Source of the DNA: an uncultured Fretibacterium sp.
GTDB taxonomy: Bacteria; Synergistota; Synergistia; Synergistales; Aminobacteriaceae
Direction of reading: 5' to 3'
Length of the DNA stretch: 64,000 bases
Assembly (NCBI GenBank): GCA_946186205.1
Contig: CAMHMH010000002.1
Span: forward strand, 124,001-188,000
Shown: positions 1-64,000 of the stretch, in pieces
Position numbering within the stretch: the first letter of the stretch is position 1
Layout of the letters: every line of letters begins with the position of its first letter
Notes under the pieces: model-generated
Told to the model about the DNA's origin: nothing
Database searches by the model: none
The model's input: only the letters and a program-made list of their open reading frames with translations
Translations under genes and position numbers: made by a program

Positions 1-1
1 C

Positions 2-1036
2 CTTCAGTATGAGATTGATCTTGTTACTCTTGCTACTATTGCTGACTGTATGCCCCTTCATAACCTTAACCGCTCGTTAGTCCGTTACGGAATGAGATTA
101 ATGAGGACGAATCCTCGCCGGGGACTCGCTGCTTTGTTTGACTGTTTGAGTCTCAAGAAATCACAGCTTACTGAAGAGCATTTGTCGATGAGAGTCATAC
201 CCTGCCTCAATGCCCCCGGAAGAATCGCAACGGCTGATACAGGAGTGCGCGCTTTGCTCGGAGCTGGCAGCAATGAGTCTGTGTATTCGTGCGTGAATGA
301 CTTGATGAGGATCAACAGAAGACGGCAGACCTTGACCGAGAATATAGCAACGGACATCGACAGCGGGATAATATCAGGCTCAATCACACAAAACGTACTC
401 TACAATGAGGAATGGCCCATAGGAGTCTTGAGCGGAGTCGCAAGCAGGGTATGCGCTCAGTACAACAGGCCGATAGTCTTGGCTGCTCCGACTGAGAAGA
501 AGCTCATCCGGGGCACATTGAGAGTCCCTGAGGGAGGAGATGCGGTCGGAATCTTGCGCGTAATTTCCCACAAGTTAGACGCATGGGGAGGACACAAATA
601 CGCGGCGGGGTTCTCTGTTACCGCTGAAAACTGGCAGGAAGTCCGCGACGATTTAGAGAGGATGCTCACGGATATAGAGATTGTGCCTGAAGGTGTTACG
701 CCTGTCATTAACGTACTGCCCTCGGATATAACTATTTCAGACTGGCGCGCTGTCTCTGACTTGGGGCCTTTCGGGAACAATAACCCATCACCGAAATTCT
801 TCACCTTCAACGATCCCATGAGACTCGAAATAAACATGTTAGGCAAAGACGGGAAGCACAGCTATATTCGCGTCAACAATGCAAAACTTTTAGCCTTCAA
901 CACGCCGCCTTATGATGTCGCGGAATTGTCGCCGAAAGTCAAAGGATGGATATATCACCCCCGCTTAGACTACTGGAGAAATGAAGAGCAGCTGCAATTT
1001 ATTCTTGACTGCGCTGTAACGGAAGGAGTGAATTAG
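2..1036 (+). CDS. recJ: Single-stranded-DNA-specific exonuclease RecJ, C-terminal part (5' end outside window)
   Basis: The frame is open to the left edge, so this is the end of a longer gene and the ATG at 50 is internal. The first residues seen (DLVTLATIADCMPL) match the conserved end of the DHH domain of RecJ, followed by LNAPGRI. The GGHKYAAGF motif of the DHHA1 nucleic-acid-binding domain lies near 587-615, and a C-terminal OB-like segment (DLGPFGNNNPSPKF onward) follows. RecJ is a 5'-3' single-strand exonuclease used in recombination and mismatch repair. The catalytic Asp/His motifs I-III lie upstream of the window and cannot be checked. It sits 3 bp before rel, as the upstream member of the same run of genes. 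Confidence 0.92.
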   Translation, partial: LQYEIDLVTLATIADCMPLHNLNRSLVRYGMRLMRTNPRRGLAALFDCLSLKKSQLTEEHLSMRVIPCLNAPGRIATADTGVRALLGAGSNESVYSCVNDLMRINRRRQTLTENIATDIDSGIISGSITQNVLYNEEWPIGVLSGVASRVCAQYNRPIVLAAPTEKKLIRGTLRVPEGGDAVGILRVISHKLDAWGGHKYAAGFSVTAENWQEVRDDLERMLTDIEIVPEGVTPVINVLPSDITISDWRAVSDLGPFGNNNPSPKFFTFNDPMRLEINMLGKDGKHSYIRVNNAKLLAFNTPPYDVAELSPKVKGWIYHPRLDYWRNEEQLQFILDCAVTEGVN

Positions 1037-1039
1037 AAC

Positions 1040-3370
1040 ATGGCAAAACCCCTTAAACCTATAGCCGACAAACTTGACAATATATCGTCAATCGGCTCTT
1101 CTATACCTACGATAGAAGATACGTCATCAAACTATATACATGACATGCACGAGCTGAGGGATGAAATTTTCGCGAAGATTCCCAAACATTTACAGGTTGA
1201 AATTGTCTATGCTGTGTGGCGGGATTTATGGGGTAAAGCCATGCTTGCACTGAATCCCGTACAGCTTCAGAGACTGGGAGACGCTTTTATTTTCGCGGCT
1301 GTTGCCCACCAAGACCAGAAGAGGAAATCAGGCGAGCCGTATATCATTCACACATTGAGCGCGGCATTGATACTTGCAGAGATGAGGCTTGACCTTGCTA
1401 CACTTCAGGCGGCATTGCTTCATGATGTTCTTGAAGACACTGACGTAACAGCAGAGGAAATGACAGAGAAATTCGGCCATGATGTAGAGATGCTTGTTGA
1501 CGGAGTAACGAAGCTCGCGCAGGATGACGTGAAAGAATTTATGTCGCGTGAAGATCTGACCGCTGAGAGTTTGCGCCATATGTTTATCGTGATGGCTAAA
1601 GACATTCGCGTAGTCCTCATAAAACTTGCTGACCGACTCCACAACATGAGGACACTTCAAATCATGAAGCCCGAAAAGCAGAAGAGAATAGCACGTGAGA
1701 CGATGGAAATTTACGCGCCGTTAGCTCACAGGCTCGGAATATATCAGATTAAACGTGAGCTTGAAGATTTGTCGTTCATGTATCTTCAGCCGGATATTTA
1801 CGCGGAAGTTCAGCGGCGAGTCAAAATCCGTATGCCTCAGATGGAAGAAATTATCGAGCACGCAAAGTCAGTGCTTGAAGAGAGATTGCAGAAGAATAAT
1901 ATCCCATGCCGCATAAAAGGACGGGCGAAGCATATCTACAGTATCTACGAGAAAATGCAGCGCAAGAAAATATCATTTGAGGAAATGTACGACATATTAG
2001 CCGTTCGAGTCCTCGTTAATGATGTGTCTACCTGCTATTCTGTTCTCGGTGATGTCCATTCGCTTTGGCCTCCTGTGCCTGGGCAGTTCGATGACTACAT
2101 AGCGAACCCGAAAAGCAACATGTATCAATCACTTCACACAACGGTAATGGTTGAGGGAGTTCCTCTTGAGGTTCAAATACGAACGTACGAGATGAACAAC
2201 TTTGCGGAGTATGGAGTCGCTGCTCACTGGGTATACAAAGAAGGCGGGAACAAAAAGCTACTCAAAGGCCTTAACGAGAAATTAACGATAATACGACAGA
2301 TAATTGAAGCGGGGCAGGACGGTGAAAGCACAAAAGAGTTTGTAGAAATCCTCAAGAATGACATTCTGCTTACGAGTGAGATTTACGTTTTCATGCCCGA
2401 CGGAAAGCCCAAAATACTCCCTAAAGGATCTACTGTCCTCGATTTCGCTTACGCAGTCCACACAGAGATCGGCAATCATTGCGCCGGTGCTATGGTCAAC
2501 GGGAGAATCGTACAGCTCAATACTCAGCTTCATTCGGGCGACAGAGTGAAGATACTCACCGCAACACAGACATCACCGTCAAAAGACTGGCTGCAAATCG
2601 CGGCAAGCTCAAAGACAAAAAGCAAAATACGTTCATACTTCAAGCAGGCAGAGAAGGCCGAACGTGAAGAGAAATTAGAGCGCGGATGGAAACTCATTGA
2701 CCGCGAAATGAAACGCAGGGGACTCGCTGACGTTAAGCGCGAGGACTTCACCAACATCGACGAGCAAATAATCTCTGTAGGCTCTGGGACAATGGGAGCG
2801 AGTGAGGCAGCTCAGAAATTATCACAGGCTTGGCTTCAGCATCATTCACCGTCAGCAAAGACAGAACCCGTTGAAGTTATCACAGAGCCTTCACCAAAGA
2901 AGAAAGACAACAAGTCAGATGTTCTTGTCGAGGGTGAAGCGGGAGTGAGTGTTACGTTTGCGAGTTGCTGCGACCCTGTGCCGGGTGATGACATTATCGG
3001 CTACTCGTCAGCAAGAAGAGGAATAACGATTCACAGAAGGGACTGCCGTAATATAGCGGGCAAATCTGAAGGGCGTATTATCCCGGTTGAATGGTCATTG
3101 CAGGATTACAGCCTCACAGGCGGCAAGCGTCCCAACATGTACACAGCCCGGCTCAAGATTGAGGGAGAAGACAGAAACGAGCTTTTAGCAGACACAACGA
3201 AAGCTATCGGGCTTGAAGGAGTCAGCATAGCAGGTATTAAAGCAGGGACAGCGGGAAATAGTTTAGTGCGTATGAAAATGGAAGTAAGAGTTAGAGACCT
3301 TCAGCACCTTTACTCGGCCATGTCGAGAATTAACGAGGTGCGCGGGATTATCAGCGTCGAAAGGGATTGA
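1040..3370 (+). CDS. rel: Bifunctional (p)ppGpp synthetase/hydrolase, Rel family
   Basis: A 776-residue protein, the usual length for long Rel/RelA/SpoT enzymes. Domains in order: HD hydrolase with an intact HDVLEDT motif near residue 128, a synthetase domain with YQSLHTT near 362, a TGS domain beginning near 448 (YVFMPDGKPK), a conserved Cys-Cys region near 639 (ASCCDPVPGD), and a C-terminal ACT domain from about 700. The intact HD residues suggest it can both make and degrade the alarmone, as expected where only one long Rel is present; that is inference. It starts at ATG with a GGAAGGAG box about 11 bases upstream, overlapping the end of recJ, and is followed 4 bases later by dtd, the common rel-dtd pairing. 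Confidence 0.96.
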   Translation: MAKPLKPIADKLDNISSIGSSIPTIEDTSSNYIHDMHELRDEIFAKIPKHLQVEIVYAVWRDLWGKAMLALNPVQLQRLGDAFIFAAVAHQDQKRKSGEPYIIHTLSAALILAEMRLDLATLQAALLHDVLEDTDVTAEEMTEKFGHDVEMLVDGVTKLAQDDVKEFMSREDLTAESLRHMFIVMAKDIRVVLIKLADRLHNMRTLQIMKPEKQKRIARETMEIYAPLAHRLGIYQIKRELEDLSFMYLQPDIYAEVQRRVKIRMPQMEEIIEHAKSVLEERLQKNNIPCRIKGRAKHIYSIYEKMQRKKISFEEMYDILAVRVLVNDVSTCYSVLGDVHSLWPPVPGQFDDYIANPKSNMYQSLHTTVMVEGVPLEVQIRTYEMNNFAEYGVAAHWVYKEGGNKKLLKGLNEKLTIIRQIIEAGQDGESTKEFVEILKNDILLTSEIYVFMPDGKPKILPKGSTVLDFAYAVHTEIGNHCAGAMVNGRIVQLNTQLHSGDRVKILTATQTSPSKDWLQIAASSKTKSKIRSYFKQAEKAEREEKLERGWKLIDREMKRRGLADVKREDFTNIDEQIISVGSGTMGASEAAQKLSQAWLQHHSPSAKTEPVEVITEPSPKKKDNKSDVLVEGEAGVSVTFASCCDPVPGDDIIGYSSARRGITIHRRDCRNIAGKSEGRIIPVEWSLQDYSLTGGKRPNMYTARLKIEGEDRNELLADTTKAIGLEGVSIAGIKAGTAGNSLVRMKMEVRVRDLQHLYSAMSRINEVRGIISVERD

Positions 3371-3374
3371 GCGA

Positions 3375-3818
3375 ATGAGATTATTAATACAGCGTGTGAA
3401 AAGGGCTTCCGTAACAATCAACAGCAAAGAGAAAAGAGACATCAATCACGGAATGTGCGTATTTGTCGGAGTGACTCACGGTGATGATACAAAGTGTGCG
3501 GACTGGTTAGCGGATAAGTTGACGGGCTTACGAATATTTGAAGATGATGAAGGGAAAATAAATCTCTCAGTGAAAGATGTTGACGGCGAAATATTATTAG
3601 TGTCCCAGTTCTCACTGTATGCTTCATGCGCGAAAGGAAGAAGGCCGAGCTTCACGGACGCTGCCAAACCTGACGAGGCGGAAAAGCTATATGATTATTT
3701 TGTGGAACGTGTAAAATTATCCGGCATAAAGAATGTGCAATGCGGTGAATTTGGTGCTGATATGATTGTCGAGATTATCAACGACGGGCCATTAACATTT
3801 ATCATAGACAGCATATAA
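3375..3818 (+). CDS. dtd: D-aminoacyl-tRNA deacylase
   Basis: A 147-residue protein of typical Dtd length. It starts MRLLIQRVKRASV, has the SQFSL motif (variant of the catalytic SQFTL, near residue 76) and ends with a DGPLTF motif corresponding to the family's NGPVT cross-subunit proline motif. Dtd hydrolyses D-amino acids, and glycine, from mischarged tRNA in the cytoplasm. It lies 4 bases after rel and 16 bases before the metallohydrolase, in a likely operon. Confidence 0.95.
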   Translation: MRLLIQRVKRASVTINSKEKRDINHGMCVFVGVTHGDDTKCADWLADKLTGLRIFEDDEGKINLSVKDVDGEILLVSQFSLYASCAKGRRPSFTDAAKPDEAEKLYDYFVERVKLSGIKNVQCGEFGADMIVEIINDGPLTFIIDSI

Positions 3819-3834
3819 CGGAGGAGGAAAAATT

Positions 3835-4470
3835 TTGCAGTACAAACGCTTTCCATTGGGGGCATTGTGGACTAACGGCTATTTGTTCTGGGACGATGAG
3901 ACGCGCGAGGCATTCTTCATTGACCCGGGCGGAAAGACTGAGGACGTAACAAACTTCATGGCCGGCAACAATCTCACACTCAAAATGATTTTGCTGACAC
4001 ACGGACATATTGACCACACGGCCGGGATTAATGAGCTTGTCCCGTTCACAGGAGATAACATCTACATACATTCGGGCGATGCTGAAATGCTCCGTCATCC
4101 GTCAAGAGAGCTTCAGGCGTTATTAGGCGTGAAATTCGGAGGGCTTGAGGCGTTCAAAGAAATATCTGACGGAAGGACAATAGATTTTCCCGGCTACACA
4201 GTGAAGACGATCGCGACTCCCGGGCACACAGAGGGCAGCGTGTGCTTTCTCATAACGGACAAGGACGGCCATAAAGTTTTGGTGTCGGGTGATACTCTTT
4301 TTGCTCAGAGCGTGGGACGTACAGACCTTGAGGGCGGCGATGATGTGAAACTTGAGGCATCATTGAGAAGGCTCGCGGAATTTGACGACGGACTTCACGT
4401 TTTGCCCGGTCATGGCCCTGATACAAGCATAGGTTCAGAGCGTGAACTCAATCCCTATTGGCCGAGGTAG
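3835..4470 (+). CDS. Metallo-beta-lactamase-fold hydrolase (glyoxalase II-like)
   Basis: A 211-residue MBL-fold protein. Zinc ligands are visible as THGHIDH at residues 55-61, the PGHTEGS loop, the SGDTLF motif and the late PGHGPDT loop, the same pattern as small hydroxyacylglutathione hydrolase-like proteins. The C-terminal glutathione-binding domain of true glyoxalase II is absent, so the substrate is unknown. The start is TTG at 3835, supported by a strong GGAGGAGG box about 6 bases upstream and no better codon nearby. In Synergistota-like genomes it sits between dtd and mreB, as here. Confidence 0.85.
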   Translation: MQYKRFPLGALWTNGYLFWDDETREAFFIDPGGKTEDVTNFMAGNNLTLKMILLTHGHIDHTAGINELVPFTGDNIYIHSGDAEMLRHPSRELQALLGVKFGGLEAFKEISDGRTIDFPGYTVKTIATPGHTEGSVCFLITDKDGHKVLVSGDTLFAQSVGRTDLEGGDDVKLEASLRRLAEFDDGLHVLPGHGPDTSIGSERELNPYWPR

Positions 4471-4477
4471 AGTCATC

Positions 4478-5533
4478 ATGTTCAAAGTATTTTCGGGTAT
4501 GCTGGGAATGGACGTAGGAATCGATTTAGGCTCGTCAAATGTTGTTGTCTACGTCAAGGATAAAGGCATCGTGTTCAGTGAGCCTTCAGCAGTTGCGGTG
4601 AAGAAACGCCCTCGCGGTGAAGGCAACGAGGTTATAGCAGTCGGAGAGTCAGCAAAAGCAATGTCGGGAAAAGTTCCTTCAGGTATCGAGGCAATATGGC
4701 CGCTTGAAGGGGGAGTGATCGCAAACTTCGACATGACTCAGGAATTAATCAAATACTGTTTGCGCCGTGTAAGCTCAAATAATACCTTCATGGTTCACCC
4801 CCGTGTAGTAATCTCAATCCCCGCAGAAGTTACAGAGGTCGAACGAAAAGCAGTAATTGACGCAACATTAGGAGCGGGCGCGAGCGAGGCATACGTTGTT
4901 GAAGAGCCAATAAGCGCGGCGTTAGGCGTGGGGCTTCCGATCGATAAGCCGTCGGGCTGCATGATTATCGACATCGGGGGCGGAACATCAGAAGTCAGCG
5001 TAATATCACTCGGCGGAATTGTCGTAACATCTTCACTCAGGACAGCCGGCAAAATGATGGACAACGCAATAATCACGATGGTACGTCAGAGATACGCGCT
5101 GTTAATCGGTGAGTCTACTGCTGAGGAAGTCAAGAACACAATCGGATCTGCTCTGCCCCTGAATCCTGAGCTTGAAATGAGCGTGAAGGGCCGCGACTTG
5201 TCCGACGGTCTCCCAAAGTCCGACATGGTTTCGTCAATAGAAGTGCGCGAGGCAATGGAGCCTATTTTTACGGGCATTGAAGACATGGTGAAAGTTGCGC
5301 TTGAGAAGATGCCGCCCGAGCTCGCAAAAGATGTTGTTGACCGGGGAATAATTTTGACGGGAGGCGTTGCGATGATGAGGGGATTTTCTGAGAGACTCTC
5401 ACGCGCTATAAACACTCCCGTAATTGTCGCTGAACAGCCGCTGAACTCTGTAGCTTTGGGAGTCGGAAAAATACTAGACAATCTCGGCGAAATGAAACGC
5501 GGTTTGATGTCAGTGCAGCACGGTTCGCGCTAA
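4478..5533 (+). CDS. mreB: Rod shape-determining protein MreB
   Basis: A 351-residue bacterial actin. It shows the phosphate-1 motif GIDLGSSN near the N-terminus, the phosphate-2 motif DIGGGTSEV and the adenosine motif LTGGVAMMRG. MreB forms membrane-associated filaments that guide the elongation machinery. I chose the ATG at 4478 (MFKVFSGM) because MreB proteins begin with such a short hydrophobic stretch; a GTG at 4442 would add 12 unusual residues and overlap the previous gene by 29 bases. mreC follows directly with no gap, so the mre genes are translationally linked. Confidence 0.96.
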   Translation: MFKVFSGMLGMDVGIDLGSSNVVVYVKDKGIVFSEPSAVAVKKRPRGEGNEVIAVGESAKAMSGKVPSGIEAIWPLEGGVIANFDMTQELIKYCLRRVSSNNTFMVHPRVVISIPAEVTEVERKAVIDATLGAGASEAYVVEEPISAALGVGLPIDKPSGCMIIDIGGGTSEVSVISLGGIVVTSSLRTAGKMMDNAIITMVRQRYALLIGESTAEEVKNTIGSALPLNPELEMSVKGRDLSDGLPKSDMVSSIEVREAMEPIFTGIEDMVKVALEKMPPELAKDVVDRGIILTGGVAMMRGFSERLSRAINTPVIVAEQPLNSVALGVGKILDNLGEMKRGLMSVQHGSR

Positions 5534-6301
5534 ATGGACAACAGCAGGAACAACACACGCGAATTTGTTCACGGCCTGACAGCATTAATACTCGCATTAT
5601 TTCTCTTGGGCGTAAGCTCCGGGCTTGGCGTGATGAAAAGCATCGTTGACCTTTGGGGGGCTGTGCTGTTTATCCCTGAATACCCCGCTGTAGTGATGAG
5701 GGAAATATATTTAGGCTGGCGTTCGTGGTCTCGTGATAAAAATCTTCTTGCCTCTGAGGTAACGAGACTGCGGAATGAGAATGCCTCTTTGCGTCTGGAG
5801 CTTGCGAAAATTGCGGGTGAAAGAGTTTTCTCTGATGACAAGAACAACGCCAACACAGCACGTGTAACTTTGCGCGCGCCAATGTCATGGTGGAGCGAAA
5901 TACGAATCGACAGAGGAAGCAAGGACAACATAACGCAGGGGCTGCCAGTTTTCAGCGGCGGCTATCTTATAGGACGAGTCAGCACAGTGTCAATGCTTTC
6001 TTCATGGGCTGAGCTCATAACATCATCTTCATTCATGATACCTGCTGTCATTGAGGAGACTCGCGAGCTTGGAGTCGTTGCGGGAGACGGGAGCGGATCT
6101 GTTTTGCTGAGATATATACCAGCGGGGCGCGGAGTCCGTGCGGGAATGAAAGTCAGTACGGCCATGATAGGCGAGGAATTGCCGCCGGGACTCCCAATCG
6201 GACAAATTGCGGGCGAGTTTAACATAGGGACAGACGGCTACACAACGTACAGGATTGAGCCGGGCGCGGACTTGTCGAGATTTTACACGGTGAATTATTG
6301 A
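5534..6301 (+). CDS. mreC: Rod shape-determining protein MreC
   Basis: A 255-residue protein with a short cytoplasmic start, one membrane helix near residues 12-32, a coiled-coil (LASEVTRLRNENASLRLEL) near 72-90, and the beta-sandwich periplasmic part typical of MreC, with motifs like RAPMSWWSEIRIDRGS and GLPVFSGGYLIGRV. MreC links MreB to PBP2 and RodA in the periplasm. The ATG follows the mreB stop directly, and its stop overlaps the mreD start (TGATG). Confidence 0.93.
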   Translation: MDNSRNNTREFVHGLTALILALFLLGVSSGLGVMKSIVDLWGAVLFIPEYPAVVMREIYLGWRSWSRDKNLLASEVTRLRNENASLRLELAKIAGERVFSDDKNNANTARVTLRAPMSWWSEIRIDRGSKDNITQGLPVFSGGYLIGRVSTVSMLSSWAELITSSSFMIPAVIEETRELGVVAGDGSGSVLLRYIPAGRGVRAGMKVSTAMIGEELPPGLPIGQIAGEFNIGTDGYTTYRIEPGADLSRFYTVNY

Positions 6302-6774
6302 TGATGCTGATAATTTTATGGCTGATACAAGACTTGCTGACTGTCTTCACAGGAGGAGGAATGCAGATCCCCGGCCTGTTCATGTTAGGGGTAGTGTTCC
6401 GGCTTTTGTTCTCGGACAACAACAACGACGACGGAAATTTGTGGGCAATATGGAGCGCGTTTGCCGGGGGAATTTTGTGGGACTTGCGATGGGTCGGCAT
6501 CCCCGGATTTTTCACGCTCGGTTATGTGGTTGTCGTTCTGATTGTGATACAGGTCTGGGGAATCATACCTCCTCAAGGCAGGGTATCAGGATCAAGCCTC
6601 TTAGTGTTCATACTTCTTGAATGCTCGCAGTTAGTACCGCCGTTATTACCCGTTTTGATATTGGGAGGCAACACAGGCGGAGGATATTTCCTCATGCAGC
6701 AGGTTTACTCATTGCCCGCAATACTCTTCACAATGTACATGTACTTTCAGAAAGTAAGGGACACTCAAATATAA
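6301..6774 (+). CDS. mreD: Rod shape-determining protein MreD
   Basis: A protein of about 157 residues made almost entirely of hydrophobic segments (roughly five membrane helices), in the invariant position between mreC and the PBP2 gene. MreD is poorly conserved in sequence, so the call rests on position, length and topology. The ATG at 6301 overlaps the last base of the mreC stop; a TTG three bases earlier is possible but less likely. Confidence 0.85.
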   Translation: MMLIILWLIQDLLTVFTGGGMQIPGLFMLGVVFRLLFSDNNNDDGNLWAIWSAFAGGILWDLRWVGIPGFFTLGYVVVVLIVIQVWGIIPPQGRVSGSSLLVFILLECSQLVPPLLPVLILGGNTGGGYFLMQQVYSLPAILFTMYMYFQKVRDTQI

Positions 6775-8487
6775 ATGGAGACGTTAGACATAAGGCTGAA
6801 ATTTTTCATGTCAGGGATATTCTTATCGGTCGCAGTATTAATCACAGGGCTTTATTTGTGCCAGATATACCAAGGCGACAAGTATATACGCCTCGCGCAC
6901 AACAACAGATTGAGAATGATACGGTTCCCCGCGCCGAGAGGAGAAATTTTTGACCGCAACGGAGTCCCCCTCGCAGTTAATGATACAACCTTCTGCATTA
7001 TGGGTTACCCTTTAGACCTCAACACGCCGGAAAAATTATCGCACCTCAGCAAAATATTAATGCGTCACGGAATCCCCTTCACAGTTTCAGACTTAGAGAA
7101 AACAATAAAGCAGCAACGTTTAGCACCTTACCGCGTAATGAAGATAGTACCCAATCTCACAATGACACAAATGGCAGAACTGATTGCTGACTATGAATTT
7201 CCGCATGAACTGTTTCCCCTCAGCGTTTGGAGAAGGACTTACCCGGCAGGAACTACAGCGGCAAACATCATCGGCTACATCGGCGAAATCTCAGAAAGCG
7301 AGCTTGAGTCACGTTCGGAGGAAGGCTACAACGGCGGCGACTTAATCGGGAAGTCAGGAATCGAACGCTCATATGAGTCTGTCTTGCGCGGTTCACCGGG
7401 TCAGGAAGCACTAGAGGTTGACGCAAGAGGACGCAAAGTCAGGACGCTCGACGCGAATCCGTCTGTGAAGGGTGAAGATTTGCATTTGACTCTTGACATG
7501 GGAGCGCAGAAATTAGCGGTTGAACTCCTCAAGAACTGGAAGGGAGCAATCGTAGCAATGAACATTGAGACGGGAGAAATTTTAGCGTTGGCATCATCAC
7601 CGGTTTACGACAACAACCCGTTATCGTGGGGAGTCTCCGCCCGCGAATGGAACGCAATAATGAATGACCCTCAAAGGCCAATGCTTAACCGCGCAATCGC
7701 CGGAGTCTATCCGCCCGCGTCAACATTCAAAGCCTTCATGTCAATCGCATCGCTTGAGGAAAATTCTATAACTCAGTCAACAATGATAGCTTGCCGGGGA
7801 GGATTGCGATTCGGCTCTCACCTCTTCAAGTGCTGGAAACATTCCGGGCATGGTTCGCTTAATGTGATTGGAGGATTGCAACATTCATGTGATGTATTCT
7901 TCTATCAGACGGGACTTAGGACGGGAATCGATGACCTCATCAAATGGGGCAGAAAGTTTCATCTCGGTGAGCCGACTGGAATTGATTTGCCCGGTGAAAG
8001 CGGCGGAAATATCGCGGGGCCTGAGTGGAAGATGAGACGATTCAAATCTCAATGGTCAGGCGGTGATACGGTGAATTACTCAATAGGACAAGGCTACATG
8101 CTAATGACCCCGGTACAAATAGCGCGGCTTTATGCAGCAATCGCTAACGGCGGGAAAATGGTTACACCTCACCTTCACGCAAAAGGCTACAAAGTCCCGG
8201 AGAATATCGGACTCAATCCCGCAAAGCTCGACATTGTACGCAGAGGACTCGAAGCAGTTGTGAGCCGGGGAACAGGATCAAGGGCCGGGCGATTCGGTGT
8301 TCACGTTGCGGGCAAAACAGGAACGGCGCAAAACTCTCACGGTGATGATCACGCGCTGTTTGCGGGGTATGCTCCTGCTGAAGCTCCGAAGTATGTAGCT
8401 GTTGCTGTCGTTGAAGGAGGCAAACACGGAAGCAGCGTTGCCGGGCCTATGGTTGGTCAGATGCTCGCACATTTGCTCTCACATTAA
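6775..8487 (+). CDS. mrdA: Penicillin-binding protein 2 (elongation transpeptidase)
   Basis: A 570-residue class B PBP: one N-terminal membrane helix (about 12-32), the dimerisation domain with RGEIFDRNG, and a C-terminal transpeptidase. The catalytic serine is S316 in the S-T-F-K motif, the second motif is SCD (near 368), and the third is K514-T-G-T. It cross-links peptidoglycan during cell elongation with RodA and MreBCD. It starts at the base after the mreD stop and is the last gene of the + operon, convergent with the 8496-8918 gene. No rodA is adjacent. Confidence 0.95.
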   Translation: METLDIRLKFFMSGIFLSVAVLITGLYLCQIYQGDKYIRLAHNNRLRMIRFPAPRGEIFDRNGVPLAVNDTTFCIMGYPLDLNTPEKLSHLSKILMRHGIPFTVSDLEKTIKQQRLAPYRVMKIVPNLTMTQMAELIADYEFPHELFPLSVWRRTYPAGTTAANIIGYIGEISESELESRSEEGYNGGDLIGKSGIERSYESVLRGSPGQEALEVDARGRKVRTLDANPSVKGEDLHLTLDMGAQKLAVELLKNWKGAIVAMNIETGEILALASSPVYDNNPLSWGVSAREWNAIMNDPQRPMLNRAIAGVYPPASTFKAFMSIASLEENSITQSTMIACRGGLRFGSHLFKCWKHSGHGSLNVIGGLQHSCDVFFYQTGLRTGIDDLIKWGRKFHLGEPTGIDLPGESGGNIAGPEWKMRRFKSQWSGGDTVNYSIGQGYMLMTPVQIARLYAAIANGGKMVTPHLHAKGYKVPENIGLNPAKLDIVRRGLEAVVSRGTGSRAGRFGVHVAGKTGTAQNSHGDDHALFAGYAPAEAPKYVAVAVVEGGKHGSSVAGPMVGQMLAHLLSH

Positions 8488-8495
8488 CATTACTT

Positions 8496-8918
8496 TCACT
8501 CTTTCTTGTGCTCGTTGCTCCATGAAGGCTGGACGCTCTCAATGATTAAATCATGGCCGGCTTTCACTGCGACTTGATACTCATCTTCATACACAATTTC
8601 ACCGGGGGTGTTAGTGTAGACGACATAGAAAGGGTGATTGTATTTCTCAAGAAGTTTCATTGCGGGAGTAATAAGCCTCATCATCTCTTCTGTGTTCTCG
8701 GTCTTGAAGAAGCACACAACATTTTCTTGTCTCTGGCACTGAGGCGGCCACGGGAGAATCTCAGAGAACCACAAATCAATCTCACGGAATAATTCTGCGT
8801 CTTCAGAGTCCATAATGTCTTTCTGAATCAATCCCCAGCACATAGAGAAGATGCCCTTTGCGTACATTGTGTTTTCTGCAAGCTCGCGGCCCTGAATGCG
8901 AACGTATTTGAATCTCAT
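8496..8918 (-). CDS. Conserved-looking hypothetical protein, 140 residues
   Basis: I do not recognise this family. The protein is soluble and acidic, with no signal peptide or membrane helix, and is rich in aromatic residues (RFKYVRIQGREL at the start, DLWFSEILPWPPQ in the middle, HPFYVVYTN near the end). I chose the ATG at 8918 because an AAGGGGG box lies about 8 bases upstream, and because a good promoter (8941-8969) covers the longer start at 8969, which would add 17 residues. It is monocistronic and convergent with mrdA. Function unknown. Confidence 0.6.
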   Translation of the reverse strand: MRFKYVRIQGRELAENTMYAKGIFSMCWGLIQKDIMDSEDAELFREIDLWFSEILPWPPQCQRQENVVCFFKTENTEEMMRLITPAMKLLEKYNHPFYVVYTNTPGEIVYEDEYQVAVKAGHDLIIESVQPSWSNEHKKE

Positions 8919-8940
8919 GGTTAATGCCCCCTTTGCGCGG

Positions 8941-8969
8941 ATTATATTATGTCCGGGGATAAGTCGCAA
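8941..8969 (-). promoter_or_regulatory. Sigma-70-type promoter for the 140-residue orphan
   Basis: On the minus strand, TTGCGA (8969-8964) and TATAAT (8946-8941) are separated by exactly 17 bases. Predicted transcription starts about 15 bases before the ATG at 8918, giving a very short leader. Confidence 0.65.
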
Positions 8970-8972
8970 AAC

Positions 8973-9003
8973 AAAAAATCCTCCCGGTGATGTCAGGAGG
9001 ATT
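8973..9003 (-). terminator. Intrinsic terminator of the HNH/coiled-coil module
   Basis: On the minus strand, AATCCTCC (9003-8996) pairs perfectly with GGAGGATT (8984-8977) around an 11-base loop and is followed by a T run. It lies 15 bases after the stop of the 9019-10008 gene and ends that transcript just before the promoter of the next minus-strand gene. Confidence 0.75.
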
Positions 9004-9018
9004 CATTGATTCTGAAAG

Positions 9019-10008
9019 TTAATACACGCTTATGAAACTGTCTTCTAACGCGGGGAAACCATTGTTTAATTTGCGTATTGTCGAGTCCGCTTCAGGATTT
9101 ACATTTGTTCCGTCCTTCGTCAAAATCGGAGTGTTAAGCACAGACATCACAGCCTTTGCAAGAGAAGCTGTAGCAAAGCACAAATTTGCTTCGCTGTCGT
9201 TGAGTTCGTAGCCTTGAATCTTTCTGCTGAAATCGTAGCCTGTCTTCCTGAAAACTAAATCCTCAAGTTTTTCAGCGCACGGAAAAAACATGCAATCGAG
9301 TCTCACAAGCAGATTCTCAAACATACGCGCCCTCTCACCGATTGCCCGGCATAAAGTCTCGTTAGTCTTCATCTTTTCGGCCTTCTCGTTTGCTTCAGCG
9401 AGCATGAGTCTTGCCTTCTCTTTGTTCTCGTCAGCCTTGAAACTTGCCGACAATGCCGTGAAGAACATCACAGGCGCAGCAACAACAGCAAGAGGACTCG
9501 CCGCCAATGACCCGATGCCAGTAAGGGCCGTGCCGATATTGCCCGCCATCAACGCGCCGCCGACAGTCGTCAATGAACCGTTAGCCGCAAGCGCCATGAG
9601 TCCCGCAGCAGCTCCCGCACCAGCACCAGCCGCCAAGCTCCCTTCATATATGCTTGACATTCTCCGAAGCTGTATCATGTCTTCCGGCGTTATCCTGAAA
9701 TTTCTCAGCTCATCCATGCCGGGAAAATTTTTGTTCGGTATGTTCTGTATTCTCTCGTAATTCCGAATGAACTTTGTCATCGATGTATCGTAGACATTTT
9801 TCTTTGAGCGTCCCAAAGATAACAGCGACTGATTCATATTTTCCATGCAAGTCTCAAGAGATTTCTTTGCTGACTCGTATGTATCTTTCGCGCGCTGTGC
9901 GATTCTCTCGGCTTCTTTCTGGTCATCCCTCGCAACTGAATGACCCACTGCACCAAGCCCGGCGGTTGCGGCAACTGCTGCCCACACTAAAAACGGTAAC
10001 GGCATCAT
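9019..10008 (-). CDS. Coiled-coil / glycine-rich membrane protein, partner of the HNH gene
   Basis: A 329-residue protein of no family I can name with certainty. It has an N-terminal hydrophobic segment (about 5-25), a charged helical stretch (about 28-85) likely to form coiled coil, and a long Ala/Gly-rich hydrophobic region (about 125-190, with small-residue GxxxG-like spacing). A second charged helix (AEANEKAEKMK) and a soluble C-terminus with two Cys (CMFFPC) follow. The start has an AAAAGGAGG box 5-6 bases upstream. It follows the HNH gene by 12 bases and is closed by its own terminator, so the two form a unit. A membrane partner, immunity or delivery role is possible but unproven. Confidence 0.6.
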   Translation of the reverse strand: MMPLPFLVWAAVAATAGLGAVGHSVARDDQKEAERIAQRAKDTYESAKKSLETCMENMNQSLLSLGRSKKNVYDTSMTKFIRNYERIQNIPNKNFPGMDELRNFRITPEDMIQLRRMSSIYEGSLAAGAGAGAAAGLMALAANGSLTTVGGALMAGNIGTALTGIGSLAASPLAVVAAPVMFFTALSASFKADENKEKARLMLAEANEKAEKMKTNETLCRAIGERARMFENLLVRLDCMFFPCAEKLEDLVFRKTGYDFSRKIQGYELNDSEANLCFATASLAKAVMSVLNTPILTKDGTNVNPEADSTIRKLNNGFPALEDSFISVY

Positions 10009-10020
10009 TATTCCTCCTTT

Positions 10021-10902
10021 TCACCATACAAACGCGGCATTACTGGCCCAAAGCTCCCTGTATTCCGCGACGGTCTCATACTGAACATTTCCGCCAAGTT
10101 TACGGGTTATAGCATTCGCCCCGGCTGCAACTCCTTCAGCATCTCCGGCCGCAAATGCTGACTCCATTCCCGAAAGTGCTTCCGTAAAATACTCGCGGTA
10201 ATCCCTGAACCATTCACGCAGATACGACTCAAGCTCCGCCCTGAATGTGCGCTCCTGCCTCGCTGCCTCTTCAAGTTCCGCCGTCAGTCTCATACGTTCG
10301 AGGTGTTCGAGCTGTTTTCGCCGTAAATTTTCCGTGATCCTCCCAATTAGCCCGCTGGTTAATGCGCTTCCTACGAGCGATCCTATAATGCCTCCGATTA
10401 TCGGGATGGGTATCAATGACTGGCCGACCGCAAAGCCGTAACTCATTGAGCCGAAATTGAGTCCCTTCTCGCCTATCTCAAGCACAAATTCACGGGTATC
10501 AATCTCGCCCGCTGCGTAACGTTTGAGCGCGCCGCCGAAAGCCATAACACTCGTAACGATTTGGCCGGGCACGTTTGATTTCATGAATGACTGAACAATT
10601 TTTGACGATGAGCCTGAAAGCGACTGTGCTAATGTCGTGAGTCCTCCGCCTACAACGTAACTTGAAGCTGCTCCCTTTACGCCGTCCCTTGTGATGTCAG
10701 AGAGTGCGTCCCCCGGTGATTTCTCGCCTTTGATCACCGCAACGATGTTTGTGATTCCTGACGCTGTGAGCGCGGCGACTCCTCCGTACTGCGCTGCCTG
10801 AATCCCGGCGTTGTGGAAGGTTTCGCCTGCACGGTATACAGTTCTCCCTAGAGCTTTTGAGTCGATCGCTGACTGTGCGCTTTGCTGGCTTCTGCGGAGA
10901 TT
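10021..10902 (-). CDS. Hydrophobic C-terminal portion of the broken HNH gene
   Basis: This open frame has no clear start of its own; the nearest start-like codon is a GTG at 10737, without a good ribosome site. It encodes a segment rich in Gly, Ala and Val (GGVAALTASGITNIVAVIKG, then VVGGGLTTLAQSL and LIPIPIIGGIIGSLVGSAL), probably membrane-inserting, followed by a charged helix (ENLRRKQLEHLERMRLTAEL) and a short tail. The stop is 12 bases before the start of the 9019-10008 gene. Reading it as the C-terminal half of the HNH protein is inference from frame continuity and the lack of a start. Confidence 0.5.
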   Translation of the reverse strand, partial: NLRRSQQSAQSAIDSKALGRTVYRAGETFHNAGIQAAQYGGVAALTASGITNIVAVIKGEKSPGDALSDITRDGVKGAASSYVVGGGLTTLAQSLSGSSSKIVQSFMKSNVPGQIVTSVMAFGGALKRYAAGEIDTREFVLEIGEKGLNFGSMSYGFAVGQSLIPIPIIGGIIGSLVGSALTSGLIGRITENLRRKQLEHLERMRLTAELEEAARQERTFRAELESYLREWFRDYREYFTEALSGMESAFAAGDAEGVAAGANAITRKLGGNVQYETVAEYRELWASNAAFVW

Positions 10903-11312
10903 TTATGCGCCCCTGCGTGGATTTTTCCTTGTGAGTTGGTATTCTGTATAAATTGCTCGTTGCTCTGGTCTCGTTTTGAAGCGTTGTCTGAGCGTCCTAA
11001 AAGCTGAAAATTTTCTTGAATGTTTGCTATTTCCCTGCGGTCTTCATTTGTGAGAAAAGGATTGTCCTTCAGTTGTTCGTGTACTTGCTTGACCGGGACA
11101 ATGTGATCGGTTTCCATTGAGTGCAAAGTCCATTCATCGCCGTATATCGCTTTTGCTTCTGCCTGAGTGCTGACGAGAGTCTGACCTGTTGCGGCACTTG
11201 TTACTGTTGCGCCCTGCTGAAACAACTGCGCTTTGTATCGCGGCATTGCTGAAGGATCATTGTAGACTGAGCGGTCATAGCTTGACGGAGCGGCGAATCT
11301 TTTTGCGGCCAT
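10848..11312 (-). CDS. HNH nuclease portion of the broken gene
   Basis: This is the middle frame of the interrupted gene (154 residues from the internal ATG at 11312; the frame is open further upstream to 11396). The HNH signature is METDHIVPVKQVHE followed by LTNEDRREIANIQENFQLL and GRSDNASKRDQSNEQF. This is the D-H-I plus N-x-x-L plus N-x-x-K arrangement of HNH nucleases that coordinate a metal with two His and an Asn. It stops at 10848 in a sequence not resembling a natural terminus. If translated alone it would be a small soluble HNH protein. Confidence 0.6.
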   Translation of the reverse strand: MAAKRFAAPSSYDRSVYNDPSAMPRYKAQLFQQGATVTSAATGQTLVSTQAEAKAIYGDEWTLHSMETDHIVPVKQVHEQLKDNPFLTNEDRREIANIQENFQLLGRSDNASKRDQSNEQFIQNTNSQGKIHAGAHKISAEASKAHSQRSTQKL

Positions 11313-11381
11313 GTCTGCGGAAATTTCTGCTGACTTTGACGCTGCGAGTCCTGCTGCGGTTAAAGGGGAATCGTCTTCATA

Positions 11382-11393
11382 CCCCCCCCCCCC
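11382..11393. repeat. Homopolymer run of 12 C (12 G on the coding strand)
   Basis: Twelve consecutive C on the plus strand, within codons 16-20 of the minus-strand GTG frame of the HNH gene. It is by far the longest homopolymer I noticed in the window. Such G tracts are classic slipped-strand sites; adding one or removing two G restores the frame into the HNH domain. Confidence 0.95.
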
Positions 11394-11477
11394 GGGCTAA
11401 GTAGTTCTGCGGGCTTGTCTTTCTTCTTTGAGTCTGACACTTTATCACCCCATTGATATATTATTTTGGATGATGAA

Positions 11478-11505
11478 ATTTTAACATAGCGCATACAAAT
11501 AACAA
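11478..11505 (-). promoter_or_regulatory. Promoter of the HNH module
   Basis: On the minus strand, TTGTTA (11505-11500), a 16-base spacer ending in TGT, and TAAAAT (11483-11478), about 37 bases before the GTG at 11440. It supports 11440 as the true 5' end of the module. Confidence 0.5.
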
Positions 11506-11532
11506 ATGCATTTGATGAAAGGGAGAATGAAA

Positions 11533-11793
11533 ATGTTCAAGTGCAACTGCTGCGGACTCTGCTGCCGTAACATCAAGGGGATAAAACTTCTTGAGCCATT
11601 CGATGACGGAAGCGGGACATGCGTTTACCTTGACCGTAAGAATAATCTCTGCACTGTTTACGGTTCGCGGCCTTTGGTCTGCAATGTTGATGAGATGTAT
11701 GAAGCTTTCTTCAGGGACAAGATGACGAAGGAAGAATTTTACGCGCTGAATTACGATGCCTGTGAAAAGCTGAAACATTGCCGGGGAAAATGA
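11533..11793 (+). CDS. YkgJ-type CxxCxxCC cysteine-cluster protein
   Basis: An 86-residue protein beginning MFKCNCCGLCC. The CxxCxxCC arrangement, plus later Cys residues (GTCVYLD, LCTVYGSRPLVC, ACEKLKHC), is typical of the YkgJ family, thought to bind zinc or an iron-sulfur cluster; its function is not established. The sequence RPLVC with upstream LCTVY is a conserved family feature. I chose the ATG at 11533 because an AAAGGGAGA box lies about 8 bases upstream; ATGs at 11506, 11515 and 11527 have no such spacing. It is divergent from the HNH gene and shares its upstream region. Confidence 0.75.
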   Translation: MFKCNCCGLCCRNIKGIKLLEPFDDGSGTCVYLDRKNNLCTVYGSRPLVCNVDEMYEAFFRDKMTKEEFYALNYDACEKLKHCRGK

Positions 11794-11873
11794 ATGTCAG
11801 CGGAGAAATCCAAAGGGAAGTAAGACGGAAGGCCGGGTGATTAGTCCGTCAGCCCTCCGCGTAATTTACGATT

Positions 11874-12077
11874 CTATTTTCCGTCGGCTAATTCCTGCAC
11901 ACGCTTGAGGGGTAATCCGCAGGCTTTAGCTATCTCATCGAGCGCGACTGTTCCCAGCCTTACGAGATTCTGCGCTATGTTTTCGCTTTGAATGGCTATT
12001 CCTATTGCTTTGCCTCTGGCTTCACCCCTGGCTTCAACTTCACGCTCCCATTCATCACGCACTCCCACTTCTTTCAC
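11874..12077 (-). pseudogene. Duplicated 3' end of an Rpn-type nuclease gene
   Basis: This 67-residue frame repeats the last third of the following Rpn gene almost exactly: VRDEWEREVEARGEARGKA, then IAQNLVRLG and DEIAKACGLPL. It differs by four substitutions (for example SEN/SES and LADGK/LAAGK) and lacks one EARG unit. It has no ribosome site and no nuclease core. The frame is open upstream (EIASFIREGVKEVGVRDE) into the end of the intact gene, so it may be a remnant of a related second copy rather than a fresh duplication. Probably not a functional gene. Confidence 0.7.
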
Positions 12078-12313
12078 CCCTTCCCGAATAAACGAGGCTA
12101 TTTCCCGGCGGCTAATTCCTGCACGCGCTGAAGAGGCAATCCGCAGGCTTTAGCTATCTCATCGAGCGCGATTGTTCCCAGCCTTACGAGATTCTGTGCT
12201 ATGCTTTCGCTTTGTATGGCTATGCCTATTGCTTTTCCTCTGGCTTCACCTCTTGCTTCACCTCTGGCTTCAACTTCACGCTCCCATTCATCACGCACTC
12301 CCACTTCTTTCAC
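11874..12313. repeat. Imperfect direct tandem repeat, period 224 bp
   Basis: Copy A is about 11874-12077 and copy B about 12098-12313. Both begin with the same stop-codon context (CTATTT...GGCTAATTCCTGCAC on the plus strand). Copy B carries an extra 12 bases encoding one more EARG unit. The similarity is high at DNA level across the whole unit. Confidence 0.8.
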
Positions 12314-12919
12314 TCCTTTCATTTCTCCGGCCTTGTCCGCAAAAACAGGGTCAAACATTTCTTCCGGGTTCACGCAGTGGAAATCATGCATGAGCCTTCC
12401 GAGTTCCGTTGAAACATCCTGACATGACGCATTAACATACACGATGTGCGAACCGTCATTGAAGGGCTTACCCGATTTCTTGATTACGCGGTCAATGATG
12501 TATATCGGCTCGCCCTCTCCTAAAACATCTTTTTCCGTGATGAATATTACTATGCTCTTGCGCTTCTTCAAGGCTGAGTAATGCTCGTTGGGCTTCAGGA
12601 TATTCACATCAAGCATCGCGCTGTTGTATCTTGCACGCTGCGGACTCGCCCCTGATGAGTCATTCTGTATTTCCGCGTCAATCTGCGTGCCGTTCTTCTC
12701 TCGCGCCCAAATATCAAGCCTCACTGAACGCGAGTCATCTCCCGCCGTCAAAACGTATTGAACCTTCACGGACTCAACAACAAGATCCGGCCTGTTCAGA
12801 ATCACACGCAGCATTCTTTCAGCGCACGGAATATTATCCCGGAAAAACACGCGCATGAAGAAATCATCCATCAGCGTTAATTCCTGGAACGCCGCAAATT
12901 TTTTCTCACTCGTAATCAT
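12098..12919 (-). CDS. Rpn family recombination-promoting nuclease / PD-(D/E)XK transposase-like protein
   Basis: A 273-residue protein of the Rpn/PD-(D/E)XK nuclease transposase family. The N-terminus has the family opening LMDDFFMRVFFRD, and the catalytic core shows VRLDIWAREKNGTQIDAEIQ, supplying the D...E-x-Q residues. The middle carries the family block IVIFITEKDVLGEGEPIY, and the C-terminus has the EARGEARGKA repeat and a helix-turn-helix-like IAKACGLPLQRVQEL. E. coli Rpn proteins are DNA endonucleases that promote RecA-independent recombination. Such genes are mobile and often multicopy, which fits the duplicated tail immediately downstream. It lies 8 bases after the previous operon, and its strand agrees. 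Confidence 0.85.
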   Translation of the reverse strand: MITSEKKFAAFQELTLMDDFFMRVFFRDNIPCAERMLRVILNRPDLVVESVKVQYVLTAGDDSRSVRLDIWAREKNGTQIDAEIQNDSSGASPQRARYNSAMLDVNILKPNEHYSALKKRKSIVIFITEKDVLGEGEPIYIIDRVIKKSGKPFNDGSHIVYVNASCQDVSTELGRLMHDFHCVNPEEMFDPVFADKAGEMKGVKEVGVRDEWEREVEARGEARGEARGKAIGIAIQSESIAQNLVRLGTIALDEIAKACGLPLQRVQELAAGK

Positions 12920-12926
12920 GGCCGCG

Positions 12927-13442
12927 TTATCTCGGTGATGGCACTATGAAATTCTCAGAACCTCCAGCCAAAACAGGAAGGCTTATCATTATGTCCTTGC
13001 TGTATCCTATAACTATCTTTCGCGTGATTGTATTCGTGATTTCGCCCTTGTCGTCAAGAATTTCTGCTTTAAGCTCAAACTCAGGCCCTACAACTTTACG
13101 CATATCACGATCCCTCGGCATAAGCTCGGCGGGTTCTCCTCCGTTAATGCTCACGTTGATTTGCTCAAGTGCTTTATAGTCATCTACTGTCTTGTTGTCG
13201 AGGAAGACTCTATGTTCCCTCCCAATGTAGAACAGCCAGAAACCAAGCGCAACGAGTCCCGCAATCACAATCAGCCTTTGATACCATCTCATGAGGAAAC
13301 GGAAGAACGATAACCCTTTGCCGATGTACAGAATCAGCCACACAATAACAAGCGCAATCACAAACGCAAGCTCGCAGCTTATCCCGTAAGAGTCAAGAAA
13401 TGTTTTCACGACATCAAGATATTCATTGAACATCTCCATCAT
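12927..13442 (-). CDS. Small membrane protein of the sugar/nucleoside-type ABC operon
   Basis: A 171-residue protein with two N-terminal membrane helices (about 23-42 and 57-75) followed by a roughly 95-residue domain predicted to lie outside the membrane (INVSINGGEPAELMPRDRD and VGPEFELKAEILDDKGE, beta-rich). I do not recognise a characterised function. It starts one base before the stop region of the upstream permease and is the last gene of the importer operon, so an accessory role in transport or its control is likely by position only. Confidence 0.6.
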   Translation of the reverse strand: MMEMFNEYLDVVKTFLDSYGISCELAFVIALVIVWLILYIGKGLSFFRFLMRWYQRLIVIAGLVALGFWLFYIGREHRVFLDNKTVDDYKALEQINVSINGGEPAELMPRDRDMRKVVGPEFELKAEILDDKGEITNTITRKIVIGYSKDIMISLPVLAGGSENFIVPSPR

Positions 13443-14618
13443 TTATTCGCCTCCCTTGTTACCGCGAAGACTCCGCCGTGCCGCTTCCTTCTCACGGTTC
13501 CTTCTCCACGCATGAAGCACTAACGCAATTGCTATTATTCCGTAAGACACAAACACACGGAAGTATTCACCGATTTGTGCATCGCCGATAAGATTCTTTC
13601 CCGCGACAGGCGCAACGATAAACATCAGATGAAAGAGTATTACACCCGCGAAAACGTTTGCGATTGTTGCGCGTGAGACACTAGCACCGCCGATGAGTAA
13701 TGCTGCGATTGAGAACATGCCGGCTTGGTCGTGGCTGTTGTACGTGTTAAGAGTTCCCATGTTCTGAAGGTAGATGATTTGTCCGTAGCACGCAAGCACA
13801 GTTGATATTACGATGGCAATAATCCTCGTTCGGTTGACTGCTATTCCGGCACTGTCTGCTACGCTCTGGCTTTGACCGATGGCGCGCATATCCTGACCGA
13901 GCTTTGTACGCCTGAACCACATAATGAACAGGCAGAACAACGCAATCACAATCAGAGTCGCTAATGGGATTCGTATTGAGCCTTCAATGAATGGAAGCTG
14001 AAGCATCATGAATGACTTTGCGCCGTTGATGTTGATGAACTGCCCCGCGTCCTTTGTGCCTGTAACGATTGCGGGAATGAGGTTGTCGAGGATTCCCCGG
14101 ATTCCCAAGAGACTCACAGCGTTGCGGACTCCGTAGCCCCTCGAAAGTAACAGCGCAGGATTCGTGATTGGTATTATCCATCCCATTAGGTAAAGCACTA
14201 CCATCTGATACACTCCGTTAATGAAGAAGCCGAGTATATACCCCGTAACCATCTCGCGCCCTTTCGCACGGTTCATGATGTAGCCGCAGAATATTCCGAG
14301 AACGATTGCGATCGGAGTCCCTATGAGACATGCTAACACCATTCCCGGAATGCCGACGATCCCCCAGTCGCATATGAAGAGGAGTCCTATCTGCCCGGCC
14401 ATAGCTCCGAGTACCATTCCGAAATTCAATCCCATTCCGGCCATGATGGGAATCAGCAATGAGAGAATCAAGAATGAGTTTCGCCCGATACGTGTCAATA
14501 ATTCCTGCACTAAGTAGCTTGCAGAATATCCCGAAAGAGGAATAGCGAACGCCGATATTATTATGAAGACTGCCGGGACTGCGTTGTTTGCGATTTTGTC
14601 AAAGAGTTTGCGAATCAT
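13443..14618 (-). CDS. ABC transporter permease (RbsC/nucleoside type), second
   Basis: A 391-residue permease with about nine to ten hydrophobic segments, of the branched-chain amino acid/ribose permease superfamily (BPD_transp_2). Family-like stretches are GMGLNFGMVLGAMAGQIG near residue 62-79, IGQSQSVADSAGI in the cytoplasmic loop that contacts the ATPase, and LLIGGASVSRATI near 300. Two different permeases next to one double ATPase resemble nucleoside-type importers such as YufPQ/NupPQ rather than the single-permease ribose systems. The start overlaps the upstream permease by 4 bases. Confidence 0.85.
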   Translation of the reverse strand: MIRKLFDKIANNAVPAVFIIISAFAIPLSGYSASYLVQELLTRIGRNSFLILSLLIPIMAGMGLNFGMVLGAMAGQIGLLFICDWGIVGIPGMVLACLIGTPIAIVLGIFCGYIMNRAKGREMVTGYILGFFINGVYQMVVLYLMGWIIPITNPALLLSRGYGVRNAVSLLGIRGILDNLIPAIVTGTKDAGQFININGAKSFMMLQLPFIEGSIRIPLATLIVIALFCLFIMWFRRTKLGQDMRAIGQSQSVADSAGIAVNRTRIIAIVISTVLACYGQIIYLQNMGTLNTYNSHDQAGMFSIAALLIGGASVSRATIANVFAGVILFHLMFIVAPVAGKNLIGDAQIGEYFRVFVSYGIIAIALVLHAWRRNREKEAARRSLRGNKGGE

Positions 14619-15739
14619 CTTCCGGCACGCACCTTTCTTGTGAGAGCATAGAGAATCATTCCATTGCTCACGATTAAACGTATGACTTCTGACATGTCAG
14701 TCTGCAAATAGCTGTTAATGACGCTGGGTGTCATCGTCAAAATTCCCTGAAACAAAAACGTACCGACTATCACATTCAGAATGCCGGCCTTGTTGACGCT
14801 CGCGCCGCCTAATAATATTGACGCTACAGCAGGGAGTGCCATGTAGAACGGTCCCATGTACAACTGAATGAAGCCGAAACTTTGTTCATAAACGATGATT
14901 CCTATCGCGCCGAGAATTGTTGAGAGCATTACGGAGATCGTCCGCATTCTGTCGACATTAACGCCCGATGCCCTCGCAAACTCAGGATTAGATCCGACAG
15001 CAGTCATGGCCGTACCTGTCTTTGTCCGCATGAATATCCACACAAGCAACGCCATCACCGCAAAGAAGATTAGCATTCCCGTAGGTATGTAGATGTTTAT
15101 GTCGTCGGTCTTAATGTTCAGCGCAAGTGAGTCGCTCAGGACGTGAAGCCAATATCCCTCGACGCTTATTGTCGTTCGCAGTCCCTTGCCCGCATAGCCC
15201 CATACCATAGTGGGATGTTTGTACGGGAGCAATAACCACGCTATGCACATAAAGGAGACTGACGAGAAGCCCACGTATGTAGCTATCATCATTTCGTCGC
15301 CCTTGACGCGGTTTAACAGCTTGCCATAAAACCAGCCCAATATAGCCGCAATCGGAATCGCTATGATTATTGCTGATGCGAATCCCAGAGGCTCGCGCCA
15401 CGTCGTAATAAACATATCATTGAGCCACGAAATTTTGTACTGAGTCCCAAGCCCTGAAAGCCACGCTAAAATCTCCGTGTTCCATTCAATCGAGAGCGTT
15501 GCGCCCAAAAGTCCCGCGATAATTCCCAGAGGCAGACCGAAATTAAGACCGCACCCCGCCTGCACCATCGGTATCATCGCAAGCACCATTACGCCGTTCA
15601 TGCCGAAACGAACGAGAGTATTTGACAGCGACGTATCAACCCTCACTCCCACAAACGGAGCAGCAATGAACAACGCAAGCAGGAACAGCGCGATAATTAT
15701 TCTCGGCCATCCCGCATTCTGTATGAATCTCTTTATCAT
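14615..15739 (-). CDS. ABC transporter permease (RbsC/nucleoside type), first
   Basis: A 374-residue integral membrane protein paired with the next gene. It has the same family landmarks: QAGCGLNFGLPLGIIAGLLG near 62-81, the cytoplasmic VGSNPEFARASGV loop, and SILLGGASVNKAGI near 305-320. The two permeases share these motifs but differ elsewhere, so they probably form a heterodimeric channel. It overlaps the ATPase gene by 4 bases upstream and the second permease by 4 bases downstream. Confidence 0.87.
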   Translation of the reverse strand: MIKRFIQNAGWPRIIIALFLLALFIAAPFVGVRVDTSLSNTLVRFGMNGVMVLAMIPMVQAGCGLNFGLPLGIIAGLLGATLSIEWNTEILAWLSGLGTQYKISWLNDMFITTWREPLGFASAIIIAIPIAAILGWFYGKLLNRVKGDEMMIATYVGFSSVSFMCIAWLLLPYKHPTMVWGYAGKGLRTTISVEGYWLHVLSDSLALNIKTDDINIYIPTGMLIFFAVMALLVWIFMRTKTGTAMTAVGSNPEFARASGVNVDRMRTISVMLSTILGAIGIIVYEQSFGFIQLYMGPFYMALPAVASILLGGASVNKAGILNVIVGTFLFQGILTMTPSVINSYLQTDMSEVIRLIVSNGMILYALTRKVRAGR

Positions 15740-17418
15740 GCTGACTCTTCTTCCTCCTCATCTTTATGAGTCTGACCCATCATTAGCATTCCGAAATCTT
15801 CAGCGGGACTCGACGCAGGCAATATCCCCGCGATTTTCCCCTCGTCAACAATTGCTACTCTGTTGCAGACTGAGCGCAATTCTTCAAGCTCCGAGCTTGT
15901 GATGATTATCGTTGTGCCGTTCTCACGGTTGTACTCTTTGAGCGTGTCAAGAACGAGGGACTTTGCGCCGATGTCGATTCCTCTTGTGGGCTCGCATATC
16001 AATAATATGTTGGGACGGAGAACGAATGCTTTTGCGAGACAAACTTTCTGCTGATTTCCGCCGGATAATTCGCCTGCTAACTGTCCCGGCCCTGTGCATT
16101 TTATGTTGAGGCTGTCGATATATTTCCGGGCTTCCTTCCTCATTGCGTGTTCGTTTCGCACCTGGAAGATATACGGAATCCCAAGCAGGAATCTTCCCTG
16201 CGTCTGCATGGCCGTAAATGTAATATTCCAGTCTAACGGCTCGTCAAGCAAGAGTCCGACTCCGCGCCTGTCCTCGCTCACGAATGCCATCTTCCTGCCC
16301 AATGCCTTGCGGGGCTTGTTGAGAGTCAATGAACGGCCGAAGAGTCTCACACGTCCTCCAGCAGGATAGAGTCCCATAATGCCGTTTGGGATTCCGAGCT
16401 TGCCATGTCCCGCGAGTCCTCCGATGCCGAAAATTTCTCCCTTCATCACCTCGAACGAAACATCACGAACTGTTTCGCCGGGCATGTCTACCCATAAATG
16501 CTCGACCTTCAATGCGGGGCGAATCTTCTTTTTCTTCTTCTTTTGCTGTGAAAGGTCAAGCACTGTGCTTGCGTTTTCGCTCTCAATGTCTGCTGGCTCC
16601 TCCGGGGTTTTCTCAAGGTCAACTTTCTTTTCACTCTCACGCCCTACCATCAATGAAGCAATCTGACGCGCTGAAAGATTTTCGGAGGGCTGATCCGTTA
16701 TGAGTCGTCCGTCCCTGAGTATTAGTATCCTGCTGCAAAGTTCTTTCACTTCACTGAGCCTGTGAGAAATGAATACGATTGCGATTCCCGAACGCGCTAA
16801 CTTCTTGAGGGCTGTAATCAAAATTTCCGCTTCCGATTCCGTCAACACCGCTGTAGGTTCATCGAGGAACAACAAGCGGGTATTCTTCCTGTCAATCTCT
16901 CGTGCTATCTCTATGAACTGCTTGTAGCCTACGGGCATTTCGCTCACTATCATGTCGGGATTGATGTTGACTCCCAGTGTGTGAATGGCCGCGCTTGCTC
17001 TTGCGTTCATTTCCTCGCGGTTGAGTGTTGAGACTCGATCGCTGAATAAGTAGCTCATTGACGATCCGTTAAGGACTTCACGATTCAGCAAAATATTTTC
17101 TGTTGCTGTGAAGCCGGGAATGAGTGAAAATTCTTGATGTACCATTCCGATACCCTGTGCGAGTGCCTGATTCGGGGACGTGAAGTTTACTTTCTTCCCG
17201 TCAACAAACAACGCTCCTTCATGGCCGCCAGTCGATGAGATTACCGGCATTCCGAAAAGTATATTTAGCAGTGTAGATTTTCCCGCTCCGTTTTCACCGA
17301 CAAGTCCAATGATTTCACCCGCGCTTATCTCGAACGATATATCAGACAAGACACGGTTGCCGTAAAATTCTTTGCCGATGTGTTCAAGCCGTAATAATGG
17401 TGTATTGTTTTCCGACAA
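15736..17418 (-). CDS. Sugar/nucleoside ABC importer ATPase with two nucleotide-binding domains
   Basis: A 560-residue RbsA/MglA-type protein. The N-terminal domain has an intact Walker A (GENGAGKST) and Walker B (LLFLDEPTAVL), with a degenerate signature (PVGYKQFIEIA). The C-terminal domain has a degenerate Walker A (GLAGHGKLGI), as usual for this type, but a good signature (LSGGNQQKV). The domains are joined by an unusually long acidic-then-basic linker with six consecutive Lys (SQQKKKKKKIRP). I chose TTG at 17418, about 6 bases after an AAGAGGTGA box; a GTG at 17427 overlaps that box. It follows the binding-protein gene after a terminator-like hairpin. Confidence 0.87.
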   Translation of the reverse strand: MSENNTPLLRLEHIGKEFYGNRVLSDISFEISAGEIIGLVGENGAGKSTLLNILFGMPVISSTGGHEGALFVDGKKVNFTSPNQALAQGIGMVHQEFSLIPGFTATENILLNREVLNGSSMSYLFSDRVSTLNREEMNARASAAIHTLGVNINPDMIVSEMPVGYKQFIEIAREIDRKNTRLLFLDEPTAVLTESEAEILITALKKLARSGIAIVFISHRLSEVKELCSRILILRDGRLITDQPSENLSARQIASLMVGRESEKKVDLEKTPEEPADIESENASTVLDLSQQKKKKKKIRPALKVEHLWVDMPGETVRDVSFEVMKGEIFGIGGLAGHGKLGIPNGIMGLYPAGGRVRLFGRSLTLNKPRKALGRKMAFVSEDRRGVGLLLDEPLDWNITFTAMQTQGRFLLGIPYIFQVRNEHAMRKEARKYIDSLNIKCTGPGQLAGELSGGNQQKVCLAKAFVLRPNILLICEPTRGIDIGAKSLVLDTLKEYNRENGTTIIITSSELEELRSVCNRVAIVDEGKIAGILPASSPAEDFGMLMMGQTHKDEEEEESA

Positions 17419-17436
17419 AATAATCACCTCTTGCGT

Positions 17437-17477
17437 AAAAAAAGAAAAGGGAATGCGCCGGAAATTAACGCACTCCC
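17437..17477 (-). terminator. Hairpin with T run between binding-protein and ATPase genes
   Basis: On the minus strand a 9-base stem (GGGAGTGCG at 17477-17469 with CGCATTCCC at 17457-17449, one G-T pair) has an 11-base loop and is followed by TTTTCTTTTTTT. It lies after the binding-protein stop and before the ATPase gene, so it probably reduces read-through and keeps binding protein in excess. Confidence 0.75.
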
Positions 17478-17514
17478 CGTGAATGTTGCTGCACTGTTGA
17501 AACTGGTTCTGCGT

Positions 17515-18843
17515 TTACTCTGCTGTTGAAGGGGTCATGCGGATATGGAAATACTTTTCGGGGATTTCGACATCAGCGAGTCCGAGATACCCTCCGCCCA
17601 AAACGTATGTGTCCTGCCTCAGAAGGATAAACTTTGTATTCTTCACGCCTGTTGCCGCCTCAGTGAAGTAGCTTGCTCCCCAGTGCGCGCCCGGGCAAAA
17701 CTCGTCGTAAGCCTCGCGCATTTCCTTCAGTGCCTGAGCAGAGCCGAGCTTGTTCGTGAATGTGCCTTCAACGTAGCGTTTGCCGTACTCAGCAAGTGCC
17801 GCCGTCGTCGTATAGCCCCATGAATACGCCCATGTTCCCATACGTTTGCCGCCGCCAGCTTTCACTACAGCGTCTTCTACTTTCTTGAGGATTGCGGGCC
17901 AGTCTCCCTGCTCTTTCGAGAGGTCAATACCTAACGCGCCGGGATAACCCATCAAAGGCGAAGGCAAATCAGCCTCAACGAAATAACCGCCGAGTGCCGC
18001 AACCTGACGGAGTAACGGCTCTGTATGTCCGTCATTCGTGCAGAAGAACGCCGCGTCCTTGCCGTACTTCTCAATCCACGCGGGCATGTTCTCAAGAATA
18101 TACTGCTGCGCTCCGGCCATGCCTACATCACTCGTGGGGTCTGGTGCTGTCTCAAACACGAACTTGATGCCGATGTCCTTGCAGGCTTCCTCCATGATAG
18201 CGCGTCTGAGTCCGAGTGTCTCATAGCTCATATGACGCGGGAAGGAGATATGAACGAAAGTTTTCGCGCCCATCTTCTTTGCGCCAAGCGGAATCGTGTA
18301 GCCCCTTCCGATGTGGTCAGTGTGAGTCGCAATGTCTGCTGCCTCAGTGATAACGCCGGGGTCTTCATGAGGTTCACCCGCAAGAAGAAGAATATCATTC
18401 CTCTTTTCACGGACTCTGCGGAAGCCTTCTGCTGTTCCCGGTACTGCCTGATTGACAACGATGACTTTCATTAACGGGTCATCAGCAAGCCCGACGATCT
18501 GGCTTATTGTGGTTTCCTGCTCTGAGGGGAAATTGTCCGGGTAAGTTATGTGTACGATCATTCCGCCGTCTTTAGCGTCGCCGTACTTCTGAATCATAAG
18601 CTCCGCGCCTCTGAGGTCATCTTCTGACTGCGAGACTGTCCCGGTCATTATTCCGATGTGGAACTTCGCCGCTTTTTTCTGGGCTGCTTCTTTTGCTTCT
18701 GAGACAGCTGCCTTTACGCCCTCTTTAACGCCTTCTTTTACGGCTGTCTTGAGATCGTCAGCTGACGGGAGTCCCGCTGCAAAAGCTGCTCCTGCGAACA
18801 ATGAACACACGAGCATTAATGTTACTGTGAGTTTCAGCTTCAA
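17515..18843 (-). CDS. Periplasmic binding protein-like lipid-free secreted protein (DUF3798 type)
   Basis: A 442-residue exported protein with signal peptide (MKLKLTVTLMLVCSLFAGA, likely cut after AFA), then a Lys/Ala-rich helix (about 32-60) and a domain starting FHIGIMTGTVSQSEDD. It resembles periplasmic binding proteins and matches what I recall of DUF3798, seen in Synergistota and spirochaetes. The mature part contains ITYPDNFPSEQETTISQI and FCTNDGHTEPLLRQ, reminiscent of the sugar-binding fold. It heads the importer operon with an extended -10 promoter and a CAAGGAGGA box, so it is the likely solute receptor. The substrate cannot be read from the sequence; a sugar, nucleoside or signal molecule is plausible. 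Confidence 0.8.
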   Translation of the reverse strand: MKLKLTVTLMLVCSLFAGAAFAAGLPSADDLKTAVKEGVKEGVKAAVSEAKEAAQKKAAKFHIGIMTGTVSQSEDDLRGAELMIQKYGDAKDGGMIVHITYPDNFPSEQETTISQIVGLADDPLMKVIVVNQAVPGTAEGFRRVREKRNDILLLAGEPHEDPGVITEAADIATHTDHIGRGYTIPLGAKKMGAKTFVHISFPRHMSYETLGLRRAIMEEACKDIGIKFVFETAPDPTSDVGMAGAQQYILENMPAWIEKYGKDAAFFCTNDGHTEPLLRQVAALGGYFVEADLPSPLMGYPGALGIDLSKEQGDWPAILKKVEDAVVKAGGGKRMGTWAYSWGYTTTAALAEYGKRYVEGTFTNKLGSAQALKEMREAYDEFCPGAHWGASYFTEAATGVKNTKFILLRQDTYVLGGGYLGLADVEIPEKYFHIRMTPSTAE

Positions 18844-18882
18844 GGGTAAGTCCTCCTTGCATAAATTTTTTGGATGTCAATT

Positions 18883-18891
18883 ATTATATCA
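18883..18891 (-). promoter_or_regulatory. Extended -10 promoter of the binding-protein operon
   Basis: TGATATAAT on the minus strand (18891-18883), a TGn extended -10, about 40 bases before the ATG at 18843. No convincing -35 is visible. Confidence 0.55.
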
Positions 18892-18928
18892 GTTGCAAAA
18901 AGTTTTACCCGTTAATCGATTCGCTAGG

Positions 18929-18937
18929 TGTTAAAAT
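18929..18937 (+). promoter_or_regulatory. Extended -10 promoter of the oligopeptide importer operon
   Basis: TGTTAAAAT on the plus strand, about 37 bases before the proposed ATT start at 18974. It is divergent from the 18883-18891 promoter within a 130-base intergenic region. Confidence 0.45.
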
Positions 18938-18973
18938 CTTCTGACATTCTCAAAATATAAGAGGTGATTCAAA

Positions 18974-19891
18974 ATTCGCAGTTACATTTTCAGGCGTATC
19001 ATTTCGAGTCTCATAACCTTGTTCATAGTCATCACGATAACATTCTTCATGATGCGTGCGATTCCGGGCGGGCCTTTCACAGACGCAAAGGCAATCCCTG
19101 AGTTTGTCATGCAGAAGATGAACGAGCGTTACGGACTCAATGACTCGCTTCTGACTCAGTACGGGAAATATTTGCTGAACGTTTTGCGGCTTGACCTTGG
19201 GCCGTCGTACCGTTACGAGGGAATGAGCGTCAACGAAATTATTGCTGACAGTTTCCCGGTCTCATTCGCTGTGGGAGGCCTCGCGCTGATATTGTCATTG
19301 ATGATTGGGATTCCTGCTGGCGTGATTTCTGCGTTAAAGCGCGGGAGGTGGCCTGATCATCTCGCAATGATTATCGCGACTCTCGGCATAACTATTCCCG
19401 GCTTCGTGATTGCCGCGTTAATGGTTTACATTTTTGCGCTTCAATTGGGCTGGGTAACTGTAGGATTCTGGGAGGGACTCAACACTGCTATATTGCCGGC
19501 TGTAACACTCGCCCTATATCCTGCTGCGTTTATCTCGCGGCTTGTTCGTTCGGGAATGCTTGAGGTGTTATCTCAGGACTATATACGGACGGCGCGCGCT
19601 AAGGGACTCAGTGAAGGGACTGTGATATATCTTCACGCACTCAAGAATGCAGTTATCCCGGTGATAACGTACTTAGGGCCATTGATGGCGGGAATTGTTA
19701 CGGGAAGTTTTGTCATCGAGCAGGTGTACGGCGTTCCGGGGCTGGGTACATTTTTCGTAACGAGCATAAACAACCGCGACTACACAACGATAATGGGCGT
19801 AACCATATTTTACAGCGCGTTGCTTGTGGCGTTCAACACGGTAACGGATGTATGTTTGTCGTTTGCTGACCCGCGTATAAAGCTGAGGTGA
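18974..19891 (+). CDS. Oligopeptide/dipeptide ABC permease, DppB type, with probable ATT start
   Basis: A roughly 305-residue permease of the DppB/OppB family, with MRAIPGGPF near residue 32-40, the EAA loop (QDYIRTARAKGLSEG) and a final VDPRI-like end (FADPRIKLR). The conserved N-terminus of the family (short basic start then helix 1) is present as IRSYIFRRIISSLITLFIV, but the only codon that can begin it is ATT at 18974. An AGAGGTGA box lies about 7 bases upstream, and the frame has a TGA stop at 18965. The TTG at 19019 would cut the first membrane helix in half and has no ribosome site. It heads a five-gene operon. Confidence 0.85.
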   Translation: MRSYIFRRIISSLITLFIVITITFFMMRAIPGGPFTDAKAIPEFVMQKMNERYGLNDSLLTQYGKYLLNVLRLDLGPSYRYEGMSVNEIIADSFPVSFAVGGLALILSLMIGIPAGVISALKRGRWPDHLAMIIATLGITIPGFVIAALMVYIFALQLGWVTVGFWEGLNTAILPAVTLALYPAAFISRLVRSGMLEVLSQDYIRTARAKGLSEGTVIYLHALKNAVIPVITYLGPLMAGIVTGSFVIEQVYGVPGLGTFFVTSINNRDYTTIMGVTIFYSALLVAFNTVTDVCLSFADPRIKLR

Positions 19892-19897
19892 TGAGGA

Positions 19898-20809
19898 ATG
19901 TACAACGCTGAAGATTTTTTGTCGTTAAGCAATGAGGAGAGACTGACTGCTGAGACATTGAGGCCGTCAAAAACGTATTGGGCTGATGTGTGGTCAAGGC
20001 TCAAAGAAGACAGGCTTGCTGTTTTCGGACTCGCTGTGATTGTCGCTGTGATTCTGTTTGCGGTATTTGCGCCAATTCTTTCACGGTATGAATATGATGA
20101 GATGGATTTCAATTTCAGCAATGACCCTCCGACTATGACTCACTGGTTCGGGTGCGACATGTTCGGGCGTGATTTGTTCGTGAGAGTCGCATACGGAGCG
20201 CGTATATCTCTTGCAGTAGGATTCATTGCGAGCTTCATTAGCTTGTTCATCGGAGTCGTTTATGGCGGTGTATCAGGCTACAAGGGCGGGCGGATTGACG
20301 AAGTATTGATGAGAGTCGTTGATGTGATTTACAGCGTCCCGGCCATGATATATGTCATTCTGTTAATGGTAGTAGTAGGACCGGGACTCAAGAGTATTTT
20401 TATCACGCTCGGTATATCTTACTGGGCACCAATGGCACGAATGGTACGGGCTGAAGTAATGCGCATAAAGAGTGAAGAGTTTGTTATAGCCGCGAGGGTT
20501 ACGGGTGCTTCACCGTCAAGAATATTATTCCGTCATATTATCCCAAACGCAATGGGAGCAGTTCTTGTTACGCTGACATTCTCGGTGCCTGGGGCGATAT
20601 TCACGGAGGCGTTTTTGTCGTTCGTGGGACTCGGAGTCAGCGCACCTATGGCAAGCTGGGGAGTCCTTTGCAGTGAGTCAGTCCCTGCGATGGCGATATA
20701 TCCGTGGCAGTTATTCTTTCCTGCGGGAGCGATCTCGGTAACAATATTGGCGTTTAACTTTTTGGGCGACGGACTGAGAGACGCATTAGACCCGAAATTG
20801 AGGAAGTGA
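19898..20809 (+). CDS. Oligopeptide/dipeptide ABC permease, DppC type
   Basis: A 303-residue permease. A soluble N-terminal tail (about 1-40) precedes six membrane segments. The family motifs HWFGCDMFGRDLFVRVAYG near 82-100, the EAA loop (EFVIAARVTGASPSRIL), and a C-terminal GDGLRDALDPKLRK are all present. It pairs with the DppB-type permease to form the channel. A GAGGTGA box precedes the ATG by 7 bases, and the next gene begins 4 bases after its stop. Confidence 0.93.
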   Translation: MYNAEDFLSLSNEERLTAETLRPSKTYWADVWSRLKEDRLAVFGLAVIVAVILFAVFAPILSRYEYDEMDFNFSNDPPTMTHWFGCDMFGRDLFVRVAYGARISLAVGFIASFISLFIGVVYGGVSGYKGGRIDEVLMRVVDVIYSVPAMIYVILLMVVVGPGLKSIFITLGISYWAPMARMVRAEVMRIKSEEFVIAARVTGASPSRILFRHIIPNAMGAVLVTLTFSVPGAIFTEAFLSFVGLGVSAPMASWGVLCSESVPAMAIYPWQLFFPAGAISVTILAFNFLGDGLRDALDPKLRK

Positions 20810-20812
20810 GAC

Positions 20813-21778
20813 ATGATGACAGAAGAAATTTTGCGGGTTGAGAATTTGCGCACGACATTCACGACATCAGCGGGGGAAGTGAAAGCGGTTGAAGGGGTAT
20901 CATTCACGGTGAATCGCGGCGAGGTTCTCGGGATTGCGGGCGAGTCAGGAAGCGGGAAATCTGCAACTATGCTCTCAATAATGGGACTCTTAGGCGATGC
21001 CGGGCGAATCAGTTATGACAGTCTCAGCTTCATGGGAGAAAATCTCACGCCTGAGTCTGTGAAGTCAATTCGCGGCGACAAGATAGCAATGATATTTCAG
21101 GATCCGATGACGAGCCTTAACCCGGTGCTGTCGGTAGGGTATCAGCTTGAGGAGGCATTGAGGCGGCACAAGTGGCAGGGGAATATTCACGGGAGAGTCG
21201 CGGAGATGATGACAAGAGTCGGGATTGTTCCTGCTGATGAAAGAATGAGGCAATACCCGCACGAGTTCAGCGGAGGACAAAGACAGCGGCTCATGATTGC
21301 GATGTCGATACTTTGCAGCCCGGAATTGCTGATTGCTGACGAGCCTACAACCGCGCTTGATGTTACTGTTCAGGCTCAAATCTTGGGACTCTTGCGCGAG
21401 ATTCGGAAAGACACGGGAATGTCGATGATACTGATCACGCACGACTTGGGAGTCATTGCGGGGGAGTCCGACAGGGTTATTGTCATGTACGGCGGTCGAA
21501 TAATGGAGGAAGGAACATCGCGGGAAATTTTCGGGAGTCCTTCGCACCCATACACACGCGGATTGCTTCATTCACTGCCGAAAGCTGACGGAAAACGCGA
21601 ACGACTGATACCGATTGAGGGACAGCCGCCTGACTTGCTGAATCCCCCTGAAGGATGTCCGTTCGTGAAGAGGTGCAATGAGGCCATGAGGATATGTTTG
21701 CGCCGTAAGCCGGAAGCCTTAACGCTGAGTGAGACGCATAAATATTCGTGCTGGAAAGGAGCGGAGGAATCATGCTGA
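20813..21778 (+). CDS. Oligopeptide/dipeptide ABC ATPase, DppD type
   Basis: A 321-residue ATPase with Walker A (GESGSGKSA), Q-loop (MIFQDPMTSLNPV), signature (FSGGQRQRLMIA), Walker B (LLIADEPTTALD) and a C-terminal Cys-rich oligopeptide domain (GCPFVKRCNEAMRIC). That last domain may hold an iron-sulfur cluster in related DppD proteins. It powers uptake together with the DppF-type subunit, whose start overlaps its stop (ATGCTGA). Confidence 0.94.
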   Translation: MMTEEILRVENLRTTFTTSAGEVKAVEGVSFTVNRGEVLGIAGESGSGKSATMLSIMGLLGDAGRISYDSLSFMGENLTPESVKSIRGDKIAMIFQDPMTSLNPVLSVGYQLEEALRRHKWQGNIHGRVAEMMTRVGIVPADERMRQYPHEFSGGQRQRLMIAMSILCSPELLIADEPTTALDVTVQAQILGLLREIRKDTGMSMILITHDLGVIAGESDRVIVMYGGRIMEEGTSREIFGSPSHPYTRGLLHSLPKADGKRERLIPIEGQPPDLLNPPEGCPFVKRCNEAMRICLRRKPEALTLSETHKYSCWKGAEESC

Positions 21779-22707
21779 CAGTTGAAGGACTCACGAAATA
21801 TTTTCACACGCAGTCAGGCACAGTGCATTCAGTCGACGGAGTAAGCCTCACAGTCTCACGCGGAGAAACACTCGGACTCGTCGGCGAATCAGGCTGCGGA
21901 AAAACCACCACAGGACGCACAATCATACGACTCTACGAACCCGACAAAGGATGCATAATCTTTGACGGCCATGACATAACCCACATGAATCAGCGCGAGC
22001 TTCTCCCCTTCCGCAAAAGAATCCAGATGATATTTCAAGACCCATACGCCTCACTTAATCCACGAATGACAGCAGGAGATATTATCCGCGAACCTATGAT
22101 TGTTCATCACGTTCCGAAAGACGAACACACTGACCGCGTGAATCATCTCTTGAAACTAGTCGGACTCAACACAGAGCAGGCCGGGCGTTATCCTCATGAG
22201 TTCAGCGGGGGGCAGAGGCAGCGGATCGGAATCGCGCGCGCATTGGCAGCAGAGCCGGAAATGATTATCTGCGATGAGCCGATCTCAGCACTTGACGTTT
22301 CTATTCAGGCGCAAATAGTGAATATGCTTGAGGACTTGCAGAAATCGTTAGGACTCACTTACTTGTTCATTGCTCATGACTTGTCTATGGTTCGCCACAT
22401 AAGCACGCGAGTCGCAGTAATGTATCTCGGAAGCATCGTAGAAATTGCCGGGAGCGATGAGCTTTACACGAATCCCCTTCACCCGTATACAGTCTCGTTA
22501 TTATCATCAGTCCCGATCCCTGACCCGGAGAAATCATCTCAGCGCAAAATTATTCCCCTCAAAGGAGAGATTCCCAGCGCGATAAATCCTCCTTCAGGCT
22601 GCAAATTTCACACGCGATGCCCGAATGCAAAGCCCGAATGCAAAACGATAACGCAAATTTTACAGGACAAAGGCAACAATCACCTCTGCGCCTGCCCGTT
22701 TGTGTAA
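21772..22707 (+). CDS. Oligopeptide/dipeptide ABC ATPase, DppF type
   Basis: A 311-residue ATPase with Walker A (GESGCGKTT), Q-loop (MIFQDPYASLNPR), signature (FSGGQRQRIGIA), Walker B (MIICDEPISALD), and a C-terminal Cys motif (GCKFHTRCPNAKPEC). I chose the ATG at 21772 because a GGAGCGGAGGA box lies just upstream and the ATG overlaps the previous stop; a start at 21748 would add eight residues without support. Codon choice near its start is unremarkable for the operon. Confidence 0.94.
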   Translation: MLTVEGLTKYFHTQSGTVHSVDGVSLTVSRGETLGLVGESGCGKTTTGRTIIRLYEPDKGCIIFDGHDITHMNQRELLPFRKRIQMIFQDPYASLNPRMTAGDIIREPMIVHHVPKDEHTDRVNHLLKLVGLNTEQAGRYPHEFSGGQRQRIGIARALAAEPEMIICDEPISALDVSIQAQIVNMLEDLQKSLGLTYLFIAHDLSMVRHISTRVAVMYLGSIVEIAGSDELYTNPLHPYTVSLLSSVPIPDPEKSSQRKIIPLKGEIPSAINPPSGCKFHTRCPNAKPECKTITQILQDKGNNHLCACPFV

Positions 22708-22729
22708 CGATATGAAGGAGTGAGAATTA

Positions 22730-24319
22730 ATGCGGCGAATCATTTCTGCGATGCTCATAATCTTATGGGCTGTATCATTTTCATACGCTGATGATGAAGA
22801 GATAATCTACAACTTAGGCATTGACCCTCAGACGATAGACCCTGCTGTGAATTTCGCGCTTGACGGCGCAACAGTCGACTTGAATATCTTTGAGGGACTC
22901 TTGCGGACGAACTTCAACAACCGCCCCGAGCCGGGGTGCGCTGAGTCATGGGACGTTTCACCCGACGGACTCAAATGGACGTTCCACCTCCGAGAGAATC
23001 TGAAGTGGTCTGACGGAGTCCCCTTAACGGCCTCGCACTTCAGGGACGGAATTTTGCGGCTTGTTGACTCTCATACAGGCAGCGCATATGCGACACTCGG
23101 ATTCTTCATCAGGAACGCAGAGTCATTCTACAATGGCAAAGTGCAAAGTGCTGACGTTGGACTCTATGCTCCCGATGACAGAACGCTTGTCATTGAGCTT
23201 GAACACGTTAATCCCCTCATGCTTTACTTTATGGCACAGCCTCAATTTTTGCCCGCAAGAATGGACATCGTGAACGAGAATCCGCGGGGCTGGGCTGCGC
23301 ATCCTGAGACTACAATCTCAAACGGCCCTTTCAAGCTCGAATCTTGGCGGCATGGCCCGGGCGGTGAAATTTCTATCGTCAAGAATCCATACTACTGGGA
23401 CTCGGACAGCGTGAAAATTGACCGGGTTCGCATGGTTCTTATCGGGGACGGAAATACATCGCTTGCTGCGTTCAAGGCCGGGCGGGTTGACTACATGACG
23501 AGCGTTCCTTCATTGATGGCTCCCATTCTCCTCAAACGCGGCGAGGCTGTCTCAGAACCAACATACACGGCTTACTTCTACGAGTTCAACACGACTCGGA
23601 AGCCTTTCGATGACGCACGAGTCCGGCGGGCTTTCACTCTTGCCATTGACCGCAAAATCATCACCGACAAAATAGTGCTCGGAGGAAACTTGCCAGCGTC
23701 CGGGATGATCTGCCCCAACATTCCCGGAAGAACTGACTCAGAGGATTTCAGGACAGAAGGCGGAGAACTTATCCCCGTAAGCGCGAACGTTGAAGAGGCA
23801 CGGCGGCTTATGGCTGAAGCGGGTTACCCAAACGGCGAGGGATTCCCGGAAGTAACGTACAAATATTCGTCAAGCTCAGGGAAAAAACTTATCCCCGAAG
23901 TTTTGCAGGGAATGTGGAAGACTGCTCTCGGCGTGAAAGTGAATCTAGCCAATGAAGAATGGAAAGTATTTCTCACAACGAGACGGAACGGAGATTTTGA
24001 CATGGCCGAATCTGGCTGGGCGATGGATTATCCTGACGCATCAAATTTGCTTGAGACTTTTATGTCAGGCTCGCAGAATAATTCCGGGAAGTACAGCAGT
24101 CCTGTTTTTGACTCGCTCATGAAGAAAGCTCAGACTGAAAGCGACAGAGTGAAACGGATAAATTACATGCACGAGGCCGAAAAGATTCTCATTGATGACA
24201 TGCCCGCAGCCCCGCTTTATTTTTATTCGGCAGCCGTTATGAAGAGTCCCCGCGTGAAGGGTATATATCATTCTCCGACCGGGATTGTGTATTTCAGGGG
24301 GGCAGAAATTTTGAAGTAA
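22730..24319 (+). CDS. Oligopeptide/dipeptide ABC substrate-binding protein (SBP_bac_5)
   Basis: A 529-residue exported protein with a signal peptide (MRRIISAMLIILWAVSFSYA, cut before DDEE). Family landmarks include LGIDPQTIDPAVN near 27, the ESWDVSPDGLKWTFHLREN block, and FDDARVRRAFTLAIDRK near 296-312. It closes the operon behind two permeases and two ATPases. There is a GAAGGAG box 8-9 bases before the ATG. No Cys lipobox is visible, so it should be periplasmic rather than lipid-anchored. Peptide specificity cannot be inferred. Confidence 0.93.
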   Translation: MRRIISAMLIILWAVSFSYADDEEIIYNLGIDPQTIDPAVNFALDGATVDLNIFEGLLRTNFNNRPEPGCAESWDVSPDGLKWTFHLRENLKWSDGVPLTASHFRDGILRLVDSHTGSAYATLGFFIRNAESFYNGKVQSADVGLYAPDDRTLVIELEHVNPLMLYFMAQPQFLPARMDIVNENPRGWAAHPETTISNGPFKLESWRHGPGGEISIVKNPYYWDSDSVKIDRVRMVLIGDGNTSLAAFKAGRVDYMTSVPSLMAPILLKRGEAVSEPTYTAYFYEFNTTRKPFDDARVRRAFTLAIDRKIITDKIVLGGNLPASGMICPNIPGRTDSEDFRTEGGELIPVSANVEEARRLMAEAGYPNGEGFPEVTYKYSSSSGKKLIPEVLQGMWKTALGVKVNLANEEWKVFLTTRRNGDFDMAESGWAMDYPDASNLLETFMSGSQNNSGKYSSPVFDSLMKKAQTESDRVKRINYMHEAEKILIDDMPAAPLYFYSAAVMKSPRVKGIYHSPTGIVYFRGAEILK

Positions 24320-24348
24320 CATGACAAGTGTTTGCGGTGATTGGCAGG

Positions 24349-24354
24349 TATAAT
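24349..24354 (+). promoter_or_regulatory. Probable -10 element of the TIR gene
   Basis: TATAAT on the plus strand, 36 bases before the ATG at 24391. It lies downstream of the longest possible start (24328), supporting the shorter protein and independent transcription. No clear -35. Confidence 0.4.
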
Positions 24355-24390
24355 TTCCGCATTCACTTATTCTGTTTCGAGAGGGCGTTA

Positions 24391-26070
24391 ATGATGGAAG
24401 AAGAAAGAGAAAGCTACAAGTATTACGCATTCATAAGCTACAGCCATAAAGACCAGAAAATCGCCAGAAAGCTGCAAAAGAGTCTCGAAAGTTATCATTT
24501 GCCGTCCGCCTTGCAAAAGGCTAACCCGGAGCTTCCCAAAAAGCTGACTCCTGTCTTCCTTGATGAATCTGATCTTGTCTCAATAGGAAGCCTTGATGAA
24601 TCACTGAAAAAAAATCTGGACAGCTCAAACTATCTCATTGTCATTTGTTCTCCTGACAGCGCGAAATCAAAATATGTTAATGCGGAAGTCAGTTACTTCA
24701 TTGAGACCGGCAGGAGGAATCATATTATCCCGCTGATTATTGGCGGAGTTCCTAACGCTGAAGATGAATCCGCTGAGTGTTTCACGCCTGCAATACGCAG
24801 ACTGAAAGAGGAAGGATATGAGCTTCTCGGAATAGACTTTCAGAAATTCGGCGTGCGTGATGCGTTTCTCAGAGTCATTGCAACAATGTTTGAGCTTGAC
24901 CTTGACAGCTTTGTATCGAGAGAGGCTCAGAACAGAAAGAGAAGGGCGGTAATGTTTGCTCTTGCGGGCTCAGCGTTCCTTATTGTTTTGGGAATGATTA
25001 TCAGGTACAGCATGGGCACGTTTAATCTTATGGAGGATGCTGCGCTTGTGATTGTCGCGGGAGTTCTTGTCAGGTACAGCATATACACTTTCAGCTTGAT
25101 GCAGGGCAATGACGCGATGACACAATGCGGCTTCGGCGTGATATACGAAAAGAAAGGGAATTACGCGAAAGCTAAGGAATGGTACGAGAAATCCGCCGCG
25201 CAAGGTTACGCATTGGCACGCTTCAATCTCGGCAATATGTACGCTCACGGAACAGGAGTCGAGAAGGACTACGCAAAGGCTATAGATTACTACCAACAAG
25301 CTGCCGCGCAAGGTCTCGCAGACGCACAAGTTAATCTCGGATATATGTATTACAGCGGGCAGGGAGTAGCTCAGGACTACACAAAGGCTATATACTACTG
25401 TGAACAAGCCGCCGCGCAAAATGCAGCAGAAGCACAAAGCAATCTCGGTGTTATGTACTACAACGGCTGCGGAGTGAAGCGTGATTATGTCAAAGCGCGT
25501 GAATGGTTCGAGAAAGCCGCCGCGCAGGGTAACGCCTCCGCTCAATGCAACCTCGGAGTCATATATTATGACGGTCATGGCGTGGAACAAGATTACGTGA
25601 AGGCCCGGGAATATTTTGAACAAGCCGCAGCTCAGGACATGGCCGAAGCTCAATACAACCTCAGCTACATATATCAGCATGGACTCGGAACAGAACGCGA
25701 CTATGCAAAAGCTAAGGAACTGTACGAAAAAGCCGCCGCGAATGGTAGTGCTTCCGCTCTTCTCAGCCTCGGTTATATGTACTACAGCGGGAAGGGTGCC
25801 GGACAGGATTACGCAAAAGCCCGGGAATATTTTGAACAAGCCGCCGCGCAGGGGATGCCAGTCGCGCAATTTAATCTCGGCATTATGCACCGTGACGGAC
25901 TCAGTGTTCCTCAAAGCACCGAAAAGGCCATAGAGTATTTCACACAGGCAGCAGCGCAGGGACTCGCAAAAGCAAAAACCGAGCTTGACCGACTGAGAAG
26001 AGAAACAAAAGCGCAGAAGCTCAGCATGAAAAGTTACAGCCTGAAAAGTTATCCAGACAGCAAGCTATAG
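24391..26070 (+). CDS. TIR domain - two membrane helices - Sel1 repeat protein
   Basis: A 559-residue protein. The TIR domain (about 8-165) begins YYAFISYSHKDQKIARKL, contains the VFLDESDL block, and has the SKYVNAEVSYF stretch whose Glu99 sits where NAD-cleaving bacterial TIR domains carry their catalytic Glu. Two hydrophobic segments follow (about 186-206 and 214-232), partly repeats of each other (RYSMGTFNLM and RYSIYTFSLM). About eight Sel1-like repeats (240-540, for example YMYYSGQGVAQDYTKA) end the chain. The start at 24391 is preceded by a GAGAGGG box and a -10; the extra upstream frame is noncoding in appearance. A membrane-tethered signalling or defence NADase is plausible; activity is not shown. 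Confidence 0.88.
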   Translation: MMEEERESYKYYAFISYSHKDQKIARKLQKSLESYHLPSALQKANPELPKKLTPVFLDESDLVSIGSLDESLKKNLDSSNYLIVICSPDSAKSKYVNAEVSYFIETGRRNHIIPLIIGGVPNAEDESAECFTPAIRRLKEEGYELLGIDFQKFGVRDAFLRVIATMFELDLDSFVSREAQNRKRRAVMFALAGSAFLIVLGMIIRYSMGTFNLMEDAALVIVAGVLVRYSIYTFSLMQGNDAMTQCGFGVIYEKKGNYAKAKEWYEKSAAQGYALARFNLGNMYAHGTGVEKDYAKAIDYYQQAAAQGLADAQVNLGYMYYSGQGVAQDYTKAIYYCEQAAAQNAAEAQSNLGVMYYNGCGVKRDYVKAREWFEKAAAQGNASAQCNLGVIYYDGHGVEQDYVKAREYFEQAAAQDMAEAQYNLSYIYQHGLGTERDYAKAKELYEKAAANGSASALLSLGYMYYSGKGAGQDYAKAREYFEQAAAQGMPVAQFNLGIMHRDGLSVPQSTEKAIEYFTQAAAQGLAKAKTELDRLRRETKAQKLSMKSYSLKSYPDSKL

Positions 26071-26086
26071 ACTTTCATTATGTTTC

Positions 26087-26095
26087 TGGTACAAT
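26087..26095 (+). promoter_or_regulatory. Extended -10 element of the amino acid importer operon
   Basis: TGGTACAAT on the plus strand, about 62 bases before the ATG at 26157. The leader between them contains a small hairpin (CAGCGC with GCGTTG, one wobble pair). Confidence 0.4.
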
Positions 26096-26156
26096 TTTCA
26101 TCACTTCAGCGCGTTAAAGCGTTGCAGAATTTTTCTTGCAGGAGATGTTAATTCCC

Positions 26157-26924
26157 ATGAAGAAATTATTGCTTGTTCTCGCGGTTGTTGCTGCGTTATG
26201 TTCGTGCGCATTCGCTGAGACTGACTCGGAATACGTCAAGGCAAAAGGCGTTCTCGTCGTCGGAATTACTGACTTCAAGCCGATGGACTACAAAAACGAG
26301 AAGGGCGAATGGATTGGATTCGACGCTGACTTGGCAAAAGCATTCGCGCAGAGTCTCGGAGTCAAGATTGAGTTTCAGGAAATCGAATGGAACAATAAAA
26401 TCCTTGAGCTTGACGGAAAAAATATCGACTGCGTTTGGAACGGCATGACCCTCACCCCCGAAGTCAAATCCGCAATGAGTACATCAAATCCCTACTGCAA
26501 CAACGCTCAAATTGTCGTAGTCCCGTCAGCAAAAGCAGCACAGTATGACTCGCTCGAATCCATAAAGGAATTAACGTTTGCTGTTGAGCATGGCAGCGCG
26601 GGAAATGAGCAGGCAAAAGCTAACGGCCTCAAGTGCATTGAAGTACAAGACCAGGCAACCGCCCTCATGGAAGTGGCTTCAGGAACAGCGGACGGAGCAA
26701 TCATCGACTCACTCATGGCCGCGGCGATGGTCGGAAAAGGCACGGGCTATGAGAATCTCGCCTACACTGTCGCGCTTAACAGCGAGGAATACGGCGTAGG
26801 CTTCCGCAAAGGCTCTGACCTGACATTCATGCTCAATGCGTTTTTCGAGTCAGGCTACGCGGACGGATCAATAGCGAAACTTGCTGAGACGTACAAAATT
26901 CAGGCGGCATTAATCAAGCAGTAA
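26157..26924 (+). CDS. Polar amino acid ABC substrate-binding protein
   Basis: A 255-residue SBP_bac_3 protein. It has a signal peptide (MKKLLLVLAVVAALCSCAFA) and a mature part starting with the family block LVVGITDFKPMDYKNEKGEW, then GFDADLAKAFAQ and the C-terminal EYGVGFRKGSDL. The ATG at 26157 gives a proper signal peptide; the longer start at 26136 would put charged residues before it. It is the first gene of a three-gene importer (binding protein, permease, ATPase). The exact amino acid is not readable. Confidence 0.92.
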   Translation: MKKLLLVLAVVAALCSCAFAETDSEYVKAKGVLVVGITDFKPMDYKNEKGEWIGFDADLAKAFAQSLGVKIEFQEIEWNNKILELDGKNIDCVWNGMTLTPEVKSAMSTSNPYCNNAQIVVVPSAKAAQYDSLESIKELTFAVEHGSAGNEQAKANGLKCIEVQDQATALMEVASGTADGAIIDSLMAAAMVGKGTGYENLAYTVALNSEEYGVGFRKGSDLTFMLNAFFESGYADGSIAKLAETYKIQAALIKQ

Positions 26925-26930
26925 CAAAAT

Positions 26931-27617
26931 ATGCAGACATTCATCGAACAGCTCCCGGTTGTAATCGGCGCGCTTAACGTTGGCTTCTTGCAGACGTTAA
27001 AACTTTTCGCCGTTACGCTTCTGGGGGCTTTCCCCTTAGGATTAATCATCGCTTTCGGAACTCTCTCAAAGATTCGCGCAATCAGTCTCATCACTCAGTT
27101 CATAATCTGGATAATTCGCGGCACTCCCTTAATGATTCAGTTGCTGATTGTCTACTATTTCCCCGGACTCGTTCTTCACAATCCCATATGGGGCGGAGGC
27201 GAGCAGGGAAGATTCACGGCGGCGGCTATTGCGTTCGTCATAAATTATGCGTGCTACTTCTCGGAAATCTATCGCGGAGGGATTCAGAGCGTCCCAATCG
27301 GGCAGACTGAAGCGGGACTCGTTCTCGGAATGACACGGAGGCAGATATTCTTTCACGTAACGTTGTTGCAGATGATAAAGAGAATCGTTCCGCCGATCTC
27401 AAACGAAATTATTACCCTCGTAAAAGATACCGCACTCGCAAGAATTATCGCATTGCAGGAAATCATCTGGGCGGGGCAGGCGTTCATGAAAGGCTCTCAC
27501 GGCATATCGGGCGCAATATGGCCACTTTTCTTCACGGCATTCTACTATCTTGTGTTCAATGGAATCGTTACGGTGCTTCTCGCAAAGTTTGAGCGCAAGT
27601 TAGATTATTTCCGTTAA
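26931..27617 (+). CDS. Polar amino acid ABC permease
   Basis: A 228-residue HisM/GlnP-type permease with about five membrane segments. The start of the permease domain (FLQTLKLFAVTLLGAFPLG) and the motif IWIIRGTPLMIQL near 62-75 are typical, as is the EAA loop (SVPIGQTEAGLVLGMTRRQ). It starts 6 bases after the binding-protein stop and is followed by its ATPase. Confidence 0.93.
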   Translation: MQTFIEQLPVVIGALNVGFLQTLKLFAVTLLGAFPLGLIIAFGTLSKIRAISLITQFIIWIIRGTPLMIQLLIVYYFPGLVLHNPIWGGGEQGRFTAAAIAFVINYACYFSEIYRGGIQSVPIGQTEAGLVLGMTRRQIFFHVTLLQMIKRIVPPISNEIITLVKDTALARIIALQEIIWAGQAFMKGSHGISGAIWPLFFTAFYYLVFNGIVTVLLAKFERKLDYFR

Positions 27618-27631
27618 GGGAGGGAATGAAT

Positions 27632-28405
27632 ATGCCGGTTCTTGAAGTGAGGAACATACGAAAGACTTTCGGAAAAACTGAGGTGCTCAAGGGTATAGAT
27701 TTCATGCTCGAAAAAGGCGGCGCATTGTCAATAATTGGCTCATCAGGAAGCGGGAAGACGACTCTCTTGCGCTGTCTGAATTTCCTTGAGAGACCTGACG
27801 CGGGAGTCATAACAGTGAACGGAGAAACTTTGCTTGACTGTTCAAAGCCTTCAACGATGAGCGAGTCTCAAATCAGGAAGAAGCGACTCCATTTCGGACT
27901 CGTCTTTCAGTCGTTCAACCTTTTTCCGCAGTATACAGCCCTCGAAAATGTCATGCTTGCTCCCGTTCTCTTGTCGAAAGAAAATCACGTGAAGAATTTT
28001 GACCGCAGCGCCCTTAAGTCTGAGGCTGAAGAACTTTTTGCGAGCATCGGACTTTCTGACAGAATGAAGAATTACCCGCACCAGTTATCCGGCGGGCAGC
28101 AGCAGAGAGTCGCAATCGCAAGAGCGTTGATAATGCACCCGGATATTCTGTGCTTTGACGAGCCTACGAGCGCGTTAGATCCCGAATTAACCGGGGAAGT
28201 GCTGAAGGTAATACGCGGACTCTCAGAGAAGAATACGACAATGATAATCGTGACTCATGAGATGGAATTTGCGAGGGACGTTGCGAGTCATGTCATCTTC
28301 ATGGACAGTGGGGTAATCTGCGAACAAGGAAACCCGCAAGAAGTCTTCAATCACCCCAAAGAGGAACGGACGAAACAATTTCTTTCACGCTACAGCAACA
28401 GCTGA
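27632..28405 (+). CDS. Polar amino acid ABC ATPase
   Basis: A 257-residue GlnQ/HisP-type ATPase with Walker A (GSSGSGKTT), Q-loop (LVFQSFNLFPQ), signature (LSGGQQQRVAIA), Walker B (ILCFDEPTSALD) and the His switch (VTHEMEFA). It ends with a GNPQEVFNHP segment usual for this family. I chose the ATG at 27632 over 27626 because AAGGGAGGG then lies at 7 bases. A terminator follows. Confidence 0.94.
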   Translation: MPVLEVRNIRKTFGKTEVLKGIDFMLEKGGALSIIGSSGSGKTTLLRCLNFLERPDAGVITVNGETLLDCSKPSTMSESQIRKKRLHFGLVFQSFNLFPQYTALENVMLAPVLLSKENHVKNFDRSALKSEAEELFASIGLSDRMKNYPHQLSGGQQQRVAIARALIMHPDILCFDEPTSALDPELTGEVLKVIRGLSEKNTTMIIVTHEMEFARDVASHVIFMDSGVICEQGNPQEVFNHPKEERTKQFLSRYSNS

Positions 28406-28412
28406 AATTTTG

Positions 28413-28446
28413 AGGACTGGGGAGAATCTTCAGCCCTCGTTTTTTC
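28413..28446 (+). terminator. Intrinsic terminator of the amino acid importer operon
   Basis: GAGG-A-CTG pairs with CAG-C-CCTC across a GGGGAGAATCTT loop, followed by GTTTTTT. It runs up to the stop codon of the convergent rtcB-like gene. Confidence 0.65.
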
Positions 28447-29641
28447 ATGATGCCTTGAAGTTATACACCGGCTTCATTACGCTGACAATATCAACACTTT
28501 CAGCAATCACATCAATAATCGCTTCAATCGGCTTATAGGCCATCGGGGACTCATCAAGCGTGCTTTCTTTGACGGACGTTGTATAAATCCCCTGCATTGA
28601 GTCAATAAATTCTGACATGCTGAGGCTGTCTTTTGCTGAACGGCGAGACATCAAACGCCCCGCGCCGTGAGGAGCAGAATAATTCCATTCCGCATTACCG
28701 CGCCCAACTGCAAGAACAGATCCGTCACGCATATTTATGGGGATGAGTACGCGCTCTCCTTTTTGCGCCGAGATTGCACCCTTGCGTAAAATCATGTTGT
28801 CCGTGTCGATGTAGTTGTGAATCGTGTGGAAAGAATCATAAGCCGTGAGTCCTGTGCGTGATAATAAGACCTCTGCTATTTTCTCGCGGTTACGTCTCGC
28901 AAACTCCTGGCAGATTTTCACGTCATGTATATAGTCGCTGAGATAATCACCGTAAAGGAAGCATAAATCTTCCGGCATTGTATTTTCTCTTGCTTCCCAT
29001 GTGAGAGCCTGTAACGCTGATTGAATTTCGCGCTTTCTTCCCTGAGCTTTGTACGTTGCTATGAGTTCTTCTTTCTTGCGGAGATATTCATCTTTTCCCC
29101 TGTCGAGTTCGATTGCGAGCTTCTGATAGAGACTTGCGACTTGATGCCCAAGATTGCGGCTTCCGCTGTGAACAACAAGCCAGTGCGTTCCGTCTGAGTC
29201 CCTGTCGATCTCGATGAAGTGATTCCCGCCTCCCAATGTGCCGAGACTCCGTTCGATTCTCCGTGAGTCTCTCAGTTCGCGGTAACACTTTAAGCGCGTG
29301 AGGTCAAAATGTTCCTGCCTTCCTTCCCAGACATCAAAGCCCGACGGCATGTAGTGCGCTGCCTCGTCGAATGCCGCGAAATCAATATCATCATGGCCGA
29401 TATTCACCGTGTACATTCCGCAGCCTATATCGACTCCGACAATGTTCGGGACTGCTTTGTCAGTGATTGTCATTGTAGTGCCGATTGTGCAGCCCTCGCC
29501 GGCGTGAACGTCAGGCATTATTCGAATCTTTGAGCCTTCTGTGAAAGGGTAATCGCACATCCGCCGGATTTGTTCTTGAGCTTCATACTCTATGATTTCC
29601 GCGTAACATATAGCAGTCGCACAGCGTCCGATAATTTCCAT
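28445..29641 (-). CDS. rtcB: RtcB-family RNA ligase
   Basis: A 398-residue RtcB-type protein. Landmarks: MPDVHAGEG near 42-50 and GVDIGCGM near 68-75 (metal ligand Cys), LGGGNHF near 134-141, VVHSGSRNLG near 157-166, and the guanylation-site region YSAPHGAGRLMSR near 330-343, with the catalytic His within AHGAGR-like PHGAGR. RtcB joins 2',3'-cyclic phosphate or 3'-phosphate RNA ends to 5'-OH using GTP and manganese, in tRNA or rRNA repair. At about 400 residues it belongs to the shorter bacterial type. It is monocistronic with its own promoter; no rtcA or rtcR is nearby. Confidence 0.92.
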   Translation of the reverse strand: MEIIGRCATAICYAEIIEYEAQEQIRRMCDYPFTEGSKIRIMPDVHAGEGCTIGTTMTITDKAVPNIVGVDIGCGMYTVNIGHDDIDFAAFDEAAHYMPSGFDVWEGRQEHFDLTRLKCYRELRDSRRIERSLGTLGGGNHFIEIDRDSDGTHWLVVHSGSRNLGHQVASLYQKLAIELDRGKDEYLRKKEELIATYKAQGRKREIQSALQALTWEARENTMPEDLCFLYGDYLSDYIHDVKICQEFARRNREKIAEVLLSRTGLTAYDSFHTIHNYIDTDNMILRKGAISAQKGERVLIPINMRDGSVLAVGRGNAEWNYSAPHGAGRLMSRRSAKDSLSMSEFIDSMQGIYTTSVKESTLDESPMAYKPIEAIIDVIAESVDIVSVMKPVYNFKAS

Positions 29642-29688
29642 GCTGAGTCACTCCTCTTGCTGTGAATTTTCCGGGATTAAATGCGGGG

Positions 29689-29697
29689 ATTATAGCA
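29689..29697 (-). promoter_or_regulatory. Extended -10 promoter of rtcB
   Basis: TGCTATAAT on the minus strand (29697-29689), about 48 bases before the ATG at 29641. It lies immediately after the ftsH terminator. Confidence 0.55.
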
Positions 29698-29700
29698 CAC

Positions 29701-29732
29701 AAAAAAAAACTCCCCTGCTTTTCACAGAGGAG
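29701..29732 (-). terminator. Intrinsic terminator of the long ftsH operon
   Basis: On the minus strand CTCCTCTG (29732-29725) pairs with CAGGGGAG (29717-29710, one G-T pair) around a 7-base loop, followed by nine T. Confidence 0.85.
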
Positions 29733-29751
29733 CCAGAATATATATGCTTGA

Positions 29752-31644
29752 TTACTTTGTTACGTTCACGGGGTCAGACTCAGCCGTCAATTTCTCGCGG
29801 TCAACAATCGCTTTAATTTCGTCGCTGTTAATCACTTCTTTTTCCTGCAAGACGTTTGCGACTTCATGAAGTATTTTCTCATGCTCGCGGAGTATCGACT
29901 CTGCCTGCTCTTGAGCTTCAACAACGAGACGTTTTATTTCACCGTCAATAATATCTGCTGTACCTTCGCCGATGTCATTGCGAACTTCCGACGTTCCATG
30001 AAGATACATCATTGAGGGCGACGCATAACGGACCGGGCCGAGCTTGCTGGACATTCCGAACTCAGTAACCATTCTGCGCGCTGTCTCTGTTGCTCGTTCG
30101 AGGTCATTTGACGCGCCTGTTGAAGCCTCGCCGAATATCAATAACTCCGCAGCCCTTCCGCCTAACATTATGGCCATACGAGTCCGCAATTCAGCTTCAG
30201 TAACGAGATATTTATCTTCCGCAGGCATGTTGAGTGTGTAGCCTAGCGCGCCTTTTGTCGTGGGAATAATGCTGACTTTGTGAACGGGATCTGATCCGGG
30301 CAGATAGCACGAGACTAAAGCATGTCCCGTTTCATGATAGGCTACTTTCTTGCGGACTTCCGGCGTTAATGGTGTCTTGCGCTGGAGTCCCGCGACAACT
30401 CTCTCTATGGCCATGTCAAAATCATTCATCGAAACTTTATCGGCCTTCCGTCTTGCTGCGAGGAGTGATGCTTCATTTGCGATATTCGCGAGGTCTGCTC
30501 CTGAGAAACCCGGCGTAACTTTTGCGATTGACTTCAGATTTATAGCGGGGTCAAGAGGAAGTTTCTTTGTGTGAATCTTGAGTATCTCCTCGCGCCCTTC
30601 CTCTGTCGGCAAAACTACTTGTATTTGTCTGTCGAAACGTCCCGGCCTCAATAACGCCTGGTCTAAAATCTCCGGCCTGTTAGTAGCTCCCATGATTACG
30701 ACTCCGTTGTTGGGTTCGAAACCGTCCATTTCAGCGAGCAATTGATTCAATGTTGCTTCCTGCTCCGAGTTGCTGTTGAAGTTGCGCATTCTTGACTGTC
30801 CGATCGCGTCGATTTCGTCAACAAAAATTATGCAGGGTGCTTTCTTCTTTGCTTGGTCGAAAAGGTCGCGTACTCTTGCGGCTCCGACTCCCACGAACAT
30901 CTCAACGAAACTTGATCCCGTAATGAAGAAGAACGGAACGCCAGCCTCACCCGCGCAAGCCTTAGCGAGAAGAGTCTTTCCTGTGCCGGGAGGGCCAACG
31001 AGTAAAACGCCGCGGGGTAATTTTGCGCCGAATTTGTCGAAACGTTTCGGGTCTTTGAGGAAGTCAATAATTTCTCTCAGCTCTACTTCTGCCTCGCCCG
31101 CTCCGCCTATATCACCGAAATGCACGCCGCTCATTTCGCCCTGCAATTCTTTTGCCCGGCTGCGTCCGAACGAGAATATGCCGCCTCCGCCTCCGTGCAT
31201 GTTGCGGAATATGAAGTACCAGATTATTATCAGCGGCAGCATTGGGAGAAGTATACCCATGAAGAGATCTATTAGTCCGTCCCTGTGAAGTATCCCGCCG
31301 AATTTTATATCAGCACTCGCGAGCCTCTCAATCAAAAACGGGTCTGTGAGTCTCACTGAGCTTTTCACGTTCTCCTGAGACTTTGCGCGCTTGTTCGTGA
31401 GGATTTTGCCGTCAACTATGGGACGCTTGTCGGGGCTGATGTTCTCTTTGAGTGTGAAAATGATTCGTGAGTCGGTTATGTCTGCGTTCTCGATTCTGCC
31501 GTTATTCAGATCGTCAAGAAACTCGCTGTAGGGAACTTCTGTTTTGCTCTCTGTGTAGGGCTTGTAGATGTACTCTGAAAAGAGCCACGCTACAATCATA
31601 GCTATGAGAAAATACCATATAGAAAATTTTTGTCCTTTGTTCAT
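29752..31644 (-). CDS. ftsH: ATP-dependent membrane zinc protease FtsH
   Basis: A 630-residue AAA+ protease. It has membrane helices at about 7-25 and 121-141 with a periplasmic domain between, a Gly-rich linker ([16 protein letters not shown]), Walker A (GPPGTGKT near 213), Walker B ([11 protein letters not shown]), the arginine-finger region (RPGRFDRQI) and the zinc site HETGH starting at His437. FtsH degrades unassembled membrane proteins and short-lived regulators. It is the last gene of the operon starting at 40761 and has a CAGGAGA box about 9 bases before its ATG. Confidence 0.97.
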
Positions 31645-31665
31645 GAAAATATCTCCTGTGAAAAT

Positions 31666-32109
31666 TTAGAGCCTTGCGCTTCTCATTATCGCACGCCCGC
31701 TTTCATTGCGCTTTGTCCTGTCTCTGAGGCGGTCAAATTCTTCTGATATTTCGTCCCTCTCATCACTGCTCAAAGGCATTACGTCAAGGAAGCTGCTTAA
31801 CTTTTCCTCCATGTCGTTAATCTCTTTCGTGCCGGGGGGAATTGTCCTGCCGATATTCTTCAGGCTTGTTACGGCTAATCCTGCGATTAAGATTGCGAGG
31901 TCGTGAAGGTCTTTGTTGTCATCGTCTGATGATGATTGCGATGATTTTTCCGTCTTGATTCTCGTCGCGAAACACAAGAACCCGACTGTTACAGAAAGCC
32001 ACGCCGCGCCCCAGTCGATTCGCCCCTCGCTGAACATGTAGCCCGCGAATATTGCCGTGATTATCCCAGCGCAAAAAATTGCCCAGCGTAAAAATTTGTC
32101 GAGCGTCAT
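31666..32109 (-). CDS. Small membrane protein between gmk and ftsH
   Basis: A 147-residue protein I do not recognise. Two hydrophobic segments (about 8-26 and 33-48) are followed by a Ser/Asp-rich patch (SSQSSSDDDNKD) and a charged C-terminus predicted helical (MEEKLSSFLDVM and ERDEISEEFDRLRDR). It overlaps the gmk stop by 4 bases. In many bacteria the gene after gmk is rpoZ; this protein does not resemble the omega subunit. Function unknown. Confidence 0.55.
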   Translation of the reverse strand: MTLDKFLRWAIFCAGIITAIFAGYMFSEGRIDWGAAWLSVTVGFLCFATRIKTEKSSQSSSDDDNKDLHDLAILIAGLAVTSLKNIGRTIPPGTKEINDMEEKLSSFLDVMPLSSDERDEISEEFDRLRDRTKRNESGRAIMRSARL

Positions 32110-32654
32110 AATATTATCTTCCTGAGTTCCTCACATGCTGAGTCTAAATCGTCGTTCACAATCACATAATCATACTTATCTTTCAGCGCAAGCTCGCCGA
32201 TCGCGTTACCGAGTCTGACTTTCACGCTTTCTTCTGAGTCCGTGTGCCTTCCTGTGAGTCTCTGAGTCAGAACTTCAACGCTTGGAGGCGCAACGAATAT
32301 CAGCACAGCACCGGGCATTTTCTCTTTCACCTGCAATGCTCCCTGAACGTCAATCTCAAGCAATACATCATGGCCGGCTTCAAGCTCACTAATCACATCA
32401 GCTTTAAGTGTGCCGTAATAATCCTCGTGGACGTGCGCATACTCAAGGAACAATTCACGCGATATATATTCCTGAAACTGTGAGTGAGAAATAAATCGAT
32501 ATTCGACTCCGTCCGTCTCGCCTTCACGGGGCTTACGTGTTGTGCATGATATGGAGTATTTGAGATTGGGCGCGTTGTTGAGTGCGTGCTGTCTTAATGT
32601 TCCTTTGCCGACTCCGCTCGGACCTGAAAGCACAAATAATTTTCCTGTCTTCAT
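32106..32654 (-). CDS. gmk: Guanylate kinase
   Basis: A 182-residue kinase with P-loop GPSGVGKGT near 10-18, the GMP-binding stretch SCTTRKPREGE and DGVEYRF, and LLEIDVQGA. It converts GMP to GDP with ATP. I chose the ATG at 32654 because it overlaps the yicC stop as ATGA and gives the normal gmk N-terminus (MKTGKLFVLSG); the longer frame to 32693 adds 13 residues with no ribosome site. The yicC-gmk pair is widely conserved. Confidence 0.95.
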   Translation of the reverse strand: MKTGKLFVLSGPSGVGKGTLRQHALNNAPNLKYSISCTTRKPREGETDGVEYRFISHSQFQEYISRELFLEYAHVHEDYYGTLKADVISELEAGHDVLLEIDVQGALQVKEKMPGAVLIFVAPPSVEVLTQRLTGRHTDSEESVKVRLGNAIGELALKDKYDYVIVNDDLDSACEELRKIIL

Positions 32655-33535
32655 TCTATATTCTGTATTTGCTCCCTCATTCTTTCGATACATGATTTCG
32701 CCTCAACGACTCCCCATCGGAACTCGGCATCATTAACTTTGCTTCCCATCGTGTTAATCTCCCTGTTCATTTCCTGAATGAGGAAGTCTAACTTTTTACC
32801 GCAGTAATCCTCCTCCATAACCTTACGGAATTTCCCGGTATGAGCCTCAAGCCGCGCAACCTCTTCTGATACGTCCCACTTGTCAGACAAGAACGCAACT
32901 TCCTGCGCGATTCTTGCCGCGTCAAGCTCTATGCTGTAATGCTCCGTCAAGCTGTCGATTCGAGTCCGCAAGCCCTCAATGGCATCTTCACTCGCAATTT
33001 TCCACCGTGATTTGAGAGACTCTGTTATACCTTCAAGTTTCACGAGATCAGACTCAACTTTTGCGCGCAACTTTTCACCCTCAGCTTTCTTCATTTCGTT
33101 CATTTCGTCAATTGCTTCAAGCGTCAGATTGTCCCAAATTTGCGGATTGTTACGGGCTTCTTCCTCTGCTACGTTGCTCGAAGCGTCAAGGACTCCCGGT
33201 ATCATGAGGAAACTTGTTATATCTTTTGCGGTTTCGAGGCTGTTACGTTTTGCGATTGTTCGTACCTGGTTGATGAAGACTCGCAGGCTGTCATTGTCGA
33301 GGGCGGGAATTTTTGCGCCGGGATTCCAAAAAATTTCGGCTGAGAGTTTCACTTTTCCCCGCAGAATCTTTTCACGCAATATAGCAAGCAGCCTGTTTTC
33401 AAGCGACAATAATTCGTGCGGAAGTTTCACGCTGAAATCCTGATACTTATGGTTGACGGAGCTAATCTCAATTTTCACGCTTCCCCATGAGAATGTATAT
33501 GACTTGCTCCCGAATCCTGTCATGCTGATGAACAT
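32651..33535 (-). CDS. yicC: YicC/YloC family endoribonuclease
   Basis: A 294-residue protein starting MFISMTGFGS, the conserved YicC opening (S-M-T-G-F-G), with EISSVNHKYQDFSVKLP next, and ending with the DUF1732-type block FLIQEMNREINTMGSKVND. YicC proteins are recently described endoribonucleases, linked to stationary-phase survival and RNA turnover. It lies directly upstream of gmk with an ATGA overlap. Confidence 0.92.
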   Translation of the reverse strand: MFISMTGFGSKSYTFSWGSVKIEISSVNHKYQDFSVKLPHELLSLENRLLAILREKILRGKVKLSAEIFWNPGAKIPALDNDSLRVFINQVRTIAKRNSLETAKDITSFLMIPGVLDASSNVAEEEARNNPQIWDNLTLEAIDEMNEMKKAEGEKLRAKVESDLVKLEGITESLKSRWKIASEDAIEGLRTRIDSLTEHYSIELDAARIAQEVAFLSDKWDVSEEVARLEAHTGKFRKVMEEDYCGKKLDFLIQEMNREINTMGSKVNDAEFRWGVVEAKSCIERMREQIQNIE

Positions 33536-33537
33536 AT

Positions 33538-34164
33538 TTATTCTCCTGCTTCAAGCTGTCTGAATGTCTCTGTCAGTGAGTCCATGATGATTTTGCGTCC
33601 TGCTTTGCTGTCGTAAACATCATCGCTAAAACGTAATGGCTTCCCGAAAGTTACGCGCAGTTTTGTCGGCTTAACGAACGCTGAGCCGGGCGGCATTGCC
33701 TTGAATGATCCGTGAATAAACACCGGGAGGATTGGCGCGTGCTCATGTGCTGCGATTAATGCGACTCCTGCTTCGAGGGGCTGTAATTTCCCGTCAAGAG
33801 TCCGGCCTCCTTCAGGGAAGATTAGTACGTCGCTTCCTTCCTGATAGAGCTTCATGAATCCTTTCAGCGCGCCGGCGGCAGAAGCGTTGCTTGCGCGTGA
33901 TACCGGGACTGCTCCCAATGCCCTTATGCACGTTCCGAGAAACCAGCCTGTGAATAATTCTTCCTTTGCGAGATAACGTAACATGCGCGGGAAAAAGCAG
34001 CCTACTATTAACGGGTCTAAATTGCTCGCGTGGTTGCATGCTACTATGAACTTCTCATTTTCCGGGAGTTTCTCAAGCCATTTTGCTGAACATCTGTTAT
34101 ATATAATCAGTAGGAACTTGAAGAAATTTTTGACGATCCAATAGAATATTTTACTTTGCTTCAT
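33538..34164 (-). CDS. plsC: 1-acylglycerol-3-phosphate acyltransferase, PlsC type
   Basis: A 208-residue membrane-associated acyltransferase. It has an N-terminal hydrophobic segment (about 8-24), the catalytic HX4D motif in NHASNLDP near 45-52, and the FPEGGRT motif near 117-123. It transfers an acyl group to lysophosphatidic acid in phospholipid synthesis. Its start overlaps the end of cmk by 14 bases, a common gene pair. Confidence 0.9.
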   Translation of the reverse strand: MKQSKIFYWIVKNFFKFLLIIYNRCSAKWLEKLPENEKFIVACNHASNLDPLIVGCFFPRMLRYLAKEELFTGWFLGTCIRALGAVPVSRASNASAAGALKGFMKLYQEGSDVLIFPEGGRTLDGKLQPLEAGVALIAAHEHAPILPVFIHGSFKAMPPGSAFVKPTKLRVTFGKPLRFSDDVYDSKAGRKIIMDSLTETFRQLEAGE

Positions 34165-34819
34165 TCGGGATTACTTCTTTCACTTTGTCTAGTATGAGCT
34201 GTACTGCTTCTTGTTCGGTAATGTCGGAAGTGTCAATATACATCGCGCCTTCCGGGATTGTGAGGGGTGAAACTTCACGGCTTGAGTCGTTCTTGTCGCG
34301 CTCAATTATGGCTGTCAGTATCTCGCTGTAGTCGGCGGGCTTTCCTTTTGCGACTCGTTCGTCATATCGTCGTTTCGCTCGTGCTTCCGGGCTTGCTGTG
34401 AGGAAGAATTTTGCCTGTGCGTTAGGGAATACTACGCTGCCAACGTCGCGGCCTTCCGCTACTATTGAGCCGTGATTCTCCTGTTCTTTCTGAAGACTGA
34501 GAAGAGCTTTTCTGACTGAGGGAATCGCAGAATACATTGACGCTAATTCATCAACAAGAGGAGTCCTGATTTCACCCGTAACATCAAATCCGTTGACTAA
34601 TACCGCCTTGTCCCTAAGCTCAATTTTTATCTTGCTCAAAGCCTCGCGCATAATGTAGTCATCAACAGCTTTCACTTCTGACTCGTACAGTATCAGCGCA
34701 ATAGCACGGTAAATCGCTCCCGTGTCAAGATAATTTATCCCCAAAGCACGCGCAACATCTTTGGCTACGGTACTTTTTCCCGCACCTGCAGGGCCGTCTA
34801 TCGTTATTACGTATGACAT
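34151..34819 (-). CDS. cmk: Cytidylate kinase
   Basis: A 222-residue kinase with P-loop GPAGAGKST near 8-16, YLDTGAIYRA near 31-40, VAEGRDVGSVVFP near 119-131 and KFFLTASPEARAKRR near 136. It phosphorylates CMP and dCMP. It begins one base before the HDOD gene stop and overlaps plsC. Confidence 0.96.
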   Translation of the reverse strand: MSYVITIDGPAGAGKSTVAKDVARALGINYLDTGAIYRAIALILYESEVKAVDDYIMREALSKIKIELRDKAVLVNGFDVTGEIRTPLVDELASMYSAIPSVRKALLSLQKEQENHGSIVAEGRDVGSVVFPNAQAKFFLTASPEARAKRRYDERVAKGKPADYSEILTAIIERDKNDSSREVSPLTIPEGAMYIDTSDITEQEAVQLILDKVKEVIPNEAK

Positions 34820-34820
34820 T

Positions 34821-35711
34821 CTACAATCCGGCCATGTCGCCCATGTCGCTGGCTACGCTTCCGGCAAAGTCTATCATCTCAGAAAGAAGGCTGTCGAAAT
34901 TCGTTATTCCGAGTCTCTCGATTGGCTCAGGGAACATATACGCCTGCAATCCGTCAGCACCGAGTCCGATTCCCAACATTAAGCATATTGTGTTTGCGAC
35001 TGTAACAACGTCAAGCAACGGCTGATACTGTTTCTTGTCTTCGGGCAAATCATTCGGCTTGTGGTGGTACGCGATCGGGACTTTGTACGAGTCCGGCATT
35101 GACCATTTCTCAACGAGCAATTCACCTATTGCGGCGTGATCGAATCCAAGCACCTGCGTTTCAGCGTCGGTAAACGGTATGTGCTTCTCCTCTACCATTT
35201 TGACAATTATCCCGTAACCGAATCTCACATAGTCATTGAGAATAACTTTTCCGATGTCATGAAGCAATCCGCCCACGTAAGCGTCTTCAGTGCTGACTTT
35301 TCCCGTTATGCCTGCGAGGTGTCTTGAAGTGTACGCAACCATGAGAGAATGCCGCCAAAGTTCCCCGCGGTCAAGCGCATAGCCCGTCAGCCCTTTGTCC
35401 ATCGCTGAGTATACAGTTGCCGCTAGTATGATGTTGCTGACTGACTTATAGCCGAGAAGTGTTATCGCCTCCGCAATGTTTGAGATGTTACGGCTGACTC
35501 CGTAGGCTACGGAATTTGCGAGCTTGAGTATACGCAGCACGAGACCTTCATCGCGTGAGAGACTCTGAGCAACGTCCGCCGCATTGCTTTCGGGGTCATT
35601 AAGTTTTCTCATCGTCTCAAGAACAAACTGCGGGAATGATTTTATGTTCTGCATGTTGTTTAGTATTCGCGTCTTGATTAACTCTCTGGATTTCTCATCA
35701 ATTTCACTCAC
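34821..35711 (-). CDS. HDOD-domain signalling protein
   Basis: A 296-residue protein dominated by an HDOD domain. It begins near residue 12 (ILNNMQNIKSFPQFVLETM), with LSRDEGLVLRILKLANSV near 50, and keeps a histidine pair in GGLLHDIGKV and later DHAAIGELL. HDOD proteins are non-enzymatic or poorly characterised relatives of HD phosphohydrolases used in signalling and motility control. I chose the GTG at 35711 because an AAGGGGG box lies 7 bases upstream; the longer TTG start at 35744 has none. Confidence 0.85.
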   Translation of the reverse strand: MSEIDEKSRELIKTRILNNMQNIKSFPQFVLETMRKLNDPESNAADVAQSLSRDEGLVLRILKLANSVAYGVSRNISNIAEAITLLGYKSVSNIILAATVYSAMDKGLTGYALDRGELWRHSLMVAYTSRHLAGITGKVSTEDAYVGGLLHDIGKVILNDYVRFGYGIIVKMVEEKHIPFTDAETQVLGFDHAAIGELLVEKWSMPDSYKVPIAYHHKPNDLPEDKKQYQPLLDVVTVANTICLMLGIGLGADGLQAYMFPEPIERLGITNFDSLLSEMIDFAGSVASDMGDMAGL

Positions 35712-35740
35712 GGACTTAACCCCCTTTTTTTTGTGGAAAA

Positions 35741-36457
35741 TCAAACTATACCGCCATTAAATATTTTAGTGTACAGTTCAGAAAATGACAAACTCACATA
35801 TTCACCGCTCTTCAATGTCTCAAGTTTCATTCTGCCGATTCTCCTGCGTATTAAGCGTTCGACTCTGAAGCCCGCGCTTTTCGCCATGAGTCTTATCTCA
35901 CGTTTGAGTCCCTCAGCAATGACTATATCAACCCATTGACCCGCAGGACTCATATCCATAACCTTTATGCTTATCGGCTTAACGACTCGCCCCGGTTCAA
36001 TCTCGAAGCCTTTGCGCCATCTCTCAATCTGCTTTGCGTTAATCGGAATGTTCAGCAGTGCTTCATACTCTTTGTGAATCTCTTTCGACGGATGAATGAT
36101 ATTCTGCGTAAATTGTCCGTCATTCGTGAGGATTAAGAGTCCTTCTGACTCACGGTCAAGCCTTCCGACAGGGTAAAGCCTTCCTTCATGGCCGCGAATC
36201 AAATCGACAACAACGGGATCATATTTATCACTCGAAGCGCAGACATAGCCCGTCGGTTTGTTGATGACGTAATAAAAGTGCTGCGAAAGTTTCAGGGGCT
36301 TACGGTCAAGGTTTACAATATCTTTTTCCGGGTTTACATTAAAGAAGGGAGCAAGAACAATTTTTCCGTTTACCTGCACCCTTCCGCTTAATATTATTGC
36401 CTCAGATTTTCGCCTCGACGCTGCCCCGCATGATGACAAGTAAGCGTTAAGCCTCAT
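35741..36457 (-). CDS. 23S rRNA pseudouridine synthase, RluB/RsuA type
   Basis: A 238-residue protein with an N-terminal S4 RNA-binding domain (MRLNAYLSSCGAASRRKSE, then ILSGRVQVNG) and a catalytic domain with the motif VGRLDRESEGLLILTNDG. The Asp in GRLD is the catalytic residue. It makes pseudouridine in ribosomal RNA, most likely 23S (RluB-like), since its neighbours are scpA and scpB as in many genomes. It overlaps scpB by 4 bases. Confidence 0.92.
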   Translation of the reverse strand: MRLNAYLSSCGAASRRKSEAIILSGRVQVNGKIVLAPFFNVNPEKDIVNLDRKPLKLSQHFYYVINKPTGYVCASSDKYDPVVVDLIRGHEGRLYPVGRLDRESEGLLILTNDGQFTQNIIHPSKEIHKEYEALLNIPINAKQIERWRKGFEIEPGRVVKPISIKVMDMSPAGQWVDIVIAEGLKREIRLMAKSAGFRVERLIRRRIGRMKLETLKSGEYVSLSFSELYTKIFNGGIV

Positions 36458-36987
36458 GTTGATTCCTCCTCCGTGTCAATTTCTTCAAGCTCTGGAATAT
36501 CATTTATATCATCAATTCCGAAAGTCTCAAGAAATTTTTGCGTTGTAACATAAAGCAGAGAGGGACGGCCTTCCTTTTTGCGTCCTGCTGTCTTTACGAG
36601 TCCAAGCTCCAAGAGTTTAGCGAGAGGGCTTGAAGAGTTTACCCCGCGAATTTCGTCAATCTCTGAGCGTGTTACGGGCTGGCGTTTTGCGATTACGGCG
36701 GCGGTCTCTATTGCGGCTTTGCTGAGTCGTACGCGGTTTTTCCCGGCATTGTCGCGGAATCGTCCTGCAATGTCTGAGAGTTCCGGCTTTGTCTCAATTA
36801 TCCATCCTCCTGCTAACGTCCGCAGAAAGACTCCGTGATTCTCTCCGTCAAATATCGCTCTCAATTCCTCAAGGGCATTCCTCACTTCACGCAGCGAAAC
36901 ATTAAGCGCGTCTTTCAGTTCACGTTCTGTTACTGGCGATGATGATATGAATAGGAGAGCCTCAATCTTTCGTGATAATTCTGACAT
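36454..36987 (-). CDS. scpB: Segregation and condensation protein ScpB
   Basis: A 177-residue winged-helix protein: IEALLFISSSPVTEREL near the N-terminus, GGWIIETKPELSD, and the conserved LSKAAIETAAVIAKRQPVTR near 95-115. ScpB dimerises and binds ScpA in the SMC complex that organises the chromosome. The ATG at 36987 lies within the end of scpA (26-base overlap) and gives the family N-terminus; the frame to 37062 adds 25 unlikely residues. Confidence 0.94.
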   Translation of the reverse strand: MSELSRKIEALLFISSSPVTERELKDALNVSLREVRNALEELRAIFDGENHGVFLRTLAGGWIIETKPELSDIAGRFRDNAGKNRVRLSKAAIETAAVIAKRQPVTRSEIDEIRGVNSSSPLAKLLELGLVKTAGRKKEGRPSLLYVTTQKFLETFGIDDINDIPELEEIDTEEEST

Positions 36988-37702
36988 CTGAAAATAATTC
37001 GTCCTGCTCAATCTTAGCGCGTCCCATCCTGCAAAGCTCAAGGACAGCCAATAGCGTAACAACGAGATTTCCCCCGGCGATTTCGTGAAGGCTCAAAGAT
37101 TTTGACATGCTCAATAACGACTCAATCTCTGCGACTCGTGCTTCTATCTGCTTCTGATCGTCCTGCGCGAATCCGTCCCAGTCTGCATTTGACTCGGCCT
37201 CCGTGAGAACTGCCCGGCGTGCTGCGTTCTGAGTGTAGCGGGCGTTGATTGCCTTCCACGTTTTAGCGAGGGTATACGCCCCTGAAGAATCAATAACAAC
37301 ATCACGACTCTTTTCGGGGGCTTCAGGAACTCCGCGGGGATATGACATTGAGGTTAACGCAAATTTTTCCGCGAGCCACAAATATATTTTTCTGTACGGC
37401 TTGTAACGCTCAAGGGATTTCATGAACTCTTCCTCATCGGGGATAATCTCAGAGTCAGAATCATCATCATAGTTCGGGAGGAGTGAGCGCGTTTTCTCAA
37501 GGACTAATCCCGCTGTCATCATGAAGAAATCAGCAAGTGTATCCGCCGGAGTCTGTCTGGTCTTGACGAGATAAAGCCCGTAAATCTTGATGAGCTGAGA
37601 GATCTTTATCCCTGAGACTCTGAATTTCCCGCTCTCAACGAGTGAGCATAACAGATCAAACGGCCCTGAATACCCGTCAATGTTTACGTCAAAATCCGTC
37701 AT
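36962..37702 (-). CDS. scpA: Segregation and condensation protein ScpA
   Basis: A 246-residue kleisin: DVNIDGYSGPFDLLCSLVE near the start is the ScpA SMC-binding N-terminus, DFFMMTAGLVLEKTRSLLP follows near 60-78, and the C-terminal winged helix ends VVTLLAVLELCRMGR. The ATG at 37702 lies inside the end of the nucleotidyltransferase gene, suggesting translational coupling. It forms SMC-ScpA-ScpB rings. Confidence 0.94.
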   Translation of the reverse strand: MTDFDVNIDGYSGPFDLLCSLVESGKFRVSGIKISQLIKIYGLYLVKTRQTPADTLADFFMMTAGLVLEKTRSLLPNYDDDSDSEIIPDEEEFMKSLERYKPYRKIYLWLAEKFALTSMSYPRGVPEAPEKSRDVVIDSSGAYTLAKTWKAINARYTQNAARRAVLTEAESNADWDGFAQDDQKQIEARVAEIESLLSMSKSLSLHEIAGGNLVVTLLAVLELCRMGRAKIEQDELFSDVRIITKD

Positions 37703-38330
37703 TCGCAATCAGCCGTCCCGACCATGTGAACAAAATCAGCGACAAATCATCAAATCCTAAGTTTTCAGGTGCTAATATTCTCCGTTCATCTTGAGAGACA
37801 AGCCCGCAAAGCTCAGAATGCTTCCTGATATAGCGTCCTGTCTTCAAGAAATATTCAGCCTGAATCACAAACGCCGCAGATTTGAATAAACCTTTGAGAA
37901 TATCCGGGGATTTTTCGTGGAGAAAGTTATGGACGCAGGCATGGTATATATTGCAAGCTCCGATTTTCACGGCACGTTTTACTGCTTCACCGTCAACGAG
38001 CGCAAGCAAATCTTCAAGGCTTCCCTTCACGGGGATTGTGTCATAACAGAACTGCAACAGGTCAGAAGGCTCCCAATTCATAATCTCATCGCGCCCTGAA
38101 ACGAAACCGCAAATTTTCCCGCGCTCAGGAATACCATCAAGCATTTTGCGGTATGCCGTCAAATCATTCACTGAAAGCCTGTCGAAAATCACAACTATAT
38201 CAATATCGCTGGTTTCTTTTGCCTCGCCTCTTGCGTAACTTCCCTGAAGCCCAATGAACCATATACGCCCGGAAAATTCCGCCTCAAGCCGTCCCGAAAA
38301 TATTTTGAGCCACGAATCGGTATCAATCAT
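37689..38330 (-). CDS. Minimal nucleotidyltransferase with helical C-terminal domain
   Basis: A 213-residue protein. The nucleotidyltransferase motif is GSYARGEAKETSDIDIVV (hG-S, then D-I-D) near 30-47. The C-terminal half is helical, with YHACVHNFLHEKSPDILKGL and ending TGRYIRKHSELCGLV. This resembles the HEPN or kanamycin-nucleotidyltransferase C-terminal helix bundle, and RYIRKH fits the spacing of an R-x4-H motif, though this may be coincidence. A substrate such as an antibiotic, tRNA or protein is not indicated. It sits between trpS and scpA with 4-base and 14-base overlaps. Confidence 0.75.
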   Translation of the reverse strand: MIDTDSWLKIFSGRLEAEFSGRIWFIGLQGSYARGEAKETSDIDIVVIFDRLSVNDLTAYRKMLDGIPERGKICGFVSGRDEIMNWEPSDLLQFCYDTIPVKGSLEDLLALVDGEAVKRAVKIGACNIYHACVHNFLHEKSPDILKGLFKSAAFVIQAEYFLKTGRYIRKHSELCGLVSQDERRILAPENLGFDDLSLILFTWSGRLIANDGF

Positions 38331-39340
38331 AATCTCTCAGGATTCCTCAATAATCCCATAGCCGGGTAAATTTCGCTCATTGTCTCACGTGCGACTCTCC
38401 CGGCCTTTTGCGCTCCGTCAGCAAGAATCTCATCAAGCAATGACTTTTTGCCCTCATATTTTGCGCGGCGTTCACGGACCGGGGTCATCATCTCCTGAAT
38501 ATGAGCGTTAAGTTTCTTCTTGCAGTCAATACAGCCGATACCCGCAGTTTTGCAGCCCTCGCAGATTTCGGATTTTTCCGCGTCGTCATGGTTGAAGACT
38601 TTGTGCAGATCCCACACCGGGCATTTGTCGGGGTCTCCTGGGTCTTTTCGTCTCATTCTCGCAGGGTCTGTCATCATCGTTCGCAATTTCTGCCACATTG
38701 ACTCTTCACTCTCGGAAATCTCTAAAGCATTGCCGTATGACTTGCTCATTTTGCGGCCGTCTGTGCCGGGGACTTTCGGAGTCTGAGTGAATAACGGCTG
38801 AGGCTCAACGAGTAATCCCTCGCCGAAAATGTTGTTGAAGTGCCTCACTAACTCGCGGGAAATCTCAAGGTGCGCGCTCTGATCCTCGCCAACCGGGACT
38901 AACTCAGCTTTGTACAGTAATATATCAGCGGCCATGAGTACGGGATAACCTAAGAAGCCGTATGTGCCCAAGTCCTTGTTGCGGATGTTGAAGAGCTGCT
39001 CTTTGTACGTGGGATTCCTGTAAAGCCAGCCTAACGGGGTAATCATTCCGAGCGCAAGTGCTAATTCTGCGTGCTGTGGTACGTGGGACTGAATGAAAAG
39101 CGGTGATTTCTCCGGGTCAAGTCCGACAGCTAACCAGTCAAGCAAAGCCGTGTAGCAAAATTCAGCGGTGTTAGAGCTGTCCTCGTAGTTTGACGTGAGG
39201 GCGTGCCAGTCTGCAATAGCGTAAAAGCACTCGTAATTATCATCGTTCTGCAATCTGATAAAATTGCTTAAAGCTCCGGCCATGTGTCCCAAATGAAGCG
39301 GGCCGGTTGGTCTCATTGCGCTTAATACTCGTTTCTTCAA
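38327..39340 (-). CDS. trpS: Tryptophanyl-tRNA synthetase
   Basis: A 337-residue class I synthetase. The HIGH-type motif is PLHLGHMAG near 14-22, the KMSKS motif is intact (GRKMSKSYGN near 195), and the AIADWHALTS block is typical of TrpS. A Cys cluster (CEGCKTAGIGCIDCKK near 268-283) indicates a zinc- or cluster-binding insertion, as found in some TrpS proteins. It overlaps the nucleotidyltransferase gene by 4 bases. Confidence 0.96.
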   Translation of the reverse strand: MKKRVLSAMRPTGPLHLGHMAGALSNFIRLQNDDNYECFYAIADWHALTSNYEDSSNTAEFCYTALLDWLAVGLDPEKSPLFIQSHVPQHAELALALGMITPLGWLYRNPTYKEQLFNIRNKDLGTYGFLGYPVLMAADILLYKAELVPVGEDQSAHLEISRELVRHFNNIFGEGLLVEPQPLFTQTPKVPGTDGRKMSKSYGNALEISESEESMWQKLRTMMTDPARMRRKDPGDPDKCPVWDLHKVFNHDDAEKSEICEGCKTAGIGCIDCKKKLNAHIQEMMTPVRERRAKYEGKKSLLDEILADGAQKAGRVARETMSEIYPAMGLLRNPERL

Positions 39341-39359
39341 TTATATTTTCTCCTGTGAT

Positions 39360-40118
39360 TTATATTCTGATTATCGGGGGAAGGGCTTTCACGTCAAGAA
39401 TTACCGTCTCAATTCCGCAGCCTTCGAGCTTGTTCGCGAGCTGTGAGACTGATACGCGCTCCGTTTCTCCGTGATCACATAACGCGATGGCTAATCCTTC
39501 ATTGACAGCGTCAGAAATTTCATGATACTTCATATCAGCCGTAATATACACGTCAGCGCCGACTCTTTTTGCTGACCGCCAGAACTCCGAACCAGATCCC
39601 CCGCATAAAGCGACTCTTGTGATTATCTTGTTCGTGTTCGCGTAAATGTCGATGTGAGAGAGTCCCCACGATGTTTTTACGTGTTCGGCAAAATTTTTGA
39701 GCTTCATTTTCGGAATCACTGAACCCCACACGCCGAAACCGCCGAGACTCTCCGGGTTCTTGAGACCGATTAACGCTCCGAGAATGTCATTCACGCCCCC
39801 CGCTGTTTTGTCCCAGTTCGTATGTGTAGCGATAATGTTAATGCCTCGTTTCACTGCCTCAAAGATCGTGCGTCCCTGCTCCGTGTTAAGAGTGATATTT
39901 TTGACTGCACGGAAGATTAGCGGATGATGAGCAACAAGAACGTTGCAGCCTAACTCATCAGCAGAAATTACAGCCTGACTCACTGCGTCGAGACATACGG
40001 CAATCCGTTTCACCTCTGCGCTGTAATCTCCTACGATTAGCCCGGAGTTGTCCCAGTCCTCCGCAAGCTCAAACGGCGCGAACGTGTCAATATGCCGCAA
40101 AAGTCCGCTAACATTCAT
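39360..40118 (-). CDS. Nif3-like dinuclear metal centre protein
   Basis: A 252-residue protein of the NIF3/GTP cyclohydrolase I type 2 family. It has the opening FAPFELAEDWDNSGLIVG, the metal ligands VAHHPLIF near 60-67 and ATHTNWD near 96-102, and the late CDHGETE motif. Nif3 proteins bind two metals in a hexameric ring; their function is unsettled. It starts within the end of the deoxynucleoside kinase gene (11-base overlap). Confidence 0.92.
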   Translation of the reverse strand: MNVSGLLRHIDTFAPFELAEDWDNSGLIVGDYSAEVKRIAVCLDAVSQAVISADELGCNVLVAHHPLIFRAVKNITLNTEQGRTIFEAVKRGINIIATHTNWDKTAGGVNDILGALIGLKNPESLGGFGVWGSVIPKMKLKNFAEHVKTSWGLSHIDIYANTNKIITRVALCGGSGSEFWRSAKRVGADVYITADMKYHEISDAVNEGLAIALCDHGETERVSVSQLANKLEGCGIETVILDVKALPPIIRI

Positions 40119-40761
40119 CGGCGGGAATTATCCTGCGTTCAGGGAAATATTTTGCGATTCGTCCGAGAAACTCATCAACCATTGCGGGAGTCTCGATAAA
40201 TTTCGGGTCAGTGAGATTCAATTCTACAAAGTCAATATCTCCGGGCAATTCCGATTTCAGGAAGTCAAGAAACGGCATGTAAGCATCATAAAGATTCCGC
40301 CAATACGACTCGCCCGCGTCAATTTCGTCCTGCCTTCCCCGGTCATGAATGCGCCTCATGATCTCGTCAAACTCACAGCGCACAATCACAAAGAGTCTCG
40401 GCTTTGCGACATAATGAAGGAGTGAGTCATAGAGTGTGAGATAACAACCTAGCTGGCTGTCCTTGAAGTACCTGTCCTTGTAGTAGAGCATGGCATAAAC
40501 TTTGTCGCCGAAAACAGAGCGGTCAAGAATGTAGTTGTCCTCCTCGCTTGCGCATAAGTACTGGGCGAAGCGCGTAACAAGAAAGTTAAGCTGCATGGGA
40601 AAAGCCCATTTCCTGTCATGGTGAAAACGTCCGAGAAGGTCTAAAGGGTCTCGGAACTCTTCGGGCATTACCTGAAATCCTAAACGCTTAGAGAGAAGGT
40701 CAACAACTGTAGATTTTCCGCTTGCTGTCATTCCTTCAACGATGATTTGAATCTGTCCCAA
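40108..40761 (-). CDS. Deoxynucleoside kinase (deoxyadenosine/deoxyguanosine kinase family)
   Basis: A 217-residue kinase with P-loop EGMTASGKST near 9-18, the family block NYILDRSVFGDKVYA near 76-90 (D-R-S of the dNK fold), and RIHDRGRQDEID near 135-146 as the lid. It phosphorylates a deoxynucleoside for salvage; the specificity is uncertain. The start is TTG at 40761 with an AAGGAG box about 10 bases upstream. It heads the long minus-strand operon and is preceded by an extended -10 promoter. Confidence 0.85.
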   Translation of the reverse strand: MGQIQIIVEGMTASGKSTVVDLLSKRLGFQVMPEEFRDPLDLLGRFHHDRKWAFPMQLNFLVTRFAQYLCASEEDNYILDRSVFGDKVYAMLYYKDRYFKDSQLGCYLTLYDSLLHYVAKPRLFVIVRCEFDEIMRRIHDRGRQDEIDAGESYWRNLYDAYMPFLDFLKSELPGDIDFVELNLTDPKFIETPAMVDEFLGRIAKYFPERRIIPADEC

Positions 40762-40807
40762 AAATTTACAGCTCCTTGATGAAAATTGAATGTGTGAGAA
40801 TGAAGGG

Positions 40808-40816
40808 ATTATACCA
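40808..40816 (-). promoter_or_regulatory. Extended -10 promoter of the dNK-to-ftsH operon
   Basis: TGGTATAAT on the minus strand (40816-40808), about 47 bases before the TTG at 40761. No convincing -35. Confidence 0.6.
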
Positions 40817-40868
40817 GAATTGAAGCGGCCATGTTTGAATCGCGGTTATGATTTTGTGATGTGAGGTG

Positions 40869-40877
40869 TGATATAAT
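40869..40877 (+). promoter_or_regulatory. Extended -10 promoter towards the surface-protein gene
   Basis: TGATATAAT on the plus strand. Downstream it would transcribe the split small frame (40951-41150) and the Synergist-CTERM protein as one message, with about 250 bases of leader before the ATG at 41132. Confidence 0.5.
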
Positions 40878-40950
40878 TCATCAAATTCCAATATCAATAA
40901 AAAGTTTCAGCAGTTTCACCAAAAAATTCAGCGGAAAGGACGTAGACAAA

Positions 40951-41150
40951 GTGATTTACGGCGGCTATAATCAAGCCACAAGCCACAAGCCACAAGCCAC
41001 AAGCCACAAGCCACAAGCTATAACTATGCCCTGATAGCTGAACTGAATAAAGAGACCGACGCTCTTACGTTTGGGAGAATTAATCCTGAATGTGAGGGCG
41101 ATTTTTTATGTCTGAAAGGGGACGTATATTCATGGTCAAAAAAGTTTTAG
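40951..41150 (+). pseudogene. Small reading frame split by a 7-bp tandem repeat
   Basis: A GTG at 40951, with an AAAGGA box about 11 bases upstream, starts VIYGGYN and runs through the repeat into a stop at 41032-41034. After the repeat a different frame looks more protein-like (YNYALIAELNKETDALTFG, then INPECEGDFLCLKGDVYSW) and ends at 41148-41150, just inside the next gene. The two halves join in frame only if the 7-bp unit number changes by plus one or minus two. With the repeat removed, GGYN meets YNYAL, suggesting the repeat grew inside a small gene of about 48 codons. I do not recognise the product. This is the only gene-like content of the 40762-41131 stretch. Confidence 0.45.
40972..41019. 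repeat. 7-bp tandem repeat (CAAGCCA), six full copies plus a partial seventh
   Basis: Six identical copies of CAAGCCA from 40972 to 41013, then CAAGCT. The unit is not a multiple of three, so each gain or loss shifts the frame, and no reading frame through it contains a stop. There are no spacers, so it is not a CRISPR array. Confidence 0.97.
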
Positions 41151-43597
41151 CGTGTTTGTTGCTGGTAGTGTTGTGGTGTTCGTGCGCGTTCGGTGCTACG
41201 GAATTGTGGAATACTCATCATTCTGTGGCAAGCATTACTGACGGAAAAGCAGATTATTCTGACGCCCGGTTCAGTGTGCTTTATTTCTCTGTCATACATA
41301 CTGATACGCCCGTAACGAAAGAAACGGCTCATCTTACAGGCAGTATCACACTTTCAGGAGGCAATTATTCATTCTGGAACGGCAAAGAGATTCAGAAAGT
41401 TTCAGGAACTCAGCAGACGTTCAAACTTGGTATGGAAACATGGTTAGCGTCAGGAGATGAAGTAGCCTATCAGCTTTTTGATGACGCAGGCGGTGAGCTG
41501 AAAATGGGCGTTGAATCAGACAACGGGCTTAACGGTGTAACAATGAGCTGGAATTTTCCTGATGACCCATCAATAAATGGTTCATTCACAATGCCGAATT
41601 ACTTGACGACACAAGAGCAGCTTAACAGCGGGGTGTTATATTTCGAGTTCATACGCTCCGGGGATGTTGTTACGGGAATAGATTGGCGCGTAGTTAAGGC
41701 TTCAGACACAGCGACTCCAGTAGCTCAGGATTTCAGGAGGAGATTCCAATCGTTTGAAATATGGAATTATGACGAAAGTAAAATCCTCAACGACAGGCCG
41801 AGAATATATATTGAAGCAGGTGAGACTCCTGAAGGCACTTACGAGTTCAGCACGCCGATAAAGGAGTCGGATATAGCCCGCATAAGGACGAGGCTTCGTG
41901 CATATGATGAATCTGCCGAAAAAAATTATTCGTGGTATTACTATATGCCATCAGAGCCTGATATGTATCTCTGGCACCGCCACGCCTCAGACGCAAGCCT
42001 CATAAACGGGAAATCAGACTACAGCGGCGCGAAATTCTCAAACGTTTTCTTCAGCCATGAGAGCAGAAGCCCCCTTATAATGACAGAAGCAAAACACTTT
42101 ACAGACACAGGGCGCGTTACAATTCCGGGCGGAGGATATACTCTTGTTGACACTGATACGGGCGCGACTCTCAGCACAGTAACAGGAAATGCAACAATGA
42201 AGCTGAGATTTGACTCTGAGGGCGCAATCGGTGATGAGTATCTCGAATACTGGCCGATTGATGACAGCGGAAATCTTGCGGCGTTTGCAGGAACAGAGAC
42301 AGCACTCAACGGAAAGACTATATCATGGACATTCCCCGCAGAACTCGCAGAGCTTAACGGAAGCGGAGTAATTCCGAACTACAAGACTACAGCGCAGCAG
42401 CTCGAAACAGGAGTCCCATATGTAGAAATCGTGAGCGAGGACGGATATATTACGGCTCTTAACTACAAGATTGTTACAGCGTCAGACACTTCAACCGCAA
42501 TAACTCCCAATCACAGAACGGATTTCAGATTCTATTTTGACCGCGCAACGGGTAAAGATGTCTGGGCAAATACTTACCGCCCCGGCTGGATAAGAAATAC
42601 ATCATCAGGAACATTAACGCTCGATATTCCCCAGCCTTTGAGCATCGTTAAGCGCGTAAGAGTCCGACTCCGTTCCTACGAAGACAGCGCAGACAATCCC
42701 GCAGTGTATCAGTGGAACTTCTACCCCGCCGAAGCTCCTTCATCCCTCGCAATCACAACAGCGACTCTTCCTTCAGGCACTGTGAACTACTCATACTCGG
42801 CAAATCTTGAGGCAAATATTTCCGGCGCAACATGGTCAATCTCTTCAGGCTCACTCCCTAGCGGCCTCACCCTCAATCAGTCAACAGGACAAATTACCGG
42901 CGTTCCTACAACTTCAGGCGATTACACATTCACCGTCAAGGCCGAAAAGGACTCACAGTCAGCCGAAAAGCAGCTCTCAATCACCATAGGCACGACTCCA
43001 ACAATCACGATCACAACAACTAGCCTTCCTTCCGGCACTGTAGGAGCGTCATATTCAGCGCAGCTTGCAGCCAGCACGGCGGGCGCAACTTGGTCTGTGT
43101 CATCGGGGACATTGCCCGCAGGACTCAGCCTCAACGCCTCAACGGGAGCGATCACGGGAACACCGACAGCCGCGAACACGTACACATTCACCGTGAAGGC
43201 CGCAATAGGTTCAGCGAGCGCGGAAAAATCATTCACCGTAACAATCAATCCTGTTACAACGCTGACGATTACGACAGAGAGTCTTTCTTCAGGCGTGAGG
43301 GGACAAAGTTACAGCGCGACTCTTGAGGCTAATATTTCGGGCGCAACTTGGTCAGTGATTTCCGGGACATTGCCGGAGGGACTCACTCTCAGCACATCGG
43401 GCAGAATCTCAGGAACACCGACAGAAGGCGGGACTTACTCATTCACCGTGAGGGCTGTATCAGGCTCGCAGAGTGCGGAGAAAGAGTTAAGCATAAGGAT
43501 AATGAGCATAGGCGCAAGCAGCTCAAGCAGCGGATGTGAATCGGGTCTTTCAGTTTCGGCCTTGTTCCTTCTCGCATTGATCCTCAAGAAGCGTTAA
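41132..43597 (+). CDS. Secreted surface protein with Ig-like repeats and Synergist-CTERM signal
   Basis: An 821-residue exported protein. The signal peptide is MVKKVLACLLLVVLWCSCA. Two homologous modules of about 240 residues follow (starting LWNTHHSVASITDGKADYS at about 25 and LWHRHASDASLINGKSDYS at about 279), of a type I do not recognise. Three Ig-like repeats of the putative-Ig (He_PIG) kind start near 540, 624 and 709 (ATLPSGTVNYSYSANLEA, GLTLNQSTGQITGVPTTSG). The C-terminus is SSSSGCESG, a hydrophobic helix (LSVSALFLLALI) and KKR, the Synergist-CTERM sorting pattern. The ATG at 41132 has an AAAGGGGA box 9 bases upstream; a start at 41108 adds eight residues before the signal peptide. 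Probably cell-surface anchored. Confidence 0.88.
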   Translation: MVKKVLACLLLVVLWCSCAFGATELWNTHHSVASITDGKADYSDARFSVLYFSVIHTDTPVTKETAHLTGSITLSGGNYSFWNGKEIQKVSGTQQTFKLGMETWLASGDEVAYQLFDDAGGELKMGVESDNGLNGVTMSWNFPDDPSINGSFTMPNYLTTQEQLNSGVLYFEFIRSGDVVTGIDWRVVKASDTATPVAQDFRRRFQSFEIWNYDESKILNDRPRIYIEAGETPEGTYEFSTPIKESDIARIRTRLRAYDESAEKNYSWYYYMPSEPDMYLWHRHASDASLINGKSDYSGAKFSNVFFSHESRSPLIMTEAKHFTDTGRVTIPGGGYTLVDTDTGATLSTVTGNATMKLRFDSEGAIGDEYLEYWPIDDSGNLAAFAGTETALNGKTISWTFPAELAELNGSGVIPNYKTTAQQLETGVPYVEIVSEDGYITALNYKIVTASDTSTAITPNHRTDFRFYFDRATGKDVWANTYRPGWIRNTSSGTLTLDIPQPLSIVKRVRVRLRSYEDSADNPAVYQWNFYPAEAPSSLAITTATLPSGTVNYSYSANLEANISGATWSISSGSLPSGLTLNQSTGQITGVPTTSGDYTFTVKAEKDSQSAEKQLSITIGTTPTITITTTSLPSGTVGASYSAQLAASTAGATWSVSSGTLPAGLSLNASTGAITGTPTAANTYTFTVKAAIGSASAEKSFTVTINPVTTLTITTESLSSGVRGQSYSATLEANISGATWSVISGTLPEGLTLSTSGRISGTPTEGGTYSFTVRAVSGSQSAEKELSIRIMSIGASSSSSGCESGLSVSALFLLALILKKR

Positions 43598-43634
43598 GAA
43601 CACGCAGACACATTACACATTACCCAACAAAAAA

Positions 43635-43670
43635 CCGGGACTCCCGAAAAGGAATCCCGGCTTTGTTTTT
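43635..43670. terminator. Bidirectional terminator between the surface protein and gsp genes
   Basis: CCGGGA-C-TCC pairs with GGA-A-TCCCGG (10-base stem, one mismatch, 6-base loop). T runs follow on the plus strand (CTTTGTTTTT) and on the minus strand (TTTTTTG), so it can end both convergent transcripts. Confidence 0.8.
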
Positions 43671-43674
43671 CTCT

Positions 43675-44205
43675 TCAGTAAGTATTCTTCTCAACCTTCA
43701 TGCAGTAACCTGTAACTGTGAGAATGTATTGATCCGCTTCACGCTCTGAGATGTTTTTTCCTGCCTGTGAAATTTTTGCGGGCGAGCATGAGCCGTCAGA
43801 GTAGAAATATATTATCTCAGGTTCAAATCTCCAGCCTTCATCTTCGGGCAAATTCTTCATTTTGACGTTCTGCCACTCAAGCACAACAGGCTTCATTTTG
43901 TCCGTTCCGAGAAACGCGCTTAAGCTGTCTTCTGGGACTTCTTTTTGTCTCAATGCTTCTGCGAAAATGACTCCTCTTTTTGTTGAAACGCTTGAAGATT
44001 TCACCGAGAGTCTTACGGGAGTTCCTGATAGCGCGAGGTCTGCTGCTTCCTCAATGGCTCTCTGCAAGACTGCTGACGACGGCTCAAAGTAGAAAGAAAT
44101 TCGCGGGAGCATCACTGAAGCCAGAACTCCCACGATTGAAAGCACTATGAGTATTTCGACGAGCGTAAAGCCTCTGCGATTATTCCTCGTTAGTGATGTC
44201 GGCAT
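43675..44205 (-). CDS. gspH: Type II secretion minor pseudopilin, GspH type
   Basis: A 176-residue prepilin. After a short basic leader the cleavage site is RRG|FTLVEILIVLSIVGVLA, with the conserved Glu at +5, followed by the pilin helix and a beta-rich domain. The order after gspG supports GspH. I chose the ATG at 44205, although its AAGGAG box is only about 4 bases away; the frame to a GTG at 44229 is longer and overlaps gspG more. A prepilin peptidase gene is not in the window. Last gene of the operon. Confidence 0.85.
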   Translation of the reverse strand: MPTSLTRNNRRGFTLVEILIVLSIVGVLASVMLPRISFYFEPSSAVLQRAIEEAADLALSGTPVRLSVKSSSVSTKRGVIFAEALRQKEVPEDSLSAFLGTDKMKPVVLEWQNVKMKNLPEDEGWRFEPEIIYFYSDGSCSPAKISQAGKNISEREADQYILTVTGYCMKVEKNTY

Positions 44206-44614
44206 TGACTCCTTCTCCGCCTTCTTCACCGTCAGGGCCGTAGCTCATGATTATGATTCGTCCGTTGTTGTTGCGGTAAACGTATGGATTTCCCCAAGGG
44301 TCATCAGGTAGTTTCTTGAGGTATCCGCCTTCTGGATAGCGTTTCGGGACTGGCGATGTTGTCGGAGCTGTAACGAGAGCGTCAAGCCCCTGCTGTGTTG
44401 AAGGGTAAAATCCGTTGTGCATTCTGTACATTTCGAGAGCGTCCTCAATAGAGCGTATCTGTGTCGCCGCTGTTGTCCGCTGTGCTTCTGCTACCTGCGG
44501 GCCTATTCTGGGTACTACGAGAGCCGCGAGCAGTCCCAAAATTACAACGACCACCATAATTTCGATGAGTGTGAATCCTGAACGGCGCACTAACTTTAGC
44601 TTTTTGCTTTTCAT
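44180..44614 (-). CDS. gspG: Type II secretion major pseudopilin GspG
   Basis: A 144-residue prepilin with cleavage site RRSG|FTLIEIMVVVVILGLLA (Glu at +5) and the GspG hallmarks NGFYPSTQQGLDAL near 75-88, YLKKLPDDPWGNPYVY, and a C-terminal calcium-type loop region (GPDGEEGGEG). It forms the pseudopilus shaft. A CAGGAGGAAAA box precedes the ATG. Confidence 0.95.
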   Translation of the reverse strand: MKSKKLKLVRRSGFTLIEIMVVVVILGLLAALVVPRIGPQVAEAQRTTAATQIRSIEDALEMYRMHNGFYPSTQQGLDALVTAPTTSPVPKRYPEGGYLKKLPDDPWGNPYVYRNNNGRIIIMSYGPDGEEGGEGVNADITNEE

Positions 44615-44641
44615 GGTAAATTTTCCTCCTGTGAGTTTGAT

Positions 44642-45799
44642 TTATTTTACTATACCTGCAAGATCAAACACCGGCGTTAATATTGCAAGCACGATAAATC
44701 CTACGCTGAATCCTAATGTCAATACCATTATAGGCTCCATCAATGTAGAAAGCCTTTCCATTCTTGTCTGTGCGATCTCTCGTGACTGGTCTGAAACGTT
44801 TGTTAATGACTCGGCCAATTCACCGCCCATTTCACCGACTCGGACAACTGCAACGGTCTCTTCAGGCATTCCGATTTTCTCAAGCGCGCGGTCAAATCTG
44901 TGTCCTGCTTTCACCATTTCGGCAGCGTCAATCCATCGCTGACTCTTTGTGTCCATTGTTGAAGCCATTCGCAGAGCTTGCACGAGGGGTATACCTGACT
45001 TAAGAAGCGTGCTTATGTGGGACATAACGAGGGCTAAATTTAGCTGGTCAGTTATACCGCGCATGAAAGGGAGCGTGAATTTCCGTCCTGTTCGTTTCAT
45101 CCATAAATATATCACCGCGAACGCAAGCAAAAACCACAAGCCGTAATTGCTGAGGAAGTCCGACATTCCTATTAATATTCTTGTGGGAAGGGGTAACTGC
45201 TGGTGCATGTCCTCGAAAAGCTCCGAGATTTTCGGCACAACGTATGTCAGCATGAACGAGACGACTCCGACTCCCACGACCGCCATAACAATTGGGTAAG
45301 TCATTGCACCGCGAATTTTCCTGCGCAAGTCATCCTCAAGTTTGAACTCGTCAGCGGCTTCATTGAGGACTGAGATCAGAGTCCCGGACTGCTCGCCAGA
45401 CTCAGCGACTCTCCATAAACTTTCACGGAACGCCCCCGACTCTGACAATGCCGTGTGGAATTTCCGCCCGCCTTCAACCTCTGCAAGCAATTTCTCCATT
45501 ACCGGCTTCATGTTCCTGTCTCTTGCCTGACGCGACATTATCCGGAGGCAGTCCGCTAAAGGAAGTCCCGATTTGAGGTATGACGCTAAACTTCTGCAAA
45601 AAAATATATGCTGGTCTAAAGGAAGGAGCTTAATTTTTGCTGACTTTCCGCTTGTTTTGTCCTCTGCGATTTTCACGTCAACAACAACAATTCCGCGTTC
45701 GGTCAGACGGTCAACAGCCTGAATTGATGAGCCTGCCTCAATCGTTCCTTTTGTGGATTTCCCTTTTGCGTCGTAGCCTGAGTAGCTGAAATACGGCAT
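44642..45799 (-). CDS. gspF: Type II secretion inner-membrane platform protein GspF
   Basis: A 385-residue protein with two repeated cytoplasmic helical domains (CRSLASYLKSGLPLADCL near 68-85 and MSHISTLLKSGIPLVQALR near 265) and membrane helices near 155-180, 205-225 and 355-380. It recruits and couples the GspE ATPase to pseudopilus assembly. It lies between gspE and gspG with a 3-base gap to gspE. Confidence 0.95.
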   Translation of the reverse strand: MPYFSYSGYDAKGKSTKGTIEAGSSIQAVDRLTERGIVVVDVKIAEDKTSGKSAKIKLLPLDQHIFFCRSLASYLKSGLPLADCLRIMSRQARDRNMKPVMEKLLAEVEGGRKFHTALSESGAFRESLWRVAESGEQSGTLISVLNEAADEFKLEDDLRRKIRGAMTYPIVMAVVGVGVVSFMLTYVVPKISELFEDMHQQLPLPTRILIGMSDFLSNYGLWFLLAFAVIYLWMKRTGRKFTLPFMRGITDQLNLALVMSHISTLLKSGIPLVQALRMASTMDTKSQRWIDAAEMVKAGHRFDRALEKIGMPEETVAVVRVGEMGGELAESLTNVSDQSREIAQTRMERLSTLMEPIMVLTLGFSVGFIVLAILTPVFDLAGIVK

Positions 45800-45802
45800 G
45801 AA

Positions 45803-47362
45803 TTAGTCCTCCCCTGCTACCCTCGTCAATTCGTCCGGTGATGTCAGCCCTGACTGTACCGCCGATAATCCTATCTCCCACAAAGTTTTGAACCCTGACT
45901 CACGTGCTATCTCGCGTAATTTTGAGGCCGCAGCTCCTGCTACAAATGCTTCCTGTATTTTCTCGTTTATCACAAACTGCTCATAAAGTCCCACACGCCC
46001 CCGATACCCGGTATTATGGCACTGCGAACAGCCTACGGGAGCAAATGCGCGTGTTAGTCCCTGTTTCGCCATCATGGCCGGAGGATTGATTTCACGTCTG
46101 CAATGCGGGCATAATCTCCGTGCTAATCTCTGTGCTACAGTCCCAATCATACAGCTTGCGGCTAAATATGGCTCTATTCCCATGTCAACAAGTCGTATTA
46201 TCGCGCTGATTGAGTCGTTCGTGTGAAGTGTCGACAAAACCAGATGTCCCGTCAATGAAGCCTGTACTCCGATATGCGCCGTCTCAAAGTCTCGCATTTC
46301 TCCTATCATAACGATGTCGGGATCTTGTCGCAAGATTGAGCGAAGAGCAGAAGCAAACGTTACTCCGGCTTTCTCGTTGACCTGTATTTGTGATACTCCC
46401 GGCAATGCATATTCTACGGGGTCTTCTACTGTTATGATGTTTACTTGAGGGCTTGCGAGTGCTTGAAGGATTGCGTAAAGGCTTGTTGATTTTCCTGAAC
46501 CTGTAGGGCCTGTGAAAAGTATCATTCCGTGAGGGTGATGGATTAATTCGTTCATTATTTCGCGCTCTCTTGCTTCCATTCCCAAGTCTTCAAGCGTCAG
46601 TAATCCGTGCCCTTTGTCAAGAAGTCTCATCGCTATTCTTTCACCGTATTGTGTCGGCACTAATCCCACGCGAACGTCTACCGCCCTGTCTCCTACCGTT
46701 ATTCCTATTCGCCCGTCCTGAGGTGCCATATGCTCGGCTATGTCCATTCGAGACATGACTTTTATTCGGCTCGTTAGGGGGGCTTGGTTTGAACGGGGAA
46801 GCCTCAATCTGTCCTGCAATACTCCGTCAATCCTGAAGCGTATCAATACTTCATCTTCATACGGTTCTACGTGAATGTCTGTAGCTCTCTGCCTCAGCGC
46901 GTCAACGAACAATCCATTAACCAATCGTATAACAGGAACATCAACGCTATCACTTAACACATCTTCACGGGTCAGATCATCAATATCATCAATGCCCTCG
47001 ATATTTTTCGCTGCCTCGTCCGCCGCAACGCTCCTCAAATCGTAAAGTGTGTGCAGAAGGTCTCCGATTTCTTTCTCGTCTCTTATCTCAATGTCTATCG
47101 GATAACCTAATGCAACACCGAGCATTTGAGCTTTCGGCCATGCGTCAAAATTCACAGCTCCTACGATTAACACGCCGTCTTCAACCCTGAGAGGGACTAT
47201 TCGCGCCTGACGGAGAATATCAAGTCCCATTCCATCAGGTAAGAGGCTCGATACTTCTTTTGCTTCAGGCAATGGAGGAAGTGTATTTGCGGGTGAAGGC
47301 TGTGTGTTTTCTGTTGATGTCGTTGTGTCGGAAGGTTTCTCAAGTGTTACTGCTTCGGCCAT
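45803..47362 (-). CDS. gspE: Type II secretion ATPase GspE
   Basis: A 519-residue ATPase. The N-terminal GspE_N/MshEN-type domain is followed by Walker A (GPTGSGKSTSL near 282), the Asp box, Walker B (DPDIVMIGEMRDFET) and the zinc tetra-Cys element CPHCRR...CSQCHNTGYRGR. I chose the ATG at 47362 because a CAGGAGA box lies 7 bases upstream and it leaves a 4-base gap to gspD; the longer frame to 47401 would overlap gspD. Confidence 0.95.
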   Translation of the reverse strand: MAEAVTLEKPSDTTTSTENTQPSPANTLPPLPEAKEVSSLLPDGMGLDILRQARIVPLRVEDGVLIVGAVNFDAWPKAQMLGVALGYPIDIEIRDEKEIGDLLHTLYDLRSVAADEAAKNIEGIDDIDDLTREDVLSDSVDVPVIRLVNGLFVDALRQRATDIHVEPYEDEVLIRFRIDGVLQDRLRLPRSNQAPLTSRIKVMSRMDIAEHMAPQDGRIGITVGDRAVDVRVGLVPTQYGERIAMRLLDKGHGLLTLEDLGMEAREREIMNELIHHPHGMILFTGPTGSGKSTSLYAILQALASPQVNIITVEDPVEYALPGVSQIQVNEKAGVTFASALRSILRQDPDIVMIGEMRDFETAHIGVQASLTGHLVLSTLHTNDSISAIIRLVDMGIEPYLAASCMIGTVAQRLARRLCPHCRREINPPAMMAKQGLTRAFAPVGCSQCHNTGYRGRVGLYEQFVINEKIQEAFVAGAAASKLREIARESGFKTLWEIGLSAVQSGLTSPDELTRVAGED

Positions 47363-47366
47363 GTCG

Positions 47367-49433
47367 TTATCTCCTGCGCAAACTCTTCTGGTAAAGCTCA
47401 CGGAAGCGAATATCTATGTCAGCTTCAACAGGGCTTACATTAACATCTTTAAGCTCTTGGCGCGCACCTTCAGGCATTAATCCCGCAAAGCCCATATCAC
47501 CCGAAACATATTGTGACGCAAATCCCGAAGCCGCAAGTGTAGCATGTCTCATTTCGGCAGGATCTTCTATTATCTGTGGCGTTAGGAATATCACAAAGTC
47601 TACTTTCTCTTTCTCCTTTGAGATGCTCTTGAACAATCCCCCGATTAACGGAATATATGACAGTCCCGGAACTCTCTTGCTTAATGACCGTTCTGTCTCC
47701 TTAATCATTCCTCCGAGTATTATCGTCTCGCCGTCTCCTACTACTACTGAGGTATTGACTTCGCGCTTTGATGTTCGGGGCGTTGGGTCTCCTGCTGCCG
47801 TCAAAACATCTTCCGTTGTCTGCTTTATGTCCATCGCTACAAGATTTCCGCTCCTTATGTGAGGCGTTACTGTCAGCGTTAATCCTGTGTCTTTGTAGTC
47901 TACGTTGGTCTGTACTGCTGAAGGGTTGCTTAGGTCAGATGTTGAGCCTTTGAGAACGGGTATAACCTGCCCGACCTGGAACGAGCTTTCCTTGTTGTCA
48001 GTACACATTAAACGGGGCACTGAAAGAACGTTCACCGCGTTGTATTTCTTCAGCATGTTGATTGTCGCATACATTAAGGCCATCGGGTTATAGTTCGTAA
48101 CGCTGTAGGTTGAGCCGTTTCGGTCTAAAAGCTCCTCACGTTTTGAGAGGTCATTGAACCACTGCATGAATTGTGAGGGCACTCCGCTTTCGCCGAATGT
48201 CATATTTCCGCCCATCAATAAATCATCGAACATCATACCGCCGACAACGTTCCAGTCGATGCCCTGATTTTCGAGGTTGGTTACGTTGATTTCTGCGATG
48301 AAGCCTCGCAACAATATCTGCTTGGGCTGTACATCTATTGCGTCAAGTATTGGCACTAAGCTGTCAAACTGCCTTTGTGTCGCCGCAAATATCAGGCTGT
48401 TTGTTGCCACGTCAGGAACAACTGTTGCGGGAATTTTCGCCGCGTCTGCTCCGAGCATTGTTGCAGTTGAGGCTAATACTTTTGCTACCTGCTCTGATGC
48501 TGCTGTTGCGTCTATATTCTTCAGCTTGTAGATGTGGAAATCTCCCACCTTGCTGTCCACGTCCAAATCACTGATGATTGACGTTGCACGGTCTACTGCT
48601 GCTGTGCTTCCTACAACGATAACTTTCTTGCTTGGCGCGTCGGCTATTGCGTTCAGTCCCTGAAGAGGCCCGTTTGCCCCGGCTATTGCGTTCAACTGTG
48701 CCGCTACTGTTGCCGGATCTCCGTATTTCAGCTCAAATATTCGGGTTATCCTCGCGCTTTGGGGTGTGTCCATTCTCCTTATCAGTTCCATACCTTTGCG
48801 GACATCTGTCGCCCGTCCCTGAAGAAGTATATCCCTTCCGTTTCCGACTGGAAGAACTATTAACGCAGGACCGAATGTCTGCTGTATCGCCGGTATTATG
48901 CTCTCCAATGTTATGTAGTCGATAGGCACTATGTATGTTACTGTCTCTTCTCCGAAACCCGGCCCGGAACGTCCCCGATATACATTAGGCGATGGGCTGT
49001 TGCCTCCCTGACGCACTATCGAATAACTGCCCATGTTCTGAAGCGAGAAGTTGTACATCTGAAGCGTTGAAAGCATTATTTCACGGCTCTCACGGATCGT
49101 TACAGGATGAGGAGATATTATTGTTATCTTGCTGTTGATATTGGGAGGGACTATAAAATTCTCCTGCAAGACTTCTGACATAAAACGCATAAATCTCACT
49201 AAATCCATGTCCTTGAAGTTAAACTGTACAAGCCCGGAACGCCTCATTTCCTGCGCCGCTTCTATGAGGTTTTTTTCTTCCTCCGCGCTCATTGAAGCTC
49301 CTGACCCGGCCTGTGCCTGTGTATTATTCTGCTGTGCAGGTACTCGCCTCGTCGCGCCTTCTGAACATGACGCTATCAAAAGCATTAACATTAATATATA
49401 TGTAGTCTTCCTGAAGCACAAAACCTTCAACAT
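47367..49433 (-). CDS. gspD: Type II secretion outer-membrane secretin GspD
   Basis: A 688-residue secretin. A lipoprotein-type signal peptide (lipobox LIASC near residue 23) suggests it is lipid-anchored. N-domains follow, with SEVLQENFIVPP near 90, and the secretin core includes VPLLMCTDN-like VPRLMCTDNKESSFQVGQ and the C-terminal ILGGMIKETERSLSKRVPGL. The chain ends with an unusual tail (EADIDIRFRELYQKSLRRR). Secretins form the outer-membrane channel. A 62-base gap separates it from gspI. Confidence 0.94.
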   Translation of the reverse strand: MLKVLCFRKTTYILMLMLLIASCSEGATRRVPAQQNNTQAQAGSGASMSAEEEKNLIEAAQEMRRSGLVQFNFKDMDLVRFMRFMSEVLQENFIVPPNINSKITIISPHPVTIRESREIMLSTLQMYNFSLQNMGSYSIVRQGGNSPSPNVYRGRSGPGFGEETVTYIVPIDYITLESIIPAIQQTFGPALIVLPVGNGRDILLQGRATDVRKGMELIRRMDTPQSARITRIFELKYGDPATVAAQLNAIAGANGPLQGLNAIADAPSKKVIVVGSTAAVDRATSIISDLDVDSKVGDFHIYKLKNIDATAASEQVAKVLASTATMLGADAAKIPATVVPDVATNSLIFAATQRQFDSLVPILDAIDVQPKQILLRGFIAEINVTNLENQGIDWNVVGGMMFDDLLMGGNMTFGESGVPSQFMQWFNDLSKREELLDRNGSTYSVTNYNPMALMYATINMLKKYNAVNVLSVPRLMCTDNKESSFQVGQVIPVLKGSTSDLSNPSAVQTNVDYKDTGLTLTVTPHIRSGNLVAMDIKQTTEDVLTAAGDPTPRTSKREVNTSVVVGDGETIILGGMIKETERSLSKRVPGLSYIPLIGGLFKSISKEKEKVDFVIFLTPQIIEDPAEMRHATLAASGFASQYVSGDMGFAGLMPEGARQELKDVNVSPVEADIDIRFRELYQKSLRRR

Positions 49434-49495
49434 CTCCCGTTCACAAAAAGCAGGTTTTTATTATTCTATGGTATTTTAGCAGAAAGATAATATTT

Positions 49496-49828
49496 TCACT
49501 GATTAACATATATCACTGTCGAGCGTCCGTCAGCAATCTTTACTGTTACCCTCCTGTATTGAAGCTCGTAATCTTTCACAGGGATTGAGGCCTCTTCAGC
49601 TTCCCACGAATAGCCCTTCTTGTCATCCTTACCGCTTGACGGCATGTCCTCATCAATCCTGAAACGTAACCATATCTCATTGGCCGCAGAAATCAAATCA
49701 CGCTCGCCCTGTATTTCTCCCAGCAGCTTGTATGACATAGCGATTAACCGGAAACCAGCAGTTATTATCAGCCCGGCTACTGCTGTAGCTACAAGCACTT
49801 CCATCAGCGTAAATCCCCGGCGCATCAT
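49496..49828 (-). CDS. gspI: Type II secretion minor pseudopilin, GspI type
   Basis: A 110-residue prepilin with cleavage site RRG|FTLMEVLVATAVAGLII (Glu at +5) and a short beta-rich tail ending in TVIYVNQ. Small size and position between gspC and gspD fit GspI, but the family assignment among minor pseudopilins is less sure than the prepilin call. Confidence 0.75.
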   Translation of the reverse strand: MMRRGFTLMEVLVATAVAGLIITAGFRLIAMSYKLLGEIQGERDLISAANEIWLRFRIDEDMPSSGKDDKKGYSWEAEEASIPVKDYELQYRRVTVKIADGRSTVIYVNQ

Positions 49829-50808
49829 TTCACCACGTAACGCAACGCCGTATTCTGTCCGCCCCTCGTTACTTCTACGTCAAATCTTTCACTCGTCATC
49901 AATGAGTTTATCGAGTTCGCTATATCTCCCATGTTCGTGAAGGGTATTCCGTTTATCGACTTTATGACATCACCGCGCTGTACTCCCAACCGCTTTAACA
50001 GGCTGTCGTTCTGTATCCATTGTATTTCGAGACCGCCGGCCTTTTCGTTTGGGCGCATTCGTACCCGCTTCAATTCGTCAAAGGGATTTTGCACAAGATT
50101 TGTTACGAGTTCTCCGGGCAGTTGTCCTTCCTGTGAACCCGGCACTGCCGCTACTATATTTCCTGTCTGCTGGGGGGGCTGCTGTGCTGCTGGTCTTGGT
50201 TGTGAAGGCGCGGGCTTTTTGGGTTCTTCGGCTTTCTTTGCTTCAGGGATTGGACCGTATACGATGTATTTTGTTACGGGCTTCTCATTGCCTTTTCGGA
50301 ACATTACATCACCGTAATTCACTGCCATCAATCTGTACTGGTCTATGTTCTTCCCTACTAAAACTAGTTTCAGCTCGTTCTTCACGTCAAACCATGCCCC
50401 TATACCCGGCAATGTCCCACGCAATATTATCTCGTCTAATGCTGTGTCAGGCTCTTTCGGCTTCTCTTCCTGTTTGGGCTTCGGCTTCTCTGGGGCTGGA
50501 GTGTCTTCCTTCATCGGCGAAATCTTGAACGGGTTCGACGCGAGGAAACCTTCTAATCCGCGACGCTCGCTTCCCGAATTTGTTTCAGAGTGAATGCCTG
50601 TTACCGCGCTGTTGCTCATCCCTGAACTACCAGAAAGTTTATCAAGCATGTACCCTATTCCCGCGTCAGCTAATCTCCCTAACGCAAATCCCAGTATCAG
50701 AGGAAGAATTAACAGCCATAAACCGTAGAGCTTGCCGCCGCTTTCATCCTCAGTCTTTGTTCGCCTCATTCGCTCCCTTATCGCAGGGATTATTTCTGAT
50801 AACTTCAT
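49825..50808 (-). CDS. gspC: Type II secretion protein GspC-like, with PDZ domain
   Basis: A 327-residue inner-membrane protein. One hydrophobic segment (about 28-48), a proline- and lysine-rich periplasmic region (KPKPKQEEKPKEPD), a homology-region-like domain starting IILRGTLPGIGAWFDVKN, a second Pro/Gln-rich linker, and a C-terminal PDZ domain (LLKRLGVQRGDVIKSING) follow the GspC layout. GspC connects the inner platform to the secretin. It overlaps gspN by 4 bases and gspI by 4. Confidence 0.85.
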   Translation of the reverse strand: MKLSEIIPAIRERMRRTKTEDESGGKLYGLWLLILPLILGFALGRLADAGIGYMLDKLSGSSGMSNSAVTGIHSETNSGSERRGLEGFLASNPFKISPMKEDTPAPEKPKPKQEEKPKEPDTALDEIILRGTLPGIGAWFDVKNELKLVLVGKNIDQYRLMAVNYGDVMFRKGNEKPVTKYIVYGPIPEAKKAEEPKKPAPSQPRPAAQQPPQQTGNIVAAVPGSQEGQLPGELVTNLVQNPFDELKRVRMRPNEKAGGLEIQWIQNDSLLKRLGVQRGDVIKSINGIPFTNMGDIANSINSLMTSERFDVEVTRGGQNTALRYVVK

Positions 50809-51383
50809 CGCTTCCTCCTAAGATACCACGTTCCGCCCTCCTGCACTAACGGCAGAAAATTCTGTATCATGCTCATGTTCTGAGAAAATGTTTCAGGCAC
50901 ACTCAGTTTCGCATCAGCCTCGCCGATCTTCATCGCTGATGTGTCTACCGTCATGTAGCCGTCAAGCGAAAATTCTCCGTTCGTCCTCAGTTCCTCAAGC
51001 AATATTTCACGGCCTGCCGTCAGCAAAAATCCTCCGTCACCAAAATTCATTCGCTGGCCTAAACGCACATTTCCTCCCTTGAAGTCTATACGGCATACCG
51101 GGGCTAACGATAATATACTCGTCATCATCTGAGGCTTTATTGTTATTGAGCTTAGGGATATATCAGCCATTCCCGACAATGTCAGGTTGTTCACCGTAAA
51201 TCCGCCGTCCTCGCCTAATACATCTGAGTAATTCAGCCTCATTCCACGCCTCTGCAACTGGCTCTGCGCTACCGACATAGCAAACTTCCCGGCCTCGCGC
51301 CATGGAACAAATATATATAATGCTGAAAGAAAACCCAATGTGAATAATATTATCTTGGCAAGTGTTGTTAGTGTTCGTTTCAT
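50805..51383 (-). CDS. gspN: Type II secretion protein GspN-like
   Basis: A 192-residue protein with one N-terminal membrane helix (about 8-27) and a beta-rich region (GGFTVNNLTLSGMADISLSS, then GGNVRLGQRMNF) of the type seen in GspN. It is shorter than typical proteobacterial GspN. The call rests on this fold-like pattern and its position between gspM and gspC. Confidence 0.7.
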   Translation of the reverse strand: MKRTLTTLAKIILFTLGFLSALYIFVPWREAGKFAMSVAQSQLQRRGMRLNYSDVLGEDGGFTVNNLTLSGMADISLSSITIKPQMMTSILSLAPVCRIDFKGGNVRLGQRMNFGDGGFLLTAGREILLEELRTNGEFSLDGYMTVDTSAMKIGEADAKLSVPETFSQNMSMIQNFLPLVQEGGTWYLRRKR

Positions 51384-51384
51384 C

Positions 51385-51894
51385 TTATGAATTTGAAGGC
51401 CCTATTATTGCCGATATTGTGAAAAGACGCTCTTTGCCCGCTGGCAAGGCTCGTATCTCCGCCGCTATGAACTTTACCCCGCGCGACATTAACTGCCTCT
51501 GCATGTCTGCTAATTCCTCCGCGTAAAGCCGGTTTATCTCTACTGACTGGTTACGGCCGTCTGGCGTTATCCTGTTCACACGGCTTCCCAATGACATGTT
51601 CTCTGACACCTGCGCAAATACCGCCGCTACATCTACATTCTTGGGACGTGATGAGCTTGATGAAGAGGGATTTAACGCTTTGTACTCATCCGCTAACATC
51701 AATAACGTGTTGAACCTGTTCTGCTGGGACTTCAGACTGGTCTGCTGCTGCACGTTCCAGCCGTTTACTGTCCATATTCCAGCAAGCATTACGAGAAATA
51801 TTAATACTCCTGCTACTAATCTCACTGAACCGGCTACTTCACCCCGCAATATCGTCCGTGAGCTTGATATTATTCCGTCTATACTTATCGCCAT
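51385..51894 (-). CDS. gspM: Type II secretion protein GspM-like
   Basis: A 169-residue protein with a single N-terminal helix (about 24-46) and a periplasmic domain with helix QQTSLKSQQNRFNTLLMLAD and a mixed second half. Sequence similarity to known GspM is not obvious by eye; the assignment is from topology and position between gspL and gspN. Confidence 0.65.
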   Translation of the reverse strand: MAISIDGIISSSRTILRGEVAGSVRLVAGVLIFLVMLAGIWTVNGWNVQQQTSLKSQQNRFNTLLMLADEYKALNPSSSSSSRPKNVDVAAVFAQVSENMSLGSRVNRITPDGRNQSVEINRLYAEELADMQRQLMSRGVKFIAAEIRALPAGKERLFTISAIIGPSNS

Positions 51895-51898
51895 AACT

Positions 51899-53143
51899 TT
51901 ACCACCTTATGCGTATGTCAAACCTGTACCCTATTCCCGATACAAACTGTGTGTTGTCTACCTGTACAAGATTTGCTTTCTCTTCCCATGAACGGCGGAA
52001 ATTAAGCACCGTCGTCATGTCTGGTGCTGTGCCTGTGCAGTCTAATCCGTCTGCATTGTAACGTATCGTGTCTATCGTCATGCTGCTGTCAGAAAAATCA
52101 CTGAACACTTCTCCCATGTCAGCAAGCACTTCATCTATCTGTCTGCCCTCTTCACCTTTACCCGTAAATGAGGCTATCTTGTCCCGCGCTAAGGTTACTG
52201 GGTTCGATATTCGGCCTGTCCGTTCTGGGTCAAACGTTTCACGGTAAAATTTCTCGCTCCGTTCACGCGCTTCTGTAACTTCTATGCTTGTGTGATAGTA
52301 GTCGAGTATCTCAGCTCCTAACATTATTGCTCCGGCTGCCACTAATCCCCCTGATACTTTCGCAAGCATTCTCACTGTCCGTTCTAAGTCCCTCGCTCCC
52401 TCCAAGACCCTGCGAGACAAATTCACTTCCGCTATCCATGGGCATATCTCTACACTCTCACTTATCACATCGGAAAATTCCTCGCCCGCTTCCGTATTTC
52501 CTGACGCTTTGACTACAAAATTTCCTCCACGCACCAATCCGCGAGCTTCACAATACCTGTCATACCACGCTGTTATTTCTTCCTCTGCGTCATGGCCTGA
52601 AAGTTTCTTCCATCTGTATAATACCGGCCTGTTTGACTGCCACAATATTGAGCTGATATTCTCCTCGTCTATCCATATCGTCGCTCCGTTGCCGCCGTAT
52701 TCCTTCAAGCCTGACACAAACGGCAACGGTGAAGGCCATATCTTTTGTGAATGCGATGATGGGATGTCGAGTTCGTCAGGTGATACGTACCACACTATTC
52801 CGCTTGATGTCCGTCCGCTTTTCTCCAAGATTACAGGGAATATCTCCAGTTCACCAGCCGCTGAATATGGCATTACTTGTAACTTCAGGGCATCACGTAT
52901 CTTTGTCGTGCTGCTGAACGGGTATGTGAAATCCTCAAATGACAATGAGCGCATCGGCGACAAGGTTATTACAGTCTTGTCAGTTCCCGTCTTCAATGGC
53001 TTCAGCGTACGCACCAATGATGTTTTCTCCGCTCCCATCTCACTGCGCACCGTCTGAACTTCCTCAATTACACGCTGAAATGTTGTCTCCGAATAATCAT
53101 TACGGCTACGGCCATGTCCTGAAAATATATTGCGTATGTTCAT
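51899..53143 (-). CDS. gspL: Type II secretion protein GspL-like
   Basis: A 414-residue protein: a long cytoplasmic part resembling the actin-like GspL fold, one membrane helix (about 262-282, KVSGGLVAAGAIMLGAEIL), and a periplasmic ferredoxin-like tail. It recruits the GspE ATPase. The ATG at 53143 is preceded by a GGGAGG box and overlaps the gspK stop as ATGA; the frame to 53227 adds 28 residues with no ribosome site. Confidence 0.75.
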   Translation of the reverse strand: MNIRNIFSGHGRSRNDYSETTFQRVIEEVQTVRSEMGAEKTSLVRTLKPLKTGTDKTVITLSPMRSLSFEDFTYPFSSTTKIRDALKLQVMPYSAAGELEIFPVILEKSGRTSSGIVWYVSPDELDIPSSHSQKIWPSPLPFVSGLKEYGGNGATIWIDEENISSILWQSNRPVLYRWKKLSGHDAEEEITAWYDRYCEARGLVRGGNFVVKASGNTEAGEEFSDVISESVEICPWIAEVNLSRRVLEGARDLERTVRMLAKVSGGLVAAGAIMLGAEILDYYHTSIEVTEARERSEKFYRETFDPERTGRISNPVTLARDKIASFTGKGEEGRQIDEVLADMGEVFSDFSDSSMTIDTIRYNADGLDCTGTAPDMTTVLNFRRSWEEKANLVQVDNTQFVSGIGYRFDIRIRW

Positions 53144-54054
53144 ACTTCCTCCCATCGGACTATCTTCTTCGCTGTCCTGTCTATTATCACCGTGTATGAC
53201 ACCGTTCCCCCGTCTTCCTTCAGGCATTCCAGCTTCACATTAAAGTAACGGCTCTTGAACACCGCTATGTTCGTAAGCTGGGTTGACGTTCTCGCACTCG
53301 CCCCGGGGATCTTCTGCAAATCACGCAGGTTCTCTAACTCGTTTTCCTGACGGTATTCCTCAAGGCTTTTCGCTAATCCTCCGACGTTCAAGCCCGGCAA
53401 CAGTTCCAATACATGAACAGGTGCTACATTAAGATTTATTTTTCCGTCGCTGTATATCGTGCAATAGTCCGAAACTCCCAATTTGCCCCCGGAACCGTAC
53501 AATATCTCCGTGTCTATATCACCGCTCATCATCAATAACTCCGAAATCTCGTACAATCCACGGTTGATAAAATACTTCTCTTCACGGCTTCCCACTCGAG
53601 GACGATTATTTTTGTCCATAAAGTCAAGCGTCAATAATTCCAGTTCGTGATGCTCAAGATTATTCCACATCTCGCGCCATACTTCCGTGTATTCTCGCCT
53701 CATCGTGTTTCCATCAGGCAAAAATAAATTCCTCAGCGGGATTTTATCATCAAGCGGCGTTACCTGAATAACCCACATCCCTGTATCAGGCTCACTCATC
53801 ATGAACGGCCTGTACCATTCCTGCAATGGGCTGTCATGCTTCACTCGCTCCGATATTCCAGCAAGCAATGTCATTACCGAGTTCACTATCACATTTGCCA
53901 TCGTCCGGCGGGACAAGTTCTCGTTCTCTCGCCATATCCCTCGAACCTGCATCCGAACAAACCACGTGAACACCGTCGCGCATGATATTAACAGCGTCCC
54001 AAGCATTAACACGCTCACAAGCACAAAGCCCCGTCTACGGCAATGATATAACAC
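53140..54054 (-). CDS. gspK: Type II secretion minor pseudopilin GspK
   Basis: A 304-residue prepilin with a leader ending RRRG|FVLVSVLMLGTLLISC. It has no Glu at +5, as is usual for GspK, and a large C-terminal domain with the GspK helix-hairpin-helix-like part (INLNVAPVHVLELLPGL, then LEEYRQENELENLRDLQKI). GspK caps the pseudopilus with GspI and GspJ. It overlaps gspJ by 20 bases. Confidence 0.9.
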   Translation of the reverse strand: MLYHCRRRGFVLVSVLMLGTLLISCATVFTWFVRMQVRGIWRENENLSRRTMANVIVNSVMTLLAGISERVKHDSPLQEWYRPFMMSEPDTGMWVIQVTPLDDKIPLRNLFLPDGNTMRREYTEVWREMWNNLEHHELELLTLDFMDKNNRPRVGSREEKYFINRGLYEISELLMMSGDIDTEILYGSGGKLGVSDYCTIYSDGKINLNVAPVHVLELLPGLNVGGLAKSLEEYRQENELENLRDLQKIPGASARTSTQLTNIAVFKSRYFNVKLECLKEDGGTVSYTVIIDRTAKKIVRWEEV

Positions 54055-54661
54055 TCTCTAACCTTCTTCCCGCGTCCGCTTCAGCTCTTCCAGTTATACC
54101 GCGCCCCAAACATATATATATCCCCTGCGGCAACTGCCCGGTGTATTCCTTCTGACGGTCATCCTCTCGCGAATTTGTCGGCACTTCCACACCAAACTCA
54201 TTTATACCCGGCAACACTAACTGCGCTTCCTCTGCGTTAAGCGTCTCTGTGTTCACATCTGATGGCAATATTCCCGGATATATCCACCTGTATAAACCCG
54301 CTATAACGTCCCCGTGAAGTATTCCCCCCTCTGATACAGCATATACTACCGTCCCAGATGACAAGCCTTGTGTCGCAGGTGAGGTGCTCAGAAATATTAG
54401 TATGTCGTTCGCTCGGCTTCCAGCCACTTCCTTGTCCTTTACCGTTATCACATTAGGGGCTATCCTCATCGCTGAATACAAATCACGCGCTATGAAGTTT
54501 AACGTCCGTGATAATGCTGATATGTCTGCGTACTCCTCTTGCGCGTCCACTACATGCCTTACTGTCGTTACTACGGGGGCTAACGCTAGACTTGACAATA
54601 ACCCCGTAAGCATCACAGCTATAAGTATCTCAAGTAACGTAAAGCCTCGACTATTTGTCAT
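54035..54661 (-). CDS. gspJ: Type II secretion minor pseudopilin GspJ
   Basis: A 208-residue prepilin with cleavage site NSRG|FTLLEILIAVMLTGLLS (Glu at +5) and helix then beta-rich domain. The ATG at 54661 lies within the end of the upstream ligase gene (11-base overlap) and gives the short basic leader expected; a longer start at 54676 adds five residues. It is the first gsp gene of the operon. Confidence 0.88.
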   Translation of the reverse strand: MTNSRGFTLLEILIAVMLTGLLSSLALAPVVTTVRHVVDAQEEYADISALSRTLNFIARDLYSAMRIAPNVITVKDKEVAGSRANDILIFLSTSPATQGLSSGTVVYAVSEGGILHGDVIAGLYRWIYPGILPSDVNTETLNAEEAQLVLPGINEFGVEVPTNSREDDRQKEYTGQLPQGIYICLGRGITGRAEADAGRRLESVISLP

Positions 54662-56690
54662 CTTTACCCGGACCATTCAGCAATAATAACGCATTCACCG
54701 TTCGGCCTGTGCTGTCCTTCTGAGGCACTCTCTGCAAATGATAATCTCCCGGACGGAAGTAACTCGCTATTTCTCGGATTACAGGCTCTATCTGATACCG
54801 CTGGGCAAAATTCAGCAGCCTTGAGATGTCCTCCGAATGAGGCTCTCGGTTGAAGTGTTCCCATAATATATTGAACCCGTTCACTAACTCCGCATTGTCG
54901 TTCCGCTGCTCTCCTACCTGTATCAGGTGATAGCCTATGTTCCTCTGCGTTTCCTCGTACACTATCGGGTGCTTTGAGGCCTCCTGCAAGTAATACATCT
55001 GCAATCTCTCATCCTGCGTCGACATCGCTTTACGTAACATGTAGTTCCCGTATATACCGCTCCATATGTACACACAACCAGATAACGACAGCAGTATCAA
55101 TCCTATTCCCGCTAGTTTACGCAATGGCTTCCCCGTCTTTGATGTGCTTCCGAATGCCTCAAAGATATATTTCCCGCTGAAAAATTCACGGTTCGACAAC
55201 GCAAATGCTAACGTTATCCATACCATATTTTCGATACGGTGAAACGGTCTCGTGAACAACGCGCAGAATGTTACGAGCGTTACAAGGCATATACCCCAGA
55301 CTGCATTGTGCGAAATCGTCAGTCGCTCTTTCTTGAATAACCCATATACGACAGGAATAAACCATGAAAGCCACATTATTATCAACAATGTTCCGCCGAT
55401 TATGCCGCCTTCACAGAAAAATTGAAGAAATTCATTGTGCGCCCAGTGCGTATACTGCCATTTGTACCAGTCATCATGAACCATACTGAAGCCGTATCTC
55501 TGTCCCTCCAAGTAATGCCATTTGTACTGGCCTATGCCCACTCCTTGAGGATGCTCGAGAAACATTGCGTATGAGGTCATCCATATTCCCCGACGGTTGC
55601 CGATGTTCTCCGCATTCTTCACTATGTCCACCGTCTTGTCCACTATCTGACCTGAACGAGGCGAATACAATGACACGTAAAACACTGAGGCCAATATCAC
55701 AGCAGCTCCCGCAAATCTCATCACGTAACTGCGGTCAAACTTCCATATTGACACTATCAGCATTAATATTAACCCTAACGCAAGGGCTATCGTCGCTGAA
55801 CGGCTCGTGCTGTTCATTAAGCCCCAGAAGTTCCATGACATTAACACCAAGATTAATGAGCTGTAATATTTCCTCACGCTAACGAATGAGCTTATCACAA
55901 GTATCAATGAGATTACGCCGAGCATTACGCTTCCTTCTGTTACTGCATACTTCATCACTAATACCGCAAGTCCCGTAAAACATACTGGCATCATTACTTT
56001 CTTCGGGGTCTCATCTTGTGCGTGTGCGTCGTATACATACAAATACACAGCTCCTAATACCGCTACCGCACACCATAGCCCGAACATGTTCTGCTGTGCC
56101 GTGTTACCGATATAGTTGCCGGGAGTAGGAAGTATTATGCTGCTGAACTGCTGAAGATCAGAAAATAATGTCCCGCGCAGGAATGACAAGTTATTCAGGT
56201 TTCGTATCTGTAATTCCGCAAACACTATGTTTATTGACGCATTCACGTTCGCAAGGAATATTACAGGCCTCAATCCCCAGTCAGGAAATGACTGTACACT
56301 TAACACGTAAAATGCCCACACCGAAGCAAAGCATACCATCTCTAACGCATACGCCGTCGGCGACATTATGTCCGTCCACAATGGCATCAAACCGCAGTAT
56401 ATCAGGATTACTAGCCATATCAGCGCAAATATGTCAATCTTCAGCTTCAGACGCTCAGGGCCGTATCTCATCATCTTATAGCCCGCTATTATCAACGCTA
56501 TCGCTATTGGAACTCCAGCTACAGCCCACTTCAATATGTGTAGAGTGTCAGCAAAATTCACTCCCGAATATATCAGATTCGGCCATGTCAATGATATTAT
56601 CCACAGGAACAATAATACGCTACCCGCTATTAACGGCACGGGCTTATACTTCTCTGGCACTTTCAACGTCTTCTCTTTTGCCTTGCTCAT
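54651..56690 (-). CDS. O-antigen ligase / pilin O-oligosaccharyltransferase-like membrane protein
   Basis: A 679-residue protein with about 12 membrane segments between residues 20 and 520. A large periplasmic loop carries the Wzy_C (O-antigen ligase/PglL) signature: HPQGVGIGQYKWHYLEG, then WAHNEFLQFFCEGGIIGG. A C-terminal soluble helical tail of about 130 residues (LQMYYLQEASKHPIVYEE, then ISRLLNFAQRYQIEPV) resembles TPR-like tails of PglL/PilO enzymes. These enzymes move an oligosaccharide from a lipid carrier to lipid A core or to pilin-like proteins. It overlaps gspJ by 11 bases, suggesting a role with the secretion apparatus. No lipopolysaccharide gene is nearby. Confidence 0.8.
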   Translation of the reverse strand: MSKAKEKTLKVPEKYKPVPLIAGSVLLFLWIISLTWPNLIYSGVNFADTLHILKWAVAGVPIAIALIIAGYKMMRYGPERLKLKIDIFALIWLVILIYCGLMPLWTDIMSPTAYALEMVCFASVWAFYVLSVQSFPDWGLRPVIFLANVNASINIVFAELQIRNLNNLSFLRGTLFSDLQQFSSIILPTPGNYIGNTAQQNMFGLWCAVAVLGAVYLYVYDAHAQDETPKKVMMPVCFTGLAVLVMKYAVTEGSVMLGVISLILVISSFVSVRKYYSSLILVLMSWNFWGLMNSTSRSATIALALGLILMLIVSIWKFDRSYVMRFAGAAVILASVFYVSLYSPRSGQIVDKTVDIVKNAENIGNRRGIWMTSYAMFLEHPQGVGIGQYKWHYLEGQRYGFSMVHDDWYKWQYTHWAHNEFLQFFCEGGIIGGTLLIIMWLSWFIPVVYGLFKKERLTISHNAVWGICLVTLVTFCALFTRPFHRIENMVWITLAFALSNREFFSGKYIFEAFGSTSKTGKPLRKLAGIGLILLSLSGCVYIWSGIYGNYMLRKAMSTQDERLQMYYLQEASKHPIVYEETQRNIGYHLIQVGEQRNDNAELVNGFNILWEHFNREPHSEDISRLLNFAQRYQIEPVIREIASYFRPGDYHLQRVPQKDSTGRTVNALLLLNGPGKDDK

Positions 56691-56706
56691 CGTCTCTCTT
56701 CTCCCC

Positions 56707-58221
56707 TCACTGCATTAACGCATATCTCTCGACTGGCGCATATCCATCACTGAACGCCGGCACTACACTGTCTGGCACAAACGGCTCTAACCATTGGTGA
56801 GACAATAATTCTGAGTATTTATCACCTGACACTGGGGCTGATGGCACAAAATCTCCCGCTACCAACATTATGTTCTGCAACGCATACGCATATCTGGGAT
56901 CTGGAGCATTCGCAGGAAATATCATCATTGTTCCGAATGACTGTGAGAATGCTTTGTATATCCCGTGAAACACTCCTGATTTAGGGCCGTATACTGACGC
57001 TATTATGTTCGAGATTAATACTCCGTCTGGCTTCAGCAATGAACGAAGGTGCTTCCCTGCCTCTATCGTCGCAAGCTGAAAAGGTATCACCGTCGCTGAG
57101 TTAAACGTGTCCATGAATATTGCGTCGTATTGCTCCATCTTGTCATACTCTGAACGGTTCAAGAATGTACGCGCGTCTTCATGGTATATTGTCAGGTTCG
57201 GGCTGTCCTCAAGGTAAAAATATTCACGTGCTGTTTCTGTTACTTTGGGGTCTATTTCTACTACATCTATTGATACTCCGGGATATTCCGAAAGTATATG
57301 CTTCGGCACGCTATATCCTCCTCCGCCTAACATTAACACTCGCTTTATGTCGGGCTTGTATCGGAACGCCAAATCGTAAAATTTTGTGTACTCGCTCACA
57401 AGCTCTGAATGATTGTCCATATACATTAATGACTGCGCCGCGTCAGGATCAGTTATCATTACCCTTACACGCCTTCCGTTACGACGGTCTATGCTCTCCG
57501 CTAGTGATATATGATTGTATTGTGTGTCTATCTGCTTCCATACAGGCGAAAATGGTAGGCCGTTCACTTCCGAATATACTGCCTCAAACGTTATCAAGCC
57601 CAATATTATCACCGCTATTATCTTTCGCCATGCCCCTGTGTACACAAGCACTGAAAGCAACGCTAATACACATGCCACTATCATCAATATCACCGCTGAA
57701 GGGAATAACGATATAAGCACAAATCCTCCTAAGAATGTTCCTACTATACTCCCCGCACTGTTCAACGCTGATAATTTTCCCACTATTGAACCTGACGTTT
57801 TCACATCCTGCATCGCTAATCTTGCCACAAATGGCGATACCATCCCAAGCAATAAACTAGACGGCGAAAATATTGACACTGACGCATACACGCTCGATAC
57901 GTACAAATTCAAGTGCAGTTCCTGTATCTCACTCAGTATCCAGTTGCTTGAATATGCCGTTGCCGCTATTATTACCGCTGAGAACATTAATATTCTTCCT
58001 AACAGCTTCCCTTCTGGACGTTTATCCGCTACCGCTCCTCCTAGCCAGTTCCCTATGCATAAACTTGTCATTATTATTCCGATTAACGCCGTCCATACTA
58101 TTAATGACGTTCCGAAATACGGCGCTACTAAACGCGATCCTGCTAATTCTAGTATCATCGTCGACATTCCGCTGAAAAATGATACCGTCTGCAATCGTAA
58201 TTGTATCTTCGTTCCGCTCAT
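56707..58221 (-). CDS. Membrane-fused spermidine synthase-like protein
   Basis: A 504-residue protein. The N-terminal 210 residues form about seven membrane helices (SFFSGMSTMILELAGSRLVAP is the usual opening), and the rest is a spermidine-synthase/methyltransferase fold with the binding loop VLMLGGGGYSVPKHI near 292-306, DVVEIDPKVTETAREYF near 318-334, and YDAIFMDTFNSATVIPF near 362. It is of the fused MFS/spermidine synthase type found in many bacteria, whose reaction is often unproven. It lies 16 bases upstream of the ligase gene, likely in the same operon. Confidence 0.82.
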   Translation of the reverse strand: MSGTKIQLRLQTVSFFSGMSTMILELAGSRLVAPYFGTSLIVWTALIGIIMTSLCIGNWLGGAVADKRPEGKLLGRILMFSAVIIAATAYSSNWILSEIQELHLNLYVSSVYASVSIFSPSSLLLGMVSPFVARLAMQDVKTSGSIVGKLSALNSAGSIVGTFLGGFVLISLFPSAVILMIVACVLALLSVLVYTGAWRKIIAVIILGLITFEAVYSEVNGLPFSPVWKQIDTQYNHISLAESIDRRNGRRVRVMITDPDAAQSLMYMDNHSELVSEYTKFYDLAFRYKPDIKRVLMLGGGGYSVPKHILSEYPGVSIDVVEIDPKVTETAREYFYLEDSPNLTIYHEDARTFLNRSEYDKMEQYDAIFMDTFNSATVIPFQLATIEAGKHLRSLLKPDGVLISNIIASVYGPKSGVFHGIYKAFSQSFGTMMIFPANAPDPRYAYALQNIMLVAGDFVPSAPVSGDKYSELLSHQWLEPFVPDSVVPAFSDGYAPVERYALMQ

Positions 58222-58242
58222 CTCTTCATCTCCTCTTATTTA

Positions 58243-59691
58243 TTACTTCTTGTACGTCCCGGGCAAAAATAAAAGAAATACCGCAAATAATTCAAGCCTG
58301 CCTGCAAGCATACAGAATGACAATATCCACTTCACTATATCTGGAAGCCACGCAAAATGCTCTGTCGCTCCGAGACGGTTCAATCCTGGTCCTACATTGC
58401 TCAGGCACGTCAATACTCCCGTGAACGCAGTCAATATATCAAGCCCGAATGCCGTCAATATCAGCGTGCATATCCCAAGCATCAACATGTAAAGCACAAA
58501 AAATGACATCGCTGAATTTAACGTGTCCTGCGCCAAGGGCTTCCCGTCAAAACGAGCCGTTATCACCGCACGGGGATGCAACAGCCTCTTCACTTCAGCT
58601 TTCAGGCAGCATCCCAATATCATAAACCTTGACACCTTGCACCCCCCGCCCGTCGAACCTCCTGACGCTCCCACAAACATCAATATTATTATCACAAACT
58701 TCGTAAACTCAGGCCACTTGTCATAATCCTCTACGATAAATCCCGTCGTCGTCATAACTGTTATCACATGAAAAAATGACTGCCGTATTATGTAACACAC
58801 ATCACCTATTTTTCCGCATGCATAAAGGCTAAGTCCTATTAACAATGATGATATTAACGCCAATGATGTATAGCCGCGCAGTTCTCCGTCTTTCAACACC
58901 GTATTGAAATCTTTCCTAAGCAAACTGAAATACAGCGAAAAGTTTATACCTGACAAAAACATAAATATTATTATCACCCACTGTATATATGAGCTTGTGA
59001 AATATGCTATCGAACTGTTCTTCGTCGAAAATCCCCCTGTCGCAATCGTGCTGAATGAATGACATACCGCGTCAAATACACTCATACCCCCTAGCACCAG
59101 CAAGACAGCTTCAGTTACCGTAAGCAAGATATAAACTGCCCACAGCATGACAGCTGTCTGATGCAAACGAGGCGAGACTTTCCCAGCCGTTACCCCGGGC
59201 ACTTCCGCTTTGTACATCTCCATTCCTGACACTCCCAAAAACGGCAATACAGCTAGGCTTAATACTATTATTCCCATACCTCCTATCCAATGTGTTATTG
59301 AACGCCACAATAATATGCCCCGAGGCAACGATTCTATGTCCGCAAATATCGTCGCCCCTGTCGTCGTAAATCCGCTCATCGTCTCGAAAAATCCATCACT
59401 GTACGAACAATACCCCCCTGTCCAGTACGGCATCGCTCCTATCATTGACGCTATTACCCACGAATAACCAGTTACTACTACTCCTTCCCGTATCCCTGAA
59501 TATAATTTCCCGTCTGTCCCTGAATATTTCCATAACAACACACTCAAAAAAACTCCTGTTGATATTGACAGGCAAAACGGCAGGGCTTCTCCTGTTCCGT
59601 CAGAAATTCCAAGTATGAGCGGCGGTATCATTCCTGCTGAGACTATAACGCTGATTAATGAAAGTGTTCTTGAGCAAAATTTAATGTCCAT
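58243..59691 (-). CDS. trkH: Trk/Ktr potassium uptake protein, TrkH type
   Basis: A 482-residue channel-like protein with repeated M1-P-M2 units. Filter-like loops are visible: TMSGFTTTGATIF near 104-116, SFSTIATGGFSTKN, TVMTTTGFIVEDYD and CLSNVGPGLN. It forms the potassium-conducting subunit with TrkA. The ATG at 59691 lies within the end of trkA (11-base overlap); a GTG at 59703 is an alternative. Confidence 0.93.
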   Translation of the reverse strand: MDIKFCSRTLSLISVIVSAGMIPPLILGISDGTGEALPFCLSISTGVFLSVLLWKYSGTDGKLYSGIREGVVVTGYSWVIASMIGAMPYWTGGYCSYSDGFFETMSGFTTTGATIFADIESLPRGILLWRSITHWIGGMGIIVLSLAVLPFLGVSGMEMYKAEVPGVTAGKVSPRLHQTAVMLWAVYILLTVTEAVLLVLGGMSVFDAVCHSFSTIATGGFSTKNSSIAYFTSSYIQWVIIIFMFLSGINFSLYFSLLRKDFNTVLKDGELRGYTSLALISSLLIGLSLYACGKIGDVCYIIRQSFFHVITVMTTTGFIVEDYDKWPEFTKFVIIILMFVGASGGSTGGGCKVSRFMILGCCLKAEVKRLLHPRAVITARFDGKPLAQDTLNSAMSFFVLYMLMLGICTLILTAFGLDILTAFTGVLTCLSNVGPGLNRLGATEHFAWLPDIVKWILSFCMLAGRLELFAVFLLFLPGTYKK

Positions 59692-61084
59692 GATATTCAG
59701 CACCGAATAATTTAGCTGTTCCAGGCATCATTTCTGACAGAGCGAATAATATAACGTGGTCATTCTCCCTAAGCATAGTGTTTCCAGCTGGCAATAAAAC
59801 TTCTTCACCACGGCCGATTAAGGCGACAACTGCTCCTTTCCCCAGCCGTATATCAGCAAGAGTACGGCCCGTTACGTCAGCTTCGGGCGGCAATTTTACC
59901 TCTAACATTTCAGCTTTTATCTTATCGACCATCATATAGGCTAATGCGTGATCCTCATAAAGCAGATATTGAAGCATGACGTTTGCAAGAGAAGTGTTAG
60001 TGTTGACAGCTGATGATATTCCCATTGTCCCAGCTATTGACTGATAATCCGCACGCTTTACTACTGCTATTGTCTTCTGCGCTCCCATTTCTTTGGCCAT
60101 CACGCAATATATCATGTTCAGCTCGTCAGAATTTGTCGCACATATATACGCTGAGCATCCCTCTATACCTTCCTCCGTAAGCACCCGCTTGTCCGCTCCG
60201 TCAGCATTCAGCACTAACGCTTCGCCAAATTCCTCAGACAATCGAACACACCTTTGCGCATCCTTGTCCAGAATCCTCAGTCCCACATTCCCAAATTCAC
60301 GCTTTATCATCAATGCTATCTGCGTTCCGAGCTTCCCTCCTCCTACAATGAATACCTTCCTGCCCTTCGACACATCCGCAACCGTACCGGGCTGCAACAA
60401 CTCCTGCAATCTCTCCGTCCCTGAACTGTACGTCACCGCATAGCATATATCATTCTCACGCAACACTGTCGAACCATCAGGCACTCCTGACAATCCATCC
60501 TCATGCTCAACATACACAAACACCGCTGGCAAATCAGGAAACTTCAGACGCATATCCTTCAGAGTCATACCTATTAACGGAGATTTACTACCCAGCCTCA
60601 TTGAGTACATCATCCCACGCCCTCCAAGCAATTCCGCAGCCTTAACCGCTCCTTTCACCCGGATTAAGCTCGTTATCTCACGCGATATTGAACGCTCAGG
60701 CGAAATCATTGCATTTATTCCGAGCTTCCGCCCCCAATCTGAACGGTCCGTAAACTCAAGACTCCGTGTCCGCGATATTACCTTCCTAACCCCCGCGCTC
60801 TTCGCTATCCAGCATGACAGCATATTCACTTCATCCCGATCTGTACATGCTATCAATGTGTCGATATTCCCTCCCGCTATCACTCCAGCTTTCGCCAATA
60901 CATTCGGACGCGCTCCATTACCGCAGATTATTTCAGCATCAAGTTCATCCTTTATTCTCGCTGCCTTCCCCGCATCCTGCTCCACTATGTACACGTTGTA
61001 TTCGTCAGACGGGGATGTTGACAATGTACGCGCTATGCTCCGACCTACCTCGCCTGCTCCTACTATCACTATATTATTTCCCAT
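59681..61084 (-). CDS. trkA: Trk potassium uptake regulatory subunit TrkA
   Basis: A 467-residue cytoplasmic protein with two RCK (TrkA_N plus TrkA_C) halves. NAD-binding GAGEVGRSIA is near residue 8 and GGGKLGTQIA near 245, and both C-terminal subdomains are present (LREND pattern near 195 and 447). It gates TrkH in response to nucleotides. I chose the ATG at 61084 for the family N-terminus MGNNIVIVGAGE; a GTG at 61090 overlaps the thioesterase stop. Confidence 0.94.
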   Translation of the reverse strand: MGNNIVIVGAGEVGRSIARTLSTSPSDEYNVYIVEQDAGKAARIKDELDAEIICGNGARPNVLAKAGVIAGGNIDTLIACTDRDEVNMLSCWIAKSAGVRKVISRTRSLEFTDRSDWGRKLGINAMISPERSISREITSLIRVKGAVKAAELLGGRGMMYSMRLGSKSPLIGMTLKDMRLKFPDLPAVFVYVEHEDGLSGVPDGSTVLRENDICYAVTYSSGTERLQELLQPGTVADVSKGRKVFIVGGGKLGTQIALMIKREFGNVGLRILDKDAQRCVRLSEEFGEALVLNADGADKRVLTEEGIEGCSAYICATNSDELNMIYCVMAKEMGAQKTIAVVKRADYQSIAGTMGISSAVNTNTSLANVMLQYLLYEDHALAYMMVDKIKAEMLEVKLPPEADVTGRTLADIRLGKGAVVALIGRGEEVLLPAGNTMLRENDHVILFALSEMMPGTAKLFGAEYHGH

Positions 61085-61086
61085 AA

Positions 61087-61773
61087 TCACACCTTCACTA
61101 TAAATTCCGCACAGGGACGGGCATTATTCTCACGCTTCACCCGGTATAACTCACCGGCATTCTCAAGCGTTATCAATTCTCCCAATTTCGCGCCGGAACG
61201 GAACAAACCGCATGTCCTTCGAGGCACTCTGCCAATCATGTCCCATATCCAACGGAAATATATCGCGTGGTTCACATGGCCGTTATAATCCGTATCATGA
61301 TATTTCACCGTCATATGCTCCGTCTTTTCAGGCTCATCAAAACTAGGTATGTCAGCAAAGTTATCCTCTATATGTTCGCAATCACCGCCGATTATCTCAG
61401 GTATATGCGCAAGAGGCTTCACGGGACGGCCTGTCCTCACATCAGCAAGTATCCATGACGTTTTTGCTGTAACAACTTCTTGACCGTCATATTTTACGTG
61501 GAAATTCCTCAGCGTATTGTAGCTGTGGTTTGGGTCATGATATGTAATCACTTCATACTCTTCTCCTATCAATGGCAATTTTCCCGTTATCCTCAACTCA
61601 TACCGCGTTACTACCCATGAATACCCACGCGCGTATAATTCCGTCGATTTTCCCTCTATTCCCTCTACAGCTAATTCCGCCGTGTCCTGAAAGCAATTCA
61701 GAAGGTTATACGGCTTTATTTCTCCTGTCTGCGAGGCTTCTGAAGGCATTACCCTTAGTTTTCGCACAAACAT
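61087..61773 (-). CDS. Acyl-ACP thioesterase
   Basis: A 228-residue FatA-type thioesterase with two hotdog halves. The first half shows ARGYSWVVTRYELRI near 47-61 and the second the catalytic-like YHDTDYNGHVNHAIYFRW near 158-175 (Asn-x-His-x-Asn). It hydrolyses acyl-ACP to free fatty acid. It follows hisD by one base on the same strand. Confidence 0.88.
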   Translation of the reverse strand: MFVRKLRVMPSEASQTGEIKPYNLLNCFQDTAELAVEGIEGKSTELYARGYSWVVTRYELRITGKLPLIGEEYEVITYHDPNHSYNTLRNFHVKYDGQEVVTAKTSWILADVRTGRPVKPLAHIPEIIGGDCEHIEDNFADIPSFDEPEKTEHMTVKYHDTDYNGHVNHAIYFRWIWDMIGRVPRRTCGLFRSGAKLGELITLENAGELYRVKRENNARPCAEFIVKV

Positions 61774-63012
61774 TTATTTCCTCCTTACCGCTATGCTCCG
61801 CGCATGTCCAGTCAAACCCTCTGAGTTCGCTATCTTCTCTATATCTCCTGATACACTCATAAGCTCTTCACGCGAGTAATATATGTATTGTGATGTCTTC
61901 ACGAAATCAAGAACGCTCAAAGGACTTGAGAATTTAGCCGTCCCCATCGTAGGCAGTGTATGATTGCAACCCGCGTAATAATCTCCTAACGCTTCTGGCG
62001 AGTATTCACCTATAAACACGCTCCCGGCATTGCGTACACTTTCTGCATAATCAAACGCTTTCTTAACGCATATTTCAAGATGTTCAGGCGCGTATTCATT
62101 CGCAAAATCTATCGCTTCATCTATGGCCGGCACTAGGATTATTGCCCCGTTATTGTCGATTGAGGCTCGTGCTATGTCATGCCGTGAAAGCTCAGCTATT
62201 TGACGCTCGATTTCTCCCTGTACTTCACGCGCTAATTTCTCTGAAGTTGTTGCGAGTATTGCTGATGCGTTTTCATCGTGTTCAGACTGTGCGAGCATAT
62301 CGGAAGCTATATACTTGGGATTGGCCGTTTCATCTGCTACTATGAGAATTTCCGACGGCCCGGCTATCATGTCTATGTCTACTGCTCCAAATACCTGACG
62401 TTTTGCCTCGGCTACGTAAACATTACCCGGCCCGGTTATCTTGTCGACTTTGGGAACGCTTTCAGTTCCGTATGCAAATGCACCGATTGCCTGCGCTCCT
62501 CCCATTCGGTATATACCTGTTGCGCCTGATACTTTTGACGCGGCTAATATTTCGGGAGTTATTGACGGTGAAGCTATGAGTATCTCTTTGCACCCTGCTG
62601 TTTTTGCGGGGATTACGTTCATTAAGACTGTTGAGGGGTACGAGGCTTTTCCGCCGGGAACGTATATTCCTACACGGTCTAACGGGATTACTTTCTCTCC
62701 TGTTATTATTCCTTCTCTGGGTGAAATCATGAAGCCTTTTATTACCTGCTTCGCGTGAAACTCCCGGATGTTTTCTGCTGACCTCTCTAACGCTTCTATA
62801 TATTCCTTGCCAACTGCTTTTACTCCCTCTGTTATTTCCTCCTCGCTTACTCTCAACGGAAGATCCTTGCCCGTAAATTTCAGCTCATACTTCTTCAATG
62901 CATCGTCGCCGTTTGCTTTCACGTCTGCAAGTATTTCTGACACTGTATCAATTAATGCCTTGCCTGCTGACTTAGCTTCGGGACGGGTATATTCCTTAAG
63001 TATTCTTATCAT
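61774..63012 (-). CDS. hisD: Histidinol dehydrogenase
   Basis: A 412-residue enzyme with the HisD hallmarks: DRVGIYVPGGKASYPSTVLM near 112-131, VDKITGPGNVYVAEAKR near 215-231, DMIAGPSEIL near 240-249, the QSEHDENA zinc/catalytic motif, and EHLEI near 350. It oxidises histidinol to histidine in two steps. The ATG at 63012 overlaps the hisG stop as ATGA with a GAGGAGGG box 7 bases upstream; the longer frame to 63102 is not supported. Confidence 0.96.
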   Translation of the reverse strand: MIRILKEYTRPEAKSAGKALIDTVSEILADVKANGDDALKKYELKFTGKDLPLRVSEEEITEGVKAVGKEYIEALERSAENIREFHAKQVIKGFMISPREGIITGEKVIPLDRVGIYVPGGKASYPSTVLMNVIPAKTAGCKEILIASPSITPEILAASKVSGATGIYRMGGAQAIGAFAYGTESVPKVDKITGPGNVYVAEAKRQVFGAVDIDMIAGPSEILIVADETANPKYIASDMLAQSEHDENASAILATTSEKLAREVQGEIERQIAELSRHDIARASIDNNGAIILVPAIDEAIDFANEYAPEHLEICVKKAFDYAESVRNAGSVFIGEYSPEALGDYYAGCNHTLPTMGTAKFSSPLSVLDFVKTSQYIYYSREELMSVSGDIEKIANSEGLTGHARSIAVRRK

Positions 63013-63620
63013 CCTGTTACCCTCCTCATTATCTGTGTGATTTCTTCCCGCTTGAACTGGTATGATGACTTGTTTGCGACGAGCCTCGCGCTTATACTGC
63101 ATATAGTTTCAATTACACGCAGATTATTTTCACGAAGAGTTGCGCCTGTCTCTACTATGTCAACAATAACGTCAGACAGTCCCAATACGGGCGCAATCTC
63201 AACCGAGCCTCTCAGCGGAATTATGTCAGCCATTCTTCCTTTGCGGCGGTAATATTCGCGTGTTATGTTTGGGAACTCTGTAGCTATTCTCAGGGTGCGA
63301 GACGCGTCATCAGAAAAATCATTTTTCCCGGCCACAGCTATTGTGCATTGTCCTGCATTAAGGTCTGCAAGCTCGTATATATCCGGCTTCCTTTCCATTA
63401 ATATATCTTTGCCGCACGCGCCTATGTCAGCAGTTCCGCGCTCCACATAGACAGGAACATCATACGGCTTTACCCAGAAGCACATCATTTCAAGCTCTTC
63501 ATTCTCAAACACAAGACGGCGTGTTTTCTCCGTCATTCCCTCAAACTTATACCCGGCTTCCTCAAACAATGAATATACTTTCAGACCGAGACGGCCTTTT
63601 GGCAAGGCTATCTTAATCAT
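63009..63620 (-). CDS. hisG: ATP phosphoribosyltransferase, short form
   Basis: A 203-residue short-form HisG: MIKIALPKGRLGLKVYSLFE at the start, ERGTADIGACGKDILME near 68-84, and the PRPP-binding GLSDVIVDIVETGATLRENN near 155-174. It catalyses the first step of histidine synthesis. Lacking the regulatory C-terminal domain, it needs HisZ, and a hisZ gene precedes it with an 8-base overlap. The ATG at 63620 has a GAGAGG box. Confidence 0.95.
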   Translation of the reverse strand: MIKIALPKGRLGLKVYSLFEEAGYKFEGMTEKTRRLVFENEELEMMCFWVKPYDVPVYVERGTADIGACGKDILMERKPDIYELADLNAGQCTIAVAGKNDFSDDASRTLRIATEFPNITREYYRRKGRMADIIPLRGSVEIAPVLGLSDVIVDIVETGATLRENNLRVIETICSISARLVANKSSYQFKREEITQIMRRVTG

Positions 63621-64000
63621 CGCATATCCTCTCCAAATACACCGCAAATCCAGCTCCCTCCGTTGACATTATGTTATATTCTCCACCACTCAGAACAGCT
63701 TCAGGAACTCCCTCTATATATCCCTTGAACACAATGCCGCTGTAATACTTCACATTCTCCGCAACCGAGTAATCTACTCTCATTTTCTCGTAATATTCCT
63801 CAAGCCCCCTTAATATCTCTGACATCTTCACGCTCAATAATCCTGATGAGGCTATATCACCGTTATGTTCGGCAAGCTCTATGAGTTTACGAGGCGCATG
63901 AAGCTCTTTGAGGCCATGAATATTTTTATGAGAGAGGCAATCTATGAGTTTGGATGTGTTTATCCCGTCGGCATTCTCTATAACCTGCGAAGCGTCAGCA
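63613..64000 (-). CDS. hisZ: ATP phosphoribosyltransferase regulatory subunit HisZ, C-terminal part (5' end outside window)
   Basis: The frame is open to the right edge, so only the last 128 or so residues are present. HisZ is related to class II synthetases and the visible part has VKYYSGIVFKGYIEGVPEAV and LSGGEYN, the conserved end of the fold. A motif-1-bearing N-terminus is off the window. It pairs with the short HisG to form the active hetero-octamer. An internal TTG at 63837 is not a real start. Confidence 0.85.
   Translation of the reverse strand, partial: ADASQVIENADGINTSKLIDCLSHKNIHGLKELHAPRKLIELAEHNGDIASSGLLSVKMSEILRGLEEYYEKMRVDYSVAENVKYYSGIVFKGYIEGVPEAVLSGGEYNIMSTEGAGFAVYLERICDD

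Follow-up and report, generated by a model that had tools for sequence, protein, structure and literature searches.

The locus described here raises the question of why a gene encoding an HNH-type frame should carry a run of 12 G near its start, at a length that closes the frame opened by its start codon, and should then be broken a second time farther along. Most known cases of phase variation come from pathogens and involve surface or restriction genes. We consider that the G tract, which lies in the 5' coding region, is probably a contingency switch for the effector of a candidate anti-phage cassette of two genes, and that the copy in the window (the whole 64-kb stretch of DNA that was analyzed, from a rumen-type Synergistaceae bacterium) is both OFF and damaged.

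Tract, start codon and frames of the window gene

The features of the locus are collected in Table 1. The 12-G run reported by the initial annotation is present on the minus strand, and no other G/C run in the 64 kb exceeds a length of 7. The proposed GTG start at 11440, with a frame ending at 11360, is also borne out, as in relatives without a coding tract a single unbroken frame starts from this same GGTGATAAAGTG. The HNH-type frame stays open through the tract as far as its TAG stop, and the hydrophobic C-terminal frame was likewise recovered as a separate frame in the window. The -10 region of the probable promoter is kept in the alignment with G028 and G037, and an Rfam search over 8000-13000 gave no match.

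Table 1. Coordinates of the window gene, its lesions and its neighbors, with example tracts that carry the GTAAWWNTAC motif
Feature	Position	Strand	Remarks
Partner gene, intact, 329 aa, MPLP... family, PDC-M09A-like	9019..10008	-	Downstream of window gene
Hydrophobic, glycine-rich C-terminal domain, PDC-M09B-like	10024..10902	-	Stop TGA 10023-10021
Nonsense TAA in C-terminal frame	10903..10905	-	GAA in G028 (alignment)
HNH-type nuclease frame, 3' of tract	10851..11381	-	Stop TAG 10850-10848
One-base deletion relative to relatives	10919..10920	-	Divides HNH frame from C-terminal frame; G028 alignment
GTG-initiated leader frame, 26 codons	11363..11440	-	TAA 11362-11360 ends frame at tract length 12
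G12 tract within 5' coding region	11382..11393	-	OFF length relative to GTG start; same-position pure tracts in relatives
Probable promoter, -35-like TTTGTT 11506-11501, -10 TAAAAT 11483-11478	11478..11506	-	By eye and alignment
Small CxxCxxCC (PF03692) gene, divergent here	11506..11793	+	Homologue beside cassette in most relatives
Example motif tracts	L010:4072-4086; L012:4087-4098; L017:4063-4074

The second break was placed by alignment with G028, the closest relative (88% identical), which carries the HNH-type and C-terminal domains in one 450-codon frame. Because G028 reads both as a single frame, the two domains are parts of one protein rather than separate genes. The break had initially been described as a single one-base shift near 10855-10858, or elsewhere up to 10903, but the alignment moves it and resolves it into two lesions, a deletion at 10919/10920 (AATC-CACG in the window and AATCACACG in G028) and the nonsense substitution at 10905-10903. 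The idea that both breaks lie at runs of one base stands for the first, at the G12 tract, and falls for the second, where there is no homopolymer. Local indel errors are also an unlikely source of the second break, since they would not account for the substitution among its lesions. Between the window and G028, dN/dS is ~0.3 in both parts of the gene. The second break is decay, with the C-terminal half lost recently, and it is for this break only that a reading as plain decay is right. Two of the three explanations originally offered as alternatives thus hold simultaneously, phase variation for the tract and decay for the second break.

That the tract itself is a sequencing or assembly error is highly unlikely. 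Long G runs are error-prone, and G/C runs mark the ends of two contigs of the assembly (the end of C5 and the start of C13). Against this, there is no homopolymer at the second break, where one lesion is a substitution; the same tract, at other lengths, appears in independently assembled genomes of other species; the adjoining genes are frame-clean; and a tract misread by one would remain an unstable coding homopolymer. The initial annotation had described every other gene in the 64 kb as intact, which applies to the adjoining genes but is not strictly correct, as 11874-12077 is a truncated copy. We note that this segment duplicates the C-terminal end of an Rpn/PDDEXK gene (12098-12919) and lies in tandem with that gene.

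Tract alleles among relatives

The C-terminal domain is present in 17 of the 43 genomes of the genus. Where relatives have named records, these are Synergistaceae MAGs from rumen or gut, one of them labelled Fretibacterium. When only loci with readable upstream DNA are counted, a pure G run of at least 8 lies near the start at 10 of 15 loci, an interrupted run at 1 and none at 4. Coding-class runs sit 47-59 nt after the start codon. Their OFF alleles are those of the window and G037 (both G12), G063 (G11), and G065 and G074 (both G8), and the ON allele is that of G082, in which a G9 run gives one 489-codon frame from GTG. Promoter-class runs, found in G053, G071, G076 and a paralogue on contig C7 of the window's own genome, lie upstream of a single uninterrupted frame and, in G053 and G071, come straight after a TTGACA box.

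The tracts of the sister species G065 and G082 are one G apart, with G8 breaking the frame and G9 joining it. On the 3' side of the tract their alleles show a dS of 0.289 and a dN of 0.022 (ratio of 0.076), a value that places the OFF frame of G065 under strong purifying selection, and thus still in use over evolutionary time. The G8/G9 difference together with this selection on an OFF frame fits reversible slippage at the tract rather than error or decay.

Plain decay would make the G tract a relic in a dying gene and its change in length one of several frameshifts, and we regard this as unlikely for the tract. It would fit the deletion and nonsense codon of the window copy, the A that interrupts the tract of G028, and the predominance of OFF alleles, which could mean that loss is favored (6/7 coding-tract alleles are OFF, a proportion that is not significant, at ~0.26 assuming an ON probability of 1/3). 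However, G028, G037 and G065 retain open frames of 450-476 codons while OFF, with their start codon out of frame, the low dN/dS between the G065 and G082 alleles is at odds with a dying gene, five other species have a pure tract at the corresponding position, and long G/C runs are a genome-wide class. The coding sequence is preserved in the OFF alleles of relatives; the window copy instead bears its two further lesions and is no longer a fully working switch. In G028, both the tract of the HNH gene (G5AG6) and a BnzB promoter tract are interrupted, as if switches were being locked there.

A further alternative, which we judge quite unlikely, is that RNA polymerase or the ribosome slips at the G run, such that an OFF allele yields some full frame, which would make the tract a leaky attenuator and not a heritable switch. 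Homopolymers of such length are known slippage substrates, and an intact OFF frame under selection would be equally expected. Yet the length differs between close relatives (8 versus 9), and some relatives have the run in the promoter, where slippage between frames would have no bearing. Attenuation and a contingency switch are compatible and not mutually exclusive. Phase variation at the G tract, as first suggested from the window, finds good support in these comparisons: a sixth relative has an interrupted tract in addition to the five with a same-position one, and the frame switch between sister species and the selection on the OFF frame are accompanied by tracts on contingency genes throughout the genome and genus.

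G/C tracts across the genome and genus

The 2.75-Mb genome (19 contigs) contains ~23 G/C runs of 10-19, compared with 0.6-3.5 expected for runs of at least 10 from Markov models of the window, and 14 runs of at least 12, compared with at most ~0.3 expected; no runs of 8-9 were present in 230 kb. The excess of runs of 10-19 over chance together with the lack of runs of 8-9 indicates that long G/C runs form a separate class. Genomes of this genus carry 0-42 such tracts, and those of the other genera of the family mostly 0-8 (with the exceptions of g4 and g5). Tract-bearing coding genes include capsule synthesis, glycosyltransferase 2, CotH, restriction specificity subunit, beta-helix adhesin, TPP enzyme and amino acid permease genes, of which the first five are usual kinds of contingency gene. 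The run in a restriction specificity subunit of this same genome is a C19. The long G/C runs in which C5 ends and C13 starts belong to an amino acid permease and an uncharacterised 348-aa frame; the contigs may break there because tract lengths were mixed or simply because such runs are hard to sequence.

Promoter tracts recur at operons with BnzB homologues, a sister case to the window gene. The genome encodes two such operons (E values of 5e-57 and 3e-25), both behind poly-C promoter tracts, while BnzA was not found in this genome. Across the genus, a C8-C13 run lies just upstream of the operon at 9/11 BnzB-like loci, for which the chance given background tract density is ~1e-21 with kinship ignored. 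Orthologous promoters from four species keep TTGACA and TAAAAT around 10, 11, 13 and 13 C, the run is interrupted in a fifth species (G028), and in a second BnzB-like clade the runs range from roughly 8 to 13 in five species. The poly-C promoters of these two-gene operons (L011 and L026, at G000:C1:447076 and G000:C8:77314, and L091-L101) look phase variable in several species. More generally, TTGACA followed within 0-5 nt by at least 8 C occurs at 32 places in 16/43 genomes and never in the reversed control. The spacers from TTGACA to the -10 box in poly-C promoters cluster at 19-22 bp though the run varies from 8 to 15, whereas ordinary TTGACA/TATAAT promoters of this genome have spacers mostly of 15-18 bp. 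The 19-22 bp spacers (L015, L016, L018 and L062-L089) could mean that the default state of poly-C promoters is weak, or that such spacers have an optimum of their own.

Many G runs are preceded on the G strand by the motif GTAAWW(N)TAC, mostly starting at -17 to -12. Among 81 G tracts tested from G000, G045, G047 and G060 (L009-L027 and L103-L162), 22 have the motif, compared with 1.2 (maximum of 5) in dinucleotide shuffles. The GTAAWWNTAC pattern is found in 21/43 genomes of the genus, with an almost empty reversed control; of the family's other genera, just one has it. At promoter tracts the complement of the motif is the -10 box, and the motif flanks coding tracts as well; it is absent beside the window's own G12 tract. 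We put forward only tentatively the possibility that this genus runs innate, non-restriction defense cassettes (PDC-M09-like and BnzB-like) as bet-hedged phase-variable modules, with the switch moving between coding region and promoter within one family. Many G tracts of the genus would then belong to composite elements with GTAAWWNTAC beside the run, which could mean that a dedicated factor binds, makes or mutates them.

The cassette and its relation to known systems

The C-terminal frame of the window matches PDC-M09B of PADLOC at 2.6e-13, and intact relatives do so at 5e-13 to 3e-17. The adjacent partner protein matches PDC-M09A only at 0.028 directly but is homologous (4e-49) to the partner in G076, which matches at 1.7e-22. 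The HNH part of intact relatives is matched by PDC-M40B, and an endonuclease VII PHROG matches 5/10 of the effector (B) proteins (3.8e-5) and GmrSD_C 2/10 (0.028). In a search of family alignment A3 for the catalytic D-H ... N ... N-x-K pattern, DH and NN-K proved to be conserved. No Pfam HNH model gave a match above its cutoff, Pfam and NCBIfam assigned no family to the HNH or C-terminal frame of the window, and family-alignment searches against sequences of solved structures returned coiled-coil noise only. The predicted structure of B (mean pLDDT of 45) is too poor to back the HNH assignment, and that of the partner, A (mean pLDDT of 66), had no meaningful PDB match. The C7 paralogue and a protein of G072 carry another N-terminal domain before the same C-terminal domain, which indicates that the N-terminal domain is exchangeable. 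We note that the domains ahead of the PDC-M09B-like domain comprise the HNH type and at least two others, as in modular effector families. The CxxCxxCC gene accompanies the cassette also at loci in records labelled Clostridiales and Lachnospiraceae. A gene at 8496-8969 was considered as an immunity gene and dropped, being a flanking gene also found at the syntenic G037 locus; a viral-contig scan for the cassette locus gave no match.

We infer from these sequence comparisons that the tract slips in living populations, that the effector acts as a nuclease and that the cassette works against phage. In the effector, a hydrophobic PDC-M09B-like domain would follow an HNH-type nuclease domain within one protein, with the gene for the PDC-M09A-like partner downstream. 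By slipped-strand changes in its length, the tract would bring the nuclease frame into line with the GTG start or shift it away, giving a heritable on/off state, and the partner gene would stay intact whichever way the effector is switched. Most cells would be OFF and spared the cost of the nuclease, and a minority would be ON and ready for phage. Frame repair at the tract of the window copy would now yield only the leader and HNH part, given the deletion and nonsense codon in its C-terminal half. If such switching is true of innate defense cassettes in rumen commensals, genome surveys based on presence would miscount them, with many copies off at any moment, and bet-hedging would explain the persistence of costly, possibly self-toxic defenses. 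Rumen metagenome reads that already exist allow such tract lengths to be counted directly.

The literature searched yielded no direct report on PDC-M09, nor on phase variation in Fretibacterium or Synergistaceae or on poly-G defense switches. PDC-M09 is a computational candidate, and by likeness to it the cassette is a putative anti-phage system. As in PDC-M09, B-like and A-like proteins are encoded side by side, but here many B proteins have an HNH-type N-terminal domain, a CxxCxxCC companion gene and a phase-variable tract are present, and the B gene of the window is broken. The BnzB-like operons resemble Bunzi in their BnzB homologue but differ in that a small glycine-rich hydrophobic protein takes the place of BnzA, and their identification as Bunzi was rejected because BnzA is missing. 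The poly-G/C contingency genes of Campylobacter, Neisseria and Helicobacter, which are surface and restriction genes, carry runs of ~8-19 G/C either in the promoter or in the 5' part of the coding sequence, and frame or spacer length switches their expression (PhasomeIt, PMC6321876; PMC5953494; PMC2823697). The runs described here occupy the same two positions; they differ in occurring in Synergistaceae, not on surface genes alone but also on innate-immunity-like cassettes, and in the unusually long promoter spacers for this genome. With phase-variable restriction systems, the window gene shares homopolymer switching of a putative DNA-targeting defense gene, but it has neither a methylase nor a specificity subunit.
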